Position numbers and translations under genes: made by a program. A stretch of DNA of 64,000 nt from Ilumatobacter fluminis (GTDB lineage: Bacteria > Actinomycetota > Acidimicrobiia > Acidimicrobiales > Ilumatobacteraceae): assembly GCF_004364865.1 (NCBI RefSeq), contig NZ_SOAU01000001.1, positions 3,938,001 to 4,002,000 of the forward strand, written 5' to 3'. Below are positions 1 to 64,000 of this stretch, in pieces (the stretch's first letter is position 1; each line of letters opens with the position of its first letter). The notes under the pieces were generated by a model, which ran no database searches, was not told the DNA's origin, and was given only the letters and a program-made list of their open reading frames with translations.

Positions 1-1
1 C

Positions 2-817
2 ACCGCCGTCGACCCGAACTCGTTCGGCGACCTGATCAACCTCGACGTGACCGACGGCGACTACGGCGGGCTGGTCGACGGCAACGGCGTCATGGTGTTC
101 CGGGACGCCGCCGACGACCGCTCCCTGGAGGTGGGCGACGACGTCACGGTCACCTATCAGAACGGCGTCGAGTCGACCCTGGTCGTGTCGGGCATCTTCG
201 ACGACAACTCGCTCGGCGGCGCCTGGTACATCTCACTCGCCGAACTCGAAGCGGCGAGCGACCAGACCCCACGCGACCAGTTCGTCCTCGCCCGCCTCGC
301 CGACGGTGTCGATCCGATCGACGGCCGGGCGGCCGTCGAGGAGGCCATCGCCGAGTACCCGCAGGCCGGTGTGCAGGACAACGCCGAGTTCCGTGCCGAG
401 CAGGAGGACCAGATCAACCAGCTGCTGGTGATCATCACCACCTTGTTGAGCATGGCGATCCTGATCTCGTTCCTCGGCATCGCCATCACGCTGGCGCTGT
501 CGGTGTTCGAACGCACCCGTGAGATCGGGCTGCTGCGTGCGGTCGGCATGACGAAGAGGCAGCTGCGTCGAGCCGTTCGATGGGAGGCCGTGATCGTCGC
601 CGTGTTCGGCGTGGTCGTCGGCGTCGTCGTCGGACTCTCGATGGGGATCGCCCTCGCCATCGCCGTCCCGGACTCGGTCATCGACGGGATCACCCTGCCG
701 TGGGTCAACCTCGTGACGGTGCTGATCATGGCGATCGTCGCGGCCGTGATCGCGGCGCTGTACCCGGCGTACAAGGCATCGAACATGAACGTGCTCGACG
801 CGATCTCGAACGAGTGA
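2..817 (+). CDS. FtsX/MacB-type ABC transporter permease, 3' part
   Basis: Only the C-terminal 271 residues are in the window; the reading frame is open from base 2, so the true start lies to the left and the GTG at base 47 is not a credible start. The visible part begins with an extracytoplasmic domain of the MacB type, then a hydrophobic segment followed by the motif ERTREIGLLRAVGM, which is the signature of the FtsX-like permease domain. Two more membrane segments follow and the protein ends with the usual NVLDAISNE-like tail. Proteins of this family export lipoproteins, peptides or drugs or act as mechanotransmitters, together with an ATPase that would be encoded upstream. The substrate cannot be told. 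A small PPOX gene follows 19 bases later on the same strand. Confidence 0.88.
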   Translation, partial: TAVDPNSFGDLINLDVTDGDYGGLVDGNGVMVFRDAADDRSLEVGDDVTVTYQNGVESTLVVSGIFDDNSLGGAWYISLAELEAASDQTPRDQFVLARLADGVDPIDGRAAVEEAIAEYPQAGVQDNAEFRAEQEDQINQLLVIITTLLSMAILISFLGIAITLALSVFERTREIGLLRAVGMTKRQLRRAVRWEAVIVAVFGVVVGVVVGLSMGIALAIAVPDSVIDGITLPWVNLVTVLIMAIVAAVIAALYPAYKASNMNVLDAISNE

Positions 818-836
818 GCTGCGCGACACTGCGGGG

Positions 837-1226
837 ATGGCCTTCGACCTCGACCGGCTCGACCCCGCAGTGTCGTCGTTCCTCACCGAACGGCACCTCG
901 CCACCATCACGACGCTCCGAGCCGACGGGACACCACACGTGGTACCCGTCGGTTTCGCGTACGACCCCGACGAGCGCGTGGTCCGCGTCATCACCAACGG
1001 CGACTCCCAGAAAGTGGCCAACGTCGAACGGCGTGGCCGGGCCGTCGTGAGCCAGGTCGACGGCCGGCGCTGGCTCACCCTCGAGGGTGAGGCCCGCGTC
1101 GAGCGTGATCCCGACGACGTCGCCCGTGCCGAAGCCGCCTACGAGCAGCGATACCAGGCGCCACGCGAGCGGCCCGGGCGCGTGGCGATCGTGATCGCGG
1201 TCGACCGGATCATGGGGAAGGTCTGA
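837..1226 (+). CDS. PPOX-class split-barrel oxidoreductase, probably F420-dependent
   Basis: A 129-residue protein of the pyridoxamine-phosphate-oxidase-like split beta-barrel fold. The N-terminal pattern FLTERHLATITTLRADGTPH and the following VPVGF strand are typical of the actinobacterial F420-binding branch (TIGR03618-like). These proteins bind flavin or deazaflavin cofactor and reduce small molecules; individual substrates are rarely known. The length matches the family. The ATG start lies 19 bases behind the permease gene, so the two may be cotranscribed, although no functional link is evident. F420 rather than FMN use is inferred from the family pattern, not shown by the sequence. Confidence 0.82.
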   Translation: MAFDLDRLDPAVSSFLTERHLATITTLRADGTPHVVPVGFAYDPDERVVRVITNGDSQKVANVERRGRAVVSQVDGRRWLTLEGEARVERDPDDVARAEAAYEQRYQAPRERPGRVAIVIAVDRIMGKV

Positions 1227-1259
1227 CGCAGCGGGGCGCTGCGGCGAGAACGGCGCTGA

Positions 1260-2141
1260 TCAGCCGGCGCGGGTCGAGCGCCAGGGCAGGTCGTTGAGAT
1301 ACTTGACCGCCGCCGGGTGCGGATCCATCTCGCGGATCTCGGTCGGCTGGTGACGGTCGAGCCGTACCTGGCAACCGGGGCACCAGTACATCATGCGGCC
1401 GTAGCGTCCGATCGGCTGTGACTCGATCGTCTCGTGGCACCGGATGCAACCCTGCCCGCATCGTCCGTAGACGGCGAGGCCGGCCGTCGTGAGCCGGGTC
1501 GTGGCGCGCCGGGAACGGCCCTCGTTGGCCCGCACCATGCGGGCGGCGGTGTTCACGATCAGGACCGCGTCGTGATGCGTGAGATCGGAGATGTGCGCCC
1601 ACGGGCTGAGTTCGGCTGCCCAGAGCACCTCGCATCGGTACACGTTGCCGACGCCCTGCATCACGTGCTGATCGACCATCACGTCGCGCAGCCGGGTCTC
1701 GGGGTCGGCGTACGACAGCAGCAGGTTGACCGCCTCGGACAGATCGGCGTCGGGACGGGCGAGGTTGGGGCCCAGCCGACCGAAACCCGGATGGCGGGTG
1801 GGGTCGGGAAGTCGGTAGGTCTCGATCTCGGATGCGTCGAAACACACGGCGACGAAGTCGTCGGTCTGCACGGACGCACGCAGCGACTCCCAGCTGCGGC
1901 GCCACGGTGCGCCGTTGCGATAGACGTGCCACTCGCTCCGACCGCGGAGCTTGGTGTCGAGCACGAGCCCGTCGTCCCAGATGATCTCGACGTGCTTGCC
2001 GTTGGCCTCGACCGCCTCGACCATGCGACCGGGCTGCGGTTCGGGACCGATCAGCTGTGGGGCGTGGAATCGGACCATCGGATGCCCGACGAGCGCCGTT
2101 CGCATCGTGCTCGCCGTACGGCAGAGGTCCCCGGTGATCAT
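1260..2141 (-). CDS. Fpg/Nei-family DNA glycosylase-like protein with altered N-terminus
   Basis: A 293-residue protein with the full architecture of the Fpg/Nei base-excision repair family: N-terminal beta-sandwich with the conserved GKH lysine, an H2TH region containing VMQGVGNVYRCE around residues 155-170, and a C-terminal zinc finger (CIRC, then CPGC) whose beta-hairpin arginine is kept (GRMMYWCPGC). Active members start MPEGD or MPELP, where Pro2 forms the Schiff base with the lesion and Glu3 is catalytic. This protein starts MITGD, so both residues are replaced (Ile and Thr) while the following GD aligns. No in-frame upstream alternative restores Pro-Glu. It may be a non-catalytic damage binder or use a different nucleophile. 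Family assignment is secure; activity is doubtful. Confidence 0.85.
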   Translation of the reverse strand: MITGDLCRTASTMRTALVGHPMVRFHAPQLIGPEPQPGRMVEAVEANGKHVEIIWDDGLVLDTKLRGRSEWHVYRNGAPWRRSWESLRASVQTDDFVAVCFDASEIETYRLPDPTRHPGFGRLGPNLARPDADLSEAVNLLLSYADPETRLRDVMVDQHVMQGVGNVYRCEVLWAAELSPWAHISDLTHHDAVLIVNTAARMVRANEGRSRRATTRLTTAGLAVYGRCGQGCIRCHETIESQPIGRYGRMMYWCPGCQVRLDRHQPTEIREMDPHPAAVKYLNDLPWRSTRAG

Positions 2142-2229
2142 TGCAGGGCGATCGTACGCCGTCCGCCGGTGGCGTTGGTGGATGGCGCAGTGCTGTGCTA
2201 TTCGCGCCGACGACCGTTCGTCGCTCGCG

Positions 2230-2769
2230 TCAGGGGAGCTGGCCGACGTGGGCCAATGCCAGTCGGAGCAGACGATCCTGCCCGCCGGTCATCTGTCCGA
2301 TCACGGACGGGGTAACGACTTCCTCCGGCGTGAACCAGGCGAGATCGAGCGCTTCCTGGGTCGGCTGGCACTCGCCGTCGACGGGCACGATGAAGACGAG
2401 GCTCACTGCGTGCTGACGCGGATCGTGATAACCGGTCTTCGTGGCGTCGGGGAAGTACTCGACGACCGTGAACGGTGCCGTCGCCACCGGGATGCGCGGC
2501 AGCGCCATCGGGCCGAGATCCTTCTCGCAGTGACGCAGCAGGGCATCGCGAACCCGCTCGCCGAACAGCACCCGACCGCTGACGATCAGGCGGCTGATCG
2601 TGCCGTCGGCCGCCTGACGGAGCAGGAGTCCGATCTCGGTGACGTGGCCGAGCGAGTCGACCCTGACGGGGACCGCCTCGACGTAGACGATCGGCATCTG
2701 CGCCCGAATCGACTCCAGGTCGTCGGACTGCAGCCAGGTGGCGTCGGTGTCGGTGTCGATCTCGCTCAC
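2230..2769 (-). CDS. NUDIX-like DUF4916 protein
   Basis: A 179-residue protein recognised as the actinobacterial DUF4916 family, a NUDIX-related fold. Conserved blocks seen are MPIVYVEAVPVRVD near residue 25, GLLLRQAADGTISRLIVSGR around 47-66, RVRDALLRHCEKDLGP at about 73 and DPRQHAVSLVFIVPV around 117. The classical NUDIX box (GX5EX7REUXEEXGU) is not intact: the equivalent helix reads GERVRDALLRHCEKDLGP, so pyrophosphohydrolase activity is uncertain. It is transcribed in the same direction as oxyR upstream and the glycosylase-like gene downstream, with short gaps, and could be part of a stress-related unit; that link is inference. Confidence 0.8.
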   Translation of the reverse strand: MSEIDTDTDATWLQSDDLESIRAQMPIVYVEAVPVRVDSLGHVTEIGLLLRQAADGTISRLIVSGRVLFGERVRDALLRHCEKDLGPMALPRIPVATAPFTVVEYFPDATKTGYHDPRQHAVSLVFIVPVDGECQPTQEALDLAWFTPEEVVTPSVIGQMTGGQDRLLRLALAHVGQLP

Positions 2770-2820
2770 GGGCAGCCATCCTACGGTCCGGCGACGGCGC
2801 CGACGGTAACGCCGTTCGGA

Positions 2821-3744
2821 TCAGTCGGGCAGTTCGCACGCCGTGGCGATCGGCTCACGCAGCGCCTCGGCGAGTCGCTCGTACTGCTCGGCACGGCCGG
2901 CGCGACGGCGCCAGACCAACGACACCTGTCGATACGGCTCGGGCTTGCGCAGCCGCCGGGTGGAGATGCCCGAACCCGGCCGCGCCTCGACCTCGATCGC
3001 CGAGGCAGGCAGCAGCGTGCCACCGATCCCCGCCGCGACCATCTGGACAGCGGCCGGCAAGCTGGTTGCGTGGGTCGAACCGAGCGGGCTGGCCCCGATG
3101 ATCGAACACGCGGCTTGGGCGTGGCTCCGGAGACAGTGCCCCTCCTCCAGCAGCAGCATCGGAAGGGATGCGAGCGCGCTCTGAGGGAGCCGGGACCGAC
3201 CGGAATACGGGTGCCCCTCGGGCAGGGCGAGGACGAAGTGATCCTGGGCGAGATCGGCCACGGCGAGCGACGGGCCGACCTCGGGGACCGGCGTCGCGAG
3301 CAACCCGACGTCGAGGTCGCCCGCCTCGATCGACGCCACCAGGTCGGTGGTGCGGCGCTCGGCCAGATGCAGTTCGGCACGGGGGTAGCGACGCGTCGTC
3401 TCCCGCACGATCGTCGGGAGCAGGTACGGCGCCATGGTGGGGATGACGCCGATCCGCAGTGGTCCGACGAGGTCGTCGGACCGCTCGGCGGCGACCTCGA
3501 GCAGGCGGTCGACGTCGTCGAGCACCGTGCGAGCGGCCACGAGGACCGCCTCGCCTTCGACGGTGAGCCGGGCGCCGTGCCGGTCTCGTTCGAACAAGGT
3601 GACGCCCAGCCGCTGCTCGAGTTCGGCGATCTGGGCCGACATCGCCGGCTGGCTGACGTGCACCGCATCGGCCGCTCCGCCGAAGGTGCCGTGTTGCGCG
3701 ACGGCCGCCATGTACTCGAGCTGACGCAACGTCGGTCGTTCCAT
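2821..3744 (-). CDS. oxyR: LysR-family peroxide sensor OxyR
   Basis: A 307-residue LysR-type regulator. The start at 3744 (MERPTLRQLEY) is chosen because it begins directly at the winged-helix domain; a longer frame to 3891 would run through the operator and into the dps leader. The HTH lies at residues 5-60 and the LysR substrate domain at 92-300. The redox motif EGHCLRSHAQAAC places Cys204 and Cys213 nine residues apart, the spacing of E. coli Cys199 and Cys208, which form the peroxide-induced disulfide. OxyR activates antioxidant genes when oxidised. It is divergent from dps across a short intergenic region with a palindromic LysR-type site, the classic arrangement for direct control of dps. 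Confidence 0.92.
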   Translation of the reverse strand: MERPTLRQLEYMAAVAQHGTFGGAADAVHVSQPAMSAQIAELEQRLGVTLFERDRHGARLTVEGEAVLVAARTVLDDVDRLLEVAAERSDDLVGPLRIGVIPTMAPYLLPTIVRETTRRYPRAELHLAERRTTDLVASIEAGDLDVGLLATPVPEVGPSLAVADLAQDHFVLALPEGHPYSGRSRLPQSALASLPMLLLEEGHCLRSHAQAACSIIGASPLGSTHATSLPAAVQMVAAGIGGTLLPASAIEVEARPGSGISTRRLRKPEPYRQVSLVWRRRAGRAEQYERLAEALREPIATACELPD

Positions 3745-3761
3745 CACAGAAGGTGATGTTA

Positions 3762-3783
3762 TCCAACACATCAAGCTGTTGGA
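3762..3783. promoter_or_regulatory. Candidate OxyR operator between oxyR and dps
   Basis: A perfect 7-base inverted repeat, TCCAACA and TGTTGGA, separated by 8 bases, lies between the divergent oxyR and dps starts, 18 bases from the oxyR start codon. It fits the general LysR T-N11-A type of dyad. Binding by OxyR is inferred from position and symmetry. Confidence 0.5.
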
Positions 3784-3850
3784 CCTGATGATGGAAGAGG
3801 CGCATGATCGAGGAGACGGACCATCCCCAGGTCCGACGAAAGGAATCGAC

Positions 3851-4339
3851 ATGAGCGACACCAGCCAGACGATGAGCATCGACATCGGCATCAGCGACGC
3901 CGACCGAAAGGAACTCGCCGCCGGACTGTCGAAGGTGCTCGCCGACAGCTACACGCTGTACCTGAAGACGCACAACTACCACTGGAACGTCGTCGGCCCG
4001 ATGTTCAACACCCTGCATCTCATGTTCGAGGAGCAGTACAACGAGCTGGCACTCGCGGTCGACCAGATCGCCGAGCGGATTCGTGCACTGGGCGAACCCG
4101 CCCCGGGCACCTACCGCGAGTTCGCCGAACTCTCGGCGATCGAGGAAGACACCGACCGGCCCGACGCCACCGAGATGATCCGCCGGCTCGTCGTTGGCCA
4201 GGAGACGGTCGCCCGGACCGCACGCTCGATGTTCGACGTCGTCGAACGCGCCGACGACCAGCCGACGGCCGACCTGCTCACCCAGCGACTGCAGGTCCAC
4301 GAAAAGACCGCCTGGATGCTCCGCAGCATGCTCGCCTGA
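3851..4339 (+). CDS. dps: Dps-family ferritin-like DNA-protecting protein
   Basis: A 162-residue Dps protein, which forms dodecamers that oxidise Fe(II) with hydrogen peroxide, store the mineral core and protect DNA. The intersubunit ferroxidase motif is complete: LKTHNYHWNVVG (His41, His44), then TLHLMFEEQYNEL (His56, Glu60). The start at 3851 is preceded by the ribosome site AAAGGA at good spacing; an upstream in-frame start at 3779 lies inside the operator and is rejected. No lysine-rich N-terminal tail is present, so DNA binding may be weak. Peroxide induction through the divergently encoded OxyR is likely. A paired palindromic repeat follows the stop codon. Confidence 0.93.
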   Translation: MSDTSQTMSIDIGISDADRKELAAGLSKVLADSYTLYLKTHNYHWNVVGPMFNTLHLMFEEQYNELALAVDQIAERIRALGEPAPGTYREFAELSAIEEDTDRPDATEMIRRLVVGQETVARTARSMFDVVERADDQPTADLLTQRLQVHEKTAWMLRSMLA

Positions 4340-4350
4340 CGAACCCCTCC

Positions 4351-4492
4351 GGGTCGGGTGTCGCACGGAACGGCGAGGCGCAGCCGAGGCGTTTCGGAAG
4401 ATCACCCGACCCGGTCGCGCGCTTTCGGCACCGGAGTCGGGTGATCTCCGGAAACGTCGACTCCGTCGCCGTTCCCTCCGACACCCGACCCG
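4351..4492. repeat. REPIN-like palindromic element, family A (copy 1)
   Basis: Two units in inverted orientation. The first (4351-4412, 62 bases) runs from GGGTCGGGTG to CACCCGACCC; the second (about 4434-4491, 58 bases) is a related but distinct unit in reverse. About 21 bases separate them. Each unit can fold alone and the pair can fold into a long hairpin. Further copies lie at 12685-12864, 41039-41259 and 59047-59104. It occupies the gap between dps and mftE and may end dps transcription. Confidence 0.85.
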
Positions 4493-4525
4493 GGTTCTCG
4501 TCGCCGCCGGGTAGGTTCCGGGGCG

Positions 4526-5179
4526 ATGGAGTTGGGAGGGGCGACGTGGCCGGCGGTCGGGGAACCGATCGTCGTGGTGCCGCTCGGGTCGTGCGAGCAA
4601 CACGGGCCGCACCTCCCCCTCGACACCGACACCCGGATCGCCGTCGCGCTCGCCCAGGCACTCGCCGCACGCCGGTCCGACTGTGTCGTGGCTCCGCCCG
4701 TCGCGATCACCGCGAGCGGCGAGCACCAGGGTTTCCCGGGCACCCTCTCGATCGGCACCGAGATCATGGCCGGGGTGGTCATCGAGCTGGCGCGCTCGGC
4801 CGACTGGGCCTCGGGTGTCGTGTTCGTCAACGGCCACGGTGGCAACCACACCGCGCTCCAGCGGGCCGCCGAGGTCTTCGAGATCGAGCGACGCCGAGCT
4901 CTGATCTGGTCGCCTCGCATCCCCGATGGCGACCCGCACGCCGGTCGAACCGAGACGTCGTTGCTCCTGCACCTCGCACCCGAACGGGTCGACCTCGACG
5001 CCGCAGTCGCCGGACCGATCCCGTCGTTGCCCGATCTCGTGCAGCACGGCGTCCGAGCACTGAGCGACTCCGGCGTGCTGGGCGACCCGGCGGGAGCGTC
5101 GGCCGACGAAGGACGAGCGCTGTTCCACACGCTCGCCGACCAACTCACCGTCGCCGTCGACGAATGGCTGCGGTCGTGA
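4526..5179 (+). CDS. mftE: Creatininase-family peptidase MftE of mycofactocin biosynthesis
   Basis: A 217-residue member of the creatinine amidohydrolase fold. Metal-binding motifs are intact: LGSCEQHGPHLPLDTDT (Glu24, His26, Asp35), VNGHGGN (His104) and HAGRTETS (Glu143). The last motif and the immediate neighbour mftF identify it as MftE, the metallopeptidase that releases the C-terminal Val-Tyr-derived dipeptide from the MftC-modified MftA precursor, giving the core that becomes the redox cofactor mycofactocin. It is slightly shorter than typical MftE. The precursor mftA, chaperone mftB, radical SAM mftC and mftD are not in the window; upstream are a repeat and dps. The gene overlaps the start of mftF. 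Confidence 0.85.
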   Translation: MELGGATWPAVGEPIVVVPLGSCEQHGPHLPLDTDTRIAVALAQALAARRSDCVVAPPVAITASGEHQGFPGTLSIGTEIMAGVVIELARSADWASGVVFVNGHGGNHTALQRAAEVFEIERRRALIWSPRIPDGDPHAGRTETSLLLHLAPERVDLDAAVAGPIPSLPDLVQHGVRALSDSGVLGDPAGASADEGRALFHTLADQLTVAVDEWLRS

Positions 5180-6489
5180 CCGGGCCCCGCCGGTACGTGC
5201 TCGACAGCAGCGTGCAGGCCTGGTCGAGCGGCGTGAGGAGCCAAGAGCATCTCGTCGTGGTCGGCGGATCGCCGCTGAAGCTGTTCCGACTCACGCCGGC
5301 GGGCGCTCGCACGTTCGAGACGTTGCGTTCGGGCGAACCCGTCGCCGACTCACCGCTGGTCGATCGCCTGCTCGATGCGGGGGTCGTCCACCCCGTCGCC
5401 GACGAGCCGGCGCCGTACTCGGCCGACGACGTCACCGTGGTCGTGCCGACGCTCGGCACGCCGACGCACGTCCCGGCCGGGGCGCTCCTGGTCGACGACG
5501 GATCGAACCCACCGGTGGCGGGGGCGTCCATCCGACTCGACCGGAACCGGGGCCCTGCGGCCGCGCGCAACGCCGGTCTGGCGACGGCCGACACCCCGCT
5601 GATCGCCTTCGTCGATGCCGACGTCGACCTCCCCGACGGCTGGCTCGAACCGCTGCTCCCCCACTTCGCCGATCCGAAGGTCGCCGTCGTCGCCCCGCGC
5701 ATCGTGACGGCCGCCAGACCGGGCGCCATCTCGGCGTACGAGCACGACCACGGGCCGCTCGACATGGGGCCCGAGGCAGGCCGGGTCCGCGCCGGCACGC
5801 GAGTGTCGTATCTCCCGGCGGCCGTGCTCGTGTGCCGCGCCGAGGCGCTCCACGAACTGGGGGGCTTCGACGAGGCGATGCGGTACGGCGAGGACGTCGA
5901 CCTCGTCTGGCGACTCGACGACGCCGGCTGGCGGTGCCGCTACGACCCTCGCTCGGTGATCGAGCACGAGCCGAGACCCGACTGGCGGTCGTGGGTCCAA
6001 CAACGGATCGGCTACGGGTCGTCGGCCGGACCGCTCGCAGTGCGTCATCCCGGAAAGCTCGCACCACTGCGCATGAGCGGTTGGAGCCTCGCGGCGTGGC
6101 TCCTCGCCATCGGCGGGCGACCGGTGACCGGGACGGCGATCGGGGTCGGTTCGGCCGCTGCGCTGATCCCGAAACTGCCCGACGTGCCACCGCGTGACGC
6201 ATTCCGGCTCGCTGCGATGGGCAACGCCCGAGCCGGCGAGTCGATCGCCCACGCGATCCGTCGGACCTGGTTCCCGCTCGCCGTGCTGTTGGCGCTGCGA
6301 TCGACGATCGCCCGCCGAGCGCTGCTGGCGTCCGTCGTCGCGGTGCGCCACCCGATCGCACTCGCCGACGACGTGACGTACTGCGTCGGCGTGTGGAAGG
6401 GCATGCTCGCCGAACGCACGCTCGACCCGATCGTTCCGGAGATCACGAGCTGGCCGGGCCGGTCGGCCGGTCGCCGACCGCGGTCCTGA
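5164..6489 (+). CDS. mftF: Mycofactocin glycosyltransferase MftF
   Basis: A 441-residue family 2 glycosyltransferase. The N-terminal part carries the MftF-specific VVGGSPLKLFRLTPAG block; the GT2 domain follows with RNRGPAAARNAGL, the metal-binding FVDADVDLP near residue 150, and GGFDEAMRYGEDVDLVWRL. Hydrophobic segments near the C-terminus suggest membrane association. MftF adds beta-1,4-linked glucose units to the mycofactocin core. The ATG at 5164 overlaps the mftE end by 16 bases; a GTG at 5176 giving a GTGA overlap is equally plausible. Together with mftE this is a clear but incomplete mycofactocin locus. Confidence 0.87.
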   Translation: MAAVVTGPRRYVLDSSVQAWSSGVRSQEHLVVVGGSPLKLFRLTPAGARTFETLRSGEPVADSPLVDRLLDAGVVHPVADEPAPYSADDVTVVVPTLGTPTHVPAGALLVDDGSNPPVAGASIRLDRNRGPAAARNAGLATADTPLIAFVDADVDLPDGWLEPLLPHFADPKVAVVAPRIVTAARPGAISAYEHDHGPLDMGPEAGRVRAGTRVSYLPAAVLVCRAEALHELGGFDEAMRYGEDVDLVWRLDDAGWRCRYDPRSVIEHEPRPDWRSWVQQRIGYGSSAGPLAVRHPGKLAPLRMSGWSLAAWLLAIGGRPVTGTAIGVGSAAALIPKLPDVPPRDAFRLAAMGNARAGESIAHAIRRTWFPLAVLLALRSTIARRALLASVVAVRHPIALADDVTYCVGVWKGMLAERTLDPIVPEITSWPGRSAGRRPRS

Positions 6490-6520
6490 GCCGACGAAAG
6501 CGCTGTTACCGTCAGCGACC

Positions 6521-7438
6521 GTGACGATCCGTTTGACCGTCAACCGCGAACGCTGGTGGAACCACGTCGTCGGCGTCGCCGACGAGGTCGACGGGCTGAT
6601 CCCCGTCGTGAAGGGCAACGGCTACGGCTTCGGCCGGGCCGGGCTCGCCATCGCCGCGTCGAAGCTGAGCCCGCTCCTGGCCGTCGGCACGGTGCACGAG
6701 ATCGTGGGCCTCCCCGACGAGGTCACCCCCGTCGTGCTGACACCCACGTGGCGTCCGCCCGACACGACCGAGCCGGTGCTGACCGTCGGGTCGAACGATC
6801 ACATCGCCGCGTTGCGCGGCTGGCAGGGCCGGGTCATCGTCAAGCTGTCGTCCGGGATGCAGCGCTACGGCGGCAACATCGACCTCGTCGCCGCTGCCCA
6901 ACGAGCGGGCTTGCGAACCGTCGGCGTCGCGATCCATCCGCCGTTGGCGGGTACCGACGACGACCACCGCCAACAGATCGTCGACCATCTGCCCGACATC
7001 GATCCGTCGCTCGACGTGTGGGTCAGTCACCTCTTCCCGTCGACCTACGAGTCGCTTCCCGACAGCCACCGGTACAAGCTGCGGCTCGGCACGTACCTGT
7101 GGCACGGTGATCGAGAGGCACTCCACCTCGAGGCCGACGTGATCGACACCCGTGAGGTGCGCCCCGGCGACCGGGCCGGCTATCACCTCACCGAGGTCCC
7201 CGGTGCCGGCACCCTCGTCATGATCGGCGCCGGGACGGCGAACGGCGTCGCGCCACTCTCCGACGGTCGCAGCCCGTTCCACCACCGCCGCCAACGGATG
7301 GCACTGCTCGAATCTCCCCACATGCACACCTCGATGGGGTTCGTGCCGGCCGGCGACCCGTGTCCGAGGCCCGGCGACTGGGTCGATCTCCAGCGACCGC
7401 TCATCCACACCGCGGTCGACGAGTTGCGCTGGATCTGA
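6521..7438 (+). CDS. Alanine-racemase-like PLP-barrel protein
   Basis: A 305-residue protein starting with GTG. The N-terminal half resembles the fold-III PLP barrel of alanine racemase: IPVVKGNGYGFGRAGLA carries the lysine expected to bind PLP (family VVKANAYGHG), and VKLSSGMQRYG matches the TGMNRLG-like block. The C-terminal beta domain is short, and the block that normally reads GYADG, with the second catalytic base tyrosine, reads IGAGTANG here. The protein is about 60 residues shorter than standard alanine racemases. It may act on another amino acid or have lost racemase activity. It follows mftF by 31 bases and abuts the next gene, suggesting one transcript. Confidence 0.7.
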   Translation: MTIRLTVNRERWWNHVVGVADEVDGLIPVVKGNGYGFGRAGLAIAASKLSPLLAVGTVHEIVGLPDEVTPVVLTPTWRPPDTTEPVLTVGSNDHIAALRGWQGRVIVKLSSGMQRYGGNIDLVAAAQRAGLRTVGVAIHPPLAGTDDDHRQQIVDHLPDIDPSLDVWVSHLFPSTYESLPDSHRYKLRLGTYLWHGDREALHLEADVIDTREVRPGDRAGYHLTEVPGAGTLVMIGAGTANGVAPLSDGRSPFHHRRQRMALLESPHMHTSMGFVPAGDPCPRPGDWVDLQRPLIHTAVDELRWI

Positions 7439-8584
7439 GTGGACACCGCACCCACCACCTCGACGCCGAACGGCTCCGTGCCGCCGCCCGACGCGCTCCC
7501 GAGCACGAAACCGTCGCGCCGCCGCCCGGGACCCGACGTGGTGCGGGCGATCGCGATGCTCGGCGTCGTGGTGATGAACTATCACGGCTATCTCATCATC
7601 CGCGGCGCGCCGCGCGATGCGGGTGGCGTGCTGTACGACGTGTTCGACCCGTGGACCGGCCCGCTGTCGACGAGGTTCGCGACCCTCTTCGTCCTCACCG
7701 CCGGCGTCGGCGTGGCGCTGATGACGGCGAGCTCGTTCGGTGACGCCGAACGGATCCGGGCGATGCGCTGGCGGCTGGTGCGTCGAGGCCTCGTGCTCTA
7801 CGGCATCGGTCTCGCGTTCGACATGATCTGGGCCGGCACGATCCTCCCGTACTACGGCGTCATGTTCGTCCTCGCCGCGGCCCTGTTCACCTGGCGGAGC
7901 CGGTGGCTGGTCGTCACCGGTGTCGTCGCCGCCGGCGCCGCGTGGGCGATCCGATGGTGGCGCATCGAGCGCGATCTCGACGGTCACAGCACCTTGTGGT
8001 TGACCGACCCGCCGAGCAGCTCACCGCGTGGCCTCGTGTTCGACGTGTTCGTCAACGGCACCCACCCCCTCCTGCCATGGCTCGCCTTCTTCTGCGCCGG
8101 CATCGTGCTCGGGCGACTGCTCCACACCACTTGGTGGCGGCCCGCTGCCACCGGTGCCGGCCTGGCGATGTTCTCGATCGCTGCGATCGTCGGGCCCGCA
8201 GCGGCGACGTCGACCGACGTCCGTGTGCGGACGCTGCTGAGCGACGACCCGTTCGAGCGGGGTCTCGTGTACGTGGCGAGCACGTTGGGGACCGCACTCG
8301 TCGCGTTCGCTGCCATCTCCTGGCTCGCCGACACGTTCGAGGACACGACCGTCGTCGACGTGCTCCGACGCGCCGGACAGCTCTCGCTGACGATCTATCT
8401 GGCGCACGCGCTGGTGTTCAACCTGCTCGTCGACTGGCTCGACGTGGTGCAGCCGAACGGGGTCGGCACGGCGCTCACGTTCGCATTCATCGTGTGGCTC
8501 GCGTCGATCGCCGGTGCCGTCGCCTACCAGCAACGGTACGGGCGAGGCCCCGCCGAGCGGGTCTACCGCTCGCTCACGGCCTGA
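7439..8584 (+). CDS. Polytopic membrane protein, DUF418/heparan-acetyltransferase-like
   Basis: A 381-residue protein with about ten predicted hydrophobic segments. The first region, DVVRAIAMLGVVVMNYHGY, matches the start of the DUF418/DUF1624 acyltransferase-like superfamily (RxxAlxGillvN pattern), and the C-terminal part GQLSLTIYLAHALVFNLL matches the typical late helix with a conserved histidine. The N-terminal 30 residues are Pro/Thr-rich and cytoplasmic. The GTG start directly follows the stop of the preceding gene without a gap. Such proteins are thought to transfer acyl groups to glycans across the membrane. A role in modifying a glycan linked to its neighbours is possible but unproven. 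Confidence 0.75.
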   Translation: MDTAPTTSTPNGSVPPPDALPSTKPSRRRPGPDVVRAIAMLGVVVMNYHGYLIIRGAPRDAGGVLYDVFDPWTGPLSTRFATLFVLTAGVGVALMTASSFGDAERIRAMRWRLVRRGLVLYGIGLAFDMIWAGTILPYYGVMFVLAAALFTWRSRWLVVTGVVAAGAAWAIRWWRIERDLDGHSTLWLTDPPSSSPRGLVFDVFVNGTHPLLPWLAFFCAGIVLGRLLHTTWWRPAATGAGLAMFSIAAIVGPAAATSTDVRVRTLLSDDPFERGLVYVASTLGTALVAFAAISWLADTFEDTTVVDVLRRAGQLSLTIYLAHALVFNLLVDWLDVVQPNGVGTALTFAFIVWLASIAGAVAYQQRYGRGPAERVYRSLTA

Positions 8585-8604
8585 GCCCGCCGGAGCGGCG
8601 TCGC

Positions 8605-9537
8605 TCAGAGCACCTCGGAGAACGTGGTGCAGCGCTGCGGGTCGCCCGTCTCGTAGCCGCGCCGGAACCACTCGACCCGCTGCGCCGACGAGCCGTGCGT
8701 CCAGTTCTCCGGTTCGACCCGACCGGTCGTCGTGCGCTGGATGGCGTCGTCGCCCACGGCTGCCGCGGCGTCGAGCGCCTCGGTGATCTCCGACGCGGAG
8801 TCGAACTGGCCGCGGGCGGCAGCGTCGTGGGCCCATGCACCGGCGAAGCAGTCGGCCTGCAGTTCGAGTGCGACCGAGTACTGGTTGGCCCGTGAGGGAT
8901 CGCTCCGCTGGGCCTCGGTGACCTGGGCGTTGATGCCCAACACGTTCTGGACGTGGTGGCCGAACTCATGGGCGACGATGTACTGCGCGGCGAGGTCGCC
9001 GGTCGCGTCGAACTGCTCCTGGAGCTGCACCAGGAAGTCGAGATCGAAGTACACGAGGTTGTCGGCCGGGCAGTAGAACGGCCCGGTCTGCGACGACGCC
9101 TGGCCACACCCCGTGCGGGTGCTCCCCGAGAAGAACACGGTCTGGGTGTCGACGTAGTCGACGCCGAACGAGAGGGGGAGCTGGTCGATCCAGTACTCGC
9201 TGACGTCGTTCGTGGCGCCGCACAGGATCTGTTCGAGTTCGGTGCTGCACGCGTCGGCACTCGACGTGCTCGAGTCGGCGGCGTCGCCGGTCGGCGTGCC
9301 CGCCACCTGGCTGCCGCCGGTGAGGTCGCCGCCCATCAGCTGCGGCAGGACGAACACGGCCACCATCACGAGCACGACGATGATGCCGCCGCCTCCCTTG
9401 AGCATCCCGCTCGGGATCGGCATGCCGCCGCCACCCGACCCCCGGCCGAGCATGCCACCCAGGCCACCGGGCAGGCCACCGCCCTGGCCGCGACGGTCCT
9501 GGATCCGGCTGGCGTTGCGGGATCGGATCTTGGTCAT
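8605..9537 (-). CDS. Neutral zinc metallopeptidase, YpfJ-like membrane-anchored
   Basis: A 310-residue protein of the putative neutral zinc metallopeptidase family (YpfJ). It begins with an arginine-rich stretch and a Gly-rich segment, then a single transmembrane helix around residues 50-70 (IIVVLVMVAVFVLPQL). The extracytoplasmic catalytic domain contains AHEFGHHVQN (HExxH zinc site) near residue 195 and the downstream ELQADCFAGAW glutamate. It ends EWFRRGYETGDPQRC, typical of the family. The ATG at 9537 was chosen because the protein then begins with the usual basic cytoplasmic stretch; longer frames encode low-complexity arginine-rich sequence. The substrate is unknown. Confidence 0.9.
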   Translation of the reverse strand: MTKIRSRNASRIQDRRGQGGGLPGGLGGMLGRGSGGGGMPIPSGMLKGGGGIIVVLVMVAVFVLPQLMGGDLTGGSQVAGTPTGDAADSSTSSADACSTELEQILCGATNDVSEYWIDQLPLSFGVDYVDTQTVFFSGSTRTGCGQASSQTGPFYCPADNLVYFDLDFLVQLQEQFDATGDLAAQYIVAHEFGHHVQNVLGINAQVTEAQRSDPSRANQYSVALELQADCFAGAWAHDAAARGQFDSASEITEALDAAAAVGDDAIQRTTTGRVEPENWTHGSSAQRVEWFRRGYETGDPQRCTTFSEVL

Positions 9538-9574
9538 GGCACGAGTCTGGCAGCCGGACGCACCGGAGGAGGGT

Positions 9575-10561
9575 CTACTCGGCAGCGTCGACCGTCGGCG
9601 CTTCGCCGCTCGGTGGGGTCTGGTCGGCGCCGGAGCGCTGGCGCGCCTTGAGCGCACGGCGCAGGCCGCGCCAACCGAGGGCACCGGCACCGATCAGCGG
9701 GCCGCGGTCGCCGAGCTTGGTCGGGGTGATGCGGGCGGCGGCACCGTGGCCGACCCGGGCGACGGCGTCGATCTCCTCCTGCGCAGCGTTGAAGAAGGTG
9801 GCGGCGAAGCTCTCGGGCACGGTGCCGCCCACGACGACGAGGTCGAGGTCGAGTGCGGAGCAGGTCATGCCCGCGGCTCGTCCGACGAGGCCGCCGGTCC
9901 GTCGCATGATGTCCCACGACGGCTCGTCGAGCCGACGCCCGGTGATCGCCTCGATCGCCGTACCGGACGCCTCCGCCTCGAGGCAGCCGCGGGCGCCACA
10001 GCGACACCGGCGACCGCCGGGTTCGACGATCAGGTGCCCGATGTGCCCGGCATTGCCGGATCGACCCTCGAGCAACTCGCCGTCGATCATGAGGCCGCCG
10101 CTGATCGACGACGACACGACCAGCGTCGCGAAACTCCGAGCCCCGCGCGCTGCGCCGAGCCATCCCTCCGCCAGCGCCAGCGCTTTGGCGTCGAGGTCGC
10201 CGTAGACGGGGAGATCAGTGAGTTCGTGGAGGTGCTGGGCGAGCGGGAACGACCGCCACGCACTGATGTGCGCCGGCGACACGGCCACAGCATTCCGGTC
10301 GATCTCGCCGGGGCAGCCGACGCCGATCGCACGGATGCGGACCTCGTGCTGTTTCGCCTGCTCGCGCTGCGCCAACACCGCCGACGCGAGCGCAGCGAAG
10401 TGCGACTGGGGCCCGACGTCGTGCTCGATGTCGGCGAACGAGCGGTCGATCAACTCGCCTCGGGCGGTGACGAGACCGGCCGAGAACTCGACGGCGCCGA
10501 CGTCGATGGCGAGCACGACGTCGCGTCGCTTCGCCGTGTCGTCGGTGGCCTGGTCCGTCAT
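9575..10561 (-). CDS. ROK-family sugar kinase (glucokinase-like)
   Basis: A 328-residue ROK protein. The N-terminal phosphate-binding segment AIDVGAVEFSAGLV corresponds to the DxGGTK-like ATP loop, although the usual GGT is altered to GAV. The ROK zinc motif GGRRCRCGARGCLEAEASG and the GHIGH element with the catalytic region are intact, as is GIGCPGEID-like sequence (GVGCPGEIDRNA). No DNA-binding domain is present, so it is an enzyme rather than a NagC-type repressor. Members phosphorylate glucose or related hexoses. The ATP-loop change makes the exact substrate and activity less certain. It sits 37 bases upstream of the metallopeptidase gene. Confidence 0.82.
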   Translation of the reverse strand: MTDQATDDTAKRRDVVLAIDVGAVEFSAGLVTARGELIDRSFADIEHDVGPQSHFAALASAVLAQREQAKQHEVRIRAIGVGCPGEIDRNAVAVSPAHISAWRSFPLAQHLHELTDLPVYGDLDAKALALAEGWLGAARGARSFATLVVSSSISGGLMIDGELLEGRSGNAGHIGHLIVEPGGRRCRCGARGCLEAEASGTAIEAITGRRLDEPSWDIMRRTGGLVGRAAGMTCSALDLDLVVVGGTVPESFAATFFNAAQEEIDAVARVGHGAAARITPTKLGDRGPLIGAGALGWRGLRRALKARQRSGADQTPPSGEAPTVDAAE

Positions 10562-10817
10562 CGGGAGCGCACGCTACCCCCGTCGCCTCGGCGGAGCGGC
10601 ACCCCGGCCGCGACGACTCGAAGCGTGCCGCAACCGTTGACCACGTACGGGGGTCAAGCGGTAGCGTTCCGTCAGGCGATGCCGCTCATGGATCGCCGGC
10701 GGCTTGCCGATGAATCTTGCACCCGAACCGCGACCGTTGGCCGTGGGTCGGGGCGACACTCCACACGACTCGAACCACATGGCTCGACACTGCTCACTGA
10801 CGAGGACGAGGGACACG

Positions 10818-12674
10818 ATGACGGCGACCGGGGTCGCCGTCGTTGCCGCGCTCCTGATCGGCTCGGTCGCCATCGGGGCGGGCGATCCGCCCGCCGGCGA
10901 CTCGGACCCGACGATCCCGACCACCCCGACCACCACACCGACGACGCCGCCGACCACCCAGCCGACGACCACCACGACCCTGCCGCCGACGACCACGACC
11001 CGGCCGCCGACGACGACCACCAGCACGACGACGACCACCACGCCTCGCACGAGCACGACCGTGCCTCGGACCGGCACCACGGTCGCCCCCAGCACGACCG
11101 TCGCCCGCACCACCACCACGACGACCGCCCCCCGGACGGCGGTGCGGTGTGCTCCGCCGACGACCACGACCACCACCACGACGACCACCACCCTGCCGGG
11201 CACCCCGACGACCACGACCACCACCACGACGGTGCCGGGGACGACGACCACGACCACCACCACGACCCTGCCACCGTGTCCGACGACCACGACGACGGCA
11301 CCGGCCACGACGACGACCACCACCACGGTGCCGGAGGCGCCGCCGACCGCGCTCGGGATCTCGGCACCGCAGGAACTCCGCGACATCCTGCTCGCGATCC
11401 GCATCGTCGAGTCGGGCCAGCGCTACGAGATCGGCCCCAACAAGGGCGGCGCCTCGGGCGCTTACCAGTACATCGACTCGACGTGGGGCAACTACAAGGG
11501 ATATCCGAAGGCGTACTTGGCGCCGCCGCACGTGCAGGACGAGCGGGCGCTCGCCCACGTCGTGGGCATCCTCGACACGTGGGCGGGTGACGTCTCGATG
11601 GTGCCGGTCATCTGGTACTACCCGAAGGCGGCACGCGACCCTGCCCTGATGGACCAGGTGCCCCTCCCCCACGCCGGCAACCGGCTCACGGTTCGGGAGT
11701 ACCAGCACCGCTGGCTCGACGTGCTCGCCTTCATCACCGGCAACCCGTCGTTCTACGCACCGAACGCGATCCCGCCCGATCTGAAGTACATCTCGGGGAT
11801 CCCGCCCGAGCTCGTCGCCGACGAACCCGTCGTCGACGCCATCTACGACCCGAACACGGTCGAGCCGACGACGCCGATCGCCTTCCCGGTGCTCGGCAAG
11901 ACGGCGATCACCCCGCCGATCCCGTGCGACTTCGAGGAATGTGAGGAAGGCACGAGCGCCGTCATCTTCGGTGTGAAGATGCAGCCCGTCATGGCGTCGG
12001 TCAACGGCGTGATCACGGCCGTCGACGTGGGAGACGCCGCCTCGGGCAATGTGCGGGTGACGATCACCGACAAGCAAGGACGTCGGTTCGTCTACGCCGG
12101 CCTGAACGACGACTCGCCCGGCACCGACGACGCGAACGCACCCGAATGGTTCCGCACGACCGCGCTCGCACGGGTGGGGCAGCACGTGTACGCCGGCCAG
12201 ATCATCGGGTTCATGGGCGACAGCGACCCGATGCCGGGCCACACCGTGATCGCCGAGGACGAGTCGGTCTGGCCGCACCTCCGCCTGTCGATCTACGACG
12301 CCGACGGCACGCGTCTCGACGCCGACGCGATGGTGCTCGACGCCCAGCGCCGCCAGGCGTGTCACGTGGGGATCGGCCCGTGGTCGGTGCCGATCGACCC
12401 GGATGCGGTGATCGACGAACCGATCGACGTGACGACCTACATCGCAGGCGGTTGGACGATCCACACCAACGCCACGGTGACCGCCTACGGGCAGTCCGCG
12501 TTGATCGTGCCGCCGCAGGAGTGCGTGTGGGCGCCCGCCAAGCCGTACGGCCCCGGCGCCGCCGGCAGCCAGCCGCCGCAGTACTGGGGGCTGCCGTTCG
12601 ACATCGACACCCGCTACTGGGTCGCCGACGCCCGAGCCCAGACCACCCTGACCCCCCGCACCCCCCTCGGCTGA
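10818..12674 (+). CDS. Secreted Thr-rich transglycosylase-like protein with degenerate M23 domain
   Basis: A 618-residue exported protein. The ATG at 10818 follows a GAGGGA ribosome site and opens a signal peptide (ATGVAVVAALLIGSVAIGAG). Residues about 33-175 are a Thr/Pro linker. A soluble-lytic-transglycosylase or resuscitation-factor-like domain follows (AIRIVESGQRYEIG, GASGAYQYIDSTW) with the catalytic-type glutamate. The C-terminal part looks like an M23/LytM beta domain (NVRVTITDKQGRRFVYAGL, WPHLRLSIYDADG), but the zinc ligands of the HxH and HxnD motifs are missing. It probably remodels or binds peptidoglycan at the cell surface. The linker encoded by ACC/ACG triplets makes a long purine-poor tract. 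Confidence 0.78.
   Translation: MTATGVAVVAALLIGSVAIGAGDPPAGDSDPTIPTTPTTTPTTPPTTQPTTTTTLPPTTTTRPPTTTTSTTTTTTPRTSTTVPRTGTTVAPSTTVARTTTTTTAPRTAVRCAPPTTTTTTTTTTTLPGTPTTTTTTTTVPGTTTTTTTTTLPPCPTTTTTAPATTTTTTTVPEAPPTALGISAPQELRDILLAIRIVESGQRYEIGPNKGGASGAYQYIDSTWGNYKGYPKAYLAPPHVQDERALAHVVGILDTWAGDVSMVPVIWYYPKAARDPALMDQVPLPHAGNRLTVREYQHRWLDVLAFITGNPSFYAPNAIPPDLKYISGIPPELVADEPVVDAIYDPNTVEPTTPIAFPVLGKTAITPPIPCDFEECEEGTSAVIFGVKMQPVMASVNGVITAVDVGDAASGNVRVTITDKQGRRFVYAGLNDDSPGTDDANAPEWFRTTALARVGQHVYAGQIIGFMGDSDPMPGHTVIAEDESVWPHLRLSIYDADGTRLDADAMVLDAQRRQACHVGIGPWSVPIDPDAVIDEPIDVTTYIAGGWTIHTNATVTAYGQSALIVPPQECVWAPAKPYGPGAAGSQPPQYWGLPFDIDTRYWVADARAQTTLTPRTPLG
10917..11340 (+). repeat. Low-complexity ACC/ACG triplet tract coding a Thr linker
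   Basis: An in-frame stretch of about 420 bases dominated by threonine codons, with prolines and arginines interspersed. It encodes the mucin-like linker of the secreted protein. It produces long spurious open frames on the other strand and is prone to length variation by triplet slippage. Confidence 0.85.
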
Positions 12675-12684
12675 CCGCCACTCC

Positions 12685-12864
12685 GGGTCGGGTGTCGGAC
12701 GGAACACCGAGGCGCAGCCGAGGCGTTTCGGGAGATCACCCGACCCGGTCGCGGACCCACGTCACCGGAGTCGGGTGATCTCCGGAAACGTCGACTCCGT
12801 CGCCGTTCCCTCCGACACCCGACCCGCTTCCTACTCCGTCGCCGTTCCCTCCGACACCCGACCC
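12685..12864. repeat. REPIN-like palindromic element, family A (copy 2, with extra fragment)
   Basis: A 62-bp forward unit (12685-12746) and a 58-bp reversed unit (about 12768-12825), in the same order as at 4351, followed by a third, truncated copy of the reversed unit (about 12833-12864). It fills the gap between two convergent genes, so it could act as a bidirectional terminator. Confidence 0.85.
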
Positions 12865-12873
12865 GTTGGCCGG

Positions 12874-13845
12874 TCAGTCGGCGACTCGGCGGGCGTCCTC
12901 GACGAGGTTGATCTCGTAGAGCACCTCGTCGAGTGCGTCGGCGGCGGTGATGGCGCTGAAGCGCTGCGGTGACTCGGGCGTGCAGCAGCTCGGTACGGGC
13001 GACAGCACCGTCCACGGTCGCGGGTGGCAGAACTGGACCACGCTGTACCGCTCGCCCTCGTAACCGGGGGCCGCGACCACCCGGTGCCAGCCGATGGGGA
13101 TGACACCGTTCGTGAGACGCTCGAGCATGATGCCGGTGTTGATGATCACCTGGCCGTCGGGCGCCACGGCATCGACCCATTGGTCGTCGACCTTCACCTG
13201 CAGGCCCGGCGCCGTCGCACGCGGCAACGCGGTGATGAGGTTGATGTCGCCGTGCTCGCCCGCCCACACGTGACCGTCGCCCGGCACGTCGCCCATCGGT
13301 GGGTACCGGATCGCCCGGGTGAGCGTCGGGCCGTCCTGGACCATGTCGTCGAAGAACGTCTCGTGGCAGCCGATGCCTTCGGCGATCACCCGCAGGAACC
13401 GACGCTGTAGATCGGCGATCGTGTCGTGGAAGCGATAGAGCACCTCGGTGATGCCGGGCACCGCCGACTCGGGCGTGACCTGGTCGGGGTAGGCCGTCGC
13501 GAACTTGCGCTTGAGCGGGTGACCGGCCGGGATCGGCGACGCCCAGTTGAGCATCTCTTTCCAGTCGGGCTGCTCACTCGACGCCGCCGTCTCGACCAGC
13601 AACCCGGTGTACCCGGTCTGGCCGTGCGCGCCCGGCACGTTGAACTCGGCCTTGGTCTCCTGGTCGAGCGAGAAGAACTCGGCCAACATGCCGTACGCCG
13701 TGTCGAGCAGGTCGTCGCTGACGTCGTGTCGGGTGTAGACGAAGCCGGTCGCGAGGCTGCGTCGGACCCCGTCCACGACGGCTCGGCGACGCTCGCCGGT
13801 GTGCTGTTCGAACGCCAACAGGTCGACGTCGAGGATCTCGTTCAT
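12874..13845 (-). CDS. Isopenicillin-N-synthase-like Fe(II)/2-oxoglutarate dioxygenase
   Basis: A 323-residue double-stranded beta-helix oxygenase. The N-terminal DIOX_N part (residues 1-110) precedes the catalytic jelly roll. The iron triad is visible as GEHGDINLITAL (HxD) and PIGWHRV (distal His), and ERYSVVQF supplies the RxS motif that binds 2-oxoglutarate or a carboxylate substrate. The start at 13845 has a strong GGAGGT ribosome site upstream. Family members hydroxylate, desaturate or cyclise small molecules, in bacteria often of unknown identity. It is followed on the opposite strand side by a family A repeat and preceded by a PLP enzyme gene 23 bases upstream, probably the same operon. 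Confidence 0.88.
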   Translation of the reverse strand: MNEILDVDLLAFEQHTGERRRAVVDGVRRSLATGFVYTRHDVSDDLLDTAYGMLAEFFSLDQETKAEFNVPGAHGQTGYTGLLVETAASSEQPDWKEMLNWASPIPAGHPLKRKFATAYPDQVTPESAVPGITEVLYRFHDTIADLQRRFLRVIAEGIGCHETFFDDMVQDGPTLTRAIRYPPMGDVPGDGHVWAGEHGDINLITALPRATAPGLQVKVDDQWVDAVAPDGQVIINTGIMLERLTNGVIPIGWHRVVAAPGYEGERYSVVQFCHPRPWTVLSPVPSCCTPESPQRFSAITAADALDEVLYEINLVEDARRVAD

Positions 13846-13868
13846 GGGGTTACCTCCGGGGCGAAACG

Positions 13869-14906
13869 CTACAACCCGGCGGGGGCACCACCGGGAGCGA
13901 ACACGGCGGGCATGCCACCGGTGTGGATGAACACGACGTCGGACCCCTCGGGCCAGCGGCCGGCTTCGGCGTTGCCGACGAGGCCTGCGAACCCCTTCCC
14001 GCTGTACGTCCGGTCGAGGACCCAGCCGCCGTGTCGGGCAGCCCACCGGATGGCGGCGTCGCCCGCCTTCGTCGGCACCGCGTAGTCGTCACCGATCCAG
14101 TTCGGGTCGAGCGCGATGTCGCTGCGTTCGACGGTGGAGCGGTCGCCGCCGAGCAGATCGGCGGTGTCGCGGGCGAGGTCGGCGATGTCGGGCATGCCGA
14201 TGTTGACGCCTTTGGCGACGCCGATGGCCAGGATCTCGGGCACCGATCGGCCCTGAGCCCGCAGCAAGGCCTTGCCGGCGACGAGCCCGGCGTGCGTCCC
14301 GCCGCTCGACGAGGTGTGGACCACGGCGGTCGGGGCGCAGCCGGCGGCATCGCACTGATCGAGCAGTTCGGCGAGCGCCCACGCGTACCCGGCGGCACCG
14401 GTGGACGTCGACCCGCCGATCGGGATCGAGTACGGCGCCGCGCCGGCGGCGACGAGCTCGTCGGTGAGCGACTCGCTCGCGATCATCAACTCGCCCCAGT
14501 GGCTCTCGTCGGCGCCGGTGTAATGGAGCTGGGCACCGAACAGGGTCGACAACAACTGGTTGCCCGTGGCCTGCTCGGGCCGGTCGCCCGACAGCACGAG
14601 ATGGACCTCGAGGCCGAGTACGGCGCCGGCCGCCGCGGTCATCCGGCAGTGATTCGACTGCGCGGCACCGACGGTCACCAGCGATCGAGCGCCTTCGGCC
14701 ACCGCGGCACCGCACAGGAACTCGAGTTTGCGAGCCTTGTTGCCGCCCATGCCGAGCCCGGTCAGGTCGTCGCGCTTCACCCACAGGCGCACACCACCCG
14801 GCAGTTCCGGGCCCCGCTCGAGCGGGGTGGGCAACGTCGCCAGGCGTGCACGCGGCAGATGACCGAACATCGCGTGCATGATAGGGATGGTCCACGCACC
14901 CGTCAT
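13869..14906 (-). CDS. PLP enzyme, D-cysteine desulfhydrase / ACC deaminase family
   Basis: A 345-residue fold-type II PLP protein. WVKRDDLTGLGMGGNKARKLEF carries the PLP lysine in the GGNKxRKLEF signature, and GAAQSNHCRMTAAAG is the next conserved loop. These blocks are shared by D-cysteine desulfhydrase and 1-aminocyclopropane-1-carboxylate deaminase. The family alone cannot decide which reaction is catalysed; the QSNHCR version is more common in D-cysteine desulfhydrases. The ATG at 14906 has GGGAGG seven bases upstream; starts at 14879 or 14870 are possible. It shares direction with the dioxygenase gene downstream at a 23-base gap. Confidence 0.85.
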   Translation of the reverse strand: MTGAWTIPIMHAMFGHLPRARLATLPTPLERGPELPGGVRLWVKRDDLTGLGMGGNKARKLEFLCGAAVAEGARSLVTVGAAQSNHCRMTAAAGAVLGLEVHLVLSGDRPEQATGNQLLSTLFGAQLHYTGADESHWGELMIASESLTDELVAAGAAPYSIPIGGSTSTGAAGYAWALAELLDQCDAAGCAPTAVVHTSSSGGTHAGLVAGKALLRAQGRSVPEILAIGVAKGVNIGMPDIADLARDTADLLGGDRSTVERSDIALDPNWIGDDYAVPTKAGDAAIRWAARHGGWVLDRTYSGKGFAGLVGNAEAGRWPEGSDVVFIHTGGMPAVFAPGGAPAGL

Positions 14907-14981
14907 CCGCGGGCCTCCCGCCGATCACGACACCATCTCGACGAACATCTCGACAACGACCTCGACAATGACCCCGACGCT

Positions 14982-15638
14982 GTGACGACCGACTGGAACC
15001 CCCTCCTCCGCACCGAGTTCGACAAGCCGTACTGGGCCGAACTCCAACGGTTCGTCGCCGACGAGCGGGCGTCGCGCACCGTCTACCCGCCGCACGAGGA
15101 GGTGTTCGCGGCGCTCCACCTCACGTCGTACGCCGACACCAGGGTCATGATCCTCGGACAAGACCCGTACCACGGTCCCGGTCAGGCCCACGGTCTGTGC
15201 TTCTCGGTGCGTCACGGGGTGCGCACCCCGCCCTCGCTCGCCAACATCCACAAGGAACTGCACACCGACGTCGGGGTCGCGATCCCCGATCACGGCAACC
15301 TCGAGGCGTGGGCCACCCAGGGCGTGTTGCTGCTCAACGCCACGCTCACCGTGCGCGCCGGGCAGGCCGGATCGCACCAGAAGCACGGCTGGGAGACGTT
15401 CACCGACGAAGTGATCCGAACGGTCTCCGACAAACCCGACCATGTCGTGTTCGTCCTGTGGGGTGGCTACGCCCGACGAAAGAAATCGTTGATCGACGAG
15501 TCCCGACACACCATCATCGAGTCACCACACCCCTCACCGCTGTCGGCCCACAACGGGTTCTTCGGCAGCAGACCGTTCAGCCGGACGAACGAGGCCCTGG
15601 TCGCCCACGGCCAGACCCCGATCGACTGGGGCCTCTGA
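14982..15638 (+). CDS. ung: Uracil-DNA glycosylase
   Basis: A 218-residue family 1 uracil-DNA glycosylase, which removes uracil from DNA in base-excision repair. All signature blocks are present: VMILGQDPYHGPGQAHGLCFS with catalytic Asp, LLLNATLTV, VFVLWGGYARRK and the DNA-intercalating loop SPHPSPLSAHNGFFGSRPFS with catalytic His. Length and order fit the family exactly. A GTG at 14982 is the best start; the frame extends further upstream through a run of Leu-Asp codons without a good initiation signal. The YihY/BrkB gene follows 33 bases downstream. Confidence 0.96.
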   Translation: MTTDWNPLLRTEFDKPYWAELQRFVADERASRTVYPPHEEVFAALHLTSYADTRVMILGQDPYHGPGQAHGLCFSVRHGVRTPPSLANIHKELHTDVGVAIPDHGNLEAWATQGVLLLNATLTVRAGQAGSHQKHGWETFTDEVIRTVSDKPDHVVFVLWGGYARRKKSLIDESRHTIIESPHPSPLSAHNGFFGSRPFSRTNEALVAHGQTPIDWGL

Positions 15639-15671
15639 ACGTGACGACCACCCACCCCAGGAGACGCTGAC

Positions 15672-16544
15672 ATGGCGTGGACCAGCAACCCGAAGGTGAC
15701 GGCCCTCCGCCGTCGTTCACGACCGATCGACGTCGTCGTCGAGATGCTCGACGGCTTCCGACTGCACCTGACCGGCCGCAACGCGGCCGTGCTGACCTAC
15801 TACGGCTTCTTGACCCTGTTCCCGCTCTTCCTGGCGGCGAGCACGATCCTCGGCTTCGTGCTCGAGAGCAAGCCGGAGTGGCGTGACGACCTGCTCGACT
15901 CGGCGATCGACTCCGTGCCGTTCATCGGCGACCAGATCGCGGCCGGCGAGATCTCCGGCAGCTGGATCGCCCTCGTCATCGGTCTCGCCGGGGCGATGTG
16001 GGGTTCTCTGAAGGCGTTCGTCGGGATCCAGTCCGCCTACGACGACACTTGGGAGATCGACGTCGACGACCGCTCGTCGGGCGGCAAGCAACGGCTGAAG
16101 GCGCTGATCGGTCTGGCTGCGATCGGCGGTTCCCAGATCGGCAACGTGACCCTCGCCGCGATCGTCGACCGCGCCGGCCTGCCGTTCATCGGACGCCTCG
16201 CACTGATCGCCGGCGGCCTCGCGATCAACCTCCTGGTCGTCGGTGTGATGTACCGCTACCTCACGTCTGCCGACGTCACGTGGAAGATGGTGATGCCCGG
16301 CGCCGTGTTCACGGCGGTGCTGTACACCGCCGCCCAGTTCGCCGGCACGGCGCTGACGACCCGCATCCTCGACAGTGCCGAGACGTACGGCGACTTCGCC
16401 GGTGTGATCGCCCTGCTCACGTGGTTGAGCCTCCACGCCCTCGTCAATCTGTTCGGCGCCGAACTGAACTCTGCGCTCCATCGGATCGGCATCCGCGGCC
16501 CACTCCCGGTCGCCGAGCCGCAGCCGGTCGCCGACCCCGCCTGA
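15672..16544 (+). CDS. YihY/BrkB-family inner membrane protein
   Basis: A 290-residue membrane protein with six hydrophobic segments and the YihY family pattern: an early amphipathic helix (ML DGFRLHLTGRNAAV), YYGFLTLFPLFLAAS, the conserved central acidic and aromatic segment, and a late segment LLTWLSLHALVNLFGAELN. The start has AGGAGA upstream. Annotations such as ribonuclease BN for this family are not supported by experiment; the function remains unknown, with suggestions of transport or of complement resistance in pathogens. It follows ung on the same strand and precedes an antiporter gene. Confidence 0.9.
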   Translation: MAWTSNPKVTALRRRSRPIDVVVEMLDGFRLHLTGRNAAVLTYYGFLTLFPLFLAASTILGFVLESKPEWRDDLLDSAIDSVPFIGDQIAAGEISGSWIALVIGLAGAMWGSLKAFVGIQSAYDDTWEIDVDDRSSGGKQRLKALIGLAAIGGSQIGNVTLAAIVDRAGLPFIGRLALIAGGLAINLLVVGVMYRYLTSADVTWKMVMPGAVFTAVLYTAAQFAGTALTTRILDSAETYGDFAGVIALLTWLSLHALVNLFGAELNSALHRIGIRGPLPVAEPQPVADPA

Positions 16545-16653
16545 CCCGTCGCGGGTGGGTGCCCTGTCGCTTTCGGGAGAATTCCGCTAGAACAGTGCGA
16601 TCGGCGAGTTCGGCCAGTGCTGGACTCGCCGTTGCGTATCCCCCGACACCACC

Positions 16654-18546
16654 ATGCTGCTCGCTGCCACCGAATCCGCACTCGGCCCCACCCTGGCCAT
16701 CATCGTCGGCGTCGGCATGGCCGCGCAGTGGGTCGCCTGGCGGAGCCAGATCCCCTCGATCATCCTGTTGCTCATCTCGGGCCTCTTGCTCGGTCCGGTG
16801 TTCGGCGTCATCGATCCCGACGCCTTCCTCGGCGACACCCTGTTCCCGATCGTGTCGCTGTCGGTCGCCCTGATCCTGTTCGAGGGCGGGCTCGACCTGC
16901 CGCCGCGCGAACTCAGATCGACCGGCACGGTCGTCCGACGGCTCATCTCGATCGGCGCGCTCATCACGTTCCTCGTGGCTGCCTGGGGCGCCATGCAGCT
17001 GTTCGACATCAGTCGCGGTGCGGCCGCCGTGCTCGCCGCCGTCCTGATCGTCACGGGCCCCACCGTGGTCGGACCGCTCTTGCGGTTCGTCCGGCCGAGC
17101 GGCCGCACCGGGCCGATGCTGCGGGCCGAGGGCATCCTGATCGACCCGATCGGTGCAACGGCGTCGCTGATCGCGTTCGAGGTCGCCCTGACCGACGAAC
17201 CCGGCGAGGCGATCACCGCGACGCTCGGCGTGGTCGGCCTCACCCTGGTCGCCGGCATCGGGATCGGGTTCGTCCTCGCCTGGATCGTCGACCACGCGCT
17301 CCGTCGCTTCCTGATCCCCGACCACCTCGCGAACCCGATCACGCTGGCGATCGTCGTCGTCGGCTTCGTGCTCAGCAACGAGGTCCAGGAGGAGTCGGGG
17401 CTGCTCACGGTGACGGTGATGGGCATCTGGCTCGCCCGGCGCGACTCGGCCGCCGTCCGCCAGCTGCTCGAGTTCAACGAGAGCCTGCGGACCCTGCTGA
17501 TCTCCGCACTGTTCATCCTGCTCGCGGCCCGGATCGAGACCGACCAGCTCCGCGACGTGATCCTGCCGTCGCTCATGTTCCTCGCCCTGCTCGTGTTCGT
17601 CGCACGACCCCTGTCGGTCATCGCCTCGACCGTCCGCACGAGCCTGACCTGGCGCGAACGGCTCTTCCTGATGGCGATGGCCCCTCGCGGCATCGTCGCC
17701 GCCGCCGTGTCGGCGATCTTCGCACTCCGACTCGAAGAAGAGGGCGTGCGGGGAGCCGAGATCATCGTGCCGGTCGTGTTCCTCGTGATCATCGGCACGA
17801 TCGTCGTGTACGGCTTCTTCGCCGGCCCGCTCGCCCGCAAACTCGGCCTCGCCGAGGCCCGCGCCAACGGTGTCCTCATCGTCGGTGCCCACCCGACGGC
17901 CCGTGGTCTCGCCAAGCAGCTCACCGATCTCGACGTGACGACGATGCTGGTCGACACCGACCCGTACAACGTGACCCGCTCGGTCGCGCTCGGCCTGCCG
18001 GCTCGACGCCTGAGCGTGCTCACCGAGGACGCCACGCACGAACTCGACCTGCGCGGCATCGGGCGCATCCTGGCGATGACCCCGAACGACGAGGTGAACG
18101 CGCTCGCGGCGACGCGCTTCGCTCGCGTGTTCGGGCGGCGCGAGACCTTCCAGCTCAAGCCCTCGTCGAAGCAGCGCCAGGGCGAACTCCCCGAGGAGAT
18201 CCTCGGCCGCATCATCGGCATCGACGGTGTCGACTACGGGCTGATCGACGAGCGGACCCGGCAGGGTTGGCGCGTCCGCTCGGCGCCCGCGTCGACGATG
18301 ATCACCACGGCGACCGAGGCCGACGAGTTCGTCCCGGTCGCACGGGTGCTCGACGGTCAGCTCGCCTTCATCTGCCGCAACGACCCGGTGCCGAGCCAGG
18401 GCACCGTCATCGGCCTGGCGTCGGCAGCCACGCAGCAGCGCATCGACGAGGACGCGGCGGCGCGCGCCGCCGACACCGAAGAGGCCGACCCGGCCCGGAC
18501 GAACGGGAACGGGAACGGAAACGGAAACGGGAACGGGAACGCATGA
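16654..18546 (+). CDS. Cation/proton antiporter (CPA family) with cytoplasmic nucleotide-binding tail
   Basis: A 630-residue protein. Residues 1-400 form about 12 membrane segments of the NhaP/CPA type, with FEGGLDLPPRELR in the fifth helix and the GPTVVGPLLRFVRP and GILIDPIGA segments that hold the transport Asp. Residues from about 405 have a Rossmann-like TrkA-N/RCK fold (NGVLIVGAHPTARGLAKQLTDLD), suggesting gating by a nucleotide, and a small domain follows. The C-terminus is an Asn-Gly repeat (six NG pairs) coded by AACGGG/AACGGA hexamers. The protein probably exchanges Na+ or K+ for protons for pH or ion homeostasis. Its stop overlaps the start of the next gene by ATGA. Confidence 0.88.
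   Translation: MLLAATESALGPTLAIIVGVGMAAQWVAWRSQIPSIILLLISGLLLGPVFGVIDPDAFLGDTLFPIVSLSVALILFEGGLDLPPRELRSTGTVVRRLISIGALITFLVAAWGAMQLFDISRGAAAVLAAVLIVTGPTVVGPLLRFVRPSGRTGPMLRAEGILIDPIGATASLIAFEVALTDEPGEAITATLGVVGLTLVAGIGIGFVLAWIVDHALRRFLIPDHLANPITLAIVVVGFVLSNEVQEESGLLTVTVMGIWLARRDSAAVRQLLEFNESLRTLLISALFILLAARIETDQLRDVILPSLMFLALLVFVARPLSVIASTVRTSLTWRERLFLMAMAPRGIVAAAVSAIFALRLEEEGVRGAEIIVPVVFLVIIGTIVVYGFFAGPLARKLGLAEARANGVLIVGAHPTARGLAKQLTDLDVTTMLVDTDPYNVTRSVALGLPARRLSVLTEDATHELDLRGIGRILAMTPNDEVNALAATRFARVFGRRETFQLKPSSKQRQGELPEEILGRIIGIDGVDYGLIDERTRQGWRVRSAPASTMITTATEADEFVPVARVLDGQLAFICRNDPVPSQGTVIGLASAATQQRIDEDAAARAADTEEADPARTNGNGNGNGNGNGNA
18501..18542 (+). repeat. Hexanucleotide tandem repeat at the 3' end of the antiporter gene
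   Basis: Seven near-identical copies of the hexamer AACGGG or AACGGA encode the Asn-Gly tail immediately before the ATGA overlap. Slippage would add or remove NG pairs without shifting the frame. Confidence 0.85.
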
Positions 18547-18920
18547 TGGCGTCACGGCTCGACGCGCTGTTCGTGTACGGGACGCTGCGTCGGGGTGACG
18601 TCCGCTGGTCGTTCCTCGAACCGTTCGCGGCCGACGACGGGGTCGACGACACCGCCGGCGGCACCCTGTTCGACACCGGACTCGGGTACCCGGCCGCCGT
18701 CTTCGACGGGGCGGGGACGATCGTCGGCACCACGTTCCGACTCCGACCTGAACGGCTCGTCGAGGCGCTGCAGGTCCTCGACGAGGAAGAGGACACCGTC
18801 GCCGGGCTGTATCGCCGGGTCGAGATCGTTACCGGACGAGGCGTCGCAGCGTGGGCCTACGCCTACGGGAACGGCTTGTCGCTGACGCCGATCGCGGGCG
18901 GCGACTGGTTCGCCCGCTGA
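18543..18920 (+). CDS. Gamma-glutamylcyclotransferase-fold protein
   Basis: A 125-residue protein with the GGCT/AIG2-like fold. The diagnostic phosphate-loop-like motif FVYGTLRRGDVRW is at residues 10-22, and the catalytic-type glutamate falls within the QVLDEEEDTVAGLYRR region that matches the family LDxxEG..Y..Y pattern. Such proteins cleave gamma-glutamyl amines or dipeptides to 5-oxoproline, but bacterial members are mostly uncharacterised. Its ATG overlaps the stop of the antiporter gene by four bases, so the two are translationally coupled. A second ATG directly follows the first. Confidence 0.83.
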   Translation: MMASRLDALFVYGTLRRGDVRWSFLEPFAADDGVDDTAGGTLFDTGLGYPAAVFDGAGTIVGTTFRLRPERLVEALQVLDEEEDTVAGLYRRVEIVTGRGVAAWAYAYGNGLSLTPIAGGDWFAR

Positions 18921-18930
18921 CCCGGCCCGC

Positions 18931-19935
18931 TCAGAAGAACTCGGTGGCGATCGCTGCGACGGCGGCGACGTGGCGGTCGACCTCCTCGGGCGACAGCGTC
19001 GGACCGAGCTCGACGGTGATGCCGACACCGCCCTCGGGGATCACGGTTCGTGCCCACTGCGACGCCGTGCCCGTGTAGGTGCCACCCGAGATGTCGACGA
19101 TCGGCAGGCCGGCGATCTCGGCGTAGCGAAGCCGGATGTCGCCGGCTCGTCCGGTGCCGGGAGCGAGGCGGAACAGGTCCTGGTGGTACCAGAGCACGAT
19201 GTCGGGTCGGACGCCCGACCCGAGTGCCACCATCGCCTGCGTCTCGGGCTCGCTCGCCGGGCCGACCCCGCCGTACTGCCAGAAGCCCGGCTCGCCGAGC
19301 ACGTCCCAGTTCTCGGGGAAGTTGCGGTTGAGATCGACGAGGTTGGCGTTCTGGCGGTCGCCGATCGCCTCGCCGTCGGGATTCATCGACCGGACGAGCC
19401 AGAGTTCGACGCCCGGCGGTACCGGGTCGGTTCGGAGCCGGTCGATGATCGCGACGCCGTCGGCCTCGTTGCCGTGGATCACCCCGACCGCGAGGACTCG
19501 GGTGCCCGACGGGTCGCCACGCCGAACGACGGTGATCGGCACGCCGTTGACCGAACGCCCGATTTCGAACTCGGTCTCGAACGGCACGGTCGCCGGGTCG
19601 ATCGGCACGATCGGCGGGATGCCGGGGATCGGCGGCAGCGTGACCGGTGGCAGCGTCGTCGTGCTGGTCGTCGTGCTGGTGCTGGTGGTCGTCGACGACG
19701 TCGTGCTGGTCGTCGTGGTGCTGGTCGTCGTGGTGCTGCTGGTGGTGGGTGGGACCGTGCTGGTGGTGCTGGTGCTCACTGGCGTCGTCGACGTGCTGGT
19801 CGTCGAGCTCGACGAGCTCGGCAGTGCGGTGCTCATGGTCGTGGTGCCCTCGTCCGACTCGTCGGCCGCCGACGAACACGAGGCGACGAGCAGCGACGCG
19901 ACGAGCACCGCAGCAGCCGAGCGCCGGTCAGGCAC
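18931..19935 (-). CDS. M14-family zinc carboxypeptidase lipoprotein
   Basis: A 334-residue exported protein. A lipobox (LLVASC, Cys near residue 20) follows a short signal peptide, then a Ser/Thr-rich linker covers about residues 30-95. The catalytic domain is a complete M14 peptidase: HGNE supplies two zinc ligands, DLNRNFP is the conserved Asn-Arg substrate clamp, His in LWYHQDLF is the third ligand, and VELGP contains the catalytic glutamate. Targets could be peptidoglycan stem peptides or other surface peptides. It starts 8 bases inside the end of the M20 peptidase gene upstream, so both are in one operon. Confidence 0.87.
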   Translation of the reverse strand: MPDRRSAAAVLVASLLVASCSSAADESDEGTTTMSTALPSSSSSTTSTSTTPVSTSTTSTVPPTTSSTTTTSTTTTSTTSSTTTSTSTTTSTTTLPPVTLPPIPGIPPIVPIDPATVPFETEFEIGRSVNGVPITVVRRGDPSGTRVLAVGVIHGNEADGVAIIDRLRTDPVPPGVELWLVRSMNPDGEAIGDRQNANLVDLNRNFPENWDVLGEPGFWQYGGVGPASEPETQAMVALGSGVRPDIVLWYHQDLFRLAPGTGRAGDIRLRYAEIAGLPIVDISGGTYTGTASQWARTVIPEGGVGITVELGPTLSPEEVDRHVAAVAAIATEFF

Positions 19936-21343
19936 GCGCGGCGTGGGCGTCGAGGAGATGGGCGACCGCCGTGCTGAGACGACGCGCCGTCGGGACGTGG
20001 AGATACTCGTTCGGGCCGTGCGCGTTCGAGTCGGGCAGCAGCACGCCGGTGATCACGAACTGGGCCTCCGGGTAGGCCTCGCCGAGCATCCCCATGAACG
20101 GGATCGACCCACCCTCACCGAAGTGGCGTGCCGGTTCGCCGAACGCGGCGTTCGACGCGGTGTCGAGCGCGTCGGCGAGCCACGGCGCTGTCGCCGGGGC
20201 GTTCCAGCCGTCTGCCGAGCCGGCGCTCGAGATGGTCACGCGGGCACCGTAGGGCGGGTCGGTCGTCAGCTTCTCGGTCATCTCGGCGAGGGCCGCTGCG
20301 GCGTCGGCGGTCGGCGGTGTGCGCAGCGACAGCTTGAGCGAGGTCGAGGGTCGCAGCACGTTGCCGGCGCTCGCCGTCGGCGGCAACCCGTCGGCGCCGA
20401 CGACGCTCAGCGCCGCCCGCCACGTGCGCGAGATCAGCTGACCGGCACCGTGGGGCGTCGTGGGTCCGGCACCGTTCACGAACGGGTAGTGGGCGGCGAT
20501 CGGTCCGATCTCGTCGGCGGTCGAGTGGGCCTGGTCGAGTCGCTCGTCGGGGATGTCGACGTTGCAGGCCTCGAGCAGCACCTCGCCCGTCTCGGCGTTC
20601 TCGATCCGGTCGAGCAAGGCGCGCACGATCCGGAACGAATCGGGCACCATGCCCGACGCATCGCCCGAGTGGAGACCTTCGGTCACGATGTCGACCGTGA
20701 CGGTCGCCATGGCGACGCCGCGCAGGGAGGTCGTCACCCACATGCGATGCGGATCGATGCAGCCCGAGTCGAGGCACACGACCAGGCTCGGCGTGCCGAT
20801 CCGGTCGGCGAGTGCCTCGACGTGGGCGGGCAGATCGGGCGAGCCCGACTCCTCGCTCGCCTCGATCAGGACGATACAGCGGGTGTGCGAGCCGCCGGAG
20901 GCTTGGACCGCCTCGATCGCGGTCAGGCTCGCGAACACTGCGTAACCGTCGTCGGCCCCGCCGCGACCGAACAGCTTGTCGCCCTCGAGCACCGGCTTCC
21001 ACGGCCCGAGATCGTCACGCCACCCCTCCATCTCGGGCTGCTTGTCGAGGTGGCCGTACAGCAGCGCGGTGTCGTCGCTGGCGGCGTCGCCGAACGCCGG
21101 CACCTCGATGACGACGAGCGGGCTGAGATCGGGCGGATCGATGACGTCGACGGTCATCCCGGCGATCGCTCGACCCCGACACCACTCGGCGACCAGGTCG
21201 ACCGCCTGATGGATGTACCCGTGCTCGCGCCAGTCGGGGTCGTAGGCCTCACTCACGGCGGGGATCGCGATGTAGTCGTGGAGCAGGGGGACGATGTCGT
21301 CCCAGGAGCGGTCGACGTGAGCAGCGGCATCGGCGAGCGACAT
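19928..21343 (-). CDS. M20-family metallopeptidase / dipeptidase
   Basis: A 471-residue M20 protein. Metal-site motifs are seen in order: LYGHLDKQPE (His, Asp), GRGGADDGYA (bridging Asp), EASEESGSPDL (catalytic Glu and ligand Glu), LDSGC and HFGEGGSIPFMG (final ligand). A lid domain lies between about residues 200 and 340. It belongs to the branch of dipeptidases and carboxypeptidases with about 470 residues. The ATG at 21343 is chosen because it starts the family-like helix MSLADAAAHVDRSWDD; longer frames run into the divergent lipoprotein gene. The downstream M14 gene overlaps its end, suggesting sequential peptide degradation outside and inside the cell. Confidence 0.9.
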   Translation of the reverse strand: MSLADAAAHVDRSWDDIVPLLHDYIAIPAVSEAYDPDWREHGYIHQAVDLVAEWCRGRAIAGMTVDVIDPPDLSPLVVIEVPAFGDAASDDTALLYGHLDKQPEMEGWRDDLGPWKPVLEGDKLFGRGGADDGYAVFASLTAIEAVQASGGSHTRCIVLIEASEESGSPDLPAHVEALADRIGTPSLVVCLDSGCIDPHRMWVTTSLRGVAMATVTVDIVTEGLHSGDASGMVPDSFRIVRALLDRIENAETGEVLLEACNVDIPDERLDQAHSTADEIGPIAAHYPFVNGAGPTTPHGAGQLISRTWRAALSVVGADGLPPTASAGNVLRPSTSLKLSLRTPPTADAAAALAEMTEKLTTDPPYGARVTISSAGSADGWNAPATAPWLADALDTASNAAFGEPARHFGEGGSIPFMGMLGEAYPEAQFVITGVLLPDSNAHGPNEYLHVPTARRLSTAVAHLLDAHAARA

Positions 21344-21383
21344 GGGCCGCACCGTAGACCAGGTCGTCGCACGATTGCTCGCC

Positions 21384-22697
21384 ATGCGCGAGGCTGGAGG
21401 GGTGCACGGGGGCCGCCGGCGGGGACCGGCCGTCATCGCAGCACTCGTCGTGCTCGTCGGGTGCTCGGATCGAACGGGGACGACCGACGTCGCCGCGACC
21501 GCCCCTGCACCGATGTCGCCGTCGACCTCGGCCGTCCCGGTGCTGACGTCACCCACTGTCCGGGCATCGGCATCGACTCCCGTCGACACGACATCGACAT
21601 CGACATCGACATCGGCCGCAACCGCGACCAGCACGACCACGACGATCGCAATCACGACGACGACGGTGCCGCCGGTCCGGCGGGTGTCGATGGCGTTCAG
21701 TGGTGACACGCTTCCCCACAGCCCGCTCTGGCGGCAGGCAGAACGCAACGCGGCAGCCGCCGACGCGGCCGGGTTCGACTTCGATCCGATGATGCTCGAA
21801 CTGGCACCGCTCCTCGACGACATCGACGTGGCGATGTGCCACCTCGAGACGCCGATCGCGCCCGAGGGCGAGGAGCTGTCGACGATGCCGCGCTACGGCG
21901 TCCCGCCCGAGGTGATCGGCATGCTCGCTGCCGCCGGCTGGGACCGCTGCTCGACGGCGAGCAACCACACGATCGACCGCGGATTCGAGGGCATCGTCCG
22001 CACCGTCGACACGTTCGACGCCTACGGCCTCGGTCAGGTCGGCATGGCACGCACGCCCGACGAGATCGAGCCACGAGTGTTCGAGGCGAACGGGGTCGCG
22101 ATCACCCACCTGTCGTACACGTGGAGCTACAACGGCCTGCGCCTGCCCGAGGGCGACGACTGGCAGTCGGCCCTGATCGACCCGGATCGCATCCTCGCCG
22201 ACTCGTTGATCGCACGCTCGCTCGGCGCCGAGGTCGTGGTCGTCTCGCTGCACTGGGGTGCAGAGGGCGTCCACGAACCGACGTCGTACCAGCGCGAGGT
22301 GGCCGACCGCCTGACCGCACCCGGCATCATCGACCTGATCGTCGGCCACCACGCCCACGTCGTGCAACCGATCGAACAGGTCAATGGCACCTGGGTGATG
22401 TACGGGCTCGGCAACATCTTGTCGAATCTGCCGACGTCACACCGCTGGCCCGCCGCCAGCCAGGACGCTGCCGTCGTCACCGTCGACGTCGACGTGTCGC
22501 CCGACGGTGTCACCGTCGCCCGACCGGTCGTGCACCCGACCTGGGTCGACAAGGACGCCGGCTGGATCGTCCGCCTCGTCCAGGACGAGCTGGCTCGCGA
22601 CGACATCGGGGCCGGCCAGCGCGGACGGCTCGAGGACTCGCTCCGTCGGACGACCAGTGTCCTCGGCGAGTACCTCGCCGAGGACACCGAATCGTGA
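21384..22697 (+). CDS. CapA-like metallophosphatase-fold lipoprotein
   Basis: A 437-residue protein of the CapA/PgsA family related to poly-gamma-glutamate synthesis proteins, which have a metallophosphatase fold. The lipobox LVVLVGC sits about 27 residues from the ATG at 21384; starting at 21342 would overlap the divergent M20 start codon. A Thr/Ser/Ala-rich linker (residues about 35-100) is followed by the catalytic fold: MAFSGDTLPHSP, CHLETPIAPEG, STASNHTIDRG, VSLHWGAEG, VGHHAHVVQPIE, all matching the CapA motif series. In the absence of pgsB or pgsC here, a capsule role is not implied. The membrane-anchored enzyme probably acts on a phosphoester or peptide outside the cell. Confidence 0.87.
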   Translation: MREAGGVHGGRRRGPAVIAALVVLVGCSDRTGTTDVAATAPAPMSPSTSAVPVLTSPTVRASASTPVDTTSTSTSTSAATATSTTTTIAITTTTVPPVRRVSMAFSGDTLPHSPLWRQAERNAAAADAAGFDFDPMMLELAPLLDDIDVAMCHLETPIAPEGEELSTMPRYGVPPEVIGMLAAAGWDRCSTASNHTIDRGFEGIVRTVDTFDAYGLGQVGMARTPDEIEPRVFEANGVAITHLSYTWSYNGLRLPEGDDWQSALIDPDRILADSLIARSLGAEVVVVSLHWGAEGVHEPTSYQREVADRLTAPGIIDLIVGHHAHVVQPIEQVNGTWVMYGLGNILSNLPTSHRWPAASQDAAVVTVDVDVSPDGVTVARPVVHPTWVDKDAGWIVRLVQDELARDDIGAGQRGRLEDSLRRTTSVLGEYLAEDTES

Positions 22698-22700
22698 TGG

Positions 22701-23696
22701 TCAGCCCTTGACGGCGCCGGCGAGGAGGCCTCGCACGAAGTACCGCTGCAGGGCGAAGAAGACGGCGATCGGGACGACCATCGCCACCATGCCGGCCGCG
22801 GTGAGCAGGTGCCACGACTGGCCGCGGGTACCGGTCAGCGTCGCCAGCTGGCGGGTGATCGGCGCCTTGTCCTGGCCGGCGTAGATCAGGGCGATCAGGT
22901 AGTCGTTCCAGATCCACATGAACTGGAAGATCGTGAGCGAGGCGATCGCCGGGACCGACAGCGGCACGATGAGCCGGAAGAAGATGGTCATGTGACCGGC
23001 ACCGTCGATCTTCGCCGCTTCGATGATGTCGCGCGGGAGGGCTCCCACGAAGTTCTTCAGGATGAACACACAGAACGGCATGCCGAAGATCGTGTGGGCG
23101 ATCCAGACGCCGAGGTAGGTACCCGTCAGGTCGAGATCGGGGAAGATCGTCACCGTGCCGATGTGGGCACCACCGCTGAACAGCTGCAGGATCGGCACCA
23201 ACGCCATCTGGAGCGGCACCATCAGCAGCGCCACGATGGCGACGAACATCCACTCGCGTCCACGGAACTCGATCCACGACAGGGCGTAAGCGGCGAGCAA
23301 CGCCAACCCGACCGACAGCAACACCGCCGGCACCGTGATGATGAACGAGTTCTGGAGATACTTCCAGAGATCGTCGTTGCCGGCGCCCGACGACAGCACC
23401 GCCCGATAGTTGTCGAGGGTGACGTCGGGATCGGTGAAGAAGGTCCACCAGCCGCTGCCCTTGACGTCTTCTTCCGGCCGGAACGACGACACGAAGACGC
23501 CGAAGGTCGGGATCGTCCAGAGCACCGCCAGGATCGTGACGATCACCAGCCCGGCTTTCGAGCCGAGCGCTCCGCTGACGGCGGCGCCGGTGCCTCCCTT
23601 CTTGTGTCCGACCGGATCGACGTCGCCCTTGACGGCGTGGTCGATCATGTCCTGATCCGCGAACGGATCGACGTCAGCTCCCGATGTCGTGCTCAT
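22701..23696 (-). CDS. Sugar ABC transporter permease, MalG/AglG type
   Basis: A 331-residue permease of the carbohydrate uptake CUT1 class with six membrane segments after a 45-residue cytoplasmic N-terminus. The EAA coupling motif is at IIEAAKIDGAGHMTIFFRL. It ends QRYFVRGLLAGAVKG, the standard MalG-type terminus. It partners the MalF-type permease encoded just upstream, whose stop overlaps this start by four bases. The cytoplasmic ATPase needed for transport is not encoded here and is presumably shared from elsewhere (MsmK/UgpC type). The long N-terminal extension is somewhat unusual. Confidence 0.92.
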   Translation of the reverse strand: MSTTSGADVDPFADQDMIDHAVKGDVDPVGHKKGGTGAAVSGALGSKAGLVIVTILAVLWTIPTFGVFVSSFRPEEDVKGSGWWTFFTDPDVTLDNYRAVLSSGAGNDDLWKYLQNSFIITVPAVLLSVGLALLAAYALSWIEFRGREWMFVAIVALLMVPLQMALVPILQLFSGGAHIGTVTIFPDLDLTGTYLGVWIAHTIFGMPFCVFILKNFVGALPRDIIEAAKIDGAGHMTIFFRLIVPLSVPAIASLTIFQFMWIWNDYLIALIYAGQDKAPITRQLATLTGTRGQSWHLLTAAGMVAMVVPIAVFFALQRYFVRGLLAGAVKG

Positions 23697-24718
23697 GCGC
23701 CCACCATCTCCTCAGCGCGCTTCTGGGCTCGTCGGTTCAGGTAGATGATCGGGATCACCAGGGCGAACAGCAGCACGGCGAGCGCCGAACCGAGGCCACC
23801 TCGACCCTGGACGAACGTGGTCACGTAGAACTCGTTGGCGATCGTGCTCGTGCCGAATCGGCCGCCGGTGGTGGCAGCGACGATGTCGAACGCCTTCAGG
23901 CCGGCGAACGTGATCGTCGTGGCCACGGTGATCACCGTGGTCTGGATGTACGGCAGCATCACCTTGTAGAAGACCTGCCGATCGGTCGCTCCGTCGACCT
24001 TGGCGGCCTCGATCAGGTCGTCCGGGACGCCCTTGAGGGCGGCGCTGAAGATGACGGTGGCGAAGCCGGCCTGGGTCCAGATGAAGATGACGATCAGCAG
24101 GAACGTGTTGAAGCCGGGCGCCGAGTCGGGCGGGTCGAAACCACCGAAACCACGCTCGAGCACCCAGAGCCGATCGCCGCCGCCGCCCATGCTCTCGGGG
24201 AGCCCGGGGATCGACCCGGTGATCGCGTTCAGGAGACCGTTGTCGAACGGCGGACCGGCGTACACGAACAGCCAGGTCACACCGGCACCCACCAGCGAGA
24301 TCGCACCGGGCAGGAAGATCGCGGTCTTGAAGGCCTTCTCGCCTTTCACGTTGTCGGCGAACCGGGCGACCGCCAGGCCGACCACGACCGTGAAGGCGGT
24401 GCCGACGATGACCCACGCCATGCTGTTGAACACCGTCAGCCGCGTGCCGGTGTTGCTGAAGATCGTCTGGTAGTTGTCGATCCCGACGAAGCTGGTGCCG
24501 CTGTCGTTGCGGAAGCTCAGATAGATGGTGCGCAGCGCGGGAACGAGCAGGCCGATGACGACGGCGGCCGTGGCCGGCAGCATGAACACCCAGTAGCGGG
24601 CGCCCTCCTGCCACTGCTTCGGAAGACGGCCAGACAGCCAGTACAGACTGCCGAGTAGGGCGCCGAGCGCGGCGAACGCGATCAGCACCGTGATGAGTGC
24701 TCGGATGAACTCACCCAT
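23693..24718 (-). CDS. Sugar ABC transporter permease, MalF/AglF type
   Basis: A 341-residue permease of the same importer, with an EAA motif at LIEAAKVDGATDRQVFYKV and the usual QAGFATVIFSAALKG pattern before it. Hydrophobic segments span residues 5-30, 40-65 and several later ones; a periplasmic stretch with WVLERGFGGFD lies between them. The pattern best resembles alpha-glucoside or similar disaccharide transporters (AglF). It follows the binding-protein gene on the same strand after a 133-base gap that contains a strong hairpin, so the permeases are likely made in lower amounts than the binding protein. Confidence 0.91.
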   Translation of the reverse strand: MGEFIRALITVLIAFAALGALLGSLYWLSGRLPKQWQEGARYWVFMLPATAAVVIGLLVPALRTIYLSFRNDSGTSFVGIDNYQTIFSNTGTRLTVFNSMAWVIVGTAFTVVVGLAVARFADNVKGEKAFKTAIFLPGAISLVGAGVTWLFVYAGPPFDNGLLNAITGSIPGLPESMGGGGDRLWVLERGFGGFDPPDSAPGFNTFLLIVIFIWTQAGFATVIFSAALKGVPDDLIEAAKVDGATDRQVFYKVMLPYIQTTVITVATTITFAGLKAFDIVAATTGGRFGTSTIANEFYVTTFVQGRGGLGSALAVLLFALVIPIIYLNRRAQKRAEEMVGA

Positions 24719-24782
24719 GGAACCCCCTGTTCAAACCGGTGACGTTCTCTGAGGAGCGTACGTCACCACGACGGAAGATGCG

Positions 24783-24815
24783 AAAGGGGCCGGGGCTGAT
24801 CGCCCCGGCCCCTTT
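24783..24815 (-). terminator. Strong hairpin between binding-protein and permease genes
   Basis: A perfect 14-base stem (AAAGGGGCCGGGGC and its complement) closes a 5-base loop in the gap between the binding-protein gene and the downstream permeases. It ends in TTT. It would cause partial termination or protect the upstream mRNA, giving more binding protein than permease. Confidence 0.75.
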
Positions 24816-24851
24816 CAGACGACGTCGGTCGACGTCACGTGTGGAGTCGGG

Positions 24852-26282
24852 TCAGCTGGGCCAGCTGGCCTCGACGTTGTCGACGAAGGTCTGGGTGTCG
24901 ATCGAGTCGATCACCCAGGCCGTGATCTCGGTCCAGAAGGTGCCGGCGCCGACGGCACCGGGCATCAGGTCGGAGGCGTCGAAGCGGAACACGTCGGCCC
25001 CGAGCTGGAGCTCGGAGAGCTCACGCACGAGCGGATCCTCGATCGCAGCCACGTCGATGGCCAGGTGCGGCGAGAGCTCGCCACGGGTGTTGACCATGTA
25101 GAGGCCGTAGTCGGCCGAACCGGTGTAGCGCAGGACGTCCATCGAGGCCGGCCGGTCGGTGGCGGCGGCGTAGATGTCGCCGGCGCCGAGCAGGTACTTC
25201 GGACCATCGGCCGGGCTCGGCAGGTAGAAGAACCACACGTCACCCTCGGGCGAGATGTCGGTGCCCTCGGGGAACAGCGTCGAGTAGAAGCTCGCCTGAC
25301 GGTGCAGCCAGCAGTCGCCGGTGGCCACGCACGTGCCGCCGTCCTGGAACTTGGTGGTGGCGATCGCCTTCACCAAGTTGTCGCCACCGAGGTAGTCGGG
25401 GTTCTTGACGAACTCACCGACGGCGTCGGCCACGGCCACGACCTGCGGGTCGTTGAACGGGATCTCGTGGTTGACCCACTGGTCGTAGACCTCTTCACCG
25501 TTCACACGGAGCATGAAGTCTTCCATCCAGTCGGTGAGCACCCAGCCGGTGGCGACACCGGACTCCGCGCCGACACCCCAGGGGATGCCGCCGTCGGCGA
25601 CGATCTGGTCGGACAGCGCCTTCAGCTCGTCGATGCTCTCGGGGATCTCGTAGCCGGCTTCGGCGAAGCGGCTCGGGCTGTACCAGACGAGCGACTTCAC
25701 GTTCGAGCGGCCGGGGATGCCGTACACCGTGTCGTTGAACGTGGCGTAGGTGTCCCAGCCGGAGATGAAGTCGTTCGCGGTGCTCTCGGCGATGTCGTCG
25801 GGCACGGCGATCAGGTAGCCGGCGTCGACGTGGCTGGCCATGAGGCCGGGCTGCGGGTAGTCGATGACGTCGGGCGGGTCGCCGCCCTGGAGGCGGACGT
25901 TGATCTCGGTCTCGAACTGGTCGGTGCCCTGCCAGACGATCTCGACGCCGGTGCACTCCATCAGCGGGTCGTAACCGGCCACGAACTCTTCGACGACCGT
26001 CGGGTCGCCCTCGGAGTTTCGGACCGGCGAGAAGATGCTGACCTGCTCACCCTCGTACTGGTTCTCACAGGGAATGGCGCCGTCGAGCAGGCTGTCGCCA
26101 CCCGCAGCGTCGTCACCGGCATCGGCGTCGTCGCCGGCGTCGTCACCGGAGTCGTCACCGCTGTCCGCGGTGGTCTCTTCGGTCGTGTCGTCGCCCGACT
26201 CGTCGTCATCGTCGCCACACGCGGCGGCGACGAGCGACAAGGCGACGACGGCAACGACCGGCTTCGTCCAAGTGCGCTTCAT
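24852..26282 (-). CDS. Sugar ABC transporter substrate-binding lipoprotein, AglE-like
   Basis: A 476-residue extracytoplasmic solute-binding protein. The lipobox VAAAC places the lipidated Cys at about residue 22, followed by a 45-residue Asp/Gly/Glu-rich linker. The rest is a family 1 (ABC-type sugar) binding fold, with blocks such as VWQGTDQFETEINVRLQGG, GWDTYATFNDTVYGIPGR and WGVGAESGVATGWVLTDWM typical of alpha-glucoside binding proteins. A GGGGGAGGA ribosome site lies upstream. The upstream region carries two LacI-type operator sequences, so induction by a sugar is expected. The exact sugar cannot be predicted beyond a likely oligosaccharide. Confidence 0.9.
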   Translation of the reverse strand: MKRTWTKPVVAVVALSLVAAACGDDDDESGDDTTEETTADSGDDSGDDAGDDADAGDDAAGGDSLLDGAIPCENQYEGEQVSIFSPVRNSEGDPTVVEEFVAGYDPLMECTGVEIVWQGTDQFETEINVRLQGGDPPDVIDYPQPGLMASHVDAGYLIAVPDDIAESTANDFISGWDTYATFNDTVYGIPGRSNVKSLVWYSPSRFAEAGYEIPESIDELKALSDQIVADGGIPWGVGAESGVATGWVLTDWMEDFMLRVNGEEVYDQWVNHEIPFNDPQVVAVADAVGEFVKNPDYLGGDNLVKAIATTKFQDGGTCVATGDCWLHRQASFYSTLFPEGTDISPEGDVWFFYLPSPADGPKYLLGAGDIYAAATDRPASMDVLRYTGSADYGLYMVNTRGELSPHLAIDVAAIEDPLVRELSELQLGADVFRFDASDLMPGAVGAGTFWTEITAWVIDSIDTQTFVDNVEASWPS

Positions 26283-26318
26283 GATTGGTTGGATCCTCCC
26301 CCTCCACCGCCTGGGCGA

Positions 26319-26332
26319 TGGAAGCGTTTTCG
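26319..26332. promoter_or_regulatory. Candidate LacI-family operator, proximal
   Basis: The sequence TGGAAGCGTTTTCG matches the LacI-family palindrome TGNAANCGNTTNCA at all but the last position. It lies 37 bases upstream of the sugar-binding-protein start, in position to block transcription. Confidence 0.5.
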
Positions 26333-26386
26333 TGAGCGGCGTGGAACCGCTCTCGGTTCACGACCCACGCGAATTGTGCGGGCCGC

Positions 26387-26400
26387 TGTAAACGCTTGCA
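26387..26400. promoter_or_regulatory. Candidate LacI-family operator, distal
   Basis: TGTAAACGCTTGCA fits the LacI-family consensus TGNAANCGNTTNCA completely. It is about 105 bases upstream of the binding-protein start. The intergenic region 26283-26595 (313 bases) otherwise holds the ribosome site of that gene, an unremarkable A-rich stretch and the leader of the divergent LOG-family gene. Confidence 0.6.
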
Positions 26401-26595
26401 GAAATCGCACCGCTGCGCAACACATTGGAAACGAAAAGGGTCCGAAGTCCCTCGTCAGACACGTGTTATTCGTTTCGTTCTCGACCTCGATCGCCCTGAA
26501 AACCCCGGCCGCGACGACGATGACGACGATGACGACGGTCATGACGACCGGCGAGGACCAGCCCGACGACCAGCGACCCGGTTAGCGTCGGCGAG

Positions 26596-27726
26596 ATGAT
26601 CGAGATCGTCACGGTCGACGCCGCCGTCGACTGGGCCGCGCTGCCGCCACCGCGACCGCCCGCAGCGTTCCGGGCCCTCGATCTGCGCGACGCCGCCGGG
26701 TTCGAGCACGGCTCGTTCGACGGCTGCGTGTTCCTGTCGTGCCTGCTCACCCCGGCACAGGCCGGATTCCTCACCACGACCGGAGCGACGATCGTCCGCG
26801 ACCGCCCCGACCGGCCCTACACGCTGCACCGGCGGCAGCTCTACTCACCCGACGAACTGTTCGCCGGCTTCGATCCCGATCGTGCCGACGGGTACGCGAC
26901 CACCTTCGACGCTCGCGTGTACCGCCACTGGGAACGCACCGGCCGGCAGCATCCGCCGTTCATCGACGAGAGCCTCGCCCGACGTCTCCACGATCACTCG
27001 CTCACCGAGGCACTACACGACGCGCTCGCCGGCACCCGCCCGGTCGCGATCATGGGTGGTCACGGCCTCGAACGCTCGGCGCCCGGCTACGCGGCGGTCG
27101 CCCGCATCGCGCGAACCCTGACCCGCGACGGCTACACGATGCTGTCGGGTGGCGGCCCCGGCGCGATGGAGGCGACCCACCTCGGCGCGTGGATGGCACA
27201 CTTCCCCGACGACGAACTCGACGCCGCGATCAGGGTGCTCGCGCCGCGACCCGACGGTGCCGAACCGAACCGAGAGTACGCCGATCCCGACTGGCTGCAT
27301 CGAGCGATGGCCGTCCGCGAACGCTGGCCGATCCTCGAGCCGACGTACGACTCGATCGGGATCCCGACGTGGATGTACGGCCATGAACCGCCGGCGGCGT
27401 TCGCGACGAAGATCGCCAAGTACTTCGCCAACAGTGTGCGCGAGGAGGGTCTCCTCGCCGTCGCCACGTACGGCGTGCTGTTCACCCGCGGTTCGGCGGG
27501 CACGGTGCAGGAGATCTTCCAGGAAGCGACCCAGAACCACTACGAGAGCTACGGCGAACCGTCGCCGATGGTGCTCATCGACGTCGACTATTGGACGACG
27601 ACGTTGCCGGTCTGGCCGCTCCTCGGCGCCTTGGCCGACGGCCGTGCGTACCGAGCGCTGCTCACCATCACCGACGACGAGCACGAAGCCGTCGCCACCA
27701 TCCGGTCATACGAGCCGAGGCGCTGA
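26596..27726 (+). CDS. LOG-family Rossmann-fold protein
   Basis: A 376-residue protein with a C-terminal LOG/TIGR00730-like nucleotide-binding fold. Seen motifs are VAIMGGHGLERS near residue 150, MLSGGGPGAMEATHLG near 185, and TRGSAGTVQEIFQEATQNHY near 298, corresponding to the PGGxGTxxE phosphoribohydrolase motif in which the two Gly residues are changed to Ser-Ala. The N-terminal 130 residues have no family I recognise. Canonical LOG enzymes release nucleobases from nucleoside monophosphates. The altered motif and extra domain leave the reaction open. It is divergent from the sugar importer and lies alone on its strand. Confidence 0.75.
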   Translation: MIEIVTVDAAVDWAALPPPRPPAAFRALDLRDAAGFEHGSFDGCVFLSCLLTPAQAGFLTTTGATIVRDRPDRPYTLHRRQLYSPDELFAGFDPDRADGYATTFDARVYRHWERTGRQHPPFIDESLARRLHDHSLTEALHDALAGTRPVAIMGGHGLERSAPGYAAVARIARTLTRDGYTMLSGGGPGAMEATHLGAWMAHFPDDELDAAIRVLAPRPDGAEPNREYADPDWLHRAMAVRERWPILEPTYDSIGIPTWMYGHEPPAAFATKIAKYFANSVREEGLLAVATYGVLFTRGSAGTVQEIFQEATQNHYESYGEPSPMVLIDVDYWTTTLPVWPLLGALADGRAYRALLTITDDEHEAVATIRSYEPRR

Positions 27727-27755
27727 CGACGAACGGCGTGACGACCGGTGTCGGG

Positions 27756-28949
27756 TCAGCCCTTGGCCTTGGCCGAGCGTTCGAGGCGGCCGTCGACCGT
27801 GGTCGGGAGACCGACCAGCAACACCACGGAGACCGCGCAGGCAGCGATGCAACCGACGATGGCCCACGTGTAGCCGTCGGTCCGGTCGATCAGCCAGCCC
27901 GCCGTCGGAGCGCCGATCAGCGCGCCGATCCCGGGTGCCGTGTAGAGGATCCCGAGGATCGAACCCAGCCCGGCCACACCCATTCGATCGGCGACGACGA
28001 TCGGCCCGAGTGCCACGAACCCCCCGTAGCCGACGCCGAGGACGAGCACGAACAGCACCATCAGCGCATACGACGAACCCGCTACCAGCCACACGACGAA
28101 GCTCACCCCGTGGATCAGGTAGCAGGTCCGGTACAGCCGGAACGATCCGAATCGACGGTCGAGCGCGCCGAACCCGAGGCGCGACAACACGCTCGCCCCG
28201 CCGAGCACACTGACCAGCACCGCCGCAGGGACCGAACCGACGCCCTCGTCCTTGGCGTACTGACCGACGAACACGAACGGCACGAACAGCGCCAGCCCGA
28301 GGAAGAACGACGACAGGTGCAACCGCCGGAACACCCGGCTGTGCACGGCGTCGGAGAAGCGCGACGGCTGTGGTGAGCCGTCACCCGGCGGCGCGGCGGC
28401 GAGGGGCATGCACGCCAGCAGCACGGCGGTACCGGCAATCGCGAGGATCACGTAGGTGTCACGCCAGCCGTACCGGTCGATGAGTGCGGCCGACAGTGGC
28501 GACATGACGAGGGTGCCGACACCGATCCCGGCGACGGCCACACCGACGGCGAACGCTCGCTGGCGGAGGAACCAGCCGCCGACCATCGCGACCATCGGCA
28601 CGTAGCCGCACGCAGCGGCGATACCGACGCCGAAGCCGTACGTGATGTAGCCGGGGCCGAGCGAGTCGACGCGGCTGGTGAGCATCAACCCGACGAAGAG
28701 TGAGACCGCTCCGATCGCCAACACCAGGCGCGGGCCGAACCGGTCCATGAGCCGACCCGTGATCAAGCTGAGCACGAAGAACAGGCAGGTCGTGAGTCCG
28801 AAGATGACGGCAGTCGCGCCACGTTCGGATCCGAACTCGTCGCTCATCGACTCGAAGAAGGCACCGAAGCTGTACGCCGTCCCGAGCGTGACCGCGGACG
28901 ACAGGAACGCCGCCACGACCGTGAGCCACCCCCGCCCCGAATCCACCAT
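27756..28949 (-). CDS. MFS transporter, monocarboxylate/OFA-like
   Basis: A 397-residue protein with 12 predicted membrane segments of the major facilitator superfamily. The N-terminal GWLTVVAAFLSSAVTLGTAYSFG and the loop 2-3 motif GRLMDRFGPR are typical of monocarboxylate or oxalate/formate-type carriers. A cytoplasmic loop with the sequence DGSPQPSRFSD connects the halves. The substrate is probably a small organic acid, which is inference. The upstream flank holds a paired palindromic repeat separating this gene from hrpA, both on the minus strand. Confidence 0.87.
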   Translation of the reverse strand: MVDSGRGWLTVVAAFLSSAVTLGTAYSFGAFFESMSDEFGSERGATAVIFGLTTCLFFVLSLITGRLMDRFGPRLVLAIGAVSLFVGLMLTSRVDSLGPGYITYGFGVGIAAACGYVPMVAMVGGWFLRQRAFAVGVAVAGIGVGTLVMSPLSAALIDRYGWRDTYVILAIAGTAVLLACMPLAAAPPGDGSPQPSRFSDAVHSRVFRRLHLSSFFLGLALFVPFVFVGQYAKDEGVGSVPAAVLVSVLGGASVLSRLGFGALDRRFGSFRLYRTCYLIHGVSFVVWLVAGSSYALMVLFVLVLGVGYGGFVALGPIVVADRMGVAGLGSILGILYTAPGIGALIGAPTAGWLIDRTDGYTWAIVGCIAACAVSVVLLVGLPTTVDGRLERSAKAKG

Positions 28950-28988
28950 CCCCGCACCGTACGCCAGCCCACCCCGCCCGATGGGGTC

Positions 28989-29103
28989 GGAACAGAAGGG
29001 GAACAGAAGGGGTCAGGCACCTTCTGTTCACACCCGGTGCCGGTGACCATCGCAGACCGAACAGAAGGTGCCTGACCCCATCTGTGCCTGACCCCTTCTG
29101 TTC
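28989..29103. repeat. REPIN-like palindromic element, family C (copy 1)
   Basis: Two inverted units built on the core AAGGGGTCAGGCACCTT with GAACAG arms, around a spacer of about 29 bases. Truncated duplicates of each unit lie at the outer edges. A related element with a similar spacer is at 38041-38120. The right edge supplies the stop codon of hrpA. Confidence 0.85.
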
Positions 29104-32100
29104 AGCGGCGGCCGAGCGCGGTGCGGATTCGTTTGGGGCTGACGGGGCCGCGGACGCCGACGGGTTGGGCGAAGACGCTGATGCGGAGTTCTTCGACCAG
29201 CCAGGTGATGTCGCGGAGGGCGTCGTCGACACGTCCGGCCCGATCGATCGCGTCGGCCAGCTCACGCTCGATCGGGCGCACCTCGGCCATGCGACGCTGG
29301 TCGCGCGGCACGTCGCCGGCGAGATGATCGAGGCGGTACTCGATGCCCCGGACGTAGCGGTGCACGTCGGGCAGCCGGTCGAGGCCGCTCCGGGCGACGA
29401 ACCCCGCCGCGACCAATCGGTCGAGGTGGGCACCGGCGTCGGCGACGGTCGGCTGGAGCGCTTCGGCGGTGAGCGACGACAGCCGGGCCCGGACCCGCTC
29501 GGCGGCGGCGATCACGTCGGCCGCCTCGGCGAGCGCGTCGGCGGCCAACTGGGGCGCGTCGTCGCGGACGGCGCGTTCGATCGTGGTGAACGCCGCCTCG
29601 TCCCACGGCAACTCGTAGCGGGCGAGCACGGCGTCGACGGCGGCGTCGATGCACTCGGCGGTGAGATCGGCCAGCAGCACCGGACTCGCGGCGACGGCGA
29701 GCTTCGCCGACTGGTCGAGTGTCCGCTCGACCTTGCCGACCGTCGGCGCCGCCGCCATCAGCAACAGCCGCCGCACGCCGCCGCGCATCGCACGTCGTTG
29801 CAGCGACTCGTTGTCGACGACCCGCAAGGTCACCCGGTCGCCACGGTCGAGCAGGGTCGGGAACGCCCGCACCACGTTGCCGCTCGGCGAGGTGGTCTCG
29901 ACGACCCGATCGATGTGGCCGATGTCGTCCCAGCGCACGATGTCGCGGCGCTCCTCGACGGGCACCGCACTCGCCAGCGCGGTGCGCGCCTCACCGGCCT
30001 GACGACGCCGGATCGCGGCGAGATCGTCGCCCGCGTCGACGACCCGGCCATCGTCGTCGACGACGACGATGTGCAGGCGGAGATGTGTCGGCAACCGCTC
30101 GTCGGAGAAGTCGCCCGGCCGGACCGGCACGCCCGACACCTCGGTGAGCGCCTTCGCCAGCGCCTCGAGGAGTGTCGGCAGCGTCGTGTCCAGGCGCTCC
30201 GCCGCTGCGGCAGCCGTCTCGGTCATGGGGATCAGCTCACGGCGGACGTCCTTCGGCAGCGAGCGGACCAGCAGATCGACGAGTTCGGCGCGATAGCCCG
30301 GGATCAGCCAGTCGAAGCCCGAGTCGTCGAGCTGGTTGATCTCGCTGAGCGGCACCGTGACCGAGGCGCCGTCGAGGGCGCTGCCGGGTTCGAAGCGGTA
30401 CGTGATCGGATAGCTCGCCACGCCGGCGGTCCATCGGTCGGGGTAGTCGCTCAGCCGGATGCCGGATCGATTCGCCAGCACCGACCCGTCGAGATGCAGC
30501 AGCGTCGAATCGTCCTGACGGGCGTCGCGCCACCATCGGTCGAACGCACGCGACGACGTCGCCCGCTCGGGGATCCGGGCGTCGAAGAACTCGACGATCG
30601 CCTCGTCGTCGAGCAGGTCGGTGCGGCGCACGCGTGCCTCGAGCAGCGAGACCCGGTGACGGAATCGCTCGTTCTCGGCGATGAAGTCGTGCGTCGCCTC
30701 CCAGTCGCCGGCGACGAGCGCTCGGCGGATGAAGAGCTCACGGGCCAGTCGGGCATCGACACGGTCGAGGCCGATGGTCCGGTTCGACACGATCGGGAGC
30801 CCGTACAGGGTCACCGTCTCGCCGATCAGGGCGCGGCCCTGCTGCTCGTCCCACCATGGTTCGCCGTACGAGCGCTTCACCAGGTCGCCAGCGATCGATT
30901 CCGCCCACTCCGGCTGGATCGTCGCGACGCGCCGCGCTCGGATCCGGTCGGTCTCGACCAGCTCCGCCGCCATCACCCATCGCGGTGGCCGCTTCGACAG
31001 CACCGAGCCAGGGGCGATCACGAAGCGCGAGTCACGGATGCCGCGGAACTCGCGACCGTCGCCGTCGCGGGTGCCGATGTGGGTCAGCAGGCCGGCGAGC
31101 AGCGCCCGGTGCACGTGATCGGGGTGCGCTGCATCGACCGACGGTCGGATGTCGAGCTGTCCGGCGACCTGTCGGAGCTGGCTGTACAGGTCGCGCCACT
31201 CCCTCACTCGGAGGTAGTGGAGGAACTCGTCGTGGCACATCCGGCGGAACCGGTTTCCCGACAGTTCTCGTTGTCGCTCACGCAGGTAGTCCCAGAGTTC
31301 GACGATGCCGAGCAGGTCGGAGCCGTCGACCCGGAAGCGGGCGTGGAGTTCGTTCGCCCGCTCGGGCTGCTCGCGCGGACGCTCGCGGACGTCTTGGATC
31401 GAGAGTGCCGAGGCGATGACGAGGACCTCGCGCACGCAGCCGTAGCGTTCGGCCTCGATGACCATCCGACCGAGGCGCGGGTCGATCGGGAGTCGGGCCA
31501 GCTTGCGCCCGATCTTCGTGAGCGACCGACGGTCGCCGTCGTGGCGGACCGCACCGAGTTCGTCGAGCAACAGGTCGCCGTCGCGAACGGCGGCGGCGTC
31601 GGGCGGTTCGACGAAGGGGAACCGTGAGACGTCACCGAGGCCGATCGCCGTCATCTGCAGGATGACCGAGGCGAGGTTGGTCCGCAGGATCTCCGGTTCG
31701 GTGAACTCGGGTCGCTGCTCGTAGTCGTCCTCGGTGTAGAGGCGGATGCAGACACCCGGCGCAACGCGGCCGCAGCGCCCGGCGCGCTGGTTCGCGGACG
31801 CCTGGGACACCGGCTCGATCGGCAGACGTTGCACCTTGAGACGGCGGCTGTACCGGGAGATGCGTGCGATGCCGGCGTCGACGACGTAGCGCACGCCCGG
31901 CACCGTGATCGACGTCTCGGCGACGTTCGTCGCCAGGACGACGCGTCGGCCGCGATGCGGCTCGAAGATCCGATGCTGTTCGTGCGCCGACAGGCGGGCA
32001 TACAGCGGCAGGACCTCGAGGCCCTGCCGGCGTTCGTCGCGGAGCGCATCGGCGATGTCGTGGATCTCGCGCTCACCGCTCAGGAACACGAGCACGTCGC

Positions 32101-32860
32101 CGGGCCCTTCTCGCTCGAGTTCGTCGATCGCATCGATGACGGCACGCACCTGGTCGCGCCGGTCGCCCGGATCATCGTCGTTGTCGGCACCGTACGGCCG
32201 GTAGCGGACCTCGACCGGATACGTGCGTCCTTCGACGACGAACACCGGTGCCGGTTCGCCATCGGGATCGGCGAAGTGCTCGGCGAACCGTTCGGTGTCG
32301 ATGGTCGCCGACGTGATGATCACGTGTAGGTCGGGTCGACGAGGCAGGAGCTGCTTGAGGTAGCCGAGCAGGAAGTCGATGTTGAGGCTGCGCTCGTGCG
32401 CCTCGTCGATGATGATCGTGTCGTACCGGCGCAGATCGCGGTCGCGCTGGAGTTCGTTCAGCAGGATGCCGTCGGTCATGACCCGGATCAGCGTCGAGTC
32501 GGTCACCCGGTCGTTGAACCGGACCGAGTAGCCGACCCCGTCGCCGACGGCGGTGCCGAGTTCGTCGGCGACGCGTTCGGCGACGGTGCGGGCGGCGACA
32601 CGTCGGGGTTGGGTGTGGCCGATCATGCCGTCGACGCCCCGGCCGGCCTCGAGGCACAGCTTCGGCAGCTGGGTGCTCTTGCCCGAACCGGTCTCGCCCG
32701 CGACGACGACCACCTGGTTGCTGCGGATCGCATCGACCAGCTCCTCGCGACGATCCGCGATCGGGAGCGACTCGGGAACGGCGATCGGGCGCGCACCCAC
32801 GATCTCGGCGAGACGCGCGGCGCGCGCCTCGCGGGTCTCGGGGCGGGATCGGCGGGGCAT
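29102..32860 (-). CDS. hrpA: ATP-dependent RNA helicase HrpA (DEAH box)
   Basis: A 1252-residue DEAH-box helicase. Motifs in order: VVVAGETGSGKSTQLPKL (Walker A, about residue 57), TQPRRVAARTVA, IIDEAHERSLNIDFLLGYLK (DEAH, about 151), IITSATIDTERF, FLSGEREIHDIADAL, ATNVAETSITVPGVRYVVD and QRAGRCGRVAPG. The helicase-associated HA2 and OB domains and the long C-terminal DUF3418 region follow, as in full-length HrpA. It unwinds structured RNA; in E. coli it rescues stalled ribosomes. The ATG at 32860 begins MPRRSRPETREARAARL; the longer frame to 33052 crosses the divergent peptidase gene. The stop codon lies at the edge of the family C repeat. Confidence 0.95.
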   Translation of the reverse strand: MPRRSRPETREARAARLAEIVGARPIAVPESLPIADRREELVDAIRSNQVVVVAGETGSGKSTQLPKLCLEAGRGVDGMIGHTQPRRVAARTVAERVADELGTAVGDGVGYSVRFNDRVTDSTLIRVMTDGILLNELQRDRDLRRYDTIIIDEAHERSLNIDFLLGYLKQLLPRRPDLHVIITSATIDTERFAEHFADPDGEPAPVFVVEGRTYPVEVRYRPYGADNDDDPGDRRDQVRAVIDAIDELEREGPGDVLVFLSGEREIHDIADALRDERRQGLEVLPLYARLSAHEQHRIFEPHRGRRVVLATNVAETSITVPGVRYVVDAGIARISRYSRRLKVQRLPIEPVSQASANQRAGRCGRVAPGVCIRLYTEDDYEQRPEFTEPEILRTNLASVILQMTAIGLGDVSRFPFVEPPDAAAVRDGDLLLDELGAVRHDGDRRSLTKIGRKLARLPIDPRLGRMVIEAERYGCVREVLVIASALSIQDVRERPREQPERANELHARFRVDGSDLLGIVELWDYLRERQRELSGNRFRRMCHDEFLHYLRVREWRDLYSQLRQVAGQLDIRPSVDAAHPDHVHRALLAGLLTHIGTRDGDGREFRGIRDSRFVIAPGSVLSKRPPRWVMAAELVETDRIRARRVATIQPEWAESIAGDLVKRSYGEPWWDEQQGRALIGETVTLYGLPIVSNRTIGLDRVDARLARELFIRRALVAGDWEATHDFIAENERFRHRVSLLEARVRRTDLLDDEAIVEFFDARIPERATSSRAFDRWWRDARQDDSTLLHLDGSVLANRSGIRLSDYPDRWTAGVASYPITYRFEPGSALDGASVTVPLSEINQLDDSGFDWLIPGYRAELVDLLVRSLPKDVRRELIPMTETAAAAAERLDTTLPTLLEALAKALTEVSGVPVRPGDFSDERLPTHLRLHIVVVDDDGRVVDAGDDLAAIRRRQAGEARTALASAVPVEERRDIVRWDDIGHIDRVVETTSPSGNVVRAFPTLLDRGDRVTLRVVDNESLQRRAMRGGVRRLLLMAAAPTVGKVERTLDQSAKLAVAASPVLLADLTAECIDAAVDAVLARYELPWDEAAFTTIERAVRDDAPQLAADALAEAADVIAAAERVRARLSSLTAEALQPTVADAGAHLDRLVAAGFVARSGLDRLPDVHRYVRGIEYRLDHLAGDVPRDQRRMAEVRPIERELADAIDRAGRVDDALRDITWLVEELRISVFAQPVGVRGPVSPKRIRTALGRR

Positions 32861-32927
32861 GACAAGTGCAAGGGTCGCGCGTGGCGGGCGACACCGCGAC
32901 ACGATTTCTACCGGCGACGGGCAGACT

Positions 32928-33617
32928 GTGCACGTGCTCGCGACGATCGATGCCCCGTGGCTCACCGACGCCGACCTCGAACGATACGAGTGGCACCGTG
33001 CCGACCTGCGGCGTCGCGTCCGTTGGGAGGCGGCCCGAGGATTCGATCTCACCGACGAGATGATCGCGACGACGACGGCGTACGCCGCCTTGCTGGTGGC
33101 CGGCTACGAGCCACGCGAAGCGCCGTTCCATCTCGTCACGGCGGTGGTCTTCCGCGACGGCACCTACCTCGACCGCGAGCGGCCGGGTCCGGTTCGTGGC
33201 TCGGTCGATCGTTCACCGAGGCGGCTCGCCGGGCAGTCCGGTCACGGGCGCGGACCGGTCGTGCTCGACTGGCGAACGGTTCGCCAGCAGACGAGCGGGC
33301 GCGGCCGCGGCACAAACGTGGTGGTGCACGAGTTCGCACACAAGCTCGACCAGCTCACCGGGGCGGCCGACGGCATGCCACCGCTCCCCTCCCGCACCGC
33401 CCGCGACCAGTGGACGCAGACGATCGGGACGAACTTCCGCCGACTCCGACGGCGCGGGTCCGACGGGCTGGTACGCATGTACGGCGCGTCGAGCCCGGCG
33501 GAGTACTTCGCCGTGACGAGCGAGGTGTTCTTCACCCGCCCGGACGACCTGCACGATCGACTCCCCCGGGTGTACGACCGTCTGGCCGAGTTCTACCGCC
33601 AACGGCCCGCCGGCTGA
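32928..33617 (+). CDS. M90-type zinc peptidase (MtfA-like)
   Basis: A 229-residue protein resembling MtfA, a metallopeptidase that in enterobacteria binds the repressor Mlc. The zinc motif VVVHEFAHKLDQLTGAADGMP is complete (HExxH), and the third ligand region reads SPAEYFAVTSEVFF. The flanking family pattern of a wRxxL N-terminal helix is visible (DLRRRVRWEAARGFDLTDEM). A GTG at 32928 or 32934 is the likely start; no strong ribosome site is seen. It is divergent from hrpA over only about 67 bases. No Mlc homologue is adjacent, so a role in glucose control is not implied. Confidence 0.85.
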   Translation: MHVLATIDAPWLTDADLERYEWHRADLRRRVRWEAARGFDLTDEMIATTTAYAALLVAGYEPREAPFHLVTAVVFRDGTYLDRERPGPVRGSVDRSPRRLAGQSGHGRGPVVLDWRTVRQQTSGRGRGTNVVVHEFAHKLDQLTGAADGMPPLPSRTARDQWTQTIGTNFRRLRRRGSDGLVRMYGASSPAEYFAVTSEVFFTRPDDLHDRLPRVYDRLAEFYRQRPAG

Positions 33618-33736
33618 GCGCGATCACGGGGTCACCTCATCACGGCGTCATGTCGACGTCGATCACCGGGGTCATGACGTGCGCACTCCCCAGCCACTAC
33701 GCTCGGTGATCGGTCAACCACCCGACCAATATCGTT

Positions 33737-36598
33737 ATGCCGCCCGTTCTCACCGACACGTCCGACGCACGCATCGTGCAGGACGCGGACGGCCGCATCG
33801 TCGACATCGCGACGAGCGCTCCCGGCAACACCGTCTACGGCTGGCCCGTCGACGACCTGATCGGCGCCAGCGCGCCCCAGATGGTCCATCCCGACGACCG
33901 CCTCCTCGCCCGAACCGTGCGCGACGATGTGCGCGCCACCGGTCGGAACCAGAGGGTCCACATCAGGCTTCGCTCACTCGGTGGGCGCTGGCTGTGGGCC
34001 GAGTGCACGTTCCGCCCCTGGCCGTCCGACGACGGCGCACCCGGTCACCACACCGCGGTCGACCTCCGCGACGTGTCGACGCAGTACCTCTCCGACGAGA
34101 TCCTCGGACCACTGCTCGACCTGCGCCGCATCATGGACGCCGCCGACGACCTCGACGAGGCGTGGGAGCGCGGCCTCGAATCACTCGCCCGCATGGCCGG
34201 CTTCGGCTGGGCGGCGGCCTGGGAACGACACGACGGGACACCGCTGCGTCGCCGGACGGTCGTTCTGACCACGTCCACCGCAGCGCCCGTCCACGCGACC
34301 CCGGCCGAGGTCGACCGCGCCTGGGCCGACGGCGTGCCCTACTGGCCGGCCGAGCTCGACGGGCCGATCCGAGACGGCCTCACGTCGATGCTCCTGCCGA
34401 TGACCGCGCTCGGGGAGGTGATCGCCATCGTCGAGGTCGGTGGCCCCGATCACACCGTGCTGCCGACCTCGATCGACATGGCGGCCGAGATCGTCGCCCG
34501 CCTGGGTGATGCGATCCGGCGCCGGCAGGCCGACGACGAACTCACCCTGGCGACCCAGCGCTTCGAACTCGCCTACAACGAGGCTGCGATCGGGATGGCC
34601 CTGGTCGCCCCCGACGGCGCCTTCATCGACGCAAACCCGTCGTTGTGTCGACTCCTCGGACGCGAACGCGCCGAGTTGGCCGAGATCGGGTTCCAGGCAA
34701 TCACGCACGCCGACGACCTCGAAGCCGACCTCCACTACGTCCAGGAAATGCTCGCCGGCGAGCGAACGACCTACCACATGGAGAAGCGCTACCTGCGCCC
34801 CGACGGGAGCGTCGTGTGGGGACTCCTGTCGGTCTCACTGGTGCGCGACGTCCACGGTGAGCCGCTGCACTTCATCTCCCAGATCCAGGACATCGACGCC
34901 CGCAAGCGCGCCGAACTCGAACTGGGCCGGTCCGAGGCGCAGTTCCGGGCGGCGTTCGACCGATCGCCGATCGGCATGGCGATCATCGAGTTCGACGGGG
35001 CCGACGACGGCCGCATCGTCGAGATCAACGGCCAGCTCGGCTACCTCGCGCACCAGTTGGGCGTCGACGGTTCCGAGCACTGGTCGCATTCGTTCTGGCA
35101 ACACGGCGGGCTCGGGCTGCGGACCCACCTCGCCGGGTCGCTCGCCGACGGCCCCGTCACGTGGGAGAGCCATCTCACCGGACCGAAAGGTGACCGGTGG
35201 GCGCGAGTCGTCGCGGCGCCGGCCGACCGTTCGTCGGGGTCCGATCGTCGGATGCTGATCCTCCAGGTCGAGGACATCACGGAGCAGCACCTCGCCCAGG
35301 AGGAGCTCGCCCACAACGCACTCCACGACTCGCTGACCGGTCTGCCGAATCGGGTGCTGCTCACGAGCCGGATCGAGCACGCCCAGGAGCGCAGCGGGCG
35401 CAACGGGCGCCACGTCGGTGTGCTCTACGTCGACCTCGACAACTTCAAGGACGTGAACGACACCCTCGGTCACGGCGCCGGCGATTCGCTGCTGCGCGAG
35501 GTCGCTACTCGCTTCTCGTCGGTCGTGCGACCGACCGACACGGCGGCTCGGCTCGGCGGCGACGAGTTCGTGGTGCTCTGCGAAGACCTGTCGACCGATC
35601 GGATCGAGGCCCAGTCGGAGCTGCTCGAGATCGCCGACCGCTTGCACGAGACGCTGCGCGACCCGATCGGGGACGACGAAGCTCCCCAGTTCGTGTCGGC
35701 CAGCATCGGCTCGCACCTCGTGACCGGAACCGGCACGCCGATCCGCGAGACGCTCGGCAATGCCGACGTCGCGATGTATCGCGCCAAGGCGCTCGGCCGC
35801 TCCCGCACGGCGGTGTTCGACGAGGCGCTCCGCACCGAGGCGCTCGAACGGATCCGGATCGCCGCCGAGCTCCGCCATGCGATCGACCGTGACGAACTGA
35901 GCGTCGTCTACCAACCGATCGTCGACATGCGAACCGGTGAGGTCTCGGCCGCCGAGGCGCTCCTGCGCTGGGAGCACCCCGAGCTGGGCCAGGTCCCGCC
36001 GAACCGCTTCATCGACATCGCCGAAGAGTCGAACCTGATCGTGCAGCTCGGTCGGTTCGTGGCCGACGACGTGTGCGCCACGCTGGCCCGCTTCCCGCAC
36101 CTGCGGTACATCACGATGAACGTGTCGGCCCGACAACTGGCGACATCCGACTTCGTCGAGGCGACGCTCGACGCCCTGCAGCGTCACGGCGTCGACCCCG
36201 GACGACTCGCCGTCGAACTGACCGAGAACGTTCTGATCGACGCCGTCGGGTCGTCGCTGCGCCAGCTCGACGAGCTCCGCGGCCACGGCGTCGGCGTGGG
36301 TGTCGACGACTTCGGGACGGGCTTCGCGTCGTTGACGTACCTCAAGCGGTTGCCGGTCACGTTCGTGAAGGTCGACCGATCGTTCGTCAGCGGCGTCCCG
36401 ACGAACGACGACGACCGCTCGATCGTCGAGGCGGTCGTCGGGTTGGCCCACGCGTTGAAGCTCCAGCCGATCGCCGAAGGCGTCGAGACCGACGACCAGG
36501 CCGCGTTCTTGCAGAGTCTCGACTGTCCGCTCGCGCAGGGCTACCTGTTCGGGCGGCCGGCACCGGCCGAAGCGCTCGCTGAGGTCAGTCGCCCGTGA
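33737..36598 (+). CDS. Multi-PAS diguanylate cyclase/phosphodiesterase (GGDEF-EAL)
   Basis: A 953-residue soluble signalling protein. The order is PAS (about 1-115), an unassigned GAF-sized region (about 115-260), PAS (267-395), PAS (395-520), GGDEF (about 535-690) and EAL (about 700-950). The cyclase site RLGGDEFVVL is canonical and is preceded five residues earlier by RPTD, a product-inhibition I-site. The EAL domain keeps AAEALLRWEHP, ELTEN, DDFGTG, KVDRSFV and EGVET, so it should hydrolyse cyclic di-GMP. Both activities look intact, and the PAS array probably selects between them. No membrane segment is seen. Its 3' end overlaps the convergent crotonase gene by 14 bases. Confidence 0.94.
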   Translation: MPPVLTDTSDARIVQDADGRIVDIATSAPGNTVYGWPVDDLIGASAPQMVHPDDRLLARTVRDDVRATGRNQRVHIRLRSLGGRWLWAECTFRPWPSDDGAPGHHTAVDLRDVSTQYLSDEILGPLLDLRRIMDAADDLDEAWERGLESLARMAGFGWAAAWERHDGTPLRRRTVVLTTSTAAPVHATPAEVDRAWADGVPYWPAELDGPIRDGLTSMLLPMTALGEVIAIVEVGGPDHTVLPTSIDMAAEIVARLGDAIRRRQADDELTLATQRFELAYNEAAIGMALVAPDGAFIDANPSLCRLLGRERAELAEIGFQAITHADDLEADLHYVQEMLAGERTTYHMEKRYLRPDGSVVWGLLSVSLVRDVHGEPLHFISQIQDIDARKRAELELGRSEAQFRAAFDRSPIGMAIIEFDGADDGRIVEINGQLGYLAHQLGVDGSEHWSHSFWQHGGLGLRTHLAGSLADGPVTWESHLTGPKGDRWARVVAAPADRSSGSDRRMLILQVEDITEQHLAQEELAHNALHDSLTGLPNRVLLTSRIEHAQERSGRNGRHVGVLYVDLDNFKDVNDTLGHGAGDSLLREVATRFSSVVRPTDTAARLGGDEFVVLCEDLSTDRIEAQSELLEIADRLHETLRDPIGDDEAPQFVSASIGSHLVTGTGTPIRETLGNADVAMYRAKALGRSRTAVFDEALRTEALERIRIAAELRHAIDRDELSVVYQPIVDMRTGEVSAAEALLRWEHPELGQVPPNRFIDIAEESNLIVQLGRFVADDVCATLARFPHLRYITMNVSARQLATSDFVEATLDALQRHGVDPGRLAVELTENVLIDAVGSSLRQLDELRGHGVGVGVDDFGTGFASLTYLKRLPVTFVKVDRSFVSGVPTNDDDRSIVEAVVGLAHALKLQPIAEGVETDDQAAFLQSLDCPLAQGYLFGRPAPAEALAEVSRP

Positions 36599-37373
36599 AG
36601 TTCGGGGCTCGCTTCTCGGCGAACGCCGCGATGCCCTCCTGACCGTCGCGTCGGCCCATCGACTCTGCGATCACGACCCCTTCGAACTCGCCGGCGGCGG
36701 GCAGCGACGTCTCGTAGCCGTGGTAGACGACCCGCTTGGCGTGCCCGAGCGCCCAGGCAGGACCATCGGCGAGTTGCTGGGCGAGATCGGCCGTGGCGGC
36801 GTCGACCTCGTCGTCGCCGACCACGCGATTGACCAGCCCCCACTGTTCGGCGGTGGCGGCGTCGAGCACCCGGTTCGTCAGCGTCAGATCGAGCATCCGG
36901 CGGAGACCGATGTGACGGGCGACGAAATAGGACGAGGTGCCGTCGGGGGTCACGCCCGCACGCGTATACGCCATCGTGTACTTGGCCGACTCGCTCGACA
37001 CGACCAGGTCGAACGCCGCCATCAGCGACAGGCCGGCGCCGCCGGCGGCGCCGCGCACACCGGCCACGAACGGCTTCGGGATCGAGTTCATCTTGTAGAT
37101 CGCACCGTGGTAGTCGACGAGCATGTCGCTCGCGAGCGAGGGCACATCGGCCCCGGCCTCGGCGAACAGCTTGAGATCGCCACCGGCGCAGAACACCTTG
37201 CCCTCGGCGGTGACCGACACCGCCTTCACGTCGTCGTCGAACTCGATCGCGACCATCACGGCCCGCAGGTCGGCGGAGAACGCCGGGTTCACGGCGTTGG
37301 CGCCTTCGGGCCGGGTGAAGCGGACGTGTGCGACCCGGTCGCGCACCTCGTAGGTCATCGTCGTCAGGTCCAT
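36585..37373 (-). CDS. Enoyl-CoA hydratase/isomerase family protein
   Basis: A 262-residue crotonase. The oxyanion-hole segments are VFCAGGDLKLFAEAG near residue 62 and VRGAAGGAGLSLMAAFDLV near residue 107. The two catalytic glutamates of true hydratases are not clearly both present; the second region reads YTRAGVTPDGTSSYFVARHIGLRR, with Asp where many hydratases carry Glu. It may therefore be an isomerase or a hydratase variant. It acts on CoA thioesters. An internal Met at residue 6 could be the start. The gene overlaps the cyclic-di-GMP gene end by 14 bases tail to tail. Confidence 0.88.
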   Translation of the reverse strand: MDLTTMTYEVRDRVAHVRFTRPEGANAVNPAFSADLRAVMVAIEFDDDVKAVSVTAEGKVFCAGGDLKLFAEAGADVPSLASDMLVDYHGAIYKMNSIPKPFVAGVRGAAGGAGLSLMAAFDLVVSSESAKYTMAYTRAGVTPDGTSSYFVARHIGLRRMLDLTLTNRVLDAATAEQWGLVNRVVGDDEVDAATADLAQQLADGPAWALGHAKRVVYHGYETSLPAAGEFEGVVIAESMGRRDGQEGIAAFAEKRAPNFTGD

Positions 37374-37470
37374 GGACGAACCCTAAGCGAGCGGGAACAC
37401 ATCGGTCGACGGGGGCGTTTCACCATGCACGACTCGGGTATCGTTGAGTCAGCAAGGAAATGAGGCAGAC

Positions 37471-38040
37471 ATGAATCCGACCGCCGACGTCCAGTGGCAG
37501 GGCCTGAACCACCTGGCCCTCATCACCAACGACATGGACGCGACGGTGCGCTTCTGGCACGGGGTGCTCGGCGCCCCGCTCGTCGCCACCGTCGCCACCG
37601 ACACCTTCCGCCACTACTTCTTCTCGTTCGGCCCGACGAGTTCGGTGGCCTTCTTCGAGTACATCGGGCGGCGCTCCGAGATGGTCGCCAAGCCCGCCGG
37701 CGTCTTCGATCCCCGGGCCGGACAGTTCGATCACCTCTCGATGGACCTGCCCGACGAGGCGGCTTTGCTCGCACTCCGTGAGCGACTGCACGACGCCGGC
37801 AGCGAGGTCACCGACGTCGTCGATCACGGGCTGATGCGCTCGATCTACTTCACCGACCCGAACGGCATCGCGCTCGAGGCGTCGTGGTGGCAGAACGACC
37901 CCACCGCCGACGAGCCCGACTTCGTCGACGAGCGCTTCTTCCAAGACCCGAACCCGGTCGACGCCGTGCTCGAGCTCCGCGAGGGCGGCCTCCGCTCCCT
38001 CCCCACGACCGTCCTCGTCGACGACCCCCAGCCCGTCTGA
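37471..38040 (+). CDS. VOC-family (glyoxalase-fold) protein
   Basis: A 189-residue protein with the vicinal-oxygen-chelate fold. LNHLALITNDMDATVRFWHGVLGAPL is the first beta-alpha-beta-beta-beta module start with a metal-ligand His, and GQFDHLSMDLPDE and IYFTDPNGIALEASWW supply the second His and the Glu near residue 138. Such proteins include glyoxalases, ring-cleaving dioxygenases and resistance proteins; the substrate is unknown. The ATG at 37471 follows a GAGGC ribosome site; an upstream TTG at 37444 is less likely. A family C repeat starts directly after its stop codon. Confidence 0.85.
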   Translation: MNPTADVQWQGLNHLALITNDMDATVRFWHGVLGAPLVATVATDTFRHYFFSFGPTSSVAFFEYIGRRSEMVAKPAGVFDPRAGQFDHLSMDLPDEAALLALRERLHDAGSEVTDVVDHGLMRSIYFTDPNGIALEASWWQNDPTADEPDFVDERFFQDPNPVDAVLELREGGLRSLPTTVLVDDPQPV

Positions 38041-38120
38041 CCAGAAGGGGTCAGGCACCTTCTGGCGCATCGGTCGAGGTGACCGCGGCGTCGTTGCCAG
38101 AAGGTGCCTGACCCCTTCTG
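38041..38120. repeat. REPIN-like palindromic element, family C (copy 2)
   Basis: Two near-palindromic 24-25-base units on the core AAGGGGTCAGGCACCTT with CCAG arms, inverted around a spacer of about 31 bases that resembles the spacer of the copy at 28989. It starts immediately after the VOC stop codon and encodes the last 20 or so residues of the convergent crotonase gene. Confidence 0.87.
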
Positions 38121-38908
38121 AAGTCGGGCGGGCGCTTCTCGCGGTGGGAGGCGACGCCTTCTCGCACATCGGGACCACCGAAGCCGTAGAACTCGAGCGC
38201 CAGCGAGGCATCGAACGCCGGGCCGGCCTGGCGATACCAGTGGTTGAGGGTGTGCTTCGTCCACCGGACCGCCGACGGTGAGACCGCAAGCAGTTGATCG
38301 GCGACCTCGAGTGCCTTGTCGTGCACCTGGTCGTCGTCGACCACGAGCGACACCAGGCCGATCCGCTCTGCTTCCTCGCCGGTCAGGGTCTCACAGGTGA
38401 GCAGGTAGTACTTCGACTTCGCCATACCGGCGAGGAGCGGCCAGCAGATCGCGGCATGGTCGCCGGCAGCGACGCCGAGCCGGGTGTGACCGTCGATGAT
38501 CTTGGCGTTGCGTCCGACGATCGAGATGTCGGCGAGCAGCCCGGCGACGAGGCCGGCGCCGACGGCGGGGCCGTGCATCGCCGACACGATCGGCTTCGAA
38601 CAGTTGATCACGTTCCACACGAGGTCGCGCGCCTCGCGCATCACCTCGGTGCGACGTGCGTAGTCGTCGATCATGCCGTCGATGAGGTCGAACGACCCGC
38701 CCGACGAGAAGCCCTTGCCGGCGCCCTGGAGGATCGCGACCTGCACGTCGGGATCGCGGTCGACGGTCTGCCACACGTCGGCGATGTCGCGGTGGGCCTC
38801 GGGGCCGACCGAGTTGAGTCCGGGGGCGTCGAAGGTGATGCGCAGCACCCCGGGTTTCGGCTCGTCGTACGTGAAGCTCGGATGGAGCGTGGCGTAGTCG
38901 GCAGTCAT
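38051..38908 (-). CDS. Enoyl-CoA hydratase/isomerase with repeat-encoded tail
   Basis: A 285-residue crotonase. The oxyanion segments are [18 protein letters not shown] near residue 65 and [18 protein letters not shown] near residue 112. The sequence [13 protein letters not shown], where most relatives end, is followed by about 22 residues (RGQAPSGN, then [11 protein letters not shown]) that come entirely from the family C repeat, including the stop codon. These residues are unlikely to matter for catalysis. The gene overlaps the upstream alpha/beta-hydrolase gene by ATGA, so both act together, perhaps in breaking down an acyl-CoA intermediate and a downstream ester or thioester. Confidence 0.87.
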
Positions 38909-39867
38909 GCGTCGGTCTCCAGTGCGCGTCGGATGATCTCGGCGAGTTCGAGCGGCTGGTCCCCCTGCACACTGTGCCCGGCGTCGACCTCGACCACTGT
39001 GGCGTCGGGCCGATGCGTCCGGAGTCGGTCGACGTCGTCGTCGGTGACGACCGATTGCTCGCGCATGCCGCGCACCAAGGTGACCGGCCCCTCGTACGCC
39101 GCCAACACCTCCCACAGCTGCTCGACGGCGCGCCGCCGCTGTTCACCGTCGATGTCGTCGGCGGCGTCGGCCATGACCGCCGAGTCGTCCCGCCGGTGGC
39201 GCCAGACCCAGCTGCCGTCGTCGAGTTGCTGTGCGTTGTGGAGGATGCCGCGCCGCAGCGACGACTCGCTGCGCGTGGGGTTGAACTCCATCGTGCGCTG
39301 GAGCAGCTCGTCGAAGCTCGGGAACGTCGCCGGGCCGCGCACGAAGTCGTGGATCGCCTTCGCCTTCTCGCTCGTCACCCCCGGCGTGATGTCGACGAGC
39401 ACCAGTCGACGCACGAGATCGGGGCGCATCGACGCGAGCGCGATCGAGGTCAGCCCGCCGAGCGACATCCCGACGATGACGTCGGCGTCGGGTGCACAGG
39501 CCTCGAGGACCGGAACCAGATCGGCCGCGTTGGCGGCCGGTGCCGTGCCGGCACCCGGAGCCGGACTGTCGGAGTGACCGTGGCCGGGCAGGTCGGGCGC
39601 GACGAGCGGTTCCCCGAGCGCCATGGCGACGGTGTCCCACGTGTGTGCGTTCTGGGCACCACCGTGGACGAGCACGATGCGAGCTGCGTCATCACCCCAT
39701 CGCAGCGTGCTGATCGTCCGCCCGTCGGACGTCGTCGTCTCGACGCGCTCGACGGCCGGTGGCCCGCCGTACGGCAGGCCCCACTCGGCGGCGTTCTCGT
39801 GGAAATAGGCGAACTCGTCGTACTCGACGCGCTCGACGTCGTCGGCCTGATCGGTGTCGTCGGACAT
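38905..39867 (-). CDS. Alpha/beta hydrolase
   Basis: A 320-residue alpha/beta-hydrolase-fold enzyme. [18 protein letters not shown] carries the oxyanion HGG motif, [15 protein letters not shown] the nucleophile elbow (Ser in GMSLG), and [12 protein letters not shown] the catalytic His; the acidic residue is probably in the TDDDVDRLR region. A strong GAGGAGGGG ribosome site precedes the ATG at 39867. The 50-residue N-terminal extension rich in Asp and Glu precedes the fold. It is the first gene of a two-gene operon with the crotonase. The substrate is unknown; thioesterase or esterase activity would fit. Confidence 0.85.
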
Positions 39868-39943
39868 CACCCCTCCTCGGATGCGACGGTACGCCACGGG
39901 AGGAGATGCGACCGAGCGGGACGCACCGTGATTGACTCGGGAC

Positions 39944-41140
39944 GTGATCCGACAGTTCGACATCGGGCAGATCGACGGCGGCGACCGGCTGACGATCGAG
40001 TGGGACGACGGTGCCGTCCTGATCGCTCCCTGGATCTGGGTGCGCGAGCACTCACACGACCCCGACACCTTCCATCCGGTGACCCAACAACGGCAGGTCT
40101 TCACGGGCGGGCTCGACCCCGACCTGCGGCCGGTCGACTTATCGATCGACGACGATCGTCTCGTCGTCACGTGGGCGAACGACGATGCACCGTCGGTGCT
40201 CCCACTGTCGTTCGTCCGCGATCACGCCGCGGCGGTGCCGCTGCCCGACGAGCCGGTGCTGTGGGACGTCGCGACGATCGCCGAGCAGTGGCCCTCGGTC
40301 CCGCACGACGTCGTCATGGCCGACGACGACGGTGTCCGCCGCTGGCTCGACCTCGTGGCCCGGTACGGGTTCTGCATGGTGACCGGCACGCCGGCCACCG
40401 TCGACGCGACCCGCTCGCTGATGGAGCGCATCGGTTACATCCGCGAGACGATCTTCGGCGGGTTCTGGGAGTTCCGACCCGACCTGTCGAAGGCCGACAC
40501 GGCGTACACGAACATCGAACTGCTGCCCCACACCGACGGCACGTACAGCCACGACGCCCCGGGCCTCCAGATCCTCCAGTGCCTCCACCACGACGGCGAC
40601 GGCGGTGCGAGCACGATGGTCGACGGGTTCCGGATCGCCGACGAACTCCGCCGCAATGCCCCCGAGCACTACGAGACGCTGTCGACGGTCGAGGTACCGG
40701 GCCAGTACATCGGCGACGGGGCACACCTCGTCGCCCAGCGGCCCGTCTTCCGCCACGACCGCGGCGGTCGCCTCGTGCAGGTGTCGTTCAACAACGCCGA
40801 CCGAGCACCGTTCCTGCTGCCGCCCGACGAGATGGACCGCTTCTACGCCGCGCTGCGAGCGTTCGAGGCGCTGGCGAACGACGACCGGCTCCGGTGGGAG
40901 CGTCACAATCCGCCCGGCGAGGCGATGCTGTTCGACAACTGGCGGATGCTCCACGGCCGCACGGCGTTCACCGGACACCGACACCTCTGCGGCGGCTACG
41001 TCAACCGCGAAGACTACGAGAGCCGCCGCCGAGTGCTCGGGTCGGGTGTCGCAGGGAACGGCGACGGAGTCGATGCCGGGTCGGATGTCGCAGGGAACGG
41101 CGACGGAGTCGACGTTTCCGGAGATCACCCGACCCGGTGA
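39944..41140 (+). CDS. Gamma-butyrobetaine-hydroxylase-like TauD-family dioxygenase
   Basis: A 398-residue Fe(II)/2-oxoglutarate oxygenase with the two-domain layout of gamma-butyrobetaine or trimethyllysine hydroxylase. The N-terminal domain (residues 1-90) resembles the family zinc-binding module, but the block WVREHSHDPDTFHP lacks the three cysteines. The catalytic domain shows LLPHTDGTYSH (HxD) and MLHGRTAFTGHRH (distal His, Arg). The start is a GTG at 39944 (or TTG at 39932). The last 33 residues are encoded by a family A repeat, with its stop codon. The native protein probably ended near SRRRVLG. A carnitine-related substrate is possible. Confidence 0.85.
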   Translation: MIRQFDIGQIDGGDRLTIEWDDGAVLIAPWIWVREHSHDPDTFHPVTQQRQVFTGGLDPDLRPVDLSIDDDRLVVTWANDDAPSVLPLSFVRDHAAAVPLPDEPVLWDVATIAEQWPSVPHDVVMADDDGVRRWLDLVARYGFCMVTGTPATVDATRSLMERIGYIRETIFGGFWEFRPDLSKADTAYTNIELLPHTDGTYSHDAPGLQILQCLHHDGDGGASTMVDGFRIADELRRNAPEHYETLSTVEVPGQYIGDGAHLVAQRPVFRHDRGGRLVQVSFNNADRAPFLLPPDEMDRFYAALRAFEALANDDRLRWERHNPPGEAMLFDNWRMLHGRTAFTGHRHLCGGYVNREDYESRRRVLGSGVAGNGDGVDAGSDVAGNGDGVDVSGDHPTR

Positions 41141-41259
41141 CCACGGCGCGCGTCCGGGTCGGGTGATCTCCCGAAACGCCTCGGCTGCGCCTCGGCGTTC
41201 CGTACGACACCCGACCCGTTGGAGGTGCTGCCCTCGGCGTTCCGTACGACACCCGACCC
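41039..41259. repeat. REPIN-like palindromic element, family A (copy 3, overlapping a gene end)
   Basis: Read on the opposite strand it has the same order as the copy at 12685: partial 62-bp unit, full 62-bp unit, full reversed 58-bp unit and partial 58-bp unit. It covers the 3' end of the oxygenase gene and ends just before the ABC ATPase gene. Confidence 0.87.
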
Positions 41260-41268
41260 GTCGGAACG

Positions 41269-42270
41269 TCAGGTCGTGACGGTGACGTCGGTTTCGATGA
41301 CGGGGTGATGGCAGGCCACGTAGTGGTCGCCACCCAACGCTTGAATCTGGGGCTCGTCGGTGCGGCACACGTCGGTGGCGGCCGGGCACCGGGTGTTGAA
41401 CCGGCAACCCGGCGGCGGGTCGATCGCCGACGGGAGTTCTCCCTCGACCATCTCCTCGTCGACGACACTGCGACTGCCGGGGATCGCCGACATCAGCGCA
41501 CGCGTGTAGTGATGCGTCGGCCGGGCGAACAGGTCGTCGGCACCGGCGACCTCGCAGACCTTGCCCATGTACATCACCATGACCCGGTCGGAGATGTTCT
41601 TGATCACCGACAGGTCGTGACTGATGAACACCAGACTCACGCCGTAGCGCGCCTTCATGTCCTGCAGCAGGTTGAGGATCTGGGCTTGGACCGACACGTC
41701 GAGCGCCGACACGGGCTCGTCACAGATGATCACCTTCGGGTCGAGCACGAGTGCCCGTGCGATCGAGATGCGCTGACACTGACCGCCCGAGAACTGGTGC
41801 GGCTTGCGCTCGCCGTAGCGAGGGTCGATCCCCACCGCTTCCATCAACTCGTCGATCTTGTCGGCCGACCAGCGGCCGCGGTCGCCCCACACCCGGAGGC
41901 CCTCCGCGATGATCTCGTGGACCGTTCGGCGCGGGTTGAGCGAGCTGATCGGATCCTGGAAGATCATCTGCAGGTCGGGTCGGACCTTGCGGAGATCCTC
42001 GTTGCCGAGTTCGGTGAGATCGGTGCCGCGGAAGCGAACCGAGCCGCTCGTCGGGCGTGGCATCTGGATGACTGCTCGCGCCGTCGTCGACTTGCCGCAG
42101 CCCGACTCACCGACGATGCCGAGCGTCTCTCCCTCGACGATGTCGAAGCTGACGCCCGACACGGCGTGGACGGTGCCACCACCGATCGGGAACTCGACGA
42201 CCATGTCCTCGACGCGGACGAGGACGTTCGGATCGCCGTCGCGCAGGTGCGTCGTACCGGTGCCGGCCAT
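41269..42270 (-). CDS. Oligopeptide ABC transporter ATP-binding protein, DppF/OppF type
   Basis: A 333-residue ABC ATPase. IVGESGCGKSTTARA is the Walker A loop, QFSGGQCQRISIARALVLDPKVIICDEPVSALD (positions about 155-187) contains signature and Walker B, and ISHDLSVI the switch His. The C-terminal region with the CRFNTRCPAATDVC cysteine cluster is the oligopeptide transporter domain that binds an iron-sulfur cluster in some members. The signature Gln-Cys-Gln-Arg is a minor variant of the usual QRQR. It is the last gene of a five-gene operon and starts inside the stop of the preceding ATPase gene (TGATG). It powers uptake through the paired permeases. Confidence 0.94.
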   Translation of the reverse strand: MAGTGTTHLRDGDPNVLVRVEDMVVEFPIGGGTVHAVSGVSFDIVEGETLGIVGESGCGKSTTARAVIQMPRPTSGSVRFRGTDLTELGNEDLRKVRPDLQMIFQDPISSLNPRRTVHEIIAEGLRVWGDRGRWSADKIDELMEAVGIDPRYGERKPHQFSGGQCQRISIARALVLDPKVIICDEPVSALDVSVQAQILNLLQDMKARYGVSLVFISHDLSVIKNISDRVMVMYMGKVCEVAGADDLFARPTHHYTRALMSAIPGSRSVVDEEMVEGELPSAIDPPPGCRFNTRCPAATDVCRTDEPQIQALGGDHYVACHHPVIETDVTVTT

Positions 42271-43340
42271 CAGACGAACTCCTCTTCGTTCGGGTCGAGC
42301 GACAACCCGGCGGCCGTGACGCCGGCTGCCTCGTTGGCGGCCAGCGCCGCGCGTCCGGCGTCGGTGCCGACCGGGTGATAGCAGGCGACGTAGTGACCGG
42401 GCAGCTGCTCTTCGAGCGGCGGCTTGGCCTCCAGACAGTCGGGCTGTGCGTACTTGCAGCGGGCCGCGAATGCACATCCGACCGGAGGATCGAGCAGATC
42501 GGGCGGGCGACCCGGGATCGGCTGCAACCGGGTGTGACTCGGCATGTCGGTCGTCGGGATCGAGTCGAACAGAGCCTCGGTGTACGGATGCCGCATGTTG
42601 GCGAACAGATCGTTCGCCTTCGCGAGTTCCATCAGACGGCCGGCGTACATCACGCCGATCCGGTCGGCACGCCCCTCGGCGACGCCGAGATCGTGGGTGA
42701 TCAGGATCAGCGACATCTTGCGTTCGTCGCGCAGCTCGTCGAGCAGGTCGAGGATCGCCTTCTGCACGGTCACGTCGAGCGCCGTGGTCGGCTCGTCCGC
42801 GATCAAGAGACGGGGCTCGCACGCCAGGGCCATCGCGATCACCACACGCTGACGCATGCCGCCCGACAGCTCGTGCGGGTACTGCTTCAATCGCTTGGCG
42901 GGCGACGGGATGTGCACCAGGCGCAGGAGCGCCTCCGCGCGTGCATCGGCGTCGGAGCTGCTCATGCCGAGGTGGTAGCGCATGCCCTCGGTGAGCTGGA
43001 CCCCGATCCGCTTGACCGGGTTGAGCGACGTCATCGGATCCTGGAAGACCATCGCTGCCTGCACCCCGAAGAAGTGCTTGCGCTCGGTCTTGCCGAGCTG
43101 GTCGATGTCTCGGCCGCCGATGCTGATCGTGCCCGTCCGCTTGCCGTTGCCCGCCAACAGGTTCATCAGCGTGCGGGCGAACACCGACTTGCCCGAACCC
43201 GACTCGCCGACGATCGCGATCGACTCGCGCTCGTCGAGCGTGAGCGACACCCCGTCGACGGCGGTGAGTGGTCCGGCGGGCGTGGAGAAGGTGACGTGGA
43301 GGTCGTCGACCTCGAGCATCGGGGTCGTCTCGTCGCTCAC
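42270..43340 (-). CDS. Oligopeptide ABC transporter ATP-binding protein, DppD/OppD type
   Basis: A 356-residue ABC ATPase with [15 protein letters not shown] (Walker A), [16 protein letters not shown] (signature), [12 protein letters not shown] (Walker B) and ITHDLGV. The C-terminal oligopeptide domain carries the [15 protein letters not shown] cysteine cluster. The start is a GTG at 43340 in a GTGA overlap with the permease stop. It forms the heterodimeric motor with the DppF-type partner. Uptake of di- or oligopeptides or similar compounds such as nickel chelates is inferred from family. Confidence 0.93.
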
Positions 43341-44221
43341 AGTCCGGACTCCTTGATGTCGAATCGCTTCAGCAACTGGTCGCCGACCACGTTGAGGCTG
43401 AGCACCGTCAGGAACAGCACGAGCCCGGGGAGGAACACCATGTGCGGCGTCTCGTCGAACTTGATGCGTCCCTCGGCGATGATCGAGCCCCACGTGATCG
43501 CCGGTGGCTTCACGCTCAGCTGCAGGAACGACAGAGAGCTCTCGACGACGAGGATGATGCCGAAGGTGAGGAACGCGAACGAGATCAAGGTCGGCATCAC
43601 GTTCGGGAGCACCTCACGCCACAGGATCGACCCCTTCTTCACGCCGAGCACCTGCGCCGCCTTCACGAAGTCGCGTTCGGCGACCTGGAGTGTGCTGGCC
43701 CGCACGATGCGGGCGAGTGACGGGATGGCGAGCAAGCTCACGGCGATGATGACCGACCACAACGACTGGTCGTTGATCGTCACCAGGAAGATGACGAGCA
43801 GCAGGGCGGGGATCGACAGGGTCACGCTGATGATCAGCCGGACGGTCGAGTCGGTCCATCCCCGCAGGTACCCGGCGAGCAGGCCGAGCAGGCCGCCGAT
43901 GACGATGCCGATCAAGGTCACCATCGCGCCGACGAACAGGGAGATGCGACCGCCGACGACCACACGCGAGAACACGTCCTGGCCGAACGACGCCGTGCCG
44001 AACCAGTGGTCCCAGCTCGGACCTTGCCGGATCGCGCTCGCGTTCTTCTCGTTCGGGTCGGTGACGAACGGCAGCCACTCGCCGAGGATCACCACGGCCG
44101 CGACGAGGATCAGCCACGCCGTCGCTGCGATGAACAACCAGTTGCGTTGCTTCTTCGCCTCGTCGGTGACGTCGTGCGCCCGGGCGCTCTTGACCGCCAT
44201 CTCGGCGGAAACGTTGCTCAT
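43337..44221 (-). CDS. Oligopeptide ABC transporter permease, DppC type
   Basis: A 294-residue permease with the N-terminal GPSWDHWFGTASFGQDVFSRVVVGGRISL segment (residues about 70-98) characteristic of DppC/OppC and six membrane segments. The coupling motif is at DFVKAAQVLGVKKGSILWREVLPNV. It ends LNVVGDQLLKRFDIKE, typical of the family. Its start overlaps the end of the DppB-type gene by four bases and its stop overlaps the DppD-type gene, so all are translationally coupled. Confidence 0.94.
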   Translation of the reverse strand: MSNVSAEMAVKSARAHDVTDEAKKQRNWLFIAATAWLILVAAVVILGEWLPFVTDPNEKNASAIRQGPSWDHWFGTASFGQDVFSRVVVGGRISLFVGAMVTLIGIVIGGLLGLLAGYLRGWTDSTVRLIISVTLSIPALLLVIFLVTINDQSLWSVIIAVSLLAIPSLARIVRASTLQVAERDFVKAAQVLGVKKGSILWREVLPNVMPTLISFAFLTFGIILVVESSLSFLQLSVKPPAITWGSIIAEGRIKFDETPHMVFLPGLVLFLTVLSLNVVGDQLLKRFDIKESGL

Positions 44222-45438
44222 CGTTCGTCCCCCGCACGGACTCGGGGATCGACCACGGTGTACAGCATGTCGACCAGGGTGTTGGCGATGACGAAGACGA
44301 CGGCGACCAGCGCCACGAGGGTCTGGACGGCGAAGAATTCACGCCGGTACACCGCTTCGATCAGATAGCCGCCCATGCCGTCGAAGTCGAAGATGAACTC
44401 GACGACGATCGCGCCGTTCACCAACTGGGCGATGTTCAGGCCGGCGACCGTGATCAACGTCAGCGTCGACGGTCGCAGCACGTGGCGGAGCAGGATGTGG
44501 GTGTTCGACATGCCCTTCGCCTTGGCGACGGCGACGTAGTCCTGCTGGAGGTTCTGGATCATGTCGGCGCGGAGCAACCGGAGGTAGACCGGCGTCGCCG
44601 CCAAGCCGAGCACCAGTGCAGGCAGCCACACCGATTGGAGGTGGGCACTCGCACCCTCGCTCCACGGGGCGTAGCCGGTGAGCTGGTACCAGTCGTTCTC
44701 GATGGCGAGGAAGTAGCGGAGGCTCTCGCCGAGGACGAAGACCGGGAGCGACAGCAGGACGAACGCCATCGCATTCACACTGTTGTCGCCGGTCGGCCCG
44801 CCCCGGAGGAAGCTGTAGATCAACACCGGGATGAGGACCGCGATCAAGAGGGTCGCCGCGAGCGACCACCCCAATCCGACGGCGATGCCGATCATCACCA
44901 GCAGGCCCGCAGGGAGCGCCCAGAACGGGATGTTCCTCGACTTCTTGCCGGCGTGGTACGCCGCCCAGATGCCGAGCGGCACCGCCAGGGCGAGGGCGAT
45001 CAACTGGCTGTACACGAAGAGGAAGATGGTGCGCGGCAGCCGCTGTTCGATCGTGGTCGTGAGCGGCTCACGGTTCTTGTAGAACGCGTAGCCGAGGTCG
45101 CCGGACAGCACGTCGGACGCCCACGTCCAGTACTGCCCGAACACGTTCTGGTCGAGCCCGCGCTCTTCGACGCACTGGTTGACGCTGTCGACGTCGGCGC
45201 CGGTGCCGAGCGCCGAGACGCACGGTGCCGACTCGGCGGGCAGCCCGAGTTCGACGAGCACTTGTTTCTGTTCCTCGTCGGCGCCGGTCTGACGCAACAG
45301 GAAGCTGGTGAGGAACGTCACCAGGACGACGATCAGCAGTGCACCGCCGAGCCGCTGGAGGGCGAAACGCCACCCGGCGACATAGACGATCCACGCGATC
45401 AGCGCCGCGATGAGGATGAGGATGATGGTCAGCGCCAT
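44218..45438 (-). CDS. Oligopeptide ABC transporter permease, DppB type
   Basis: A 406-residue permease. After an N-terminal TM and a second helix (GGALLIVVLVTFLTSFLLRQ), a large extracytoplasmic loop rich in charged residues (about 60-125) is followed by the family core with FVYSQLIALALAVPLGIWAAYH and the coupling motif DYVAVAKAKGMSNTHILLRHVLRP. It is longer than E. coli DppB (339) because of the loop and an inserted pair of hydrophobic segments. The ATG at 45438 follows the binding-protein stop after a gap holding a hairpin. Confidence 0.92.
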   Translation of the reverse strand: MALTIILILIAALIAWIVYVAGWRFALQRLGGALLIVVLVTFLTSFLLRQTGADEEQKQVLVELGLPAESAPCVSALGTGADVDSVNQCVEERGLDQNVFGQYWTWASDVLSGDLGYAFYKNREPLTTTIEQRLPRTIFLFVYSQLIALALAVPLGIWAAYHAGKKSRNIPFWALPAGLLVMIGIAVGLGWSLAATLLIAVLIPVLIYSFLRGGPTGDNSVNAMAFVLLSLPVFVLGESLRYFLAIENDWYQLTGYAPWSEGASAHLQSVWLPALVLGLAATPVYLRLLRADMIQNLQQDYVAVAKAKGMSNTHILLRHVLRPSTLTLITVAGLNIAQLVNGAIVVEFIFDFDGMGGYLIEAVYRREFFAVQTLVALVAVVFVIANTLVDMLYTVVDPRVRAGDER

Positions 45439-45482
45439 GGTGATCGAGGTGGGCCCGCGAACGGACCGAGCCCGATCGACCT

Positions 45483-45516
45483 CGACGGGTGACGCCCCAC
45501 TCGGCGCCACCCGTCG
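45483..45516 (-). terminator. Hairpin between oligopeptide-binding-protein and permease genes
   Basis: A 14-base stem with a single mismatch (CGACGGGTGACGCC against GGCGCCACCCGTCG, 6-base loop) sits between the binding-protein stop at 45531 and the permease start at 45438. There is no U tract, so partial termination or mRNA protection is more likely than full termination. Confidence 0.65.
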
Positions 45517-45530
45517 TGTCGATCAGGAGG

Positions 45531-47357
45531 TCAGCTCTCCTTCCAGGCCTCGTGCAACCAGGTGCGGCCGGCGATCGTCGGCTCGGCGACACCGCCCGAC
45601 GGCAGCGTCACGACGCCGACACCGTGCACGTTCGAGGCATACGGGATCTCCCACTCGGCGCTGACGAGCCAGAGGTTGTACACCTCGCTCGCGAAGCGCT
45701 GGTTGATCTGCTGGGCCAGAGCGTCGATCTCGGCCTGATCGGTGGTCGCCTGGATCTGATCCATCAGCGAGTCGATCTCTTCGTCGATGATGCGGCCGAA
45801 GTTGAGCGCCAGACCCTCGGTGTGACGGCTGTGCCACCACACGTACTCGAGACCCGGGTTGTTCTGGCCGTGGTTGCGCCACGCGAACACCTGGAAGTCA
45901 CCGGTCAGGGCCTTGGTGATCAGTTCCGACTGGTCGAACACGTCGGTCGTCACGTTGAGACCGCAGTTCGTGCCCCACATGTCGACGAACAGCTCGGCGG
46001 TGAGCTGGGTCGCCGGCGTGTTCGTGGTGCCGTAGATGATCTCGTCGGGACGGCCGATCTCGTCGAGCAGGGCGTTGCCCGCGTCGGGGTCGAACTGCGG
46101 GAAGCCCGGGTCGTCGATGTATCCGAGGGCACCTTCCGCGAACGGCCCGTTGATGATCGTGTTCTCCGGTGCGCGGAACGCCTGGTACTCGGTGCGGTCG
46201 GTGCACAGTGCGAGCGCCCGACGCATGTCGGGGTTGTCGAACGGCGGCTTGCCGGCGTTGAACATCAAGTACCCGGCTTCCTTGTCCGGAGCGGGCTCGA
46301 GCAGGTTGCCCTCCCACTCGGTCCGCCAGTACTCGAGGTTCTCACCGGTGTCGTCGTGGGTACCGTCGGCGTCGCCGCCCTGCATCGTCGCCAGACGTGC
46401 CGAGTCGTCGGGAACCGGACGGAACTCGATGCCGTCGAGGTACGGCAAGGGCTCGCCGTCGGCGCCGGTGCGCCAGTAGTTCGGGTTCGCCTCGAGCGAC
46501 GTGCGCTCACCGCGGACCCACTCGGTCATCATGAACGGACCCGTGCCGACGGCGAGTGCGCCGGCGCGCTCCGGGTTGTCCCAGTACGACGGGGCGAAGA
46601 GCCAGCCGGTGCGTTCGGCGATCGCATAGAGGAACGTCGCGTACGGACGACCGAACGTCAGCTTGACGCTCATGTCGTCGACGAGCTCGATGCTGTCGAC
46701 GCCGTTCACGAGGTCCATCAGGACCTGGCCCTGCAGCAGACCGCTCGCCATCTCGACGAGGTTGCGCTGCAGCGCCGCGCCGTCGGCGGGCGTGCCGTCG
46801 TGGAACGTGATGCCCTCACGCATGGTCAGCGTGTACTCGGTGAAGTCGTCGTTGACCTCGAACGACTCGAGCAGGAACGGCTCGACCTCGTTCTGGTCGT
46901 TGATGATGGTGAGCGGGTCCATCACCTGGCGCATCACGGTGATGCAGGCCACGGCGCAGTTGGCACCGGGGATGTCCCAGGTGTCGGACTCGGCCTCGAG
47001 CAGATAGGTCAGCACGCCCCCGCGCACCGGCGCCATCATGTCGTCGGCCATGTCGCCTTCGCCGTCGTCGGTGTCGTCACCACCGGTGTCGCCGTCGCCG
47101 GAGTCGTCACCTTCCCCGTCGTCACCACCGTCGTCACCGTCGTCACCGCCGTCGTCGGCGGGTTCGTCACCACCGTCGTCGGCGGGTTCGTCACCACCGT
47201 CGTCGGCCGGTTCGTCGCCACCGTCGTCACCGCCGTCGTCGGCGGGCTCCTCGGTTTCGGCATCGTCGCCGCTGTCGTCGTCGCCACCGCACGCAGCGAT
47301 GACCAAGGCGCCGGCGACCAGTGCGGCCACGGCACGACTCTTGCGAGTTCGGATCAT
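45531..47357 (-). CDS. Oligopeptide ABC transporter substrate-binding lipoprotein
   Basis: A 608-residue family 5 binding protein. The ATG at 47357, with GGGGGAG immediately upstream, is preferred over one at 47369. The lipobox VIAAC gives a lipidated Cys near residue 23; an Asp/Gly/Glu/Pro linker of about 85 residues follows, containing three exact repeats of DEPADDGG. The ligand-binding domain has EYTLTMREGITFHDGTPADG and the usual GTGPFMMTEWVRGE and NPNYWR motifs. It captures peptides or similar compounds for the DppBCDF-like importer downstream. The linker probably spans the thick envelope. Confidence 0.93.
   Translation of the reverse strand: MIRTRKSRAVAALVAGALVIAACGGDDDSGDDAETEEPADDGGDDGGDEPADDGGDEPADDGGDEPADDGGDDGDDGGDDGEGDDSGDGDTGGDDTDDGEGDMADDMMAPVRGGVLTYLLEAESDTWDIPGANCAVACITVMRQVMDPLTIINDQNEVEPFLLESFEVNDDFTEYTLTMREGITFHDGTPADGAALQRNLVEMASGLLQGQVLMDLVNGVDSIELVDDMSVKLTFGRPYATFLYAIAERTGWLFAPSYWDNPERAGALAVGTGPFMMTEWVRGERTSLEANPNYWRTGADGEPLPYLDGIEFRPVPDDSARLATMQGGDADGTHDDTGENLEYWRTEWEGNLLEPAPDKEAGYLMFNAGKPPFDNPDMRRALALCTDRTEYQAFRAPENTIINGPFAEGALGYIDDPGFPQFDPDAGNALLDEIGRPDEIIYGTTNTPATQLTAELFVDMWGTNCGLNVTTDVFDQSELITKALTGDFQVFAWRNHGQNNPGLEYVWWHSRHTEGLALNFGRIIDEEIDSLMDQIQATTDQAEIDALAQQINQRFASEVYNLWLVSAEWEIPYASNVHGVGVVTLPSGGVAEPTIAGRTWLHEAWKES
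47127..47255 (-). repeat. 24-base tandem repeats coding an Asp/Gly linker
   Basis: In-frame 24-base units coding DEPADDGG, three intact and several partial, in the linker of the binding lipoprotein. They are expected to vary in number between strains. Confidence 0.8.
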
Positions 47358-47542
47358 GTTCTCCCCCATGTTCTGAGCCGGCCGGAGCCGGCATCCCCCA
47401 AATGGATGTCGGCGAGTATGCCATCCGTCACACCCGAGGGACGAGTCAAGGTGCCACCTTCGTCACGAAATCGTTCGACAGCCGACACGTGACCGGTGCG
47501 TGCCAAGCTGGCGAGAGCGTTTCGAACTGACAGGGGGTTGTC

Positions 47543-49099
47543 GTGTACGCAGGCCACTACGTGGAACAACATCCGGATCGACCGGCGTTCATCATGGCGT
47601 CGACGGGCGAGGAGGTGACCCACGCCGAACTCGAGGCCCGGGCGAACCGGCTGGCCCACGCCTTGCGCGACCACGGGCTCGGCCCGGGTGACCACTACTC
47701 GATCTTCATGGAGAACAACGATCGGTACCTGGAGGCATGCGCCGCCGGCGAACGGTCGGGCCTGTACTACACGTGCATCAACTCGTACCTCACGGCCGAG
47801 GAAGTCGCCTACATCGTCGACAACAGCGACTCGCAGGTGCTGATCACCTCACCCGCCAAGCGCGAGGTGGCGCTCGCCGCGGCGAGCGACTGCCCGAAAC
47901 TGACGGCCATCCTCGTCGTCGACGAGCCGGGCGACTCGGGCGACGAGCGTGTCCGCGACTTCGTCGAGGCCACGAGCCCGTTCCCCGACACCCCGATCGC
48001 CGACGAGCAGCTCGGCACACCGATGCTGTACTCGTCGGGCACGACGGGCCGCCCGAAGGGCATCGCCCGCCCGCTCCCGGTGCAGCCGCCCGGCGAGATG
48101 ATGCCGCTGTTCCAGTTCCTGACCGGGCTGTGGCACTACCGCGAGGACATGATCTACCTGTCGCCGGCACCGCTCTACCACTCGGCGCCGCAGGCGGCGG
48201 TCAACCTCACCATCCGAATCGGCGGCACCGTGATCATCATGGAACGCTTCGACCCGATCGAGTACCTGCGCCTCGTCGAGCAGTACCAGGTGACCCACAC
48301 CCAGCTGGTGCCCACCATGTTCTCCCGCATGCTCAAGATGCCGGAGGAGGAACGCACGCGCTTCGACCTGTCGTCGCTCGAGATCGCCGTCCACGCCGCC
48401 GCGCCGTGCCCGGTTCAGGTCAAGGAGCAGATGATCGAGTGGTGGGGTCCGATCATCCACGAGTACTACGGCGCCACCGAAGGGCTCGGCTTCACCGCCT
48501 GCAACTCGGAGGAGTGGCTCGCCCACAAGGGGTCGGTCGGCAAGGTGATGCTCGGAGACCTCCACATCCTCGACGACGAGATGAACGAGTTGCCGATGGG
48601 GCAGCCGGGCACCATCTGGTTCAAGACGGCGACCCCGTTCGAGTACCACAACGATCCGGGCAAGACCGCCGAGTCGACGTCGCCCGACGGCACGATGACG
48701 ACGGTCGGCGACGTCGGCTACGTCGACGAGGACAACTTCTTGTACCTCACCGACCGCAAGACGTTCATGATCATCTCGGGCGGGGTCAACATCTACCCGC
48801 AGGAGACCGAGGACCTGCTCATCACGCATCCGAAGATCGCCGACGCGGCGGTGATCGGCGTGCCGAACGAGGATCTCGGCGAGGAGGTGAAGGCGATCGT
48901 GCAGACGATGCCCGACGTCGAACCGGGCGACGACCTCACGGACGAGCTGCTCGCGTTCTGTCGCGAGCACCTGAGCCGCCAGAAGGTGCCGAGGTCGATC
49001 GACTACCGCGACGAGCTCCCCCGCCTCCCCACCGGCAAGCTCTACAAGCGCAAACTGAGAGACGAATACTGGGGCGAAGGCACCCAAAAGATCGTCTGA
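47543..49099 (+). CDS. Class I adenylate-forming acyl-CoA synthetase
   Basis: A 518-residue AMP-forming ligase that activates a carboxylic acid to an acyl adenylate and then its CoA thioester. LYSSGTTGRPKGIAR is the phosphate loop, EYYGATEGLGF the A5 motif, YLTDRKTFMIISGGVNIYPQE the hinge A8 region and PRLPTGKLYKRKLRDEYW the C-terminal catalytic Lys. The chain length preference is unknown; the sequence is closest in style to FadD-type fatty-acid or steroid-side-chain ligases. A GTG at 47543 follows GGGGG. It lies convergent to the SDR-thiolase genes and its stop codon begins a structured repeat. Confidence 0.92.
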   Translation: MYAGHYVEQHPDRPAFIMASTGEEVTHAELEARANRLAHALRDHGLGPGDHYSIFMENNDRYLEACAAGERSGLYYTCINSYLTAEEVAYIVDNSDSQVLITSPAKREVALAAASDCPKLTAILVVDEPGDSGDERVRDFVEATSPFPDTPIADEQLGTPMLYSSGTTGRPKGIARPLPVQPPGEMMPLFQFLTGLWHYREDMIYLSPAPLYHSAPQAAVNLTIRIGGTVIIMERFDPIEYLRLVEQYQVTHTQLVPTMFSRMLKMPEEERTRFDLSSLEIAVHAAAPCPVQVKEQMIEWWGPIIHEYYGATEGLGFTACNSEEWLAHKGSVGKVMLGDLHILDDEMNELPMGQPGTIWFKTATPFEYHNDPGKTAESTSPDGTMTTVGDVGYVDEDNFLYLTDRKTFMIISGGVNIYPQETEDLLITHPKIADAAVIGVPNEDLGEEVKAIVQTMPDVEPGDDLTDELLAFCREHLSRQKVPRSIDYRDELPRLPTGKLYKRKLRDEYWGEGTQKIV

Positions 49100-49202
49100 G
49101 TCGGGCCGAGGCGCCCGATCGCTGCGTTGCGGATCGGGCTCGCCGACCGAAGTCGGCGTCGCCCTCCCGCGCCTTGCGCTCGAACGCCTCGTTCCCGACT
49201 CA
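49098..49202. repeat. Structured intergenic element with closing stem and two hairpins
   Basis: A 105-base element bounded by GAGTCGGG and CCCGACTC with inner GAGGCG/CGCCTC pairing. Inside are two further hairpins, CCCGATC/GATCGGG (49114-49138) and CGCCGAC/GTCGGCG (49141-49158). It starts on the acyl-CoA synthetase stop codon and lies between convergent genes. It is distinct from families A-C but shares the inverted GTCGGG ends. Confidence 0.7.
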
Positions 49203-49238
49203 GATCAGAAGATGTGTCGACGACCACCGTCGTGCGCA

Positions 49239-49289
49239 CCCTCCCGCCGCAGCGACACGCCCGCCAGGGCGGCGCTGCTGGCAGGAGGG
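49239..49289 (-). terminator. Long GC-rich hairpin downstream of the SDR gene
   Basis: An interrupted stem with CCCTCC/GGAGGG at the base, GCAGCG/CGCTGC in the middle and GCCC/GGGC at the tip. It lies about 35 bases after the SDR stop on the minus strand, in the position of a transcription terminator for the thiolase-SDR operon. Confidence 0.55.
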
Positions 49290-49324
49290 AGCAGCCGAAG
49301 CGCAGCGGAGGCCAGTCCCGACCG

Positions 49325-50104
49325 TTATTTCGGTGGCATGCGGATGCCGCCGTCGACGCGGATGACCTCTCCGTTCATGTACTTGTTGGTGACGAGCTCG
49401 ACCACCATCGAGGCCAGTTCGTCGGCGGTGCCGAGGCGCTTGGGGAACAGGACGTTCTTGCCCAGGTTCTCCTTGAACTGGTCGGACGCCTCACCCTCGC
49501 CGTAGATCGGCGTCTCGATGAGGCCCGGTGCCACCGTGTTGACACGAACGCCGGCCGCTGCGAGGTCGCGGGCGATCGGCAGGGTCATGCCGACGACGCC
49601 ACCCTTCGACGCCGAGTAGGCGGCCTGACCGATCTGGCCGTCGAACGCGGCGACGGAGGCGAGGTTGACGATCGCACCGCGCTGGCCGTCGGCGTCGACC
49701 GGATCGTTCTTGGCGATCTGGGCGGCGGCGAGACGCAGCATGTTGAACGAGCCGAGCAGGTTGACCTTGATGACGAAGTCGAACTGCTCCTGCGGCATCG
49801 GGTCGTTGTTGCGGTCGACCGTGCGGTTCGCCCAGCCGATGCCGGCCGAGTTCACGAGGGCGCGCAGCGGGCCCATCTCGGTCGCGGCGGCGACGGCGGT
49901 CTGGCCGTCTTCTTCGCTCGACACGTCGCACTTGACGTACAGGCCGCCGATGTCGGATGCGACGGCCTGGCCCTTCTCTTCCTGGAGGTCGGCGACGACG
50001 ACGCGAGCGCCGAGGGCGGCCAGCTGGCGGGCGCACGCCTCACCGATGCCGGACGCACCGCCGGTGACGATCGCGGAAGCGCCTTCGAGGGGGAAACGGT
50101 CCAT
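49325..50104 (-). CDS. SDR-family 3-hydroxyacyl-CoA dehydrogenase-like oxidoreductase
   Basis: A 259-residue short-chain dehydrogenase. The cofactor loop is TGGASGIGEA with Asp in VVADLQEEKG favouring NAD; the catalytic set is NSAG, Ser in NLASVAAFDGQ, and YSASK (Tyr, Lys). The pattern VNLLGSFNMLRLAAAQIAKN and RGAIVNLASVAAFDGQIGQ is that of type 10 17-beta-HSD-like 3-hydroxyacyl-CoA dehydrogenases, which catalyse the third step of beta-oxidation. It sits 3 bases behind a thiolase gene, which catalyses the fourth step. Confidence 0.91.
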   Translation of the reverse strand: MDRFPLEGASAIVTGGASGIGEACARQLAALGARVVVADLQEEKGQAVASDIGGLYVKCDVSSEEDGQTAVAAATEMGPLRALVNSAGIGWANRTVDRNNDPMPQEQFDFVIKVNLLGSFNMLRLAAAQIAKNDPVDADGQRGAIVNLASVAAFDGQIGQAAYSASKGGVVGMTLPIARDLAAAGVRVNTVAPGLIETPIYGEGEASDQFKENLGKNVLFPKRLGTADELASMVVELVTNKYMNGEVIRVDGGIRMPPK

Positions 50105-50107
50105 GGG

Positions 50108-51283
50108 TCAGATCCTTTCGATGATCGTGGCGTTGGCGAGTCCGCCGCCTTCGCACATCGTCTGCAGACCGTAGCGACCGCCGGTGCGCTCCAGCTCATT
50201 GAGCAGGGTCGACATCAGCTTGGTGCCGGAGCAGCCGAGCGGGTGGCCGAGGGCGATGGCGCCGCCGTTGACGTTGGTGCGGGCGAGGAGCTTGTCGACG
50301 TCGTCGCCGCCGTAGGTCTTCGCCCAGGCGAGCACGACAGGGGCGAATGCCTCGTTGACCTCGAACAGGTCGATGTCGTCGATCGACAGCCCCGACTTGG
50401 CGAGGATCTTCTCGGTGACGGGGATCGGGCCCTTCAGCATCGTGACCGGGTCGGTGCCGGCGACGGCGAAGCTGTGGAAGCGGGCGCGCGGCGTGAGGCC
50501 GAGCTCGGCCGCCTTCTCCTCGCTCATGACGAGCACGGCGGAGGCGCCGTCGGAGATCTGCGACGAGTTGCCGGCGGTGATCATGCCGTCTTCCTTGAAC
50601 GCCGGCTTGAGCGCGGCGAGCGTCTCGATCGTGGTGCCCTCGCGGATGCCTTCGTCGGCCGTCATCATCTCGGTGGTGCCGTCGATGGTGTACGGGGTCG
50701 GGATGATCTCGCGCTCGAAGCGGCCCTCGGCCGTGGCGCGTGCGGCGCGCTGCTGGCTCTCGGCACCGAACGCGTCGAGATCGTCGCGGGTGAGACCGAA
50801 CTCCTCGGCGATCATCTCGGCGCCGATGCCCTGCGGCGGCAGGAAGCTGTTGTAGCGGTCCATCATCGACTGCGGGAACGGTAAGCCCATGTCCTTGACG
50901 ATCGATGCGCCCATCGGGGTGCGGGTCATGACCTCGACGCCGGCGGCGACGGCGACGTCGTACGCGCCGGAGATGACGCCCTGCGCTGCGAAGTGGAGCG
51001 CCTGCTGGCTCGAACCGCACTGGCGGTCGACGGTGGTGGCGGGCACGGTCTCGGGCCAGCCGGCGGCGAGCACGGCGTTGCGACCGATGTTGAGCGCCTG
51101 CTCACCGACCTGCATCACGCAACCCATGACGACGTCGTCGACGATCGCCGGGTCGAGGCCGTTGCGCTCTTCGAGCGCCTTCAGCGCGTGGGCGGCGAGA
51201 TCGGCGGGGTGCCAATCCTTGAGCTTGCCGTTGCGTCGGCCACCGGGCGTGCGCACGGCGTCGACGATCACTGCGTTCGTCAT
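50108..51283 (-). CDS. Acetyl-CoA C-acyltransferase (thiolase)
   Basis: A 391-residue thiolase. Catalytic residues are visible: Cys89 in DRQCGSSQQALH, His in ALGHPLGCSG and Cys in MCEGGGLANA. Length and all four signature blocks match degradative thiolases (FadA/type I). It cleaves 3-ketoacyl-CoA to acetyl-CoA and a shortened acyl-CoA. A GAGGAA ribosome site precedes the ATG at 51283. Its neighbours are the matching dehydrogenase downstream and a MarR regulator upstream on the same strand, ten bases away. Confidence 0.94.
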   Translation of the reverse strand: MTNAVIVDAVRTPGGRRNGKLKDWHPADLAAHALKALEERNGLDPAIVDDVVMGCVMQVGEQALNIGRNAVLAAGWPETVPATTVDRQCGSSQQALHFAAQGVISGAYDVAVAAGVEVMTRTPMGASIVKDMGLPFPQSMMDRYNSFLPPQGIGAEMIAEEFGLTRDDLDAFGAESQQRAARATAEGRFEREIIPTPYTIDGTTEMMTADEGIREGTTIETLAALKPAFKEDGMITAGNSSQISDGASAVLVMSEEKAAELGLTPRARFHSFAVAGTDPVTMLKGPIPVTEKILAKSGLSIDDIDLFEVNEAFAPVVLAWAKTYGGDDVDKLLARTNVNGGAIALGHPLGCSGTKLMSTLLNELERTGGRYGLQTMCEGGGLANATIIERI

Positions 51284-51293
51284 GGTGATTCCT

Positions 51294-51806
51294 CTACTGG
51301 TTGTCGGGTTCTGGTTGCTGGGTGAGTTGAGAACGGTGGATGTTCTCCTGGAGCCGCACGAGCAGTGCGGCCAGGGTCTGGCGATCGCTCCGGGAGATCC
51401 CGGCACGGAACTCGCCACGGAGGCGCTCGTCGATCTCGGCGACACGGGCTGCGAGTTCGCGGCCGGCACCGGTGATCACGACGAGCCAGACGCGCCGATC
51501 GTTCGGGTCTGGCGTGCGCTCGACGAAGCCGGCCGACTCGAGCTTGTCGACCTGGGTGCCGGTGACGGCACGACCTTGGCCGAGGTGTTCGGCGCAGCGG
51601 GTCTGGGTGACGGGGCCGAACTCGGCGAGGTAGGCCAGCAGGCTGGCCGTGCTCAGGGTGAGGCCGAGGTCGGCGAGTCGCTGGTCGTACGCGGCGTGGA
51701 TCGCGTTCGCGGTCGCCATGAGCGTCGATTCGACGCGACGCCACGGCGGTGCGTCGAGTTCGTGGGTCGGCCCACTCGCTCCGTTCGCCGCGTTTGTCGC
51801 ACTCAT
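51294..51806 (-). CDS. MarR-family transcriptional regulator
   Basis: A 170-residue MarR protein. The winged-helix core runs from about residue 40 to 130, with TLSTASLLAYLAEFGPVTQTRCAEHL, GRAVTGTQVDKLESAGFVERTPDPNDRRVW containing the wing with the conserved DxR. It probably senses an acyl-CoA or aromatic acid and represses the thiolase-SDR genes and the divergent acyl-CoA dehydrogenase gene. The start at 51806 is only 4 bases from a perfect dyad, so it likely also represses itself. The gene is co-oriented with thiolase and SDR, probably a single transcript. Confidence 0.9.
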   Translation of the reverse strand: MSATNAANGASGPTHELDAPPWRRVESTLMATANAIHAAYDQRLADLGLTLSTASLLAYLAEFGPVTQTRCAEHLGQGRAVTGTQVDKLESAGFVERTPDPNDRRVWLVVITGAGRELAARVAEIDERLRGEFRAGISRSDRQTLAALLVRLQENIHRSQLTQQPEPDNQ

Positions 51807-51809
51807 GAT

Positions 51810-51825
51810 TGTATGTAACCATACA
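51810..51825. promoter_or_regulatory. Candidate MarR operator
   Basis: TGTATGTAACCATACA is a perfect 6-base inverted repeat (TGTATG, CATACA) around four bases, in the divergent gap between the MarR gene and the acyl-CoA dehydrogenase. AT-rich compared with its surroundings. Binding by the neighbouring MarR protein is inferred. Confidence 0.6.
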
Positions 51826-51884
51826 GTTCTGATCAGTACAGATCGCAACCCGGGCCGCCGAGCGTCCCGGACGAGGGAGCCGAC

Positions 51885-53105
51885 ATGACCGACACCGCAA
51901 CGCCCACCGCCCTGACCCCCGACGAAGCCGACGCCTTCCGCGAGCGCTGCCGGGCGTTCCTCACCGAGCACGCACAGCCCGGCGCACGGCGCAACCTCGC
52001 CGCCGCCCGTGAGTTCCAGGCTGCGCTCGCCGACGCCGGTCTCGCCGGCCTGGCCTTCGACGCCGAGTACGGCGGCGCCGGCCTGACCCTCGAACACGAG
52101 CGCATCTATCGCCAGGTGTCCCAGGAGTTCCCGCAGATGACCGGCGAGCTGGTCATCAGCCACGGCATGTGCCTCCCCGTGCTCAACGAGTTCGGCACCG
52201 ACGAGCAGAAGCGCACGTACATGCCCGACAACATCGCCGCCCGCACCGTGTGGTGCCAGATGTTCTCCGAGCCGGGTGCCGGCTCCGACGTCGCCAGCCT
52301 CCAGACCAAGGCCGAACGAGACGGCGACGAGTGGATCATCAACGGCCAGAAGGTCTGGACCACGCTCGCCCACGAATCCGACTACGGGGTGCTGATCGCC
52401 CGTACCGACCCCGAGCAGCCCAAGCACGCCGGCATCTCGATGTTCATCGTGCCGCTCAAGGACACACCGGGCGTCGAGATCCGCCCGATCCACCAGATCG
52501 ACGGCGGCAAGCACTTCAACGAGGTGTTCTTCACCGACCTGCGCGTGCCGGCCGACAACCTGCTCGGCGAGTACAACAACGGTTGGCGTCAGGCGACGGC
52601 GATGCTCATGTACGAGCGGGTCGCGATCGGCTCGATGGGTGCCGGCTCGATCAGCCAGCCGAACTTCGACGTACTCGTCGCCGCCGCCAAGCGCGCCGGC
52701 CGCATCGACGATCCGGTCGTACGCGACCAGATCATGCAGATCTACGCGATGGAGACCACCAAGTCACTCGTCGCCATGCGCACCCGCGCCGAGATGAAGG
52801 CCGGAAAGGCTCCAGGCCCCGGCGGCTCGCTCGGCAAGCTGTTCGGGTCGGTGATCCAGTGGCGCTTCCGCGAGATCGCGATGGAGATCGCCGGCACCGG
52901 TTCACAGGCCTGGGACCCCGCCGACGACAAGGCCGGCGAACTGCAGTCGGCCGTCGTCGGCTCGTTCTCCGCCTCGATCGCCGGCGGCACCGACGAGATC
53001 CAGCGCAACATCATCGGCGACCGCGTGCTCGGTCTCCCCCGCGACATCAGCGTCGACTCGGGCGTCCCCTTCAACGAGTTGAAGGTCGGCACCACCCGCT
53101 CCTGA
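51885..53105 (+). CDS. Acyl-CoA dehydrogenase
   Basis: A 406-residue FAD-dependent acyl-CoA dehydrogenase that makes the first double bond of beta-oxidation. Family motifs: LAGLAFDAEYGGAGLTLEHERI, FSEPGAGSDVASLQTKAERDGDEW (FAD and substrate), and GTDEIQRNIIGDRVLGLPRD at the C-terminus. The catalytic base glutamate position is not obvious from inspection. It starts with an ATG behind GAGGGAG. It is divergent from the MarR gene and the thiolase operon, so both sides are probably controlled together. A pair of palindromes follows the stop. Confidence 0.92.
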   Translation: MTDTATPTALTPDEADAFRERCRAFLTEHAQPGARRNLAAAREFQAALADAGLAGLAFDAEYGGAGLTLEHERIYRQVSQEFPQMTGELVISHGMCLPVLNEFGTDEQKRTYMPDNIAARTVWCQMFSEPGAGSDVASLQTKAERDGDEWIINGQKVWTTLAHESDYGVLIARTDPEQPKHAGISMFIVPLKDTPGVEIRPIHQIDGGKHFNEVFFTDLRVPADNLLGEYNNGWRQATAMLMYERVAIGSMGAGSISQPNFDVLVAAAKRAGRIDDPVVRDQIMQIYAMETTKSLVAMRTRAEMKAGKAPGPGGSLGKLFGSVIQWRFREIAMEIAGTGSQAWDPADDKAGELQSAVVGSFSASIAGGTDEIQRNIIGDRVLGLPRDISVDSGVPFNELKVGTTRS

Positions 53106-53109
53106 CGCC

Positions 53110-53189
53110 GGATGATGTCAGACATCATCCGACCCTCTACGACGTCGTACCACCCGAGCCTCGTCGGATGATGTCTGACATCATCCGAC
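53110..53189. repeat. Two 23-25-base palindromes, family D
   Basis: Two near-identical perfect palindromes built on GGATGATGTC and GACATCATCC with a single central base (53110-53132 and 53165-53189), 32 bases apart. They lie between the convergent acyl-CoA dehydrogenase and phosphatase genes and can form tight hairpins. Confidence 0.85.
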
Positions 53190-53195
53190 CGGGCA

Positions 53196-53912
53196 TCAGG
53201 TGAGGGGTTCGCTGGCGGCGCTGAAGGTGGGGCTGAGGTGGCTGGTGTCGTTGAAGCAGCGGATGATCCAGCGGTCGTGGTCGATCACGACGTGATGGAT
53301 CGAGGCATTGTCGGCACCGTTGAAGCGGAAACCGGAGGTGCCGGCGGCGATGTTCATCACCTGGCCGATCACGCCCCCGTGCACGAACGCCGCCACGAGC
53401 TGGTCCGGATGGGCGGCGGCGATCCGGGTGATACCGGCCCGCACCCGTGACTCGAAGTCGGCCGACGGTTCCGCATTCGGGATGACGTCCCAGCGCTGTT
53501 CCTCGTACATCCGCATCGCGATCGGGTCGCCGTCGGCGATCTTCTGTCGCAACAGTCCGCCTTCCCAGTCGCCCAGGAAGACCTCGCGCAGGTCGGGTTC
53601 GACCGACGCGGTCATGCCGGTGCGGGCGAGGAACGGCGCGGCGGTCTGCGCGGTTCGCTGGAGCGTCGTCACATAGACGGCGTCGATGCGTTCTCCGGTC
53701 GATACCAACCGTTCGGCGACCTGCTCGGCTTGTTCGAGACCATCGGGGTCGCGCAGCGGCGGGTCGGCGTGACCGTCGACGATCGGGAACGGCTCACCGT
53801 CGGGTTCGAACGCCGCCGACTCACCGTGGCGGACGAGGAGGATCTCGCACGCACCCGACGGTGCGGCGAATCGATGCTGGCGGAACTGCCGGGGGGAACT
53901 CACCCCCCGCAC
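53196..53912 (-). CDS. Histidine phosphatase family protein
   Basis: A 238-residue phosphoglycerate-mutase-fold protein. The phosphohistidine motif is LLVRHGES (residues 25-32), the second arginine region TTLQRTAQTAAPF and the second histidine AAFVHGGVIGQV. Members dephosphorylate small phosphates; the real substrate is unknown. The GTG start at 53912 gives an N-terminal extension of about 20 residues ahead of the fold; the true start could be slightly downstream. The gene stands alone between a palindromic repeat and a hairpin. Confidence 0.86.
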   Translation of the reverse strand: MRGVSSPRQFRQHRFAAPSGACEILLVRHGESAAFEPDGEPFPIVDGHADPPLRDPDGLEQAEQVAERLVSTGERIDAVYVTTLQRTAQTAAPFLARTGMTASVEPDLREVFLGDWEGGLLRQKIADGDPIAMRMYEEQRWDVIPNAEPSADFESRVRAGITRIAAAHPDQLVAAFVHGGVIGQVMNIAAGTSGFRFNGADNASIHHVVIDHDRWIIRCFNDTSHLSPTFSAASEPLT

Positions 53913-53952
53913 CGTAGACGCCCACCCCCGCGCCCATCCCGACCCAGCGAAG

Positions 53953-53993
53953 GCGTGAACGAACTGCGGAACTATTCCGCAGTTTGTTCACGC
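53953..53993. repeat. Single perfect-stem hairpin, family E
   Basis: GCGTGAAC, AACTGCGGAA and their complements form a 19-base stem with one mismatch around a three-base loop. It lies in the 94-base gap between the nitroreductase gene and the phosphatase gene, both on the minus strand, where it could terminate the amidase-nitroreductase transcript. Confidence 0.75.
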
Positions 53994-54006
53994 ATTGGAA
54001 GGTCGT

Positions 54007-54711
54007 TCAGGGGGTCGGGGGTGGGCCGGCGAACTCGGTGCCGTCGGGGTCGCGGGCCCAGGTGGCCGACTCTCCCCAGGCGCCGTCGAAGACGACCTCG
54101 TTCAGGGGGAGGCGGCGCACCGGACCGTGATGACCGAGTGGGCGGCCGAGCGGGATCGTGGCGTGGATCGCGACACCGTCCGGGAGACCGAGCAACTCGC
54201 GCAACTCGGTTTCGACCGGGCCGTGCCACCCGGTGAGGACCCCGCCGTAGCCGAGCGCACGCGCCGCGAGCAGCAGGTTCTGGCACGCCGGGTACACCGA
54301 CGCTCCTTCGAACGGGTTGGGGTCGCGATAGCGCACGAGGCACACCAGCACGACCGCCGGGAACTGCTCGAAGTGCTCGACGAAGTACTCCATCGCCGCC
54401 CGCTGGCGGCCCTTGCGAGAGTTCGGGTCGAGTGCCGAACCCTGGCCGTAGCCGGCCGACTCGGACTTGGCCTTCCAGCCGTCACGGAAGCCGCGCCCGA
54501 GCACGTCCTTCGCCGCACGTCCACGCTCGTCGTCGCGCAGGACGACGTATCGAACCGGTTGCCGATTCGTGCCCGACGGCGCTCGGGTGGCGTGCCACAG
54601 GATCGTCGACAGGTCGTCGTCGGGGATCGGATCGAGGGCCAGCCGACGGATCGCCCGGGTCGTCGCCAAACCCGTCAGCAGATCGGGCAGGGTGGCCGGG
54701 ACCTCGCTCAC
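54007..54711 (-). CDS. Nitroreductase-family flavoprotein
   Basis: A 234-residue FMN-type nitroreductase. The N-terminal TRAIRRLALDPIPDDDLSTIL and APSGTNRQPVRYVVL are the FMN-binding R(S)xR and PSxxNxQPW-like motifs; the later ACQNLLLAARALGYGGVLTGWHG and IPLGRPLGHHGPVRRLPL complete the fold. It probably reduces nitro or quinone compounds with NAD(P)H. A GTG start at 54711 overlaps the amidase stop by GTGA, so the two genes are coupled. The substrate relation is unknown. Confidence 0.88.
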   Translation of the reverse strand: MSEVPATLPDLLTGLATTRAIRRLALDPIPDDDLSTILWHATRAPSGTNRQPVRYVVLRDDERGRAAKDVLGRGFRDGWKAKSESAGYGQGSALDPNSRKGRQRAAMEYFVEHFEQFPAVVLVCLVRYRDPNPFEGASVYPACQNLLLAARALGYGGVLTGWHGPVETELRELLGLPDGVAIHATIPLGRPLGHHGPVRRLPLNEVVFDGAWGESATWARDPDGTEFAGPPPTP

Positions 54712-56141
54712 GACGGCGTCCGGTCGGCCCACGGATGCGCCGATTCGAGCTGGCTCGCCAGCCGGATCAACACGTCCTCGCGGCCGTAGCCGCCCACCAG
54801 TTGCGTGCCGATCGGCAGACCGTCGGCGTTCCAGTCGAGCGGCACGTTGATCGCCGGTTGACCACTCGTGTTGAACGGGGGCGTGAATCCGACGAACCGA
54901 CCGGCGCGCCGCATGCCGGCGAGCGGATCGTCGTCGGTCGGGTCGTGCTCGCCGATTGCCACCGGCGGCTCGGCGAGCGTCGGCGTGAGCAAGATGTCCC
55001 ACCCGTCTGCCCACCACTGGTGGATCGCTCGCCGATACGTCGCGATTGCTCCCAGCGCCTGGGCGTAGTCGGTGGAGCTCACGTGGGCGGCCCACTGCGC
55101 TTGCGCCCAGTTGACGGGTTCGACTTCGTCCTCGGTCAGCTCGCGACCGAGCGCAGCGGCGTAGTTGGCGAGTCCGACGGCCATGTTCGCGCCCCACATC
55201 GCCATGAACTTCGGGGTGAACGACGGATCGGCGAGCGCCGAGGGGTACGCCGGTTCGACATGATGGCCGAGCGCCTCGAGCCGGGCGGCGGTCGAACGGA
55301 CAGCGGCTGCACAGTCGTCGTGGAGGAAGCCGCCGTGCGGGTGATGATCGAGCAGCCCGATCCGCAGGCGACCGGGATCGGCACCGACCTCGTCGACGTA
55401 CGGCCGTTCGGGAGGCAGCGCGATCACGGTGTCGCCGACGCCCGGTCCGTGCACGGCATCGAGCATGCGGGCGGTGTCGCGCACGGAACGACTCACGGCC
55501 AGTTCGACCGACAGCCCCGACTCGGCACGGAACGGACCGATGGTGATGCGGCCCTGCGACGGCTTGAGTCCGACGAGACCGCAGCACGACGCCGGGATCC
55601 GGATCGAGCCACCACCATCGGATGCGTGGGCGATCGGCACCATGCCGGCAGCGACCGCCGCTGCTGCGCCACCGCTCGATCCGCCTGGTGTGTGATCGGT
55701 ACCCCACGGGTTGCGGGTCGGGCCGTAGGCGACCGGCTCGGTGACCGGAAGGCTCCCCAGCTCGGGGCTGTTGGTACGCCCGAGCGTCACGAGGCCGGCG
55801 TTTCGGAACCGTTCGACGAGCCACGTGTCGCGCTCGCTGACGGGCATCGCGTCGCGCAACGCGACGTTGCCGTTGGTGAGCGGCTGACCGGCGTAGTGCG
55901 CCCACAGGTCCTTCAGCAGGAACGGCACGCCGCGGAACGGTCCGTCGGGAAGATCGGACGTCGCGAGCTCGCGAGCGTGGTCGAACCACCGCATGATCAC
56001 GGCGTTGATCGGGCCATCGAGCGACTCGATCCGCTCGATCGCCGCCTCGGCCAACTCGAGCGGCGTCACCTCGTCGTCGGCGATCAGCTCGGCCTGTGCG
56101 GTGGCGTCCATCCAGCGTGTGTCGTCGGCGAGGGTTCCCAT
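54708..56141 (-). CDS. Amidase signature family enzyme
   Basis: A 477-residue amidase with a Ser-cisSer-Lys triad: Lys in [10 protein letters not shown], the glycine-rich [33 protein letters not shown] segment (positions about 152-184) with both serines. Length is typical. Members hydrolyse amides such as aryl amides, nicotinamide or Glu-tRNA transamidation intermediates; there is no GatB or GatC here, so a catabolic role is likely. It is the first gene of an operon with nitroreductase. Confidence 0.92.
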
Positions 56142-56198
56142 GGGTCGGGTTCTACCAGGGCGGCCGCATCGGCATCGGACGCAGCGCGAGGCCGCCGG

Positions 56199-56924
56199 TC
56201 AGGACTCGGCGGCGTAGCGCGCCTCGAGGCCGTCGAGCACGAGTTGGAGTCCGACGTCGAACTCGTTCCGGAACGCATAGCCGGGTTGGAGCACGTACTC
56301 ACGGGTGAACTCGGCGAGCGCCGGGAAGTGCTCGGTGAAGTGCTCGAGGAACTCGTCGGCCAGATCGGTCATCTGCGGATCGCCCTGACCGGGCAACGAC
56401 GACTCCTGCAGCGCGAAGCCGTAGATGAAGGCATCGAGGGTCGCGAACGCGTGCCCGGTCAGGGCGAACGAGAACCCGTTCGCCCTGAGGCATGCGATGA
56501 CGGCGTCGTGGTGGCCGAGGTTCGCCGGACCCGGATTGGTACGGGAGTCGAGCATGCCCGCCGCCCAGGGATGACGACGGAGGGCTTCGCGCGCCGAGTG
56601 GGCTCGCACCGTCATCGCTTCCCGCCACGGCGTCTCCGGTGGCGGCATCTCGATCTCGGTGAACACGGCGTCGACCATCCCGTCGATGATCTCGTCCTTG
56701 TTCGCCACGTAGTAGTAGATCGACATCGGCTTGACGCCGAGGTGGGTCGCCAGCTTGCGCAACGTGAGCGGCTCGACGCCGATCTGGTCGGCGATCTCGA
56801 TCGCGCCGGCGATCACCGCCTCGCGGCTGAGCGTGGGGCGCTTCGCACCCGTCCGGGCGGCTTCGTCGCGGGTGTCGTCGCTGGTGTCCCTGGGGGTGTC
56901 GTCGCTCATTGCGCTGCTGTTCAT
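56199..56924 (-). CDS. TetR-family transcriptional regulator
   Basis: A 241-residue TetR protein. The HTH domain is at residues 25-75 (REAVIAGAIEIADQIGVEPLTLRKLATHLGV, then MSIYYYVANKDEII). The C-terminal domain resembles the tetracycline-repressor type dimerisation domain. ATG at 56924 or 56909 could be the start; neither has a clear ribosome site. It is divergent from a medium-chain dehydrogenase gene whose promoter is overlapped by two copies of a TetR-like dyad, so it probably represses that gene and itself. Confidence 0.88.
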   Translation of the reverse strand: MNSSAMSDDTPRDTSDDTRDEAARTGAKRPTLSREAVIAGAIEIADQIGVEPLTLRKLATHLGVKPMSIYYYVANKDEIIDGMVDAVFTEIEMPPPETPWREAMTVRAHSAREALRRHPWAAGMLDSRTNPGPANLGHHDAVIACLRANGFSFALTGHAFATLDAFIYGFALQESSLPGQGDPQMTDLADEFLEHFTEHFPALAEFTREYVLQPGYAFRNEFDVGLQLVLDGLEARYAAES

Positions 56925-57014
56925 TCGATCGGGATCGGTCGGGTCGGCACACGTCGACCCGGCGTCCAGTCTGGCCGTCTTGCAGGGGTTCCGGAGGAAT
57001 TCTTCGAAACACCG

Positions 57015-57069
57015 TTGACATTTCGTACTTAGTACGGTTGGATGCATGACGTCAACCTTACTAAGTACG
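57015..57069 (+). promoter_or_regulatory. Promoter with overlapping TetR operators
   Basis: TTGACA at 57015-57020 and TTGGAT at 57038-57043 with 17-base spacing suit a sigma-70-type promoter for the downstream dehydrogenase. The perfect palindrome CGTACTTAGTACG fills the spacer (57024-57036), and a second near copy, TTACTAAGTACG, lies at 57058-57069. Binding of the divergent TetR protein would block transcription. Confidence 0.65.
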
Positions 57070-57085
57070 ACACGCAGGAGCCACC

Positions 57086-58156
57086 ATGAACGCAACCACA
57101 GCAACCACAGCCACCAGCGCCGCATCGATCGCCGCCGCCGCGAGCACCCGCACCGACGGCACGAGCCGCGAGCAGATGCGGGCGATCGTCCAGGACCGGT
57201 ACGGCGACGCCGACGTCCTCGAGCTGCGCACCGTCGAGGTGCCCACACCCGCCGACGACGAGGTGCTCGTCCGAGTCGCCGCCGCCGGCGTCGACCGCGG
57301 CGTCTGGCACCTCATGACCGGGCTGCCCTACGCCGTGCGCCTCGCCGGCTACGGCATCCGCCGCCCGAAGTACCCGACACTCGGACTCGATCTCGCCGGC
57401 GCGGTCGTCGCCGTCGGCACCGACGTCACCGACTTCGCCGTCGGCGACGAGGTCTACGGCATCGGCATCGGCACCTTCGCCGAGTACGCCACCGCCAAGG
57501 CGACGAAGCTCGCTCATCGCCCCGACCACGTCACCCCCGAGCAGGCCGCCACGCTCGCCGTGTCCGGCGCCACGGCCGAGCAGGCACTGTTCGACATCGG
57601 CCGCGCCGAGGCCGGCCAGCGAGTGCTGATCCTCGGGGCGTCGGGTGGCGTCGGCAGCTTCGCCGTTCAGCTCGCCCACGCCCACGGCCTCCACGTCACC
57701 GGGGTCGCCAGTGCAGCCAAGGCCGAGTACGTCGTCGGCCTCGGCGCCGACGTGGTGCTCGACTACCGCAGCGACGACTTCACCGACGAGGACCCCTTCG
57801 ACCTCATCGTCGACATCGGCGGCCGCAATCGCGTCTCCACGCTCCGCTCCGCACTGACCGAGACCGGCACGCTGGTCATCGTCGGCGGCGAGGACGGCGG
57901 CAGGGTCACCGGCGGCGTCGGGCGTCAGGTGCGAGCCGTGATGCGCTCGCCGTTCGTCAGCCAGCGACTGACGATGTTCATCGCCGACGAGTCGGCGGCG
58001 AAGCGGGCGCGGTTGCACGAACTGGTCGAGCAGGGCCGGATCGTCGCACCGATCGACCGCACCTTCCCCCTCGAGCGGGTCGCGTCGGCCATCGACGACC
58101 TCGCCGCCGGCCGCCTCCGCGGCAAGGCCGTCATCACGATCGGCGCTGCGTCGTGA
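57086..58156 (+). CDS. Medium-chain dehydrogenase/reductase, zinc-less quinone-oxidoreductase type
   Basis: A 356-residue MDR protein with an AdhN-like N-terminal domain (residues 30-145, GLDLAGAVVAVGTDVTDFAVGDEV) and a Rossmann domain (LILGASGGVGSFAVQLAHAHG). The first 28 residues are Ala/Thr-rich and atypical. The catalytic zinc ligands are not seen, which fits quinone reductases or enoyl reductases. It uses NAD(P)H. A GGAG site precedes the start at 57086, and the promoter is under apparent TetR control. The membrane-protein gene downstream may be cotranscribed. Confidence 0.88.
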   Translation: MNATTATTATSAASIAAAASTRTDGTSREQMRAIVQDRYGDADVLELRTVEVPTPADDEVLVRVAAAGVDRGVWHLMTGLPYAVRLAGYGIRRPKYPTLGLDLAGAVVAVGTDVTDFAVGDEVYGIGIGTFAEYATAKATKLAHRPDHVTPEQAATLAVSGATAEQALFDIGRAEAGQRVLILGASGGVGSFAVQLAHAHGLHVTGVASAAKAEYVVGLGADVVLDYRSDDFTDEDPFDLIVDIGGRNRVSTLRSALTETGTLVIVGGEDGGRVTGGVGRQVRAVMRSPFVSQRLTMFIADESAAKRARLHELVEQGRIVAPIDRTFPLERVASAIDDLAAGRLRGKAVITIGAAS

Positions 58157-58254
58157 ACGCCTTCGTCTCCCCGCACTCGATCATCGCCATCCGAACGCAC
58201 GAACCAGTGCAACACCTGCACCTCGAACGCAACCGACTCCGAGAGGACGCCGCC

Positions 58255-59031
58255 ATGAGCACCCGACCCCGCACCGACACGATCACCGCCATCACGCCGA
58301 CGCCTGAACTGAGCCGCCGCTCGGCTGCCTGGTACGCCGGATTGGCCTACGCCGCGCTGTTCGTGCTGGCGATCTTCGCCAACTTCGCCGTGCGCGAACG
58401 AGTCGTCGACCTCGACGATGCCGCCGGCACCATGGCGAACGTCGCCGCCGATGAGTCACTGATCCGCGTCGCGATGCTGGCGTTCCTCGTCATCTTCGTC
58501 CTCGACGTCGCCGTCTCGTGGCTCCTCCACCTGGTGTTCCGCCCGACCGGGGAGCGGCGATCGCTGCTCGCCGCGTGGTTCCGGATCGGCTACACCGTCT
58601 TCCTCGGGATGGGGCTCGTGTTCATGTTCGTCGGCCTGCGCTTCGCCGATGCCGACGGATTCACGAACGTGCTCGGCGACGACGAGCGGGCTGCGCAGAC
58701 CCTGCTCGCCTTCGACGCCTTCAACGCGACGTGGATGGTGGGGCTGACCCTGTTCGGCCTCCACCTGCTCGTGCTCGCCCGGATCATCTGGACGTCGGGC
58801 ATCGCTCCGAAATGGCTCGGTGCGATCGTGGGCCTGGCCGGCTCGGTGTACCTGATCGACTCGATCGGCTACACGGTGCTCACCGACTACGACCGCTACG
58901 CGAGCGTCTTCACCATGATCGTGATGCTGCCGGCCATCGTCGGCGAGGCGGCGTTCACCTTCTGGCTCCTGCGCCAGGGGCGTACGGCGGCGCCGGCCGT
59001 CCTCGAACAGCCGGTCGCCGCCGTCGCCTGA
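58255..59031 (+). CDS. DUF4386-type membrane protein
   Basis: A 258-residue membrane protein with about seven hydrophobic segments, of the DUF4386 family by its arrangement (WYAGLAYAALFVLAIFANFAVRE, then FRIGYTVFLGMGLVFMFVGL and GLHLLVLARIIWTSG). The function is unknown. The ATG at 58255 follows GAGAGGA; 98 bases separate it from the dehydrogenase gene, and the stretch appears to hold nothing coding. Joint TetR control with the dehydrogenase is plausible. A single family A repeat unit follows the stop. Confidence 0.8.
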   Translation: MSTRPRTDTITAITPTPELSRRSAAWYAGLAYAALFVLAIFANFAVRERVVDLDDAAGTMANVAADESLIRVAMLAFLVIFVLDVAVSWLLHLVFRPTGERRSLLAAWFRIGYTVFLGMGLVFMFVGLRFADADGFTNVLGDDERAAQTLLAFDAFNATWMVGLTLFGLHLLVLARIIWTSGIAPKWLGAIVGLAGSVYLIDSIGYTVLTDYDRYASVFTMIVMLPAIVGEAAFTFWLLRQGRTAAPAVLEQPVAAVA

Positions 59032-59046
59032 ACACGCCGGTTCACC

Positions 59047-59104
59047 GGGTCGGGTGACCTCCGGAAACGTCGACTCCGTCGCCGTTCCCTCCGACACCCG
59101 ACCC
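59047..59104. repeat. REPIN-like palindromic element, family A (copy 4, single 58-bp unit)
   Basis: One 58-bp unit from GGGTCGGGTG to CACCCGACCC in the reversed orientation, sitting between convergent genes (membrane protein and FadB-type). It is the only copy without a partner 62-bp unit and marks the family as a stand-alone REP. Confidence 0.85.
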
Positions 59105-59111
59105 GGGGACT

Positions 59112-61196
59112 TCAGTTGGAGAACTGATGGAGCTGGCCGCCTTCGGTGGCCAGCTTCTCCATGAGCGGGGACAGTTCCCAGTGGTCGCCGTCGAGGCGCT
59201 CGCCGTATTCGCGGATCTTGGCGACGACCTCGGGCAGACCCACCGAGTCGGCCCAGAACATCGGACCACCGCGGTACACGGGCCAGCCGTAACCGTTCAC
59301 CCACACCACGTCGACGTCGCTGCCACGGATGGCGACGCCCTCGTCGAGGATCTTCGCGCCCTCGTTGATCATCGGGTACAGGCAACGTTCGAGCACTTCC
59401 TGGTCGGTGACCTCGCGCTGCTCGTAGCCCTTCGAGATGGCGAACTCGCGGATCATCGCCACGACCTCGGGATCGGGCGTGGCGGCACGGGTCTCCGGGT
59501 CGTAGGTGTAGTAGCCACGGCCGTTCTTCTGGCCGCGACGCCCTGATTCGCAGAGGATGTCGCGCACGGTCGAGCCTTTCGACGTCTCGGCTTTCCAACC
59601 GATGTCGAGCCCGGCGAGATCCATCATGGCGAACGGACCCATCGGGAGACCGAAGTCGTAGAGCACACGGTCGACCTGTTCCGGGGTGGCCCCTTCGAGG
59701 ATCAGGCGGTCGGCTTCGAAGCGACGCTGCGCCAAGATGCGGTTGCCGATGAACCCGGGGCACACCCGCGACAGCACGGCGACCTTCTTGATCTGCTTGC
59801 CGAGTGCCATCGCCGTCGCGATCACGCTCGCCGAGGTCTGCTCCCCTCGAATGACCTCGAGCAGCTTCATCACGTTGGCCGGCGAGAAGAAGTGCATGCC
59901 GATCACGCTCTCGGGACGCGAGGTGGCCGAGGCGATCTCGTCGATGTCGAGGAACGAGGTGTTCGAGGCCATGATCGCCCCCGGCTTGCAGATCTGGTCG
60001 AGCTCGGCGAAGACCGACTTCTTCAGTTCCATGTCTTCGAACACGGCTTCGATGACGAGGTCGCAGTCGGCGAAGTCGGCCTTGTCGGTCGAGCCGGTGA
60101 GCAACGACATTCGCTGCTCGACCTGTTCGGCGGTCGTCGAACGCGAACGCTCGTAGTTCTTGCGCACCACACCGAGCCCACGGTCGAGCGACTCCAGGTC
60201 GCGCTCGACGATGGTGACGGGGATCCCGATGTTGGCGAAGTTCATCGCGATGCCGCCGCCCATCGTGCCGGCGCCGAGCACGCCGACGCGCTGGATGTCG
60301 ACGAGCGGGGTGTCCTTCGGGACGTCGGGGATCTTGTTCGCGGCGCGCTCGGCAAAGAAGTAGTAACGCTGCGCTGCCGACTGCGAGCCGGTGACCAGCT
60401 CGCGGAAGAGTTCGGCCTCGACCTGCAGACCCTCGTCGAAGGGGAGGTTGGCGGCAGCCTCGACGCAGCGGACGTTGTACTCGGGAGCCAGGAACCCGCG
60501 CGTCTTGCGGGCGATCGTGGCGCGGAAGTCGGCGAACAGCTGCTCGTTCCCACGTGCCTCGGCGACCTTCTCGTCGCGGTCGCGGACCTTGGCGAGCGGC
60601 ATGTTGTTGGCGACGGCGCGGGCAGCGAAGGCGAGGGCGGCGTTGCGCAGCGCATCGTGGTCGCCCTCGACCATCTCGTCGATCAGGCCGTCGCCCAACG
60701 CCTCGGCGGCGCCGATGTGGCGACCCGACGTCATCATGTCGAGCGCCTTCGGCACGCCGACGAGGCGGGGCAGGCGCTGCGTGCCACCGGCACCGGGCAG
60801 CAGACCGAGGTTGACCTCGGGCAGGCCGAACTTCGACGAGTCGAGCGCGACGCGATAGTGCGCACACAGTGCGACCTCGAGGCCACCGCCGAGCGCCGTG
60901 CCGTGGATCGCGGCGATGACCGGTACCGGGGCGTTCTCCATGGCGAGCTGGGTGTCGTGCAAGCTCGGCCCCTGCGGCTTCTGGCCGAACTCGCTGATGT
61001 CGGCGCCCGCGATGAAGGTGCGACCGGCGCAGATGAGGACGATCGCGGACGCGCCACCCTCGACCGCCTGGGCGAACCCGTCGGCGAGGCCCTGGCGCAC
61101 GTGCCAGCTGAGCGCGTTGACCGGCGGGTTGTCGATGGTGATGACGGCGACGTCGCCCTCGCGGTCGAGGGTGACGGATTCGGAGAGTTGTGCCAT
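59112..61196 (-). CDS. FadB-type enoyl-CoA hydratase / 3-hydroxyacyl-CoA dehydrogenase
   Basis: A 694-residue multifunctional beta-oxidation enzyme. The N-terminal crotonase domain (1-190) has ICAGRTFIAGADISEFG and AIHGTALGGGLEVALCA with hydratase glutamates in the LPEVNLGLLPGAGGTQR segment. A linker follows, then the NAD domain (about 295, GVLGAGTMGGGIAMNFAN) and two C-terminal dehydrogenase domains with HFFSPANVMKLLE (catalytic His). The ATG at 61196 removes a short extension. It converts 2-enoyl-CoA to 3-ketoacyl-CoA. It is complete without a partner in this locus; a thiolase gene at 50108 could supply the last step. Confidence 0.94.
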   Translation of the reverse strand: MAQLSESVTLDREGDVAVITIDNPPVNALSWHVRQGLADGFAQAVEGGASAIVLICAGRTFIAGADISEFGQKPQGPSLHDTQLAMENAPVPVIAAIHGTALGGGLEVALCAHYRVALDSSKFGLPEVNLGLLPGAGGTQRLPRLVGVPKALDMMTSGRHIGAAEALGDGLIDEMVEGDHDALRNAALAFAARAVANNMPLAKVRDRDEKVAEARGNEQLFADFRATIARKTRGFLAPEYNVRCVEAAANLPFDEGLQVEAELFRELVTGSQSAAQRYYFFAERAANKIPDVPKDTPLVDIQRVGVLGAGTMGGGIAMNFANIGIPVTIVERDLESLDRGLGVVRKNYERSRSTTAEQVEQRMSLLTGSTDKADFADCDLVIEAVFEDMELKKSVFAELDQICKPGAIMASNTSFLDIDEIASATSRPESVIGMHFFSPANVMKLLEVIRGEQTSASVIATAMALGKQIKKVAVLSRVCPGFIGNRILAQRRFEADRLILEGATPEQVDRVLYDFGLPMGPFAMMDLAGLDIGWKAETSKGSTVRDILCESGRRGQKNGRGYYTYDPETRAATPDPEVVAMIREFAISKGYEQREVTDQEVLERCLYPMINEGAKILDEGVAIRGSDVDVVWVNGYGWPVYRGGPMFWADSVGLPEVVAKIREYGERLDGDHWELSPLMEKLATEGGQLHQFSN

Positions 61197-61241
61197 GCCG
61201 CAAGTCAAGCCGAGCGCAGCCGCGCGGCACGAACCCGCTGG

Positions 61242-61763
61242 TCAGTCGCCCAGTTCGGCGATGATTGCGTCGATGACACCCTCGACGAGTTCGACGGCCG
61301 GCGTCGGTGTGCCCATGTACGGAGCGAAGTAGAGGCCGTCCGCGACGAGCCGCGTGTGCGCCGCACCGATCGGACCGAGTCGGTCGAGCGGTTCGTACGA
61401 TCGCTCGATCAGCGCGACGAGCCGCTCGTCGTACGACTGGTCACCCGACCCGGACGCGTCGATGACGGCCTGCCAGAGCCGGCTCGGCCGCTCCGCCGAC
61501 CCGTAGGCCAGCCCGATCGTCCAGCGGACGAGATCGGCGGGGTCGTCGGGCGCCGTCAGGATCTCCTCGTCGATCTGTGCATCGCACCGGTCGAGCAGAC
61601 CGTGGAACATCGCCGACTTGGTCGGGAAGTGATAGAGCAAGCCGCCCTTCGAGACGCCGGCCTCGTCGGCGACCAGTTCGAGGGTGACGCTCACCGCACC
61701 GCGGTCGACGATCACCTGCTCGAGCGTGTCGAGGATCTGGTCGCGGCTCGACGGGCGGGCCAT
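61242..61763 (-). CDS. TetR-family regulator of the adjacent efflux gene
   Basis: A 173-residue TetR protein. The HTH covers residues 5-50 (RDQILDTLEQVIVDRGAVSVTLELVADEAGV, then GGLLYHFPTKSAMFHGLL). The C-terminal domain resembles TetR_C_37-like small-molecule binding domains. Its start overlaps the stop of the MFS gene (TGATG), so it is translated from the same mRNA and likely controls it. A candidate operator lies upstream of the MFS gene. Confidence 0.9.
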   Translation of the reverse strand: MARPSSRDQILDTLEQVIVDRGAVSVTLELVADEAGVSKGGLLYHFPTKSAMFHGLLDRCDAQIDEEILTAPDDPADLVRWTIGLAYGSAERPSRLWQAVIDASGSGDQSYDERLVALIERSYEPLDRLGPIGAAHTRLVADGLYFAPYMGTPTPAVELVEGVIDAIIAELGD

Positions 61764-63289
61764 CAGCGCTCTGCGCTCTGGCGGGGTCGGCCGAGCATCC
61801 ACGCCCAGATCGCGAGCGGCACGAACGCGAGCGCCGCAACGGTCGCGGCGACCTGGGTCCCGGCGACGAAGGCATCGTTGGCGACGGCGACGAGCTGATC
61901 ACCGGCTGCGCCACCGAGCTCGGACGCCACGGATTGGGCGGCTCCGAGCGTTTCCCGGGCGGTTTCGAGGGCCTCGGTGGGCAACGTGGTGGCGTCGGCG
62001 ATCTCCCCACGGTAGACCGTCGCCGCGATGCTGCCCAGGACGGCGGTGCCGAGTGCGATACCCAACTCGTTCGCCGTCTCCGACACCGACGCACCGGCAC
62101 CGGCCCGCTCGGGCGGCAGCGCCGACATCACACCGTCGACCGCGACGGCCATCGCAGCGCTGAGTCCGGCGTTGAGGACCAGGATCGACCCGACGATCTG
62201 GGCAGTCGACGAGTCGGCGCCCACGATCGACAGCAGGAAGAAGCCGACGGCACCCGCGGTCAGCCCGAGCGAGATCACCCGGAACGTGCCGATCCGGCGA
62301 GCAGCAGCGGGCGCCGAGAGGGTGACGAGGATCGTGGCGGCGACCGACGGCAGCAGGCTCAGGCCGGCACGGAACGCCGACATCCCGGTGACGAGTTGCA
62401 GGTGCTGGGCGACGAAGTACATCGATCCCGAGAACCCGAAGCAAGCCACGAGGTTGCCGCTGATCGCCATCGTGAAGCGCGGGATCCGGAACAGGCCGAC
62501 GTCGATCATCGGGTCGTCGAGTCGCTGCTGACGGCGGACGAAGCGGTAGCCGCCGACGAGGCCGACAGCGAGCGTGATCCAGGCGACCGTGGACGTGCCG
62601 TGTTCGGCGAACGACTTCATCGCGTACACGACCGAGAACATCGCGACCATCGACAGGACGGCACTCGGAATGTCGAACGGCTGCGGATCCGGGTCGCGCG
62701 ACTCGGGGAGGAGCCGGGGACCGACGACGAGCAGCAGCGCGGTGACGGGAACACCCACGAGGAACACCGAGCCCCACCAGTAGTGATCGAGGAGGAAGCC
62801 GCCGACGATGGGTCCGATCGCCGCGCCGACGGAGAAGGCGACGGCCCAGATCGCAATCGCCATCTGCCGTTCCTGGTCGTCGGTGAACACGTTGCGGATG
62901 AGGGCCAGGGTGGACGGCATCAGGGTGGCGCCCGCGACACCGAGCAGTGCGCGAGCAGCGATCAACGCCTCGGCGCTGGGGGCGAACGCGGCCAGGACCG
63001 AGGCGACGCTGAACGCGGCGGCACCGATGAGGAGAAGGCGACGTCGACCGATGCGATCGCCGACGATGCCCATCGTGACCAGGAGCCCGGCGAGGACGAA
63101 CGAGTAGACGTCGATGATCCAGAGCAGCTGCGAGCTCGACGGGGCCAGCGCCGTCGACAGTTCGGGGATCGCGAAGCCGAGGATCGTCGCGTCCATCGAG
63201 ATGATCAGCACCGGCAGGGTGAGCGCGGCAAGCGCCAACCACCGATTCTGATCACGCTCCACCGCCGATTCCACGACCACCTCTCGCAT
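61763..63289 (-). CDS. MFS drug transporter, DHA2 (14 TMS) family
   Basis: A 508-residue transporter with 14 hydrophobic segments. LTLPVLIISMDATILGFAIPELSTAL is the DHA2 first helix with the D-A-T-I motif; GDRIGRRRLLLIG is motif A, and LLGVAGATLMPSTLALI is motif C. DHA2 members expel drugs, bile salts or dyes with protons. The ATG at 63289 is preferred over 63325 because it directly precedes the charged N-terminus. It is the first gene of the operon with its TetR regulator. Confidence 0.93.
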   Translation of the reverse strand: MREVVVESAVERDQNRWLALAALTLPVLIISMDATILGFAIPELSTALAPSSSQLLWIIDVYSFVLAGLLVTMGIVGDRIGRRRLLLIGAAAFSVASVLAAFAPSAEALIAARALLGVAGATLMPSTLALIRNVFTDDQERQMAIAIWAVAFSVGAAIGPIVGGFLLDHYWWGSVFLVGVPVTALLLVVGPRLLPESRDPDPQPFDIPSAVLSMVAMFSVVYAMKSFAEHGTSTVAWITLAVGLVGGYRFVRRQQRLDDPMIDVGLFRIPRFTMAISGNLVACFGFSGSMYFVAQHLQLVTGMSAFRAGLSLLPSVAATILVTLSAPAAARRIGTFRVISLGLTAGAVGFFLLSIVGADSSTAQIVGSILVLNAGLSAAMAVAVDGVMSALPPERAGAGASVSETANELGIALGTAVLGSIAATVYRGEIADATTLPTEALETARETLGAAQSVASELGGAAGDQLVAVANDAFVAGTQVAATVAALAFVPLAIWAWMLGRPRQSAER

Positions 63290-63298
63290 GATCGAAAC

Positions 63299-63318
63299 TA
63301 TACCGGCCAGACGGTTTA
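63299..63318. promoter_or_regulatory. Candidate TetR operator upstream of the efflux operon
   Basis: TATACCG and CGGTTTA form an inverted repeat (one mismatch) with a six-base spacer, ten bases upstream of the MFS start. It probably binds the TetR protein of the operon. Confidence 0.45.
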
Positions 63319-63338
63319 CCAACACCGGCTACCGTCGC

Positions 63339-63513
63339 GGGTCAGGTGCCAGAGGTGACGACTCGCCCCCGGGGCGAGGCGTGACCGGCGGTCACCTGAC
63401 TCCGGGGTCCCGTGGTCTGGCCAAGCGACTCGTTCCCTGTTCGCGCACCTGCCCCGGGTCAGGTGACCGCCGGTAACGGCTCGTTCCTCGCCGTCACCTC
63501 TGGCACCTGACCC
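63339..63513. repeat. REPIN-like palindromic element, family B
   Basis: Two inverted units of about 58-64 bases bounded by GGGTCAGGTG and CACCTGACCC or a variant, separated by about 53 bases. The outer part reads GGGTCAGGTGCCAGAGGTGA in both. The design matches family A, including a GGAACG-type core, but the sequence differs. It lies between the divergent MFS and ligase genes. Confidence 0.8.
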
Positions 63514-63550
63514 GTTGGGTTGGCGTCGGGGTCTGCTAGACAACCGCGGC

Positions 63551-64000
63551 ATGGGGATGACGTTCGATGAGGCGGTCGATGCCGTCTGCGCGCCGGGCAC
63601 GATGTTCGAGATCACCGACGGGGAGGTGCACGGTCGGCCGACCACGTTGTTCGTCCACACCCCGCCGAACATCCGCGGATTGTTCGCCATGGCCGCTGGC
63701 CGCACCGACGACTTCATCGTGTTCGAGGACGAACGCTGGACGATGCCCGACGTGCTCGACCACGCCGGCCGCATCGGCCACGCGCTGGTGCACGACCTCG
63801 GCGTCGCGAAGGGCGACCGGGTCGGGATCGCGATGCGCAACTACCCCGAGTGGATCACCGCCTTCACGGCGATCACGTCCATCGGCGCGATCGCCGTCCC
63901 CCTCAACGCCTGGTGGGTGACCGACGAGATCGTGTACGCCGTCAACGACTCGGGGTGCAGTGTGATCCTCTGCGACGAGGAACGGCTCGGTCGCATCGAG
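63551..64000 (+). CDS. Class I adenylate-forming ligase, 5' part
   Basis: The frame is open from an ATG at 63551 to the end of the window (150 codons) and continues beyond it. The N-terminal sequence has the pattern of acyl-CoA synthetases or CoA ligases: a helix with MTFDEAVDAVCAPG, DDFIVFEDERWTMPDVLDHAGRIGHAL, GVAKGDRVGIAMRNYPEW and FTAITSIGAIAVPLNAWW, which match the A1-A2 region. An extra 25-residue segment in the early part (DGEVHGRPTTLFVHTPP) is unusual for the family. The substrate is unknown. A second in-frame ATG at 63557 could be the start. Confidence 0.85.
   Translation, partial: MGMTFDEAVDAVCAPGTMFEITDGEVHGRPTTLFVHTPPNIRGLFAMAAGRTDDFIVFEDERWTMPDVLDHAGRIGHALVHDLGVAKGDRVGIAMRNYPEWITAFTAITSIGAIAVPLNAWWVTDEIVYAVNDSGCSVILCDEERLGRIE

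Follow-up and report, generated by a model that had tools for sequence, protein, structure and literature searches.

Populations of REP and TIR repeats are common, yet the way in which they spread and change is poorly understood (PMC8266576). The REPINs of REP-RAYT systems, among the closest described elements, consist of two inverted palindromic units with a spacer, occur in many intergenic copies, and are accompanied by a Y1 transposase flanked by units (Bertels and Rainey, PMC3116915). The E. coli BIMEs pair differing REP subtypes, Y and Z, and a REPtron carries Y and Z2 REPs (PMC6006769). Exclusive heterodimers are formed in some REP families, and this was suggested to be an escape from palindrome-removing enzymes (PMC3733652). 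In TIRtrons, long inverted repeats bracket a RAYT-like gene (TIRYT); these repeats recur in the genome, and some are self-complementary and arranged as dimers (PMC3733652). The Actinobacteridae in the sample described in PMC6006769 carried only subclass 1.1. Here, a related system was analyzed in Ilumatobacter, a genus of the class Acidimicrobiia in the Actinomycetota.

The window is the 64,000-nt stretch C1:3938001-4002000 of the single 4,775,416-base contig of Ilumatobacter fluminis (genome label G000), and it contains three family-A pairs, one family-A single unit, and one family-B pair. A preliminary description proposed a 62-bp unit and a 58-bp unit with common ends at 4351-4492, and direct reading together with a fuzzy scan confirmed them. 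In this first pair, a 62-nt unit with an R loop and a C-type stem (4351..4412, plus strand) and a 58-nt unit with a D loop and a G-type stem (4434..4491, minus strand), each located by direct reading and fuzzy scan, enclose a 21-nt spacer (4413..4433). The second pair combines a 62-nt unit (12685..12746, plus) with a 58-nt unit (12768..12825, minus) across a spacer that direct reading and the fuzzy scan put at 21 nt, and a tandem outer-arm half-unit lies outward of the 58-nt unit (12833..12864, minus). The third pair has its 58-nt unit at 41078..41135 (plus), a 20-nt spacer, and its 62-nt unit at 41156..41217 (minus), and reading the other strand gives the order of pairs 1 and 2. The proposed order of 62-nt unit, spacer, and inverted 58-nt unit holds at all three sites, with spacers of 20-21 nt. 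The third pair had been placed at 41039 on the other strand; the order was correct, but the complete pair starts at 41078, and 41039..41073 (plus) is a truncated tandem outer-arm half-unit outward of the 58-nt unit. Another such half-unit lies outward of the 62-nt unit (41228..41259, minus). The common ends of the units are also present, except that in pairs 1 and 2 the 58-nt unit has GAGTC rather than GGGTC at its inner end. The unit at 59047 is single, as proposed, and spans 58 nt (59047..59104, minus).

A second family, with ends GGGTCAGGTG, is represented in the window by a pair at 63339-63513 whose plan matches that of the family-A pairs: a 64-nt unit with a P loop (63339..63402, plus), a 53-nt spacer (63403..63455), and a 58-nt unit with an E loop (63456..63513, minus). 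Unit types were labelled by loop as A-R (62 nt), A-D (58 nt), B-P and B-R (64 nt), and B-E (58 nt). With at most one mismatch, GGGTCGGGTG occurs 43 times in the window compared to 16 times on average and no more than 25 times in 100 shuffled sequences. Rfam at gathering thresholds gave no match within the window, and no tRNA or tmRNA was found there. As a separate observation, a plus-strand gene placed at 39944-41140 by a rough gene caller crosses the half-unit and the 58-nt unit of pair 3 and stops just beyond them; the repeat seemingly supplies the C-terminal end of its protein.

Consensus folds of the four unit types agree on a basal stem of 12 bp whose inner arm contains one bulged T, followed by a 3x3 internal loop, an upper stem, and a variable tip, with a G-T wobble in the upper stem of three of the four types. 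Folded as single-stranded DNA, six window units gave z scores of -2.67 to -5.14, and the whole of pair 1 gave -8.80. The 62-nt unit of pair 1 folds with z -3.99 on the plus strand and more weakly on the minus strand (z -2.67), and its 58-nt partner gives z -4.47 on the minus and -3.29 on the plus strand. The corresponding values are -5.14 for the 64-nt family-B unit and -4.58 for the plus strand of the 58-nt family-B unit. Compensatory changes, scored on structures predicted from those very sequences, occur at two base pairs each in A-D, A-R, and B-E and at four in B-P/R (34, 28, 21, and 30 distinct sequences, respectively); three of the four B-P/R pairs lie in the tip, where the two loop types part. 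Pair 11 alternates between T-A and C-G in A-D, B-E, and B-P/R, and pair 16 in the family-A upper stem alternates between G-C and C-G. At the stem base, pair 6-53 is G-C in family A and mostly A-T in family B. A GTAG or GTGG tag was not found at the outer feet of 53 pairs, where position -1 is C in 91-100%, and a conserved GTAG tag was not seen by eye at the inner feet or at the singles. The system is not a canonical GTAG REP.

The units extend far beyond the four window loci first described. A two-ended unit pattern matched the whole genome 137 times forward and 144 times in reverse, counts that include many units on both strands because the pattern is near-palindromic, and its backwards control gave 0 + 0. 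Stricter one-way patterns matched 46 + 49 places for family A and 27 + 34 for family B (complete lists of 95 and 61 places), and their controls gave 0. BLAST searches were performed with pair 1 and with the family-B pair, scoring the best 40 of 189 and the best 40 of 109 candidates; among the matches listed, 18 further full-length matches are 91-94% identical to pair 1. The census itself was targeted, covering 392,881 nt (the stretches around listed sites plus the window), and very degenerate units elsewhere would escape it. From 193 non-overlapping candidates, 13 with four arm mismatches were dropped, followed by 7 of the remaining 180 that were unclassifiable, which include a degenerate D unit (4549818), a shortened A-like unit (1187562), and an E-like unit (4675709). 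The result is 173 classified full units of 57-64 nt at 114 sites on the 4.78-Mb chromosome, comprising 57 singles, 55 doubles, and 2 triples.

Homotypic inward pairs number 0 of 55 in this census (33 A and 22 B). All 33 inward A pairs are D/R, or 62/58 (one with a 59-nt D unit), with spacers of 15-29 nt, and all 22 inward B pairs are heterotypic (12 E/R, 8 E/P, and 2 P/R), with spacers of 53-56 nt. Reshuffling the paired units reached the observed heterotypy in 0 of 20,000 trials for A (32 isolated pairs) and 2 of 20,000 for B (21 isolated pairs). These data extend the proposed ordered, non-random 62/58 pairing to the whole chromosome. In the loci scanned in relatives, inward pairs are also heterotypic, with 11/11 in G067 and 10/10 in G112; the G112 loci, taken from two collections with duplicates removed by context, contain 58 units (compared to 32 + 43 pattern matches in the genome). 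Outward neighbours in G000 are heterotypic too, both in the doubles at 2796178 and 3336389 and in the one neighbour of each of the 2 triples. G112 has two heterotypic outward neighbours and three tandem neighbours of differing type, the latter not counted as pairs.

Three A pairs (60560, 637651, and 4574154) carry their loops on the opposite stem type, and the partners still differ in both loop and stem. Loop and stem are separable because loops sit on the other stem type in these pairs. Heterotypy is explained in part by common descent of the pairs, and the several B combinations together with the swapped A pairs suggest a constraint on pairing. Identical partners would form a perfect palindrome and may be excluded for that reason. 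Separately, a chimeric unit with an A-type stem and the P tip of family B is located at C1:1608048-1608111 of G000 (L140); chimeric units were likewise detected in the relatives, as A-P and A-E in G067 and G112 and as B-D in G067.

Y1_Tnp has one match in the whole genome, over the Pfam cut-off. The 272-aa transposase is encoded at C1:4552074-4552892, about 0.55 Mb beyond the window, which fits the earlier statement that the window contains no RAYT. Its sole NCBIfam match is REP_Tyr_transpos (NF047646) at 53.4 bits, below the curated cut-off of 80. The motifs H59-Y60-H61 and Y118---N122-P123 are those of an HUH-Y1 protein with the Y---NP signature given for these transposases in PMC6006769, and H59, H61, Y118, and N122 are invariant in 21/21 aligned sequences from one taxonomic family. 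The top PDB match of the 21-member profile is E. coli TnpA-REP (4ER8), at a weak E of 0.01. A plain-sequence search of PDB gave two matches at E <= 1, one to a designed repeat protein and one to a cilia protein; they lay off the Y1 domain or were spurious and were rejected.

The transposase gene is bracketed by an upstream P-type family-B unit (4551956-4552019) and a downstream inverted P-type family-B unit that overlaps its 3' end (4552872-4552935), and it occupies the spacer place of a family-B pair. This P/P arrangement is homotypic, with the units 852 nt apart, and no short palindrome results. Two outward half-units lie on the upstream side of the gene and three on its downstream side. A search for a Y1 transposase with flanking units had been proposed as a check; one was found, but its flanks are family B. 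Family-A units are not at the flanks of this only Y1_Tnp gene of the genome, and the nearest A pair lies about 1.9 kb downstream (4554777). The single Y1 transposase may nevertheless move both families, in which case family A would be mobilized by a gene that family B brackets.

Relatives of the transposase were detected in 22 of 150 family genomes, its own included, and the others are at most 39% identical. A close copy was not found in the G067 and G112 assemblies, where the best matches are 34% identical and have other flanking hairpins; the G067 contigs end at repeats around the transposase place, so a lost copy and an unassembled one look the same there. A transposase-based search for related loci returned 115 pattern-matching stretches and 0 confirmed relatives. 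Self-BLAST, with positions not checked singly, gave inverted or palindromic repeats at 22 of 29 other transposase loci, and GGGTC[AG]GGTG occurs in 0 of these 29. The motif GGGGWSAS, common to some TIRs in PMC3733652, is enriched at 21 transposase genes, with 15 occurrences in 5,973 nt of flanks (8/21 loci) compared to 3 in 37,179 nt farther away, a density about 30 times higher. Four of the 15 lie in the downstream flank of the G000 transposase and 0 in its upstream flank, where only the 7-mer GGGTCAG is present; the family-A sequence, GGGTCGG, departs from the motif. Separately, the transposase relative at L091 1501-2142 (G067:C46:18473-19114), in a genome rich in A and B units, has one internal TAG stop and other flanking hairpins.

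Syntenic comparison identified empty sites. Contig C4 of G067 is collinear with the window, and the flanking matches of window sites 1 and 2 are separated there by 12 and 27 nt compared to 160 and 177 nt in G000. The gap at site 2 is also short in G123 and G019 (79 and 75 nt versus 278 and 306 nt), and in G112 the orthologous place holds a family-B pair. With gene identity at about 80%, the divergence of the intergenic DNA prevents the insertion point in the empty sites from being placed to the base. Pair gain or loss continued after the species split, because G067 lacks the pairs of window sites 1 and 2. The suggestion that the pair is mobile as one unit agrees with this gain or loss of whole pairs, but 57 of the 114 sites hold single units.

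Flush repeats that could represent target-site duplications were counted at 53 pairs, yielding 0 of 2-3 nt, 1 of 4 nt (0.01 expected), and 0 of 5-10 nt. If the pairs were MITEs moved by a DDE transposase that recognizes inverted ends, their overall inverted symmetry and their dispersal between genes would be accounted for, but apart from the one flush 4-nt repeat there are no duplications of 2-10 nt, the unit-bracketed gene found by the Y1_Tnp search encodes a Y1 transposase, and every unit is itself a bulged hairpin. These data make a MITE origin highly improbable. The pairs are probably non-autonomous REPIN-like elements of a RAYT/TIRYT system, and the REPIN-like reading in the preliminary description is largely supported.

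The strict pattern matches 4 of 10 genus genomes (G000, 78 + 86; G067, 23 + 25; G112, 32 + 43; G123, 1 + 1). It is absent from 396 of 397 genomes of an order sample that does not contain G067, G112, or G123, and the only match is G000 itself. A contig search with the unit pattern, which may exclude the window's own genome, returned 48 stretches, 47 from JAGQSS01 (Ilumatobacter sp. HKST-UBA13) or NZZV01 (Acidimicrobiaceae NAT239) and one from JAUHYJ01.

Many occupied sites are shared between species. In G067, 45 sites (56 units) were scanned, and 23 match the G000 stretches of the census on both sides, 22 of them with a G000 unit in the gap; two of the 23 were scored as empty in G000, and one of these (L261) coincides with the unclassified D unit at 4549818, hence 22. 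The ratio of 22/23 is inflated because the G000 stretches were chosen for units, and 22/45 is a fair lower bound for the shared G067 sites. About 1 shared site is expected if the 114 sites are spread evenly over about 4,250 gaps, a value that preferred kinds of gap would raise. The window single at 59047 has a D unit at its orthologous place in G067 (L271). The families differ at 8 of the 22 shared sites (L193, L204, L205, L206, L270, L275, L277, and L288), close to the estimate of about 10 for independent family assignment. In G112, 43 sites were scanned, 12 match on both sides, and 11 of these have a G000 unit; the families differ in four, of which L235 and L247 have unclear gaps and L249 and L253 hold both families in G112.

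Individual shared sites carry different hairpin bodies. At 2239877, an R unit in G000 corresponds to a D unit in G112 with equal flank length. The A stem at 1107362 ends in a D tip in G000, whereas the tip is of type E in G067 and G112. On the B stem at 4542731, the tip is of type P in G000 and of type D in G067. Where G000 has a B-E unit at 1475659, G067 carries a B-type outer base with an A-D body. Site 2661829 holds B-E in G000, A-D in G067, and both in G112, an arrangement compatible with conversion and also with the insertion of a unit next to an older one that is later lost. Either route, a gene conversion-like process or such an insertion with loss of the older unit, may exchange unit bodies between copies at old sites. 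Reportedly, REP evolution proceeds by gene conversion, judging from the title of a 1988 review by Higgins et al.

It is a real possibility, on which we lean slightly to the negative side, that the differing unit types at shared sites reflect only independent insertions that recurred in a few permissive gaps, the older units being lost, and not exchange in place. Consistent with this, the gap of the A pair at 85116 in G000 holds, in G067, a repeat of G067's own transposase type, and A and B units stand side by side in G112 where G000 has B and G067 has A. However, sites 2239877, 1107362, and 4542731 keep flank length and orientation, yet their units differ, in stem and loop at 2239877 and mainly in the loop at the other two. 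An alternative, which we regard as unlikely, is that occupied sites are long-lived docking sites where the hairpin body is swapped in place, with position and orientation kept and the outer arm copied outward from the apex; the loop, the upper stem, or the whole unit would then be swapped between families. As a side observation, the G067 gap corresponding to 85116 (L201, 2008-2072) contains an inverted repeat near-identical to the hairpins at the G067 transposase (L091), and this gap has been used by two transposase-repeat systems.

Family A, or both families, could be a relic spread by an ancestral transposase now lost or changed, with copies that persist, convert, and decay; most of the REPIN-like interpretation would also hold for this special case. 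In line with such a history, no A unit brackets the transposase, single units make up half of the sites, at least 22 of 45 scanned G067 sites are common to G000, A and B differ at stem pair 6-53, and a close transposase is absent from the G067 and G112 assemblies. Against it stand the 18 further full-length copies, among the matches listed, that are 91-94% identical to pair 1, and the empty window sites 1 and 2 in G067, which indicate gain or loss after the species split. We consider a relic population possible but rather doubtful.

Partial copies of the units show a strict polarity. The arm patterns are equally sensitive on full units (176 outer and 172 inner), and outside full units they detected 88 free outer arms compared to 1 free inner arm, with 0 for the backwards control of the outer pattern. 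Of the 85 half-units with a unit no more than 400 nt away, 84 share that unit's orientation and are positioned past its outer end; 48 units carry half-units. The copied part could be measured in 46 cases, with median lengths of 30, 31, 27, and 28 nt in A-D, A-R, B-E, and B-P, respectively, which place its end close to the apex of the hairpin. A linker of 4-10 nt separates it from the unit in 33 of the 46. These features point to outward copying from the apex to just past the foot. Slippage alone should treat inner and outer arms alike, and an enzyme at the outer foot would distinguish them. The half-units could arise if the transposase, or a stalled fork, processes the hairpin from the outer foot and breaks at the apex. 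In the docking-site reading regarded above as unlikely, the 88:1 polarity would mean that the end to be processed is chosen by the transposase and not by ordinary slippage, in a form of single-strand hairpin editing of resident copies.

According to a home-made gene caller, 111 of the 114 sites lie between two called genes, 1 lies inside a called gene, and 2 are not assessable. The 111 intergenic sites comprise 40 convergent, 59 co-directional, and 12 divergent gaps, and 176 unit-free gene pairs in the same stretches comprise 24, 120, and 32, respectively. The excess of convergent gaps and the strong unit folds are what would be seen if the units were kept as transcript ends or mRNA-stabilizing hairpins, with mobility secondary. 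However, the co-directional and divergent sites together with the absence of the strict pattern from 6 of 10 genus genomes and nearly all of the order sample make this role distinctly unlikely as the basis for their maintenance.

The sites cluster near the DnaA C-terminal domain at 4.681 Mb, with 52 of 114 within 300 kb of dnaA compared to about 14 expected by length (C1:4.39-4.78 Mb and 0-0.14 Mb of G000). Replichores were assigned with the origin set by dnaA and the terminus assumed to be opposite, as GC skew in the stretches of the census was too noisy to place either. In 37 of 51 pairs, the lagging-strand template carries the short unit ahead of its partner (Fisher p 0.0011), with pair orientation split 21:3 and 11:16 between the replichores; two P/R pairs of the 53 doubles lack a short unit and were excluded. 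Singles show no orientation bias (short, 15/40, p 0.19; long, 8/17, p 1). The origin predicted from the bias before dnaA was located (4.25-4.65 or 1.9-2.5 Mb) missed 4.681 Mb by about 31 kb. As a side observation, Bac_DnaA_C weakly matches 3 of 21 aligned transposase relatives (E <= 1, best 0.00098) and not the G000 protein; transposase fusions with this domain are described in PMC6006769. It is speculation that a DnaA-like C-terminal domain is linked to the clustering of sites near dnaA, the G000 protein having no match to the domain.

A single chromosome with a single bracketed transposase shows a pairing rule, partial-copy polarity, and a replichore bias, and related species add sites that are empty, shared, or exchanged. 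The system therefore allows transposition, palindrome avoidance, and in-place exchange to be tested one by one. The literature was searched for RAYT/REP in Actinobacteria and for palindromic repeats in Ilumatobacter, and no paper was found, which is not proof that the system is unreported. Within this literature, the strict outward polarity of half-hairpins, the body exchange at shared sites, and the occurrence in Acidimicrobiia seem to be new. Asymmetric pairing alone is not new, as ordered heterodimers are already known in several REP families (PMC3733652).

The system shares with REPINs the plan of two inverted palindromic units with a spacer, the many intergenic copies, and a Y1 transposase flanked by units, here of family B (PMC3116915). 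Its units of 57-64 nt are unlike REPs of 20-40 or 20-50 nt (PMC3733652, PMC8266576), and they carry no GTAG tag. The pairing of differing subtypes resembles that of Y and Z REPs in the E. coli BIMEs and the REPtron, but the units are longer and untagged, and half-unit arrays were not encountered among the BIME features described in PMC6006769. The HUH-Y1 protein family, the hairpins near the ends, and the lagging-strand preference are shared with IS200/IS605 elements such as IS608 (PMC6006769), whereas here the transposase is single copy and the units spread without the gene. TIRtrons are similar in the RAYT-like gene bracketed by genome-repeated inverted repeats, some of them self-complementary and arranged as dimers (PMC3733652). 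The GGGGWSAS motif of some TIRs is enriched in the flanks of the 21 transposase genes taken together and, at the G000 gene, is present on the downstream side only. Family B meets the main TIRtron description, and family A is a related population without its own transposase. Compared to the TIRtrons described in PMC3733652, the Ilumatobacter system differs in its host, an acidimicrobial member of the Actinomycetota, in its 58-64-nt bulged hairpins, in the combination of two families with one transposase gene, and in its strict heterotypy and outward half-unit arrays.
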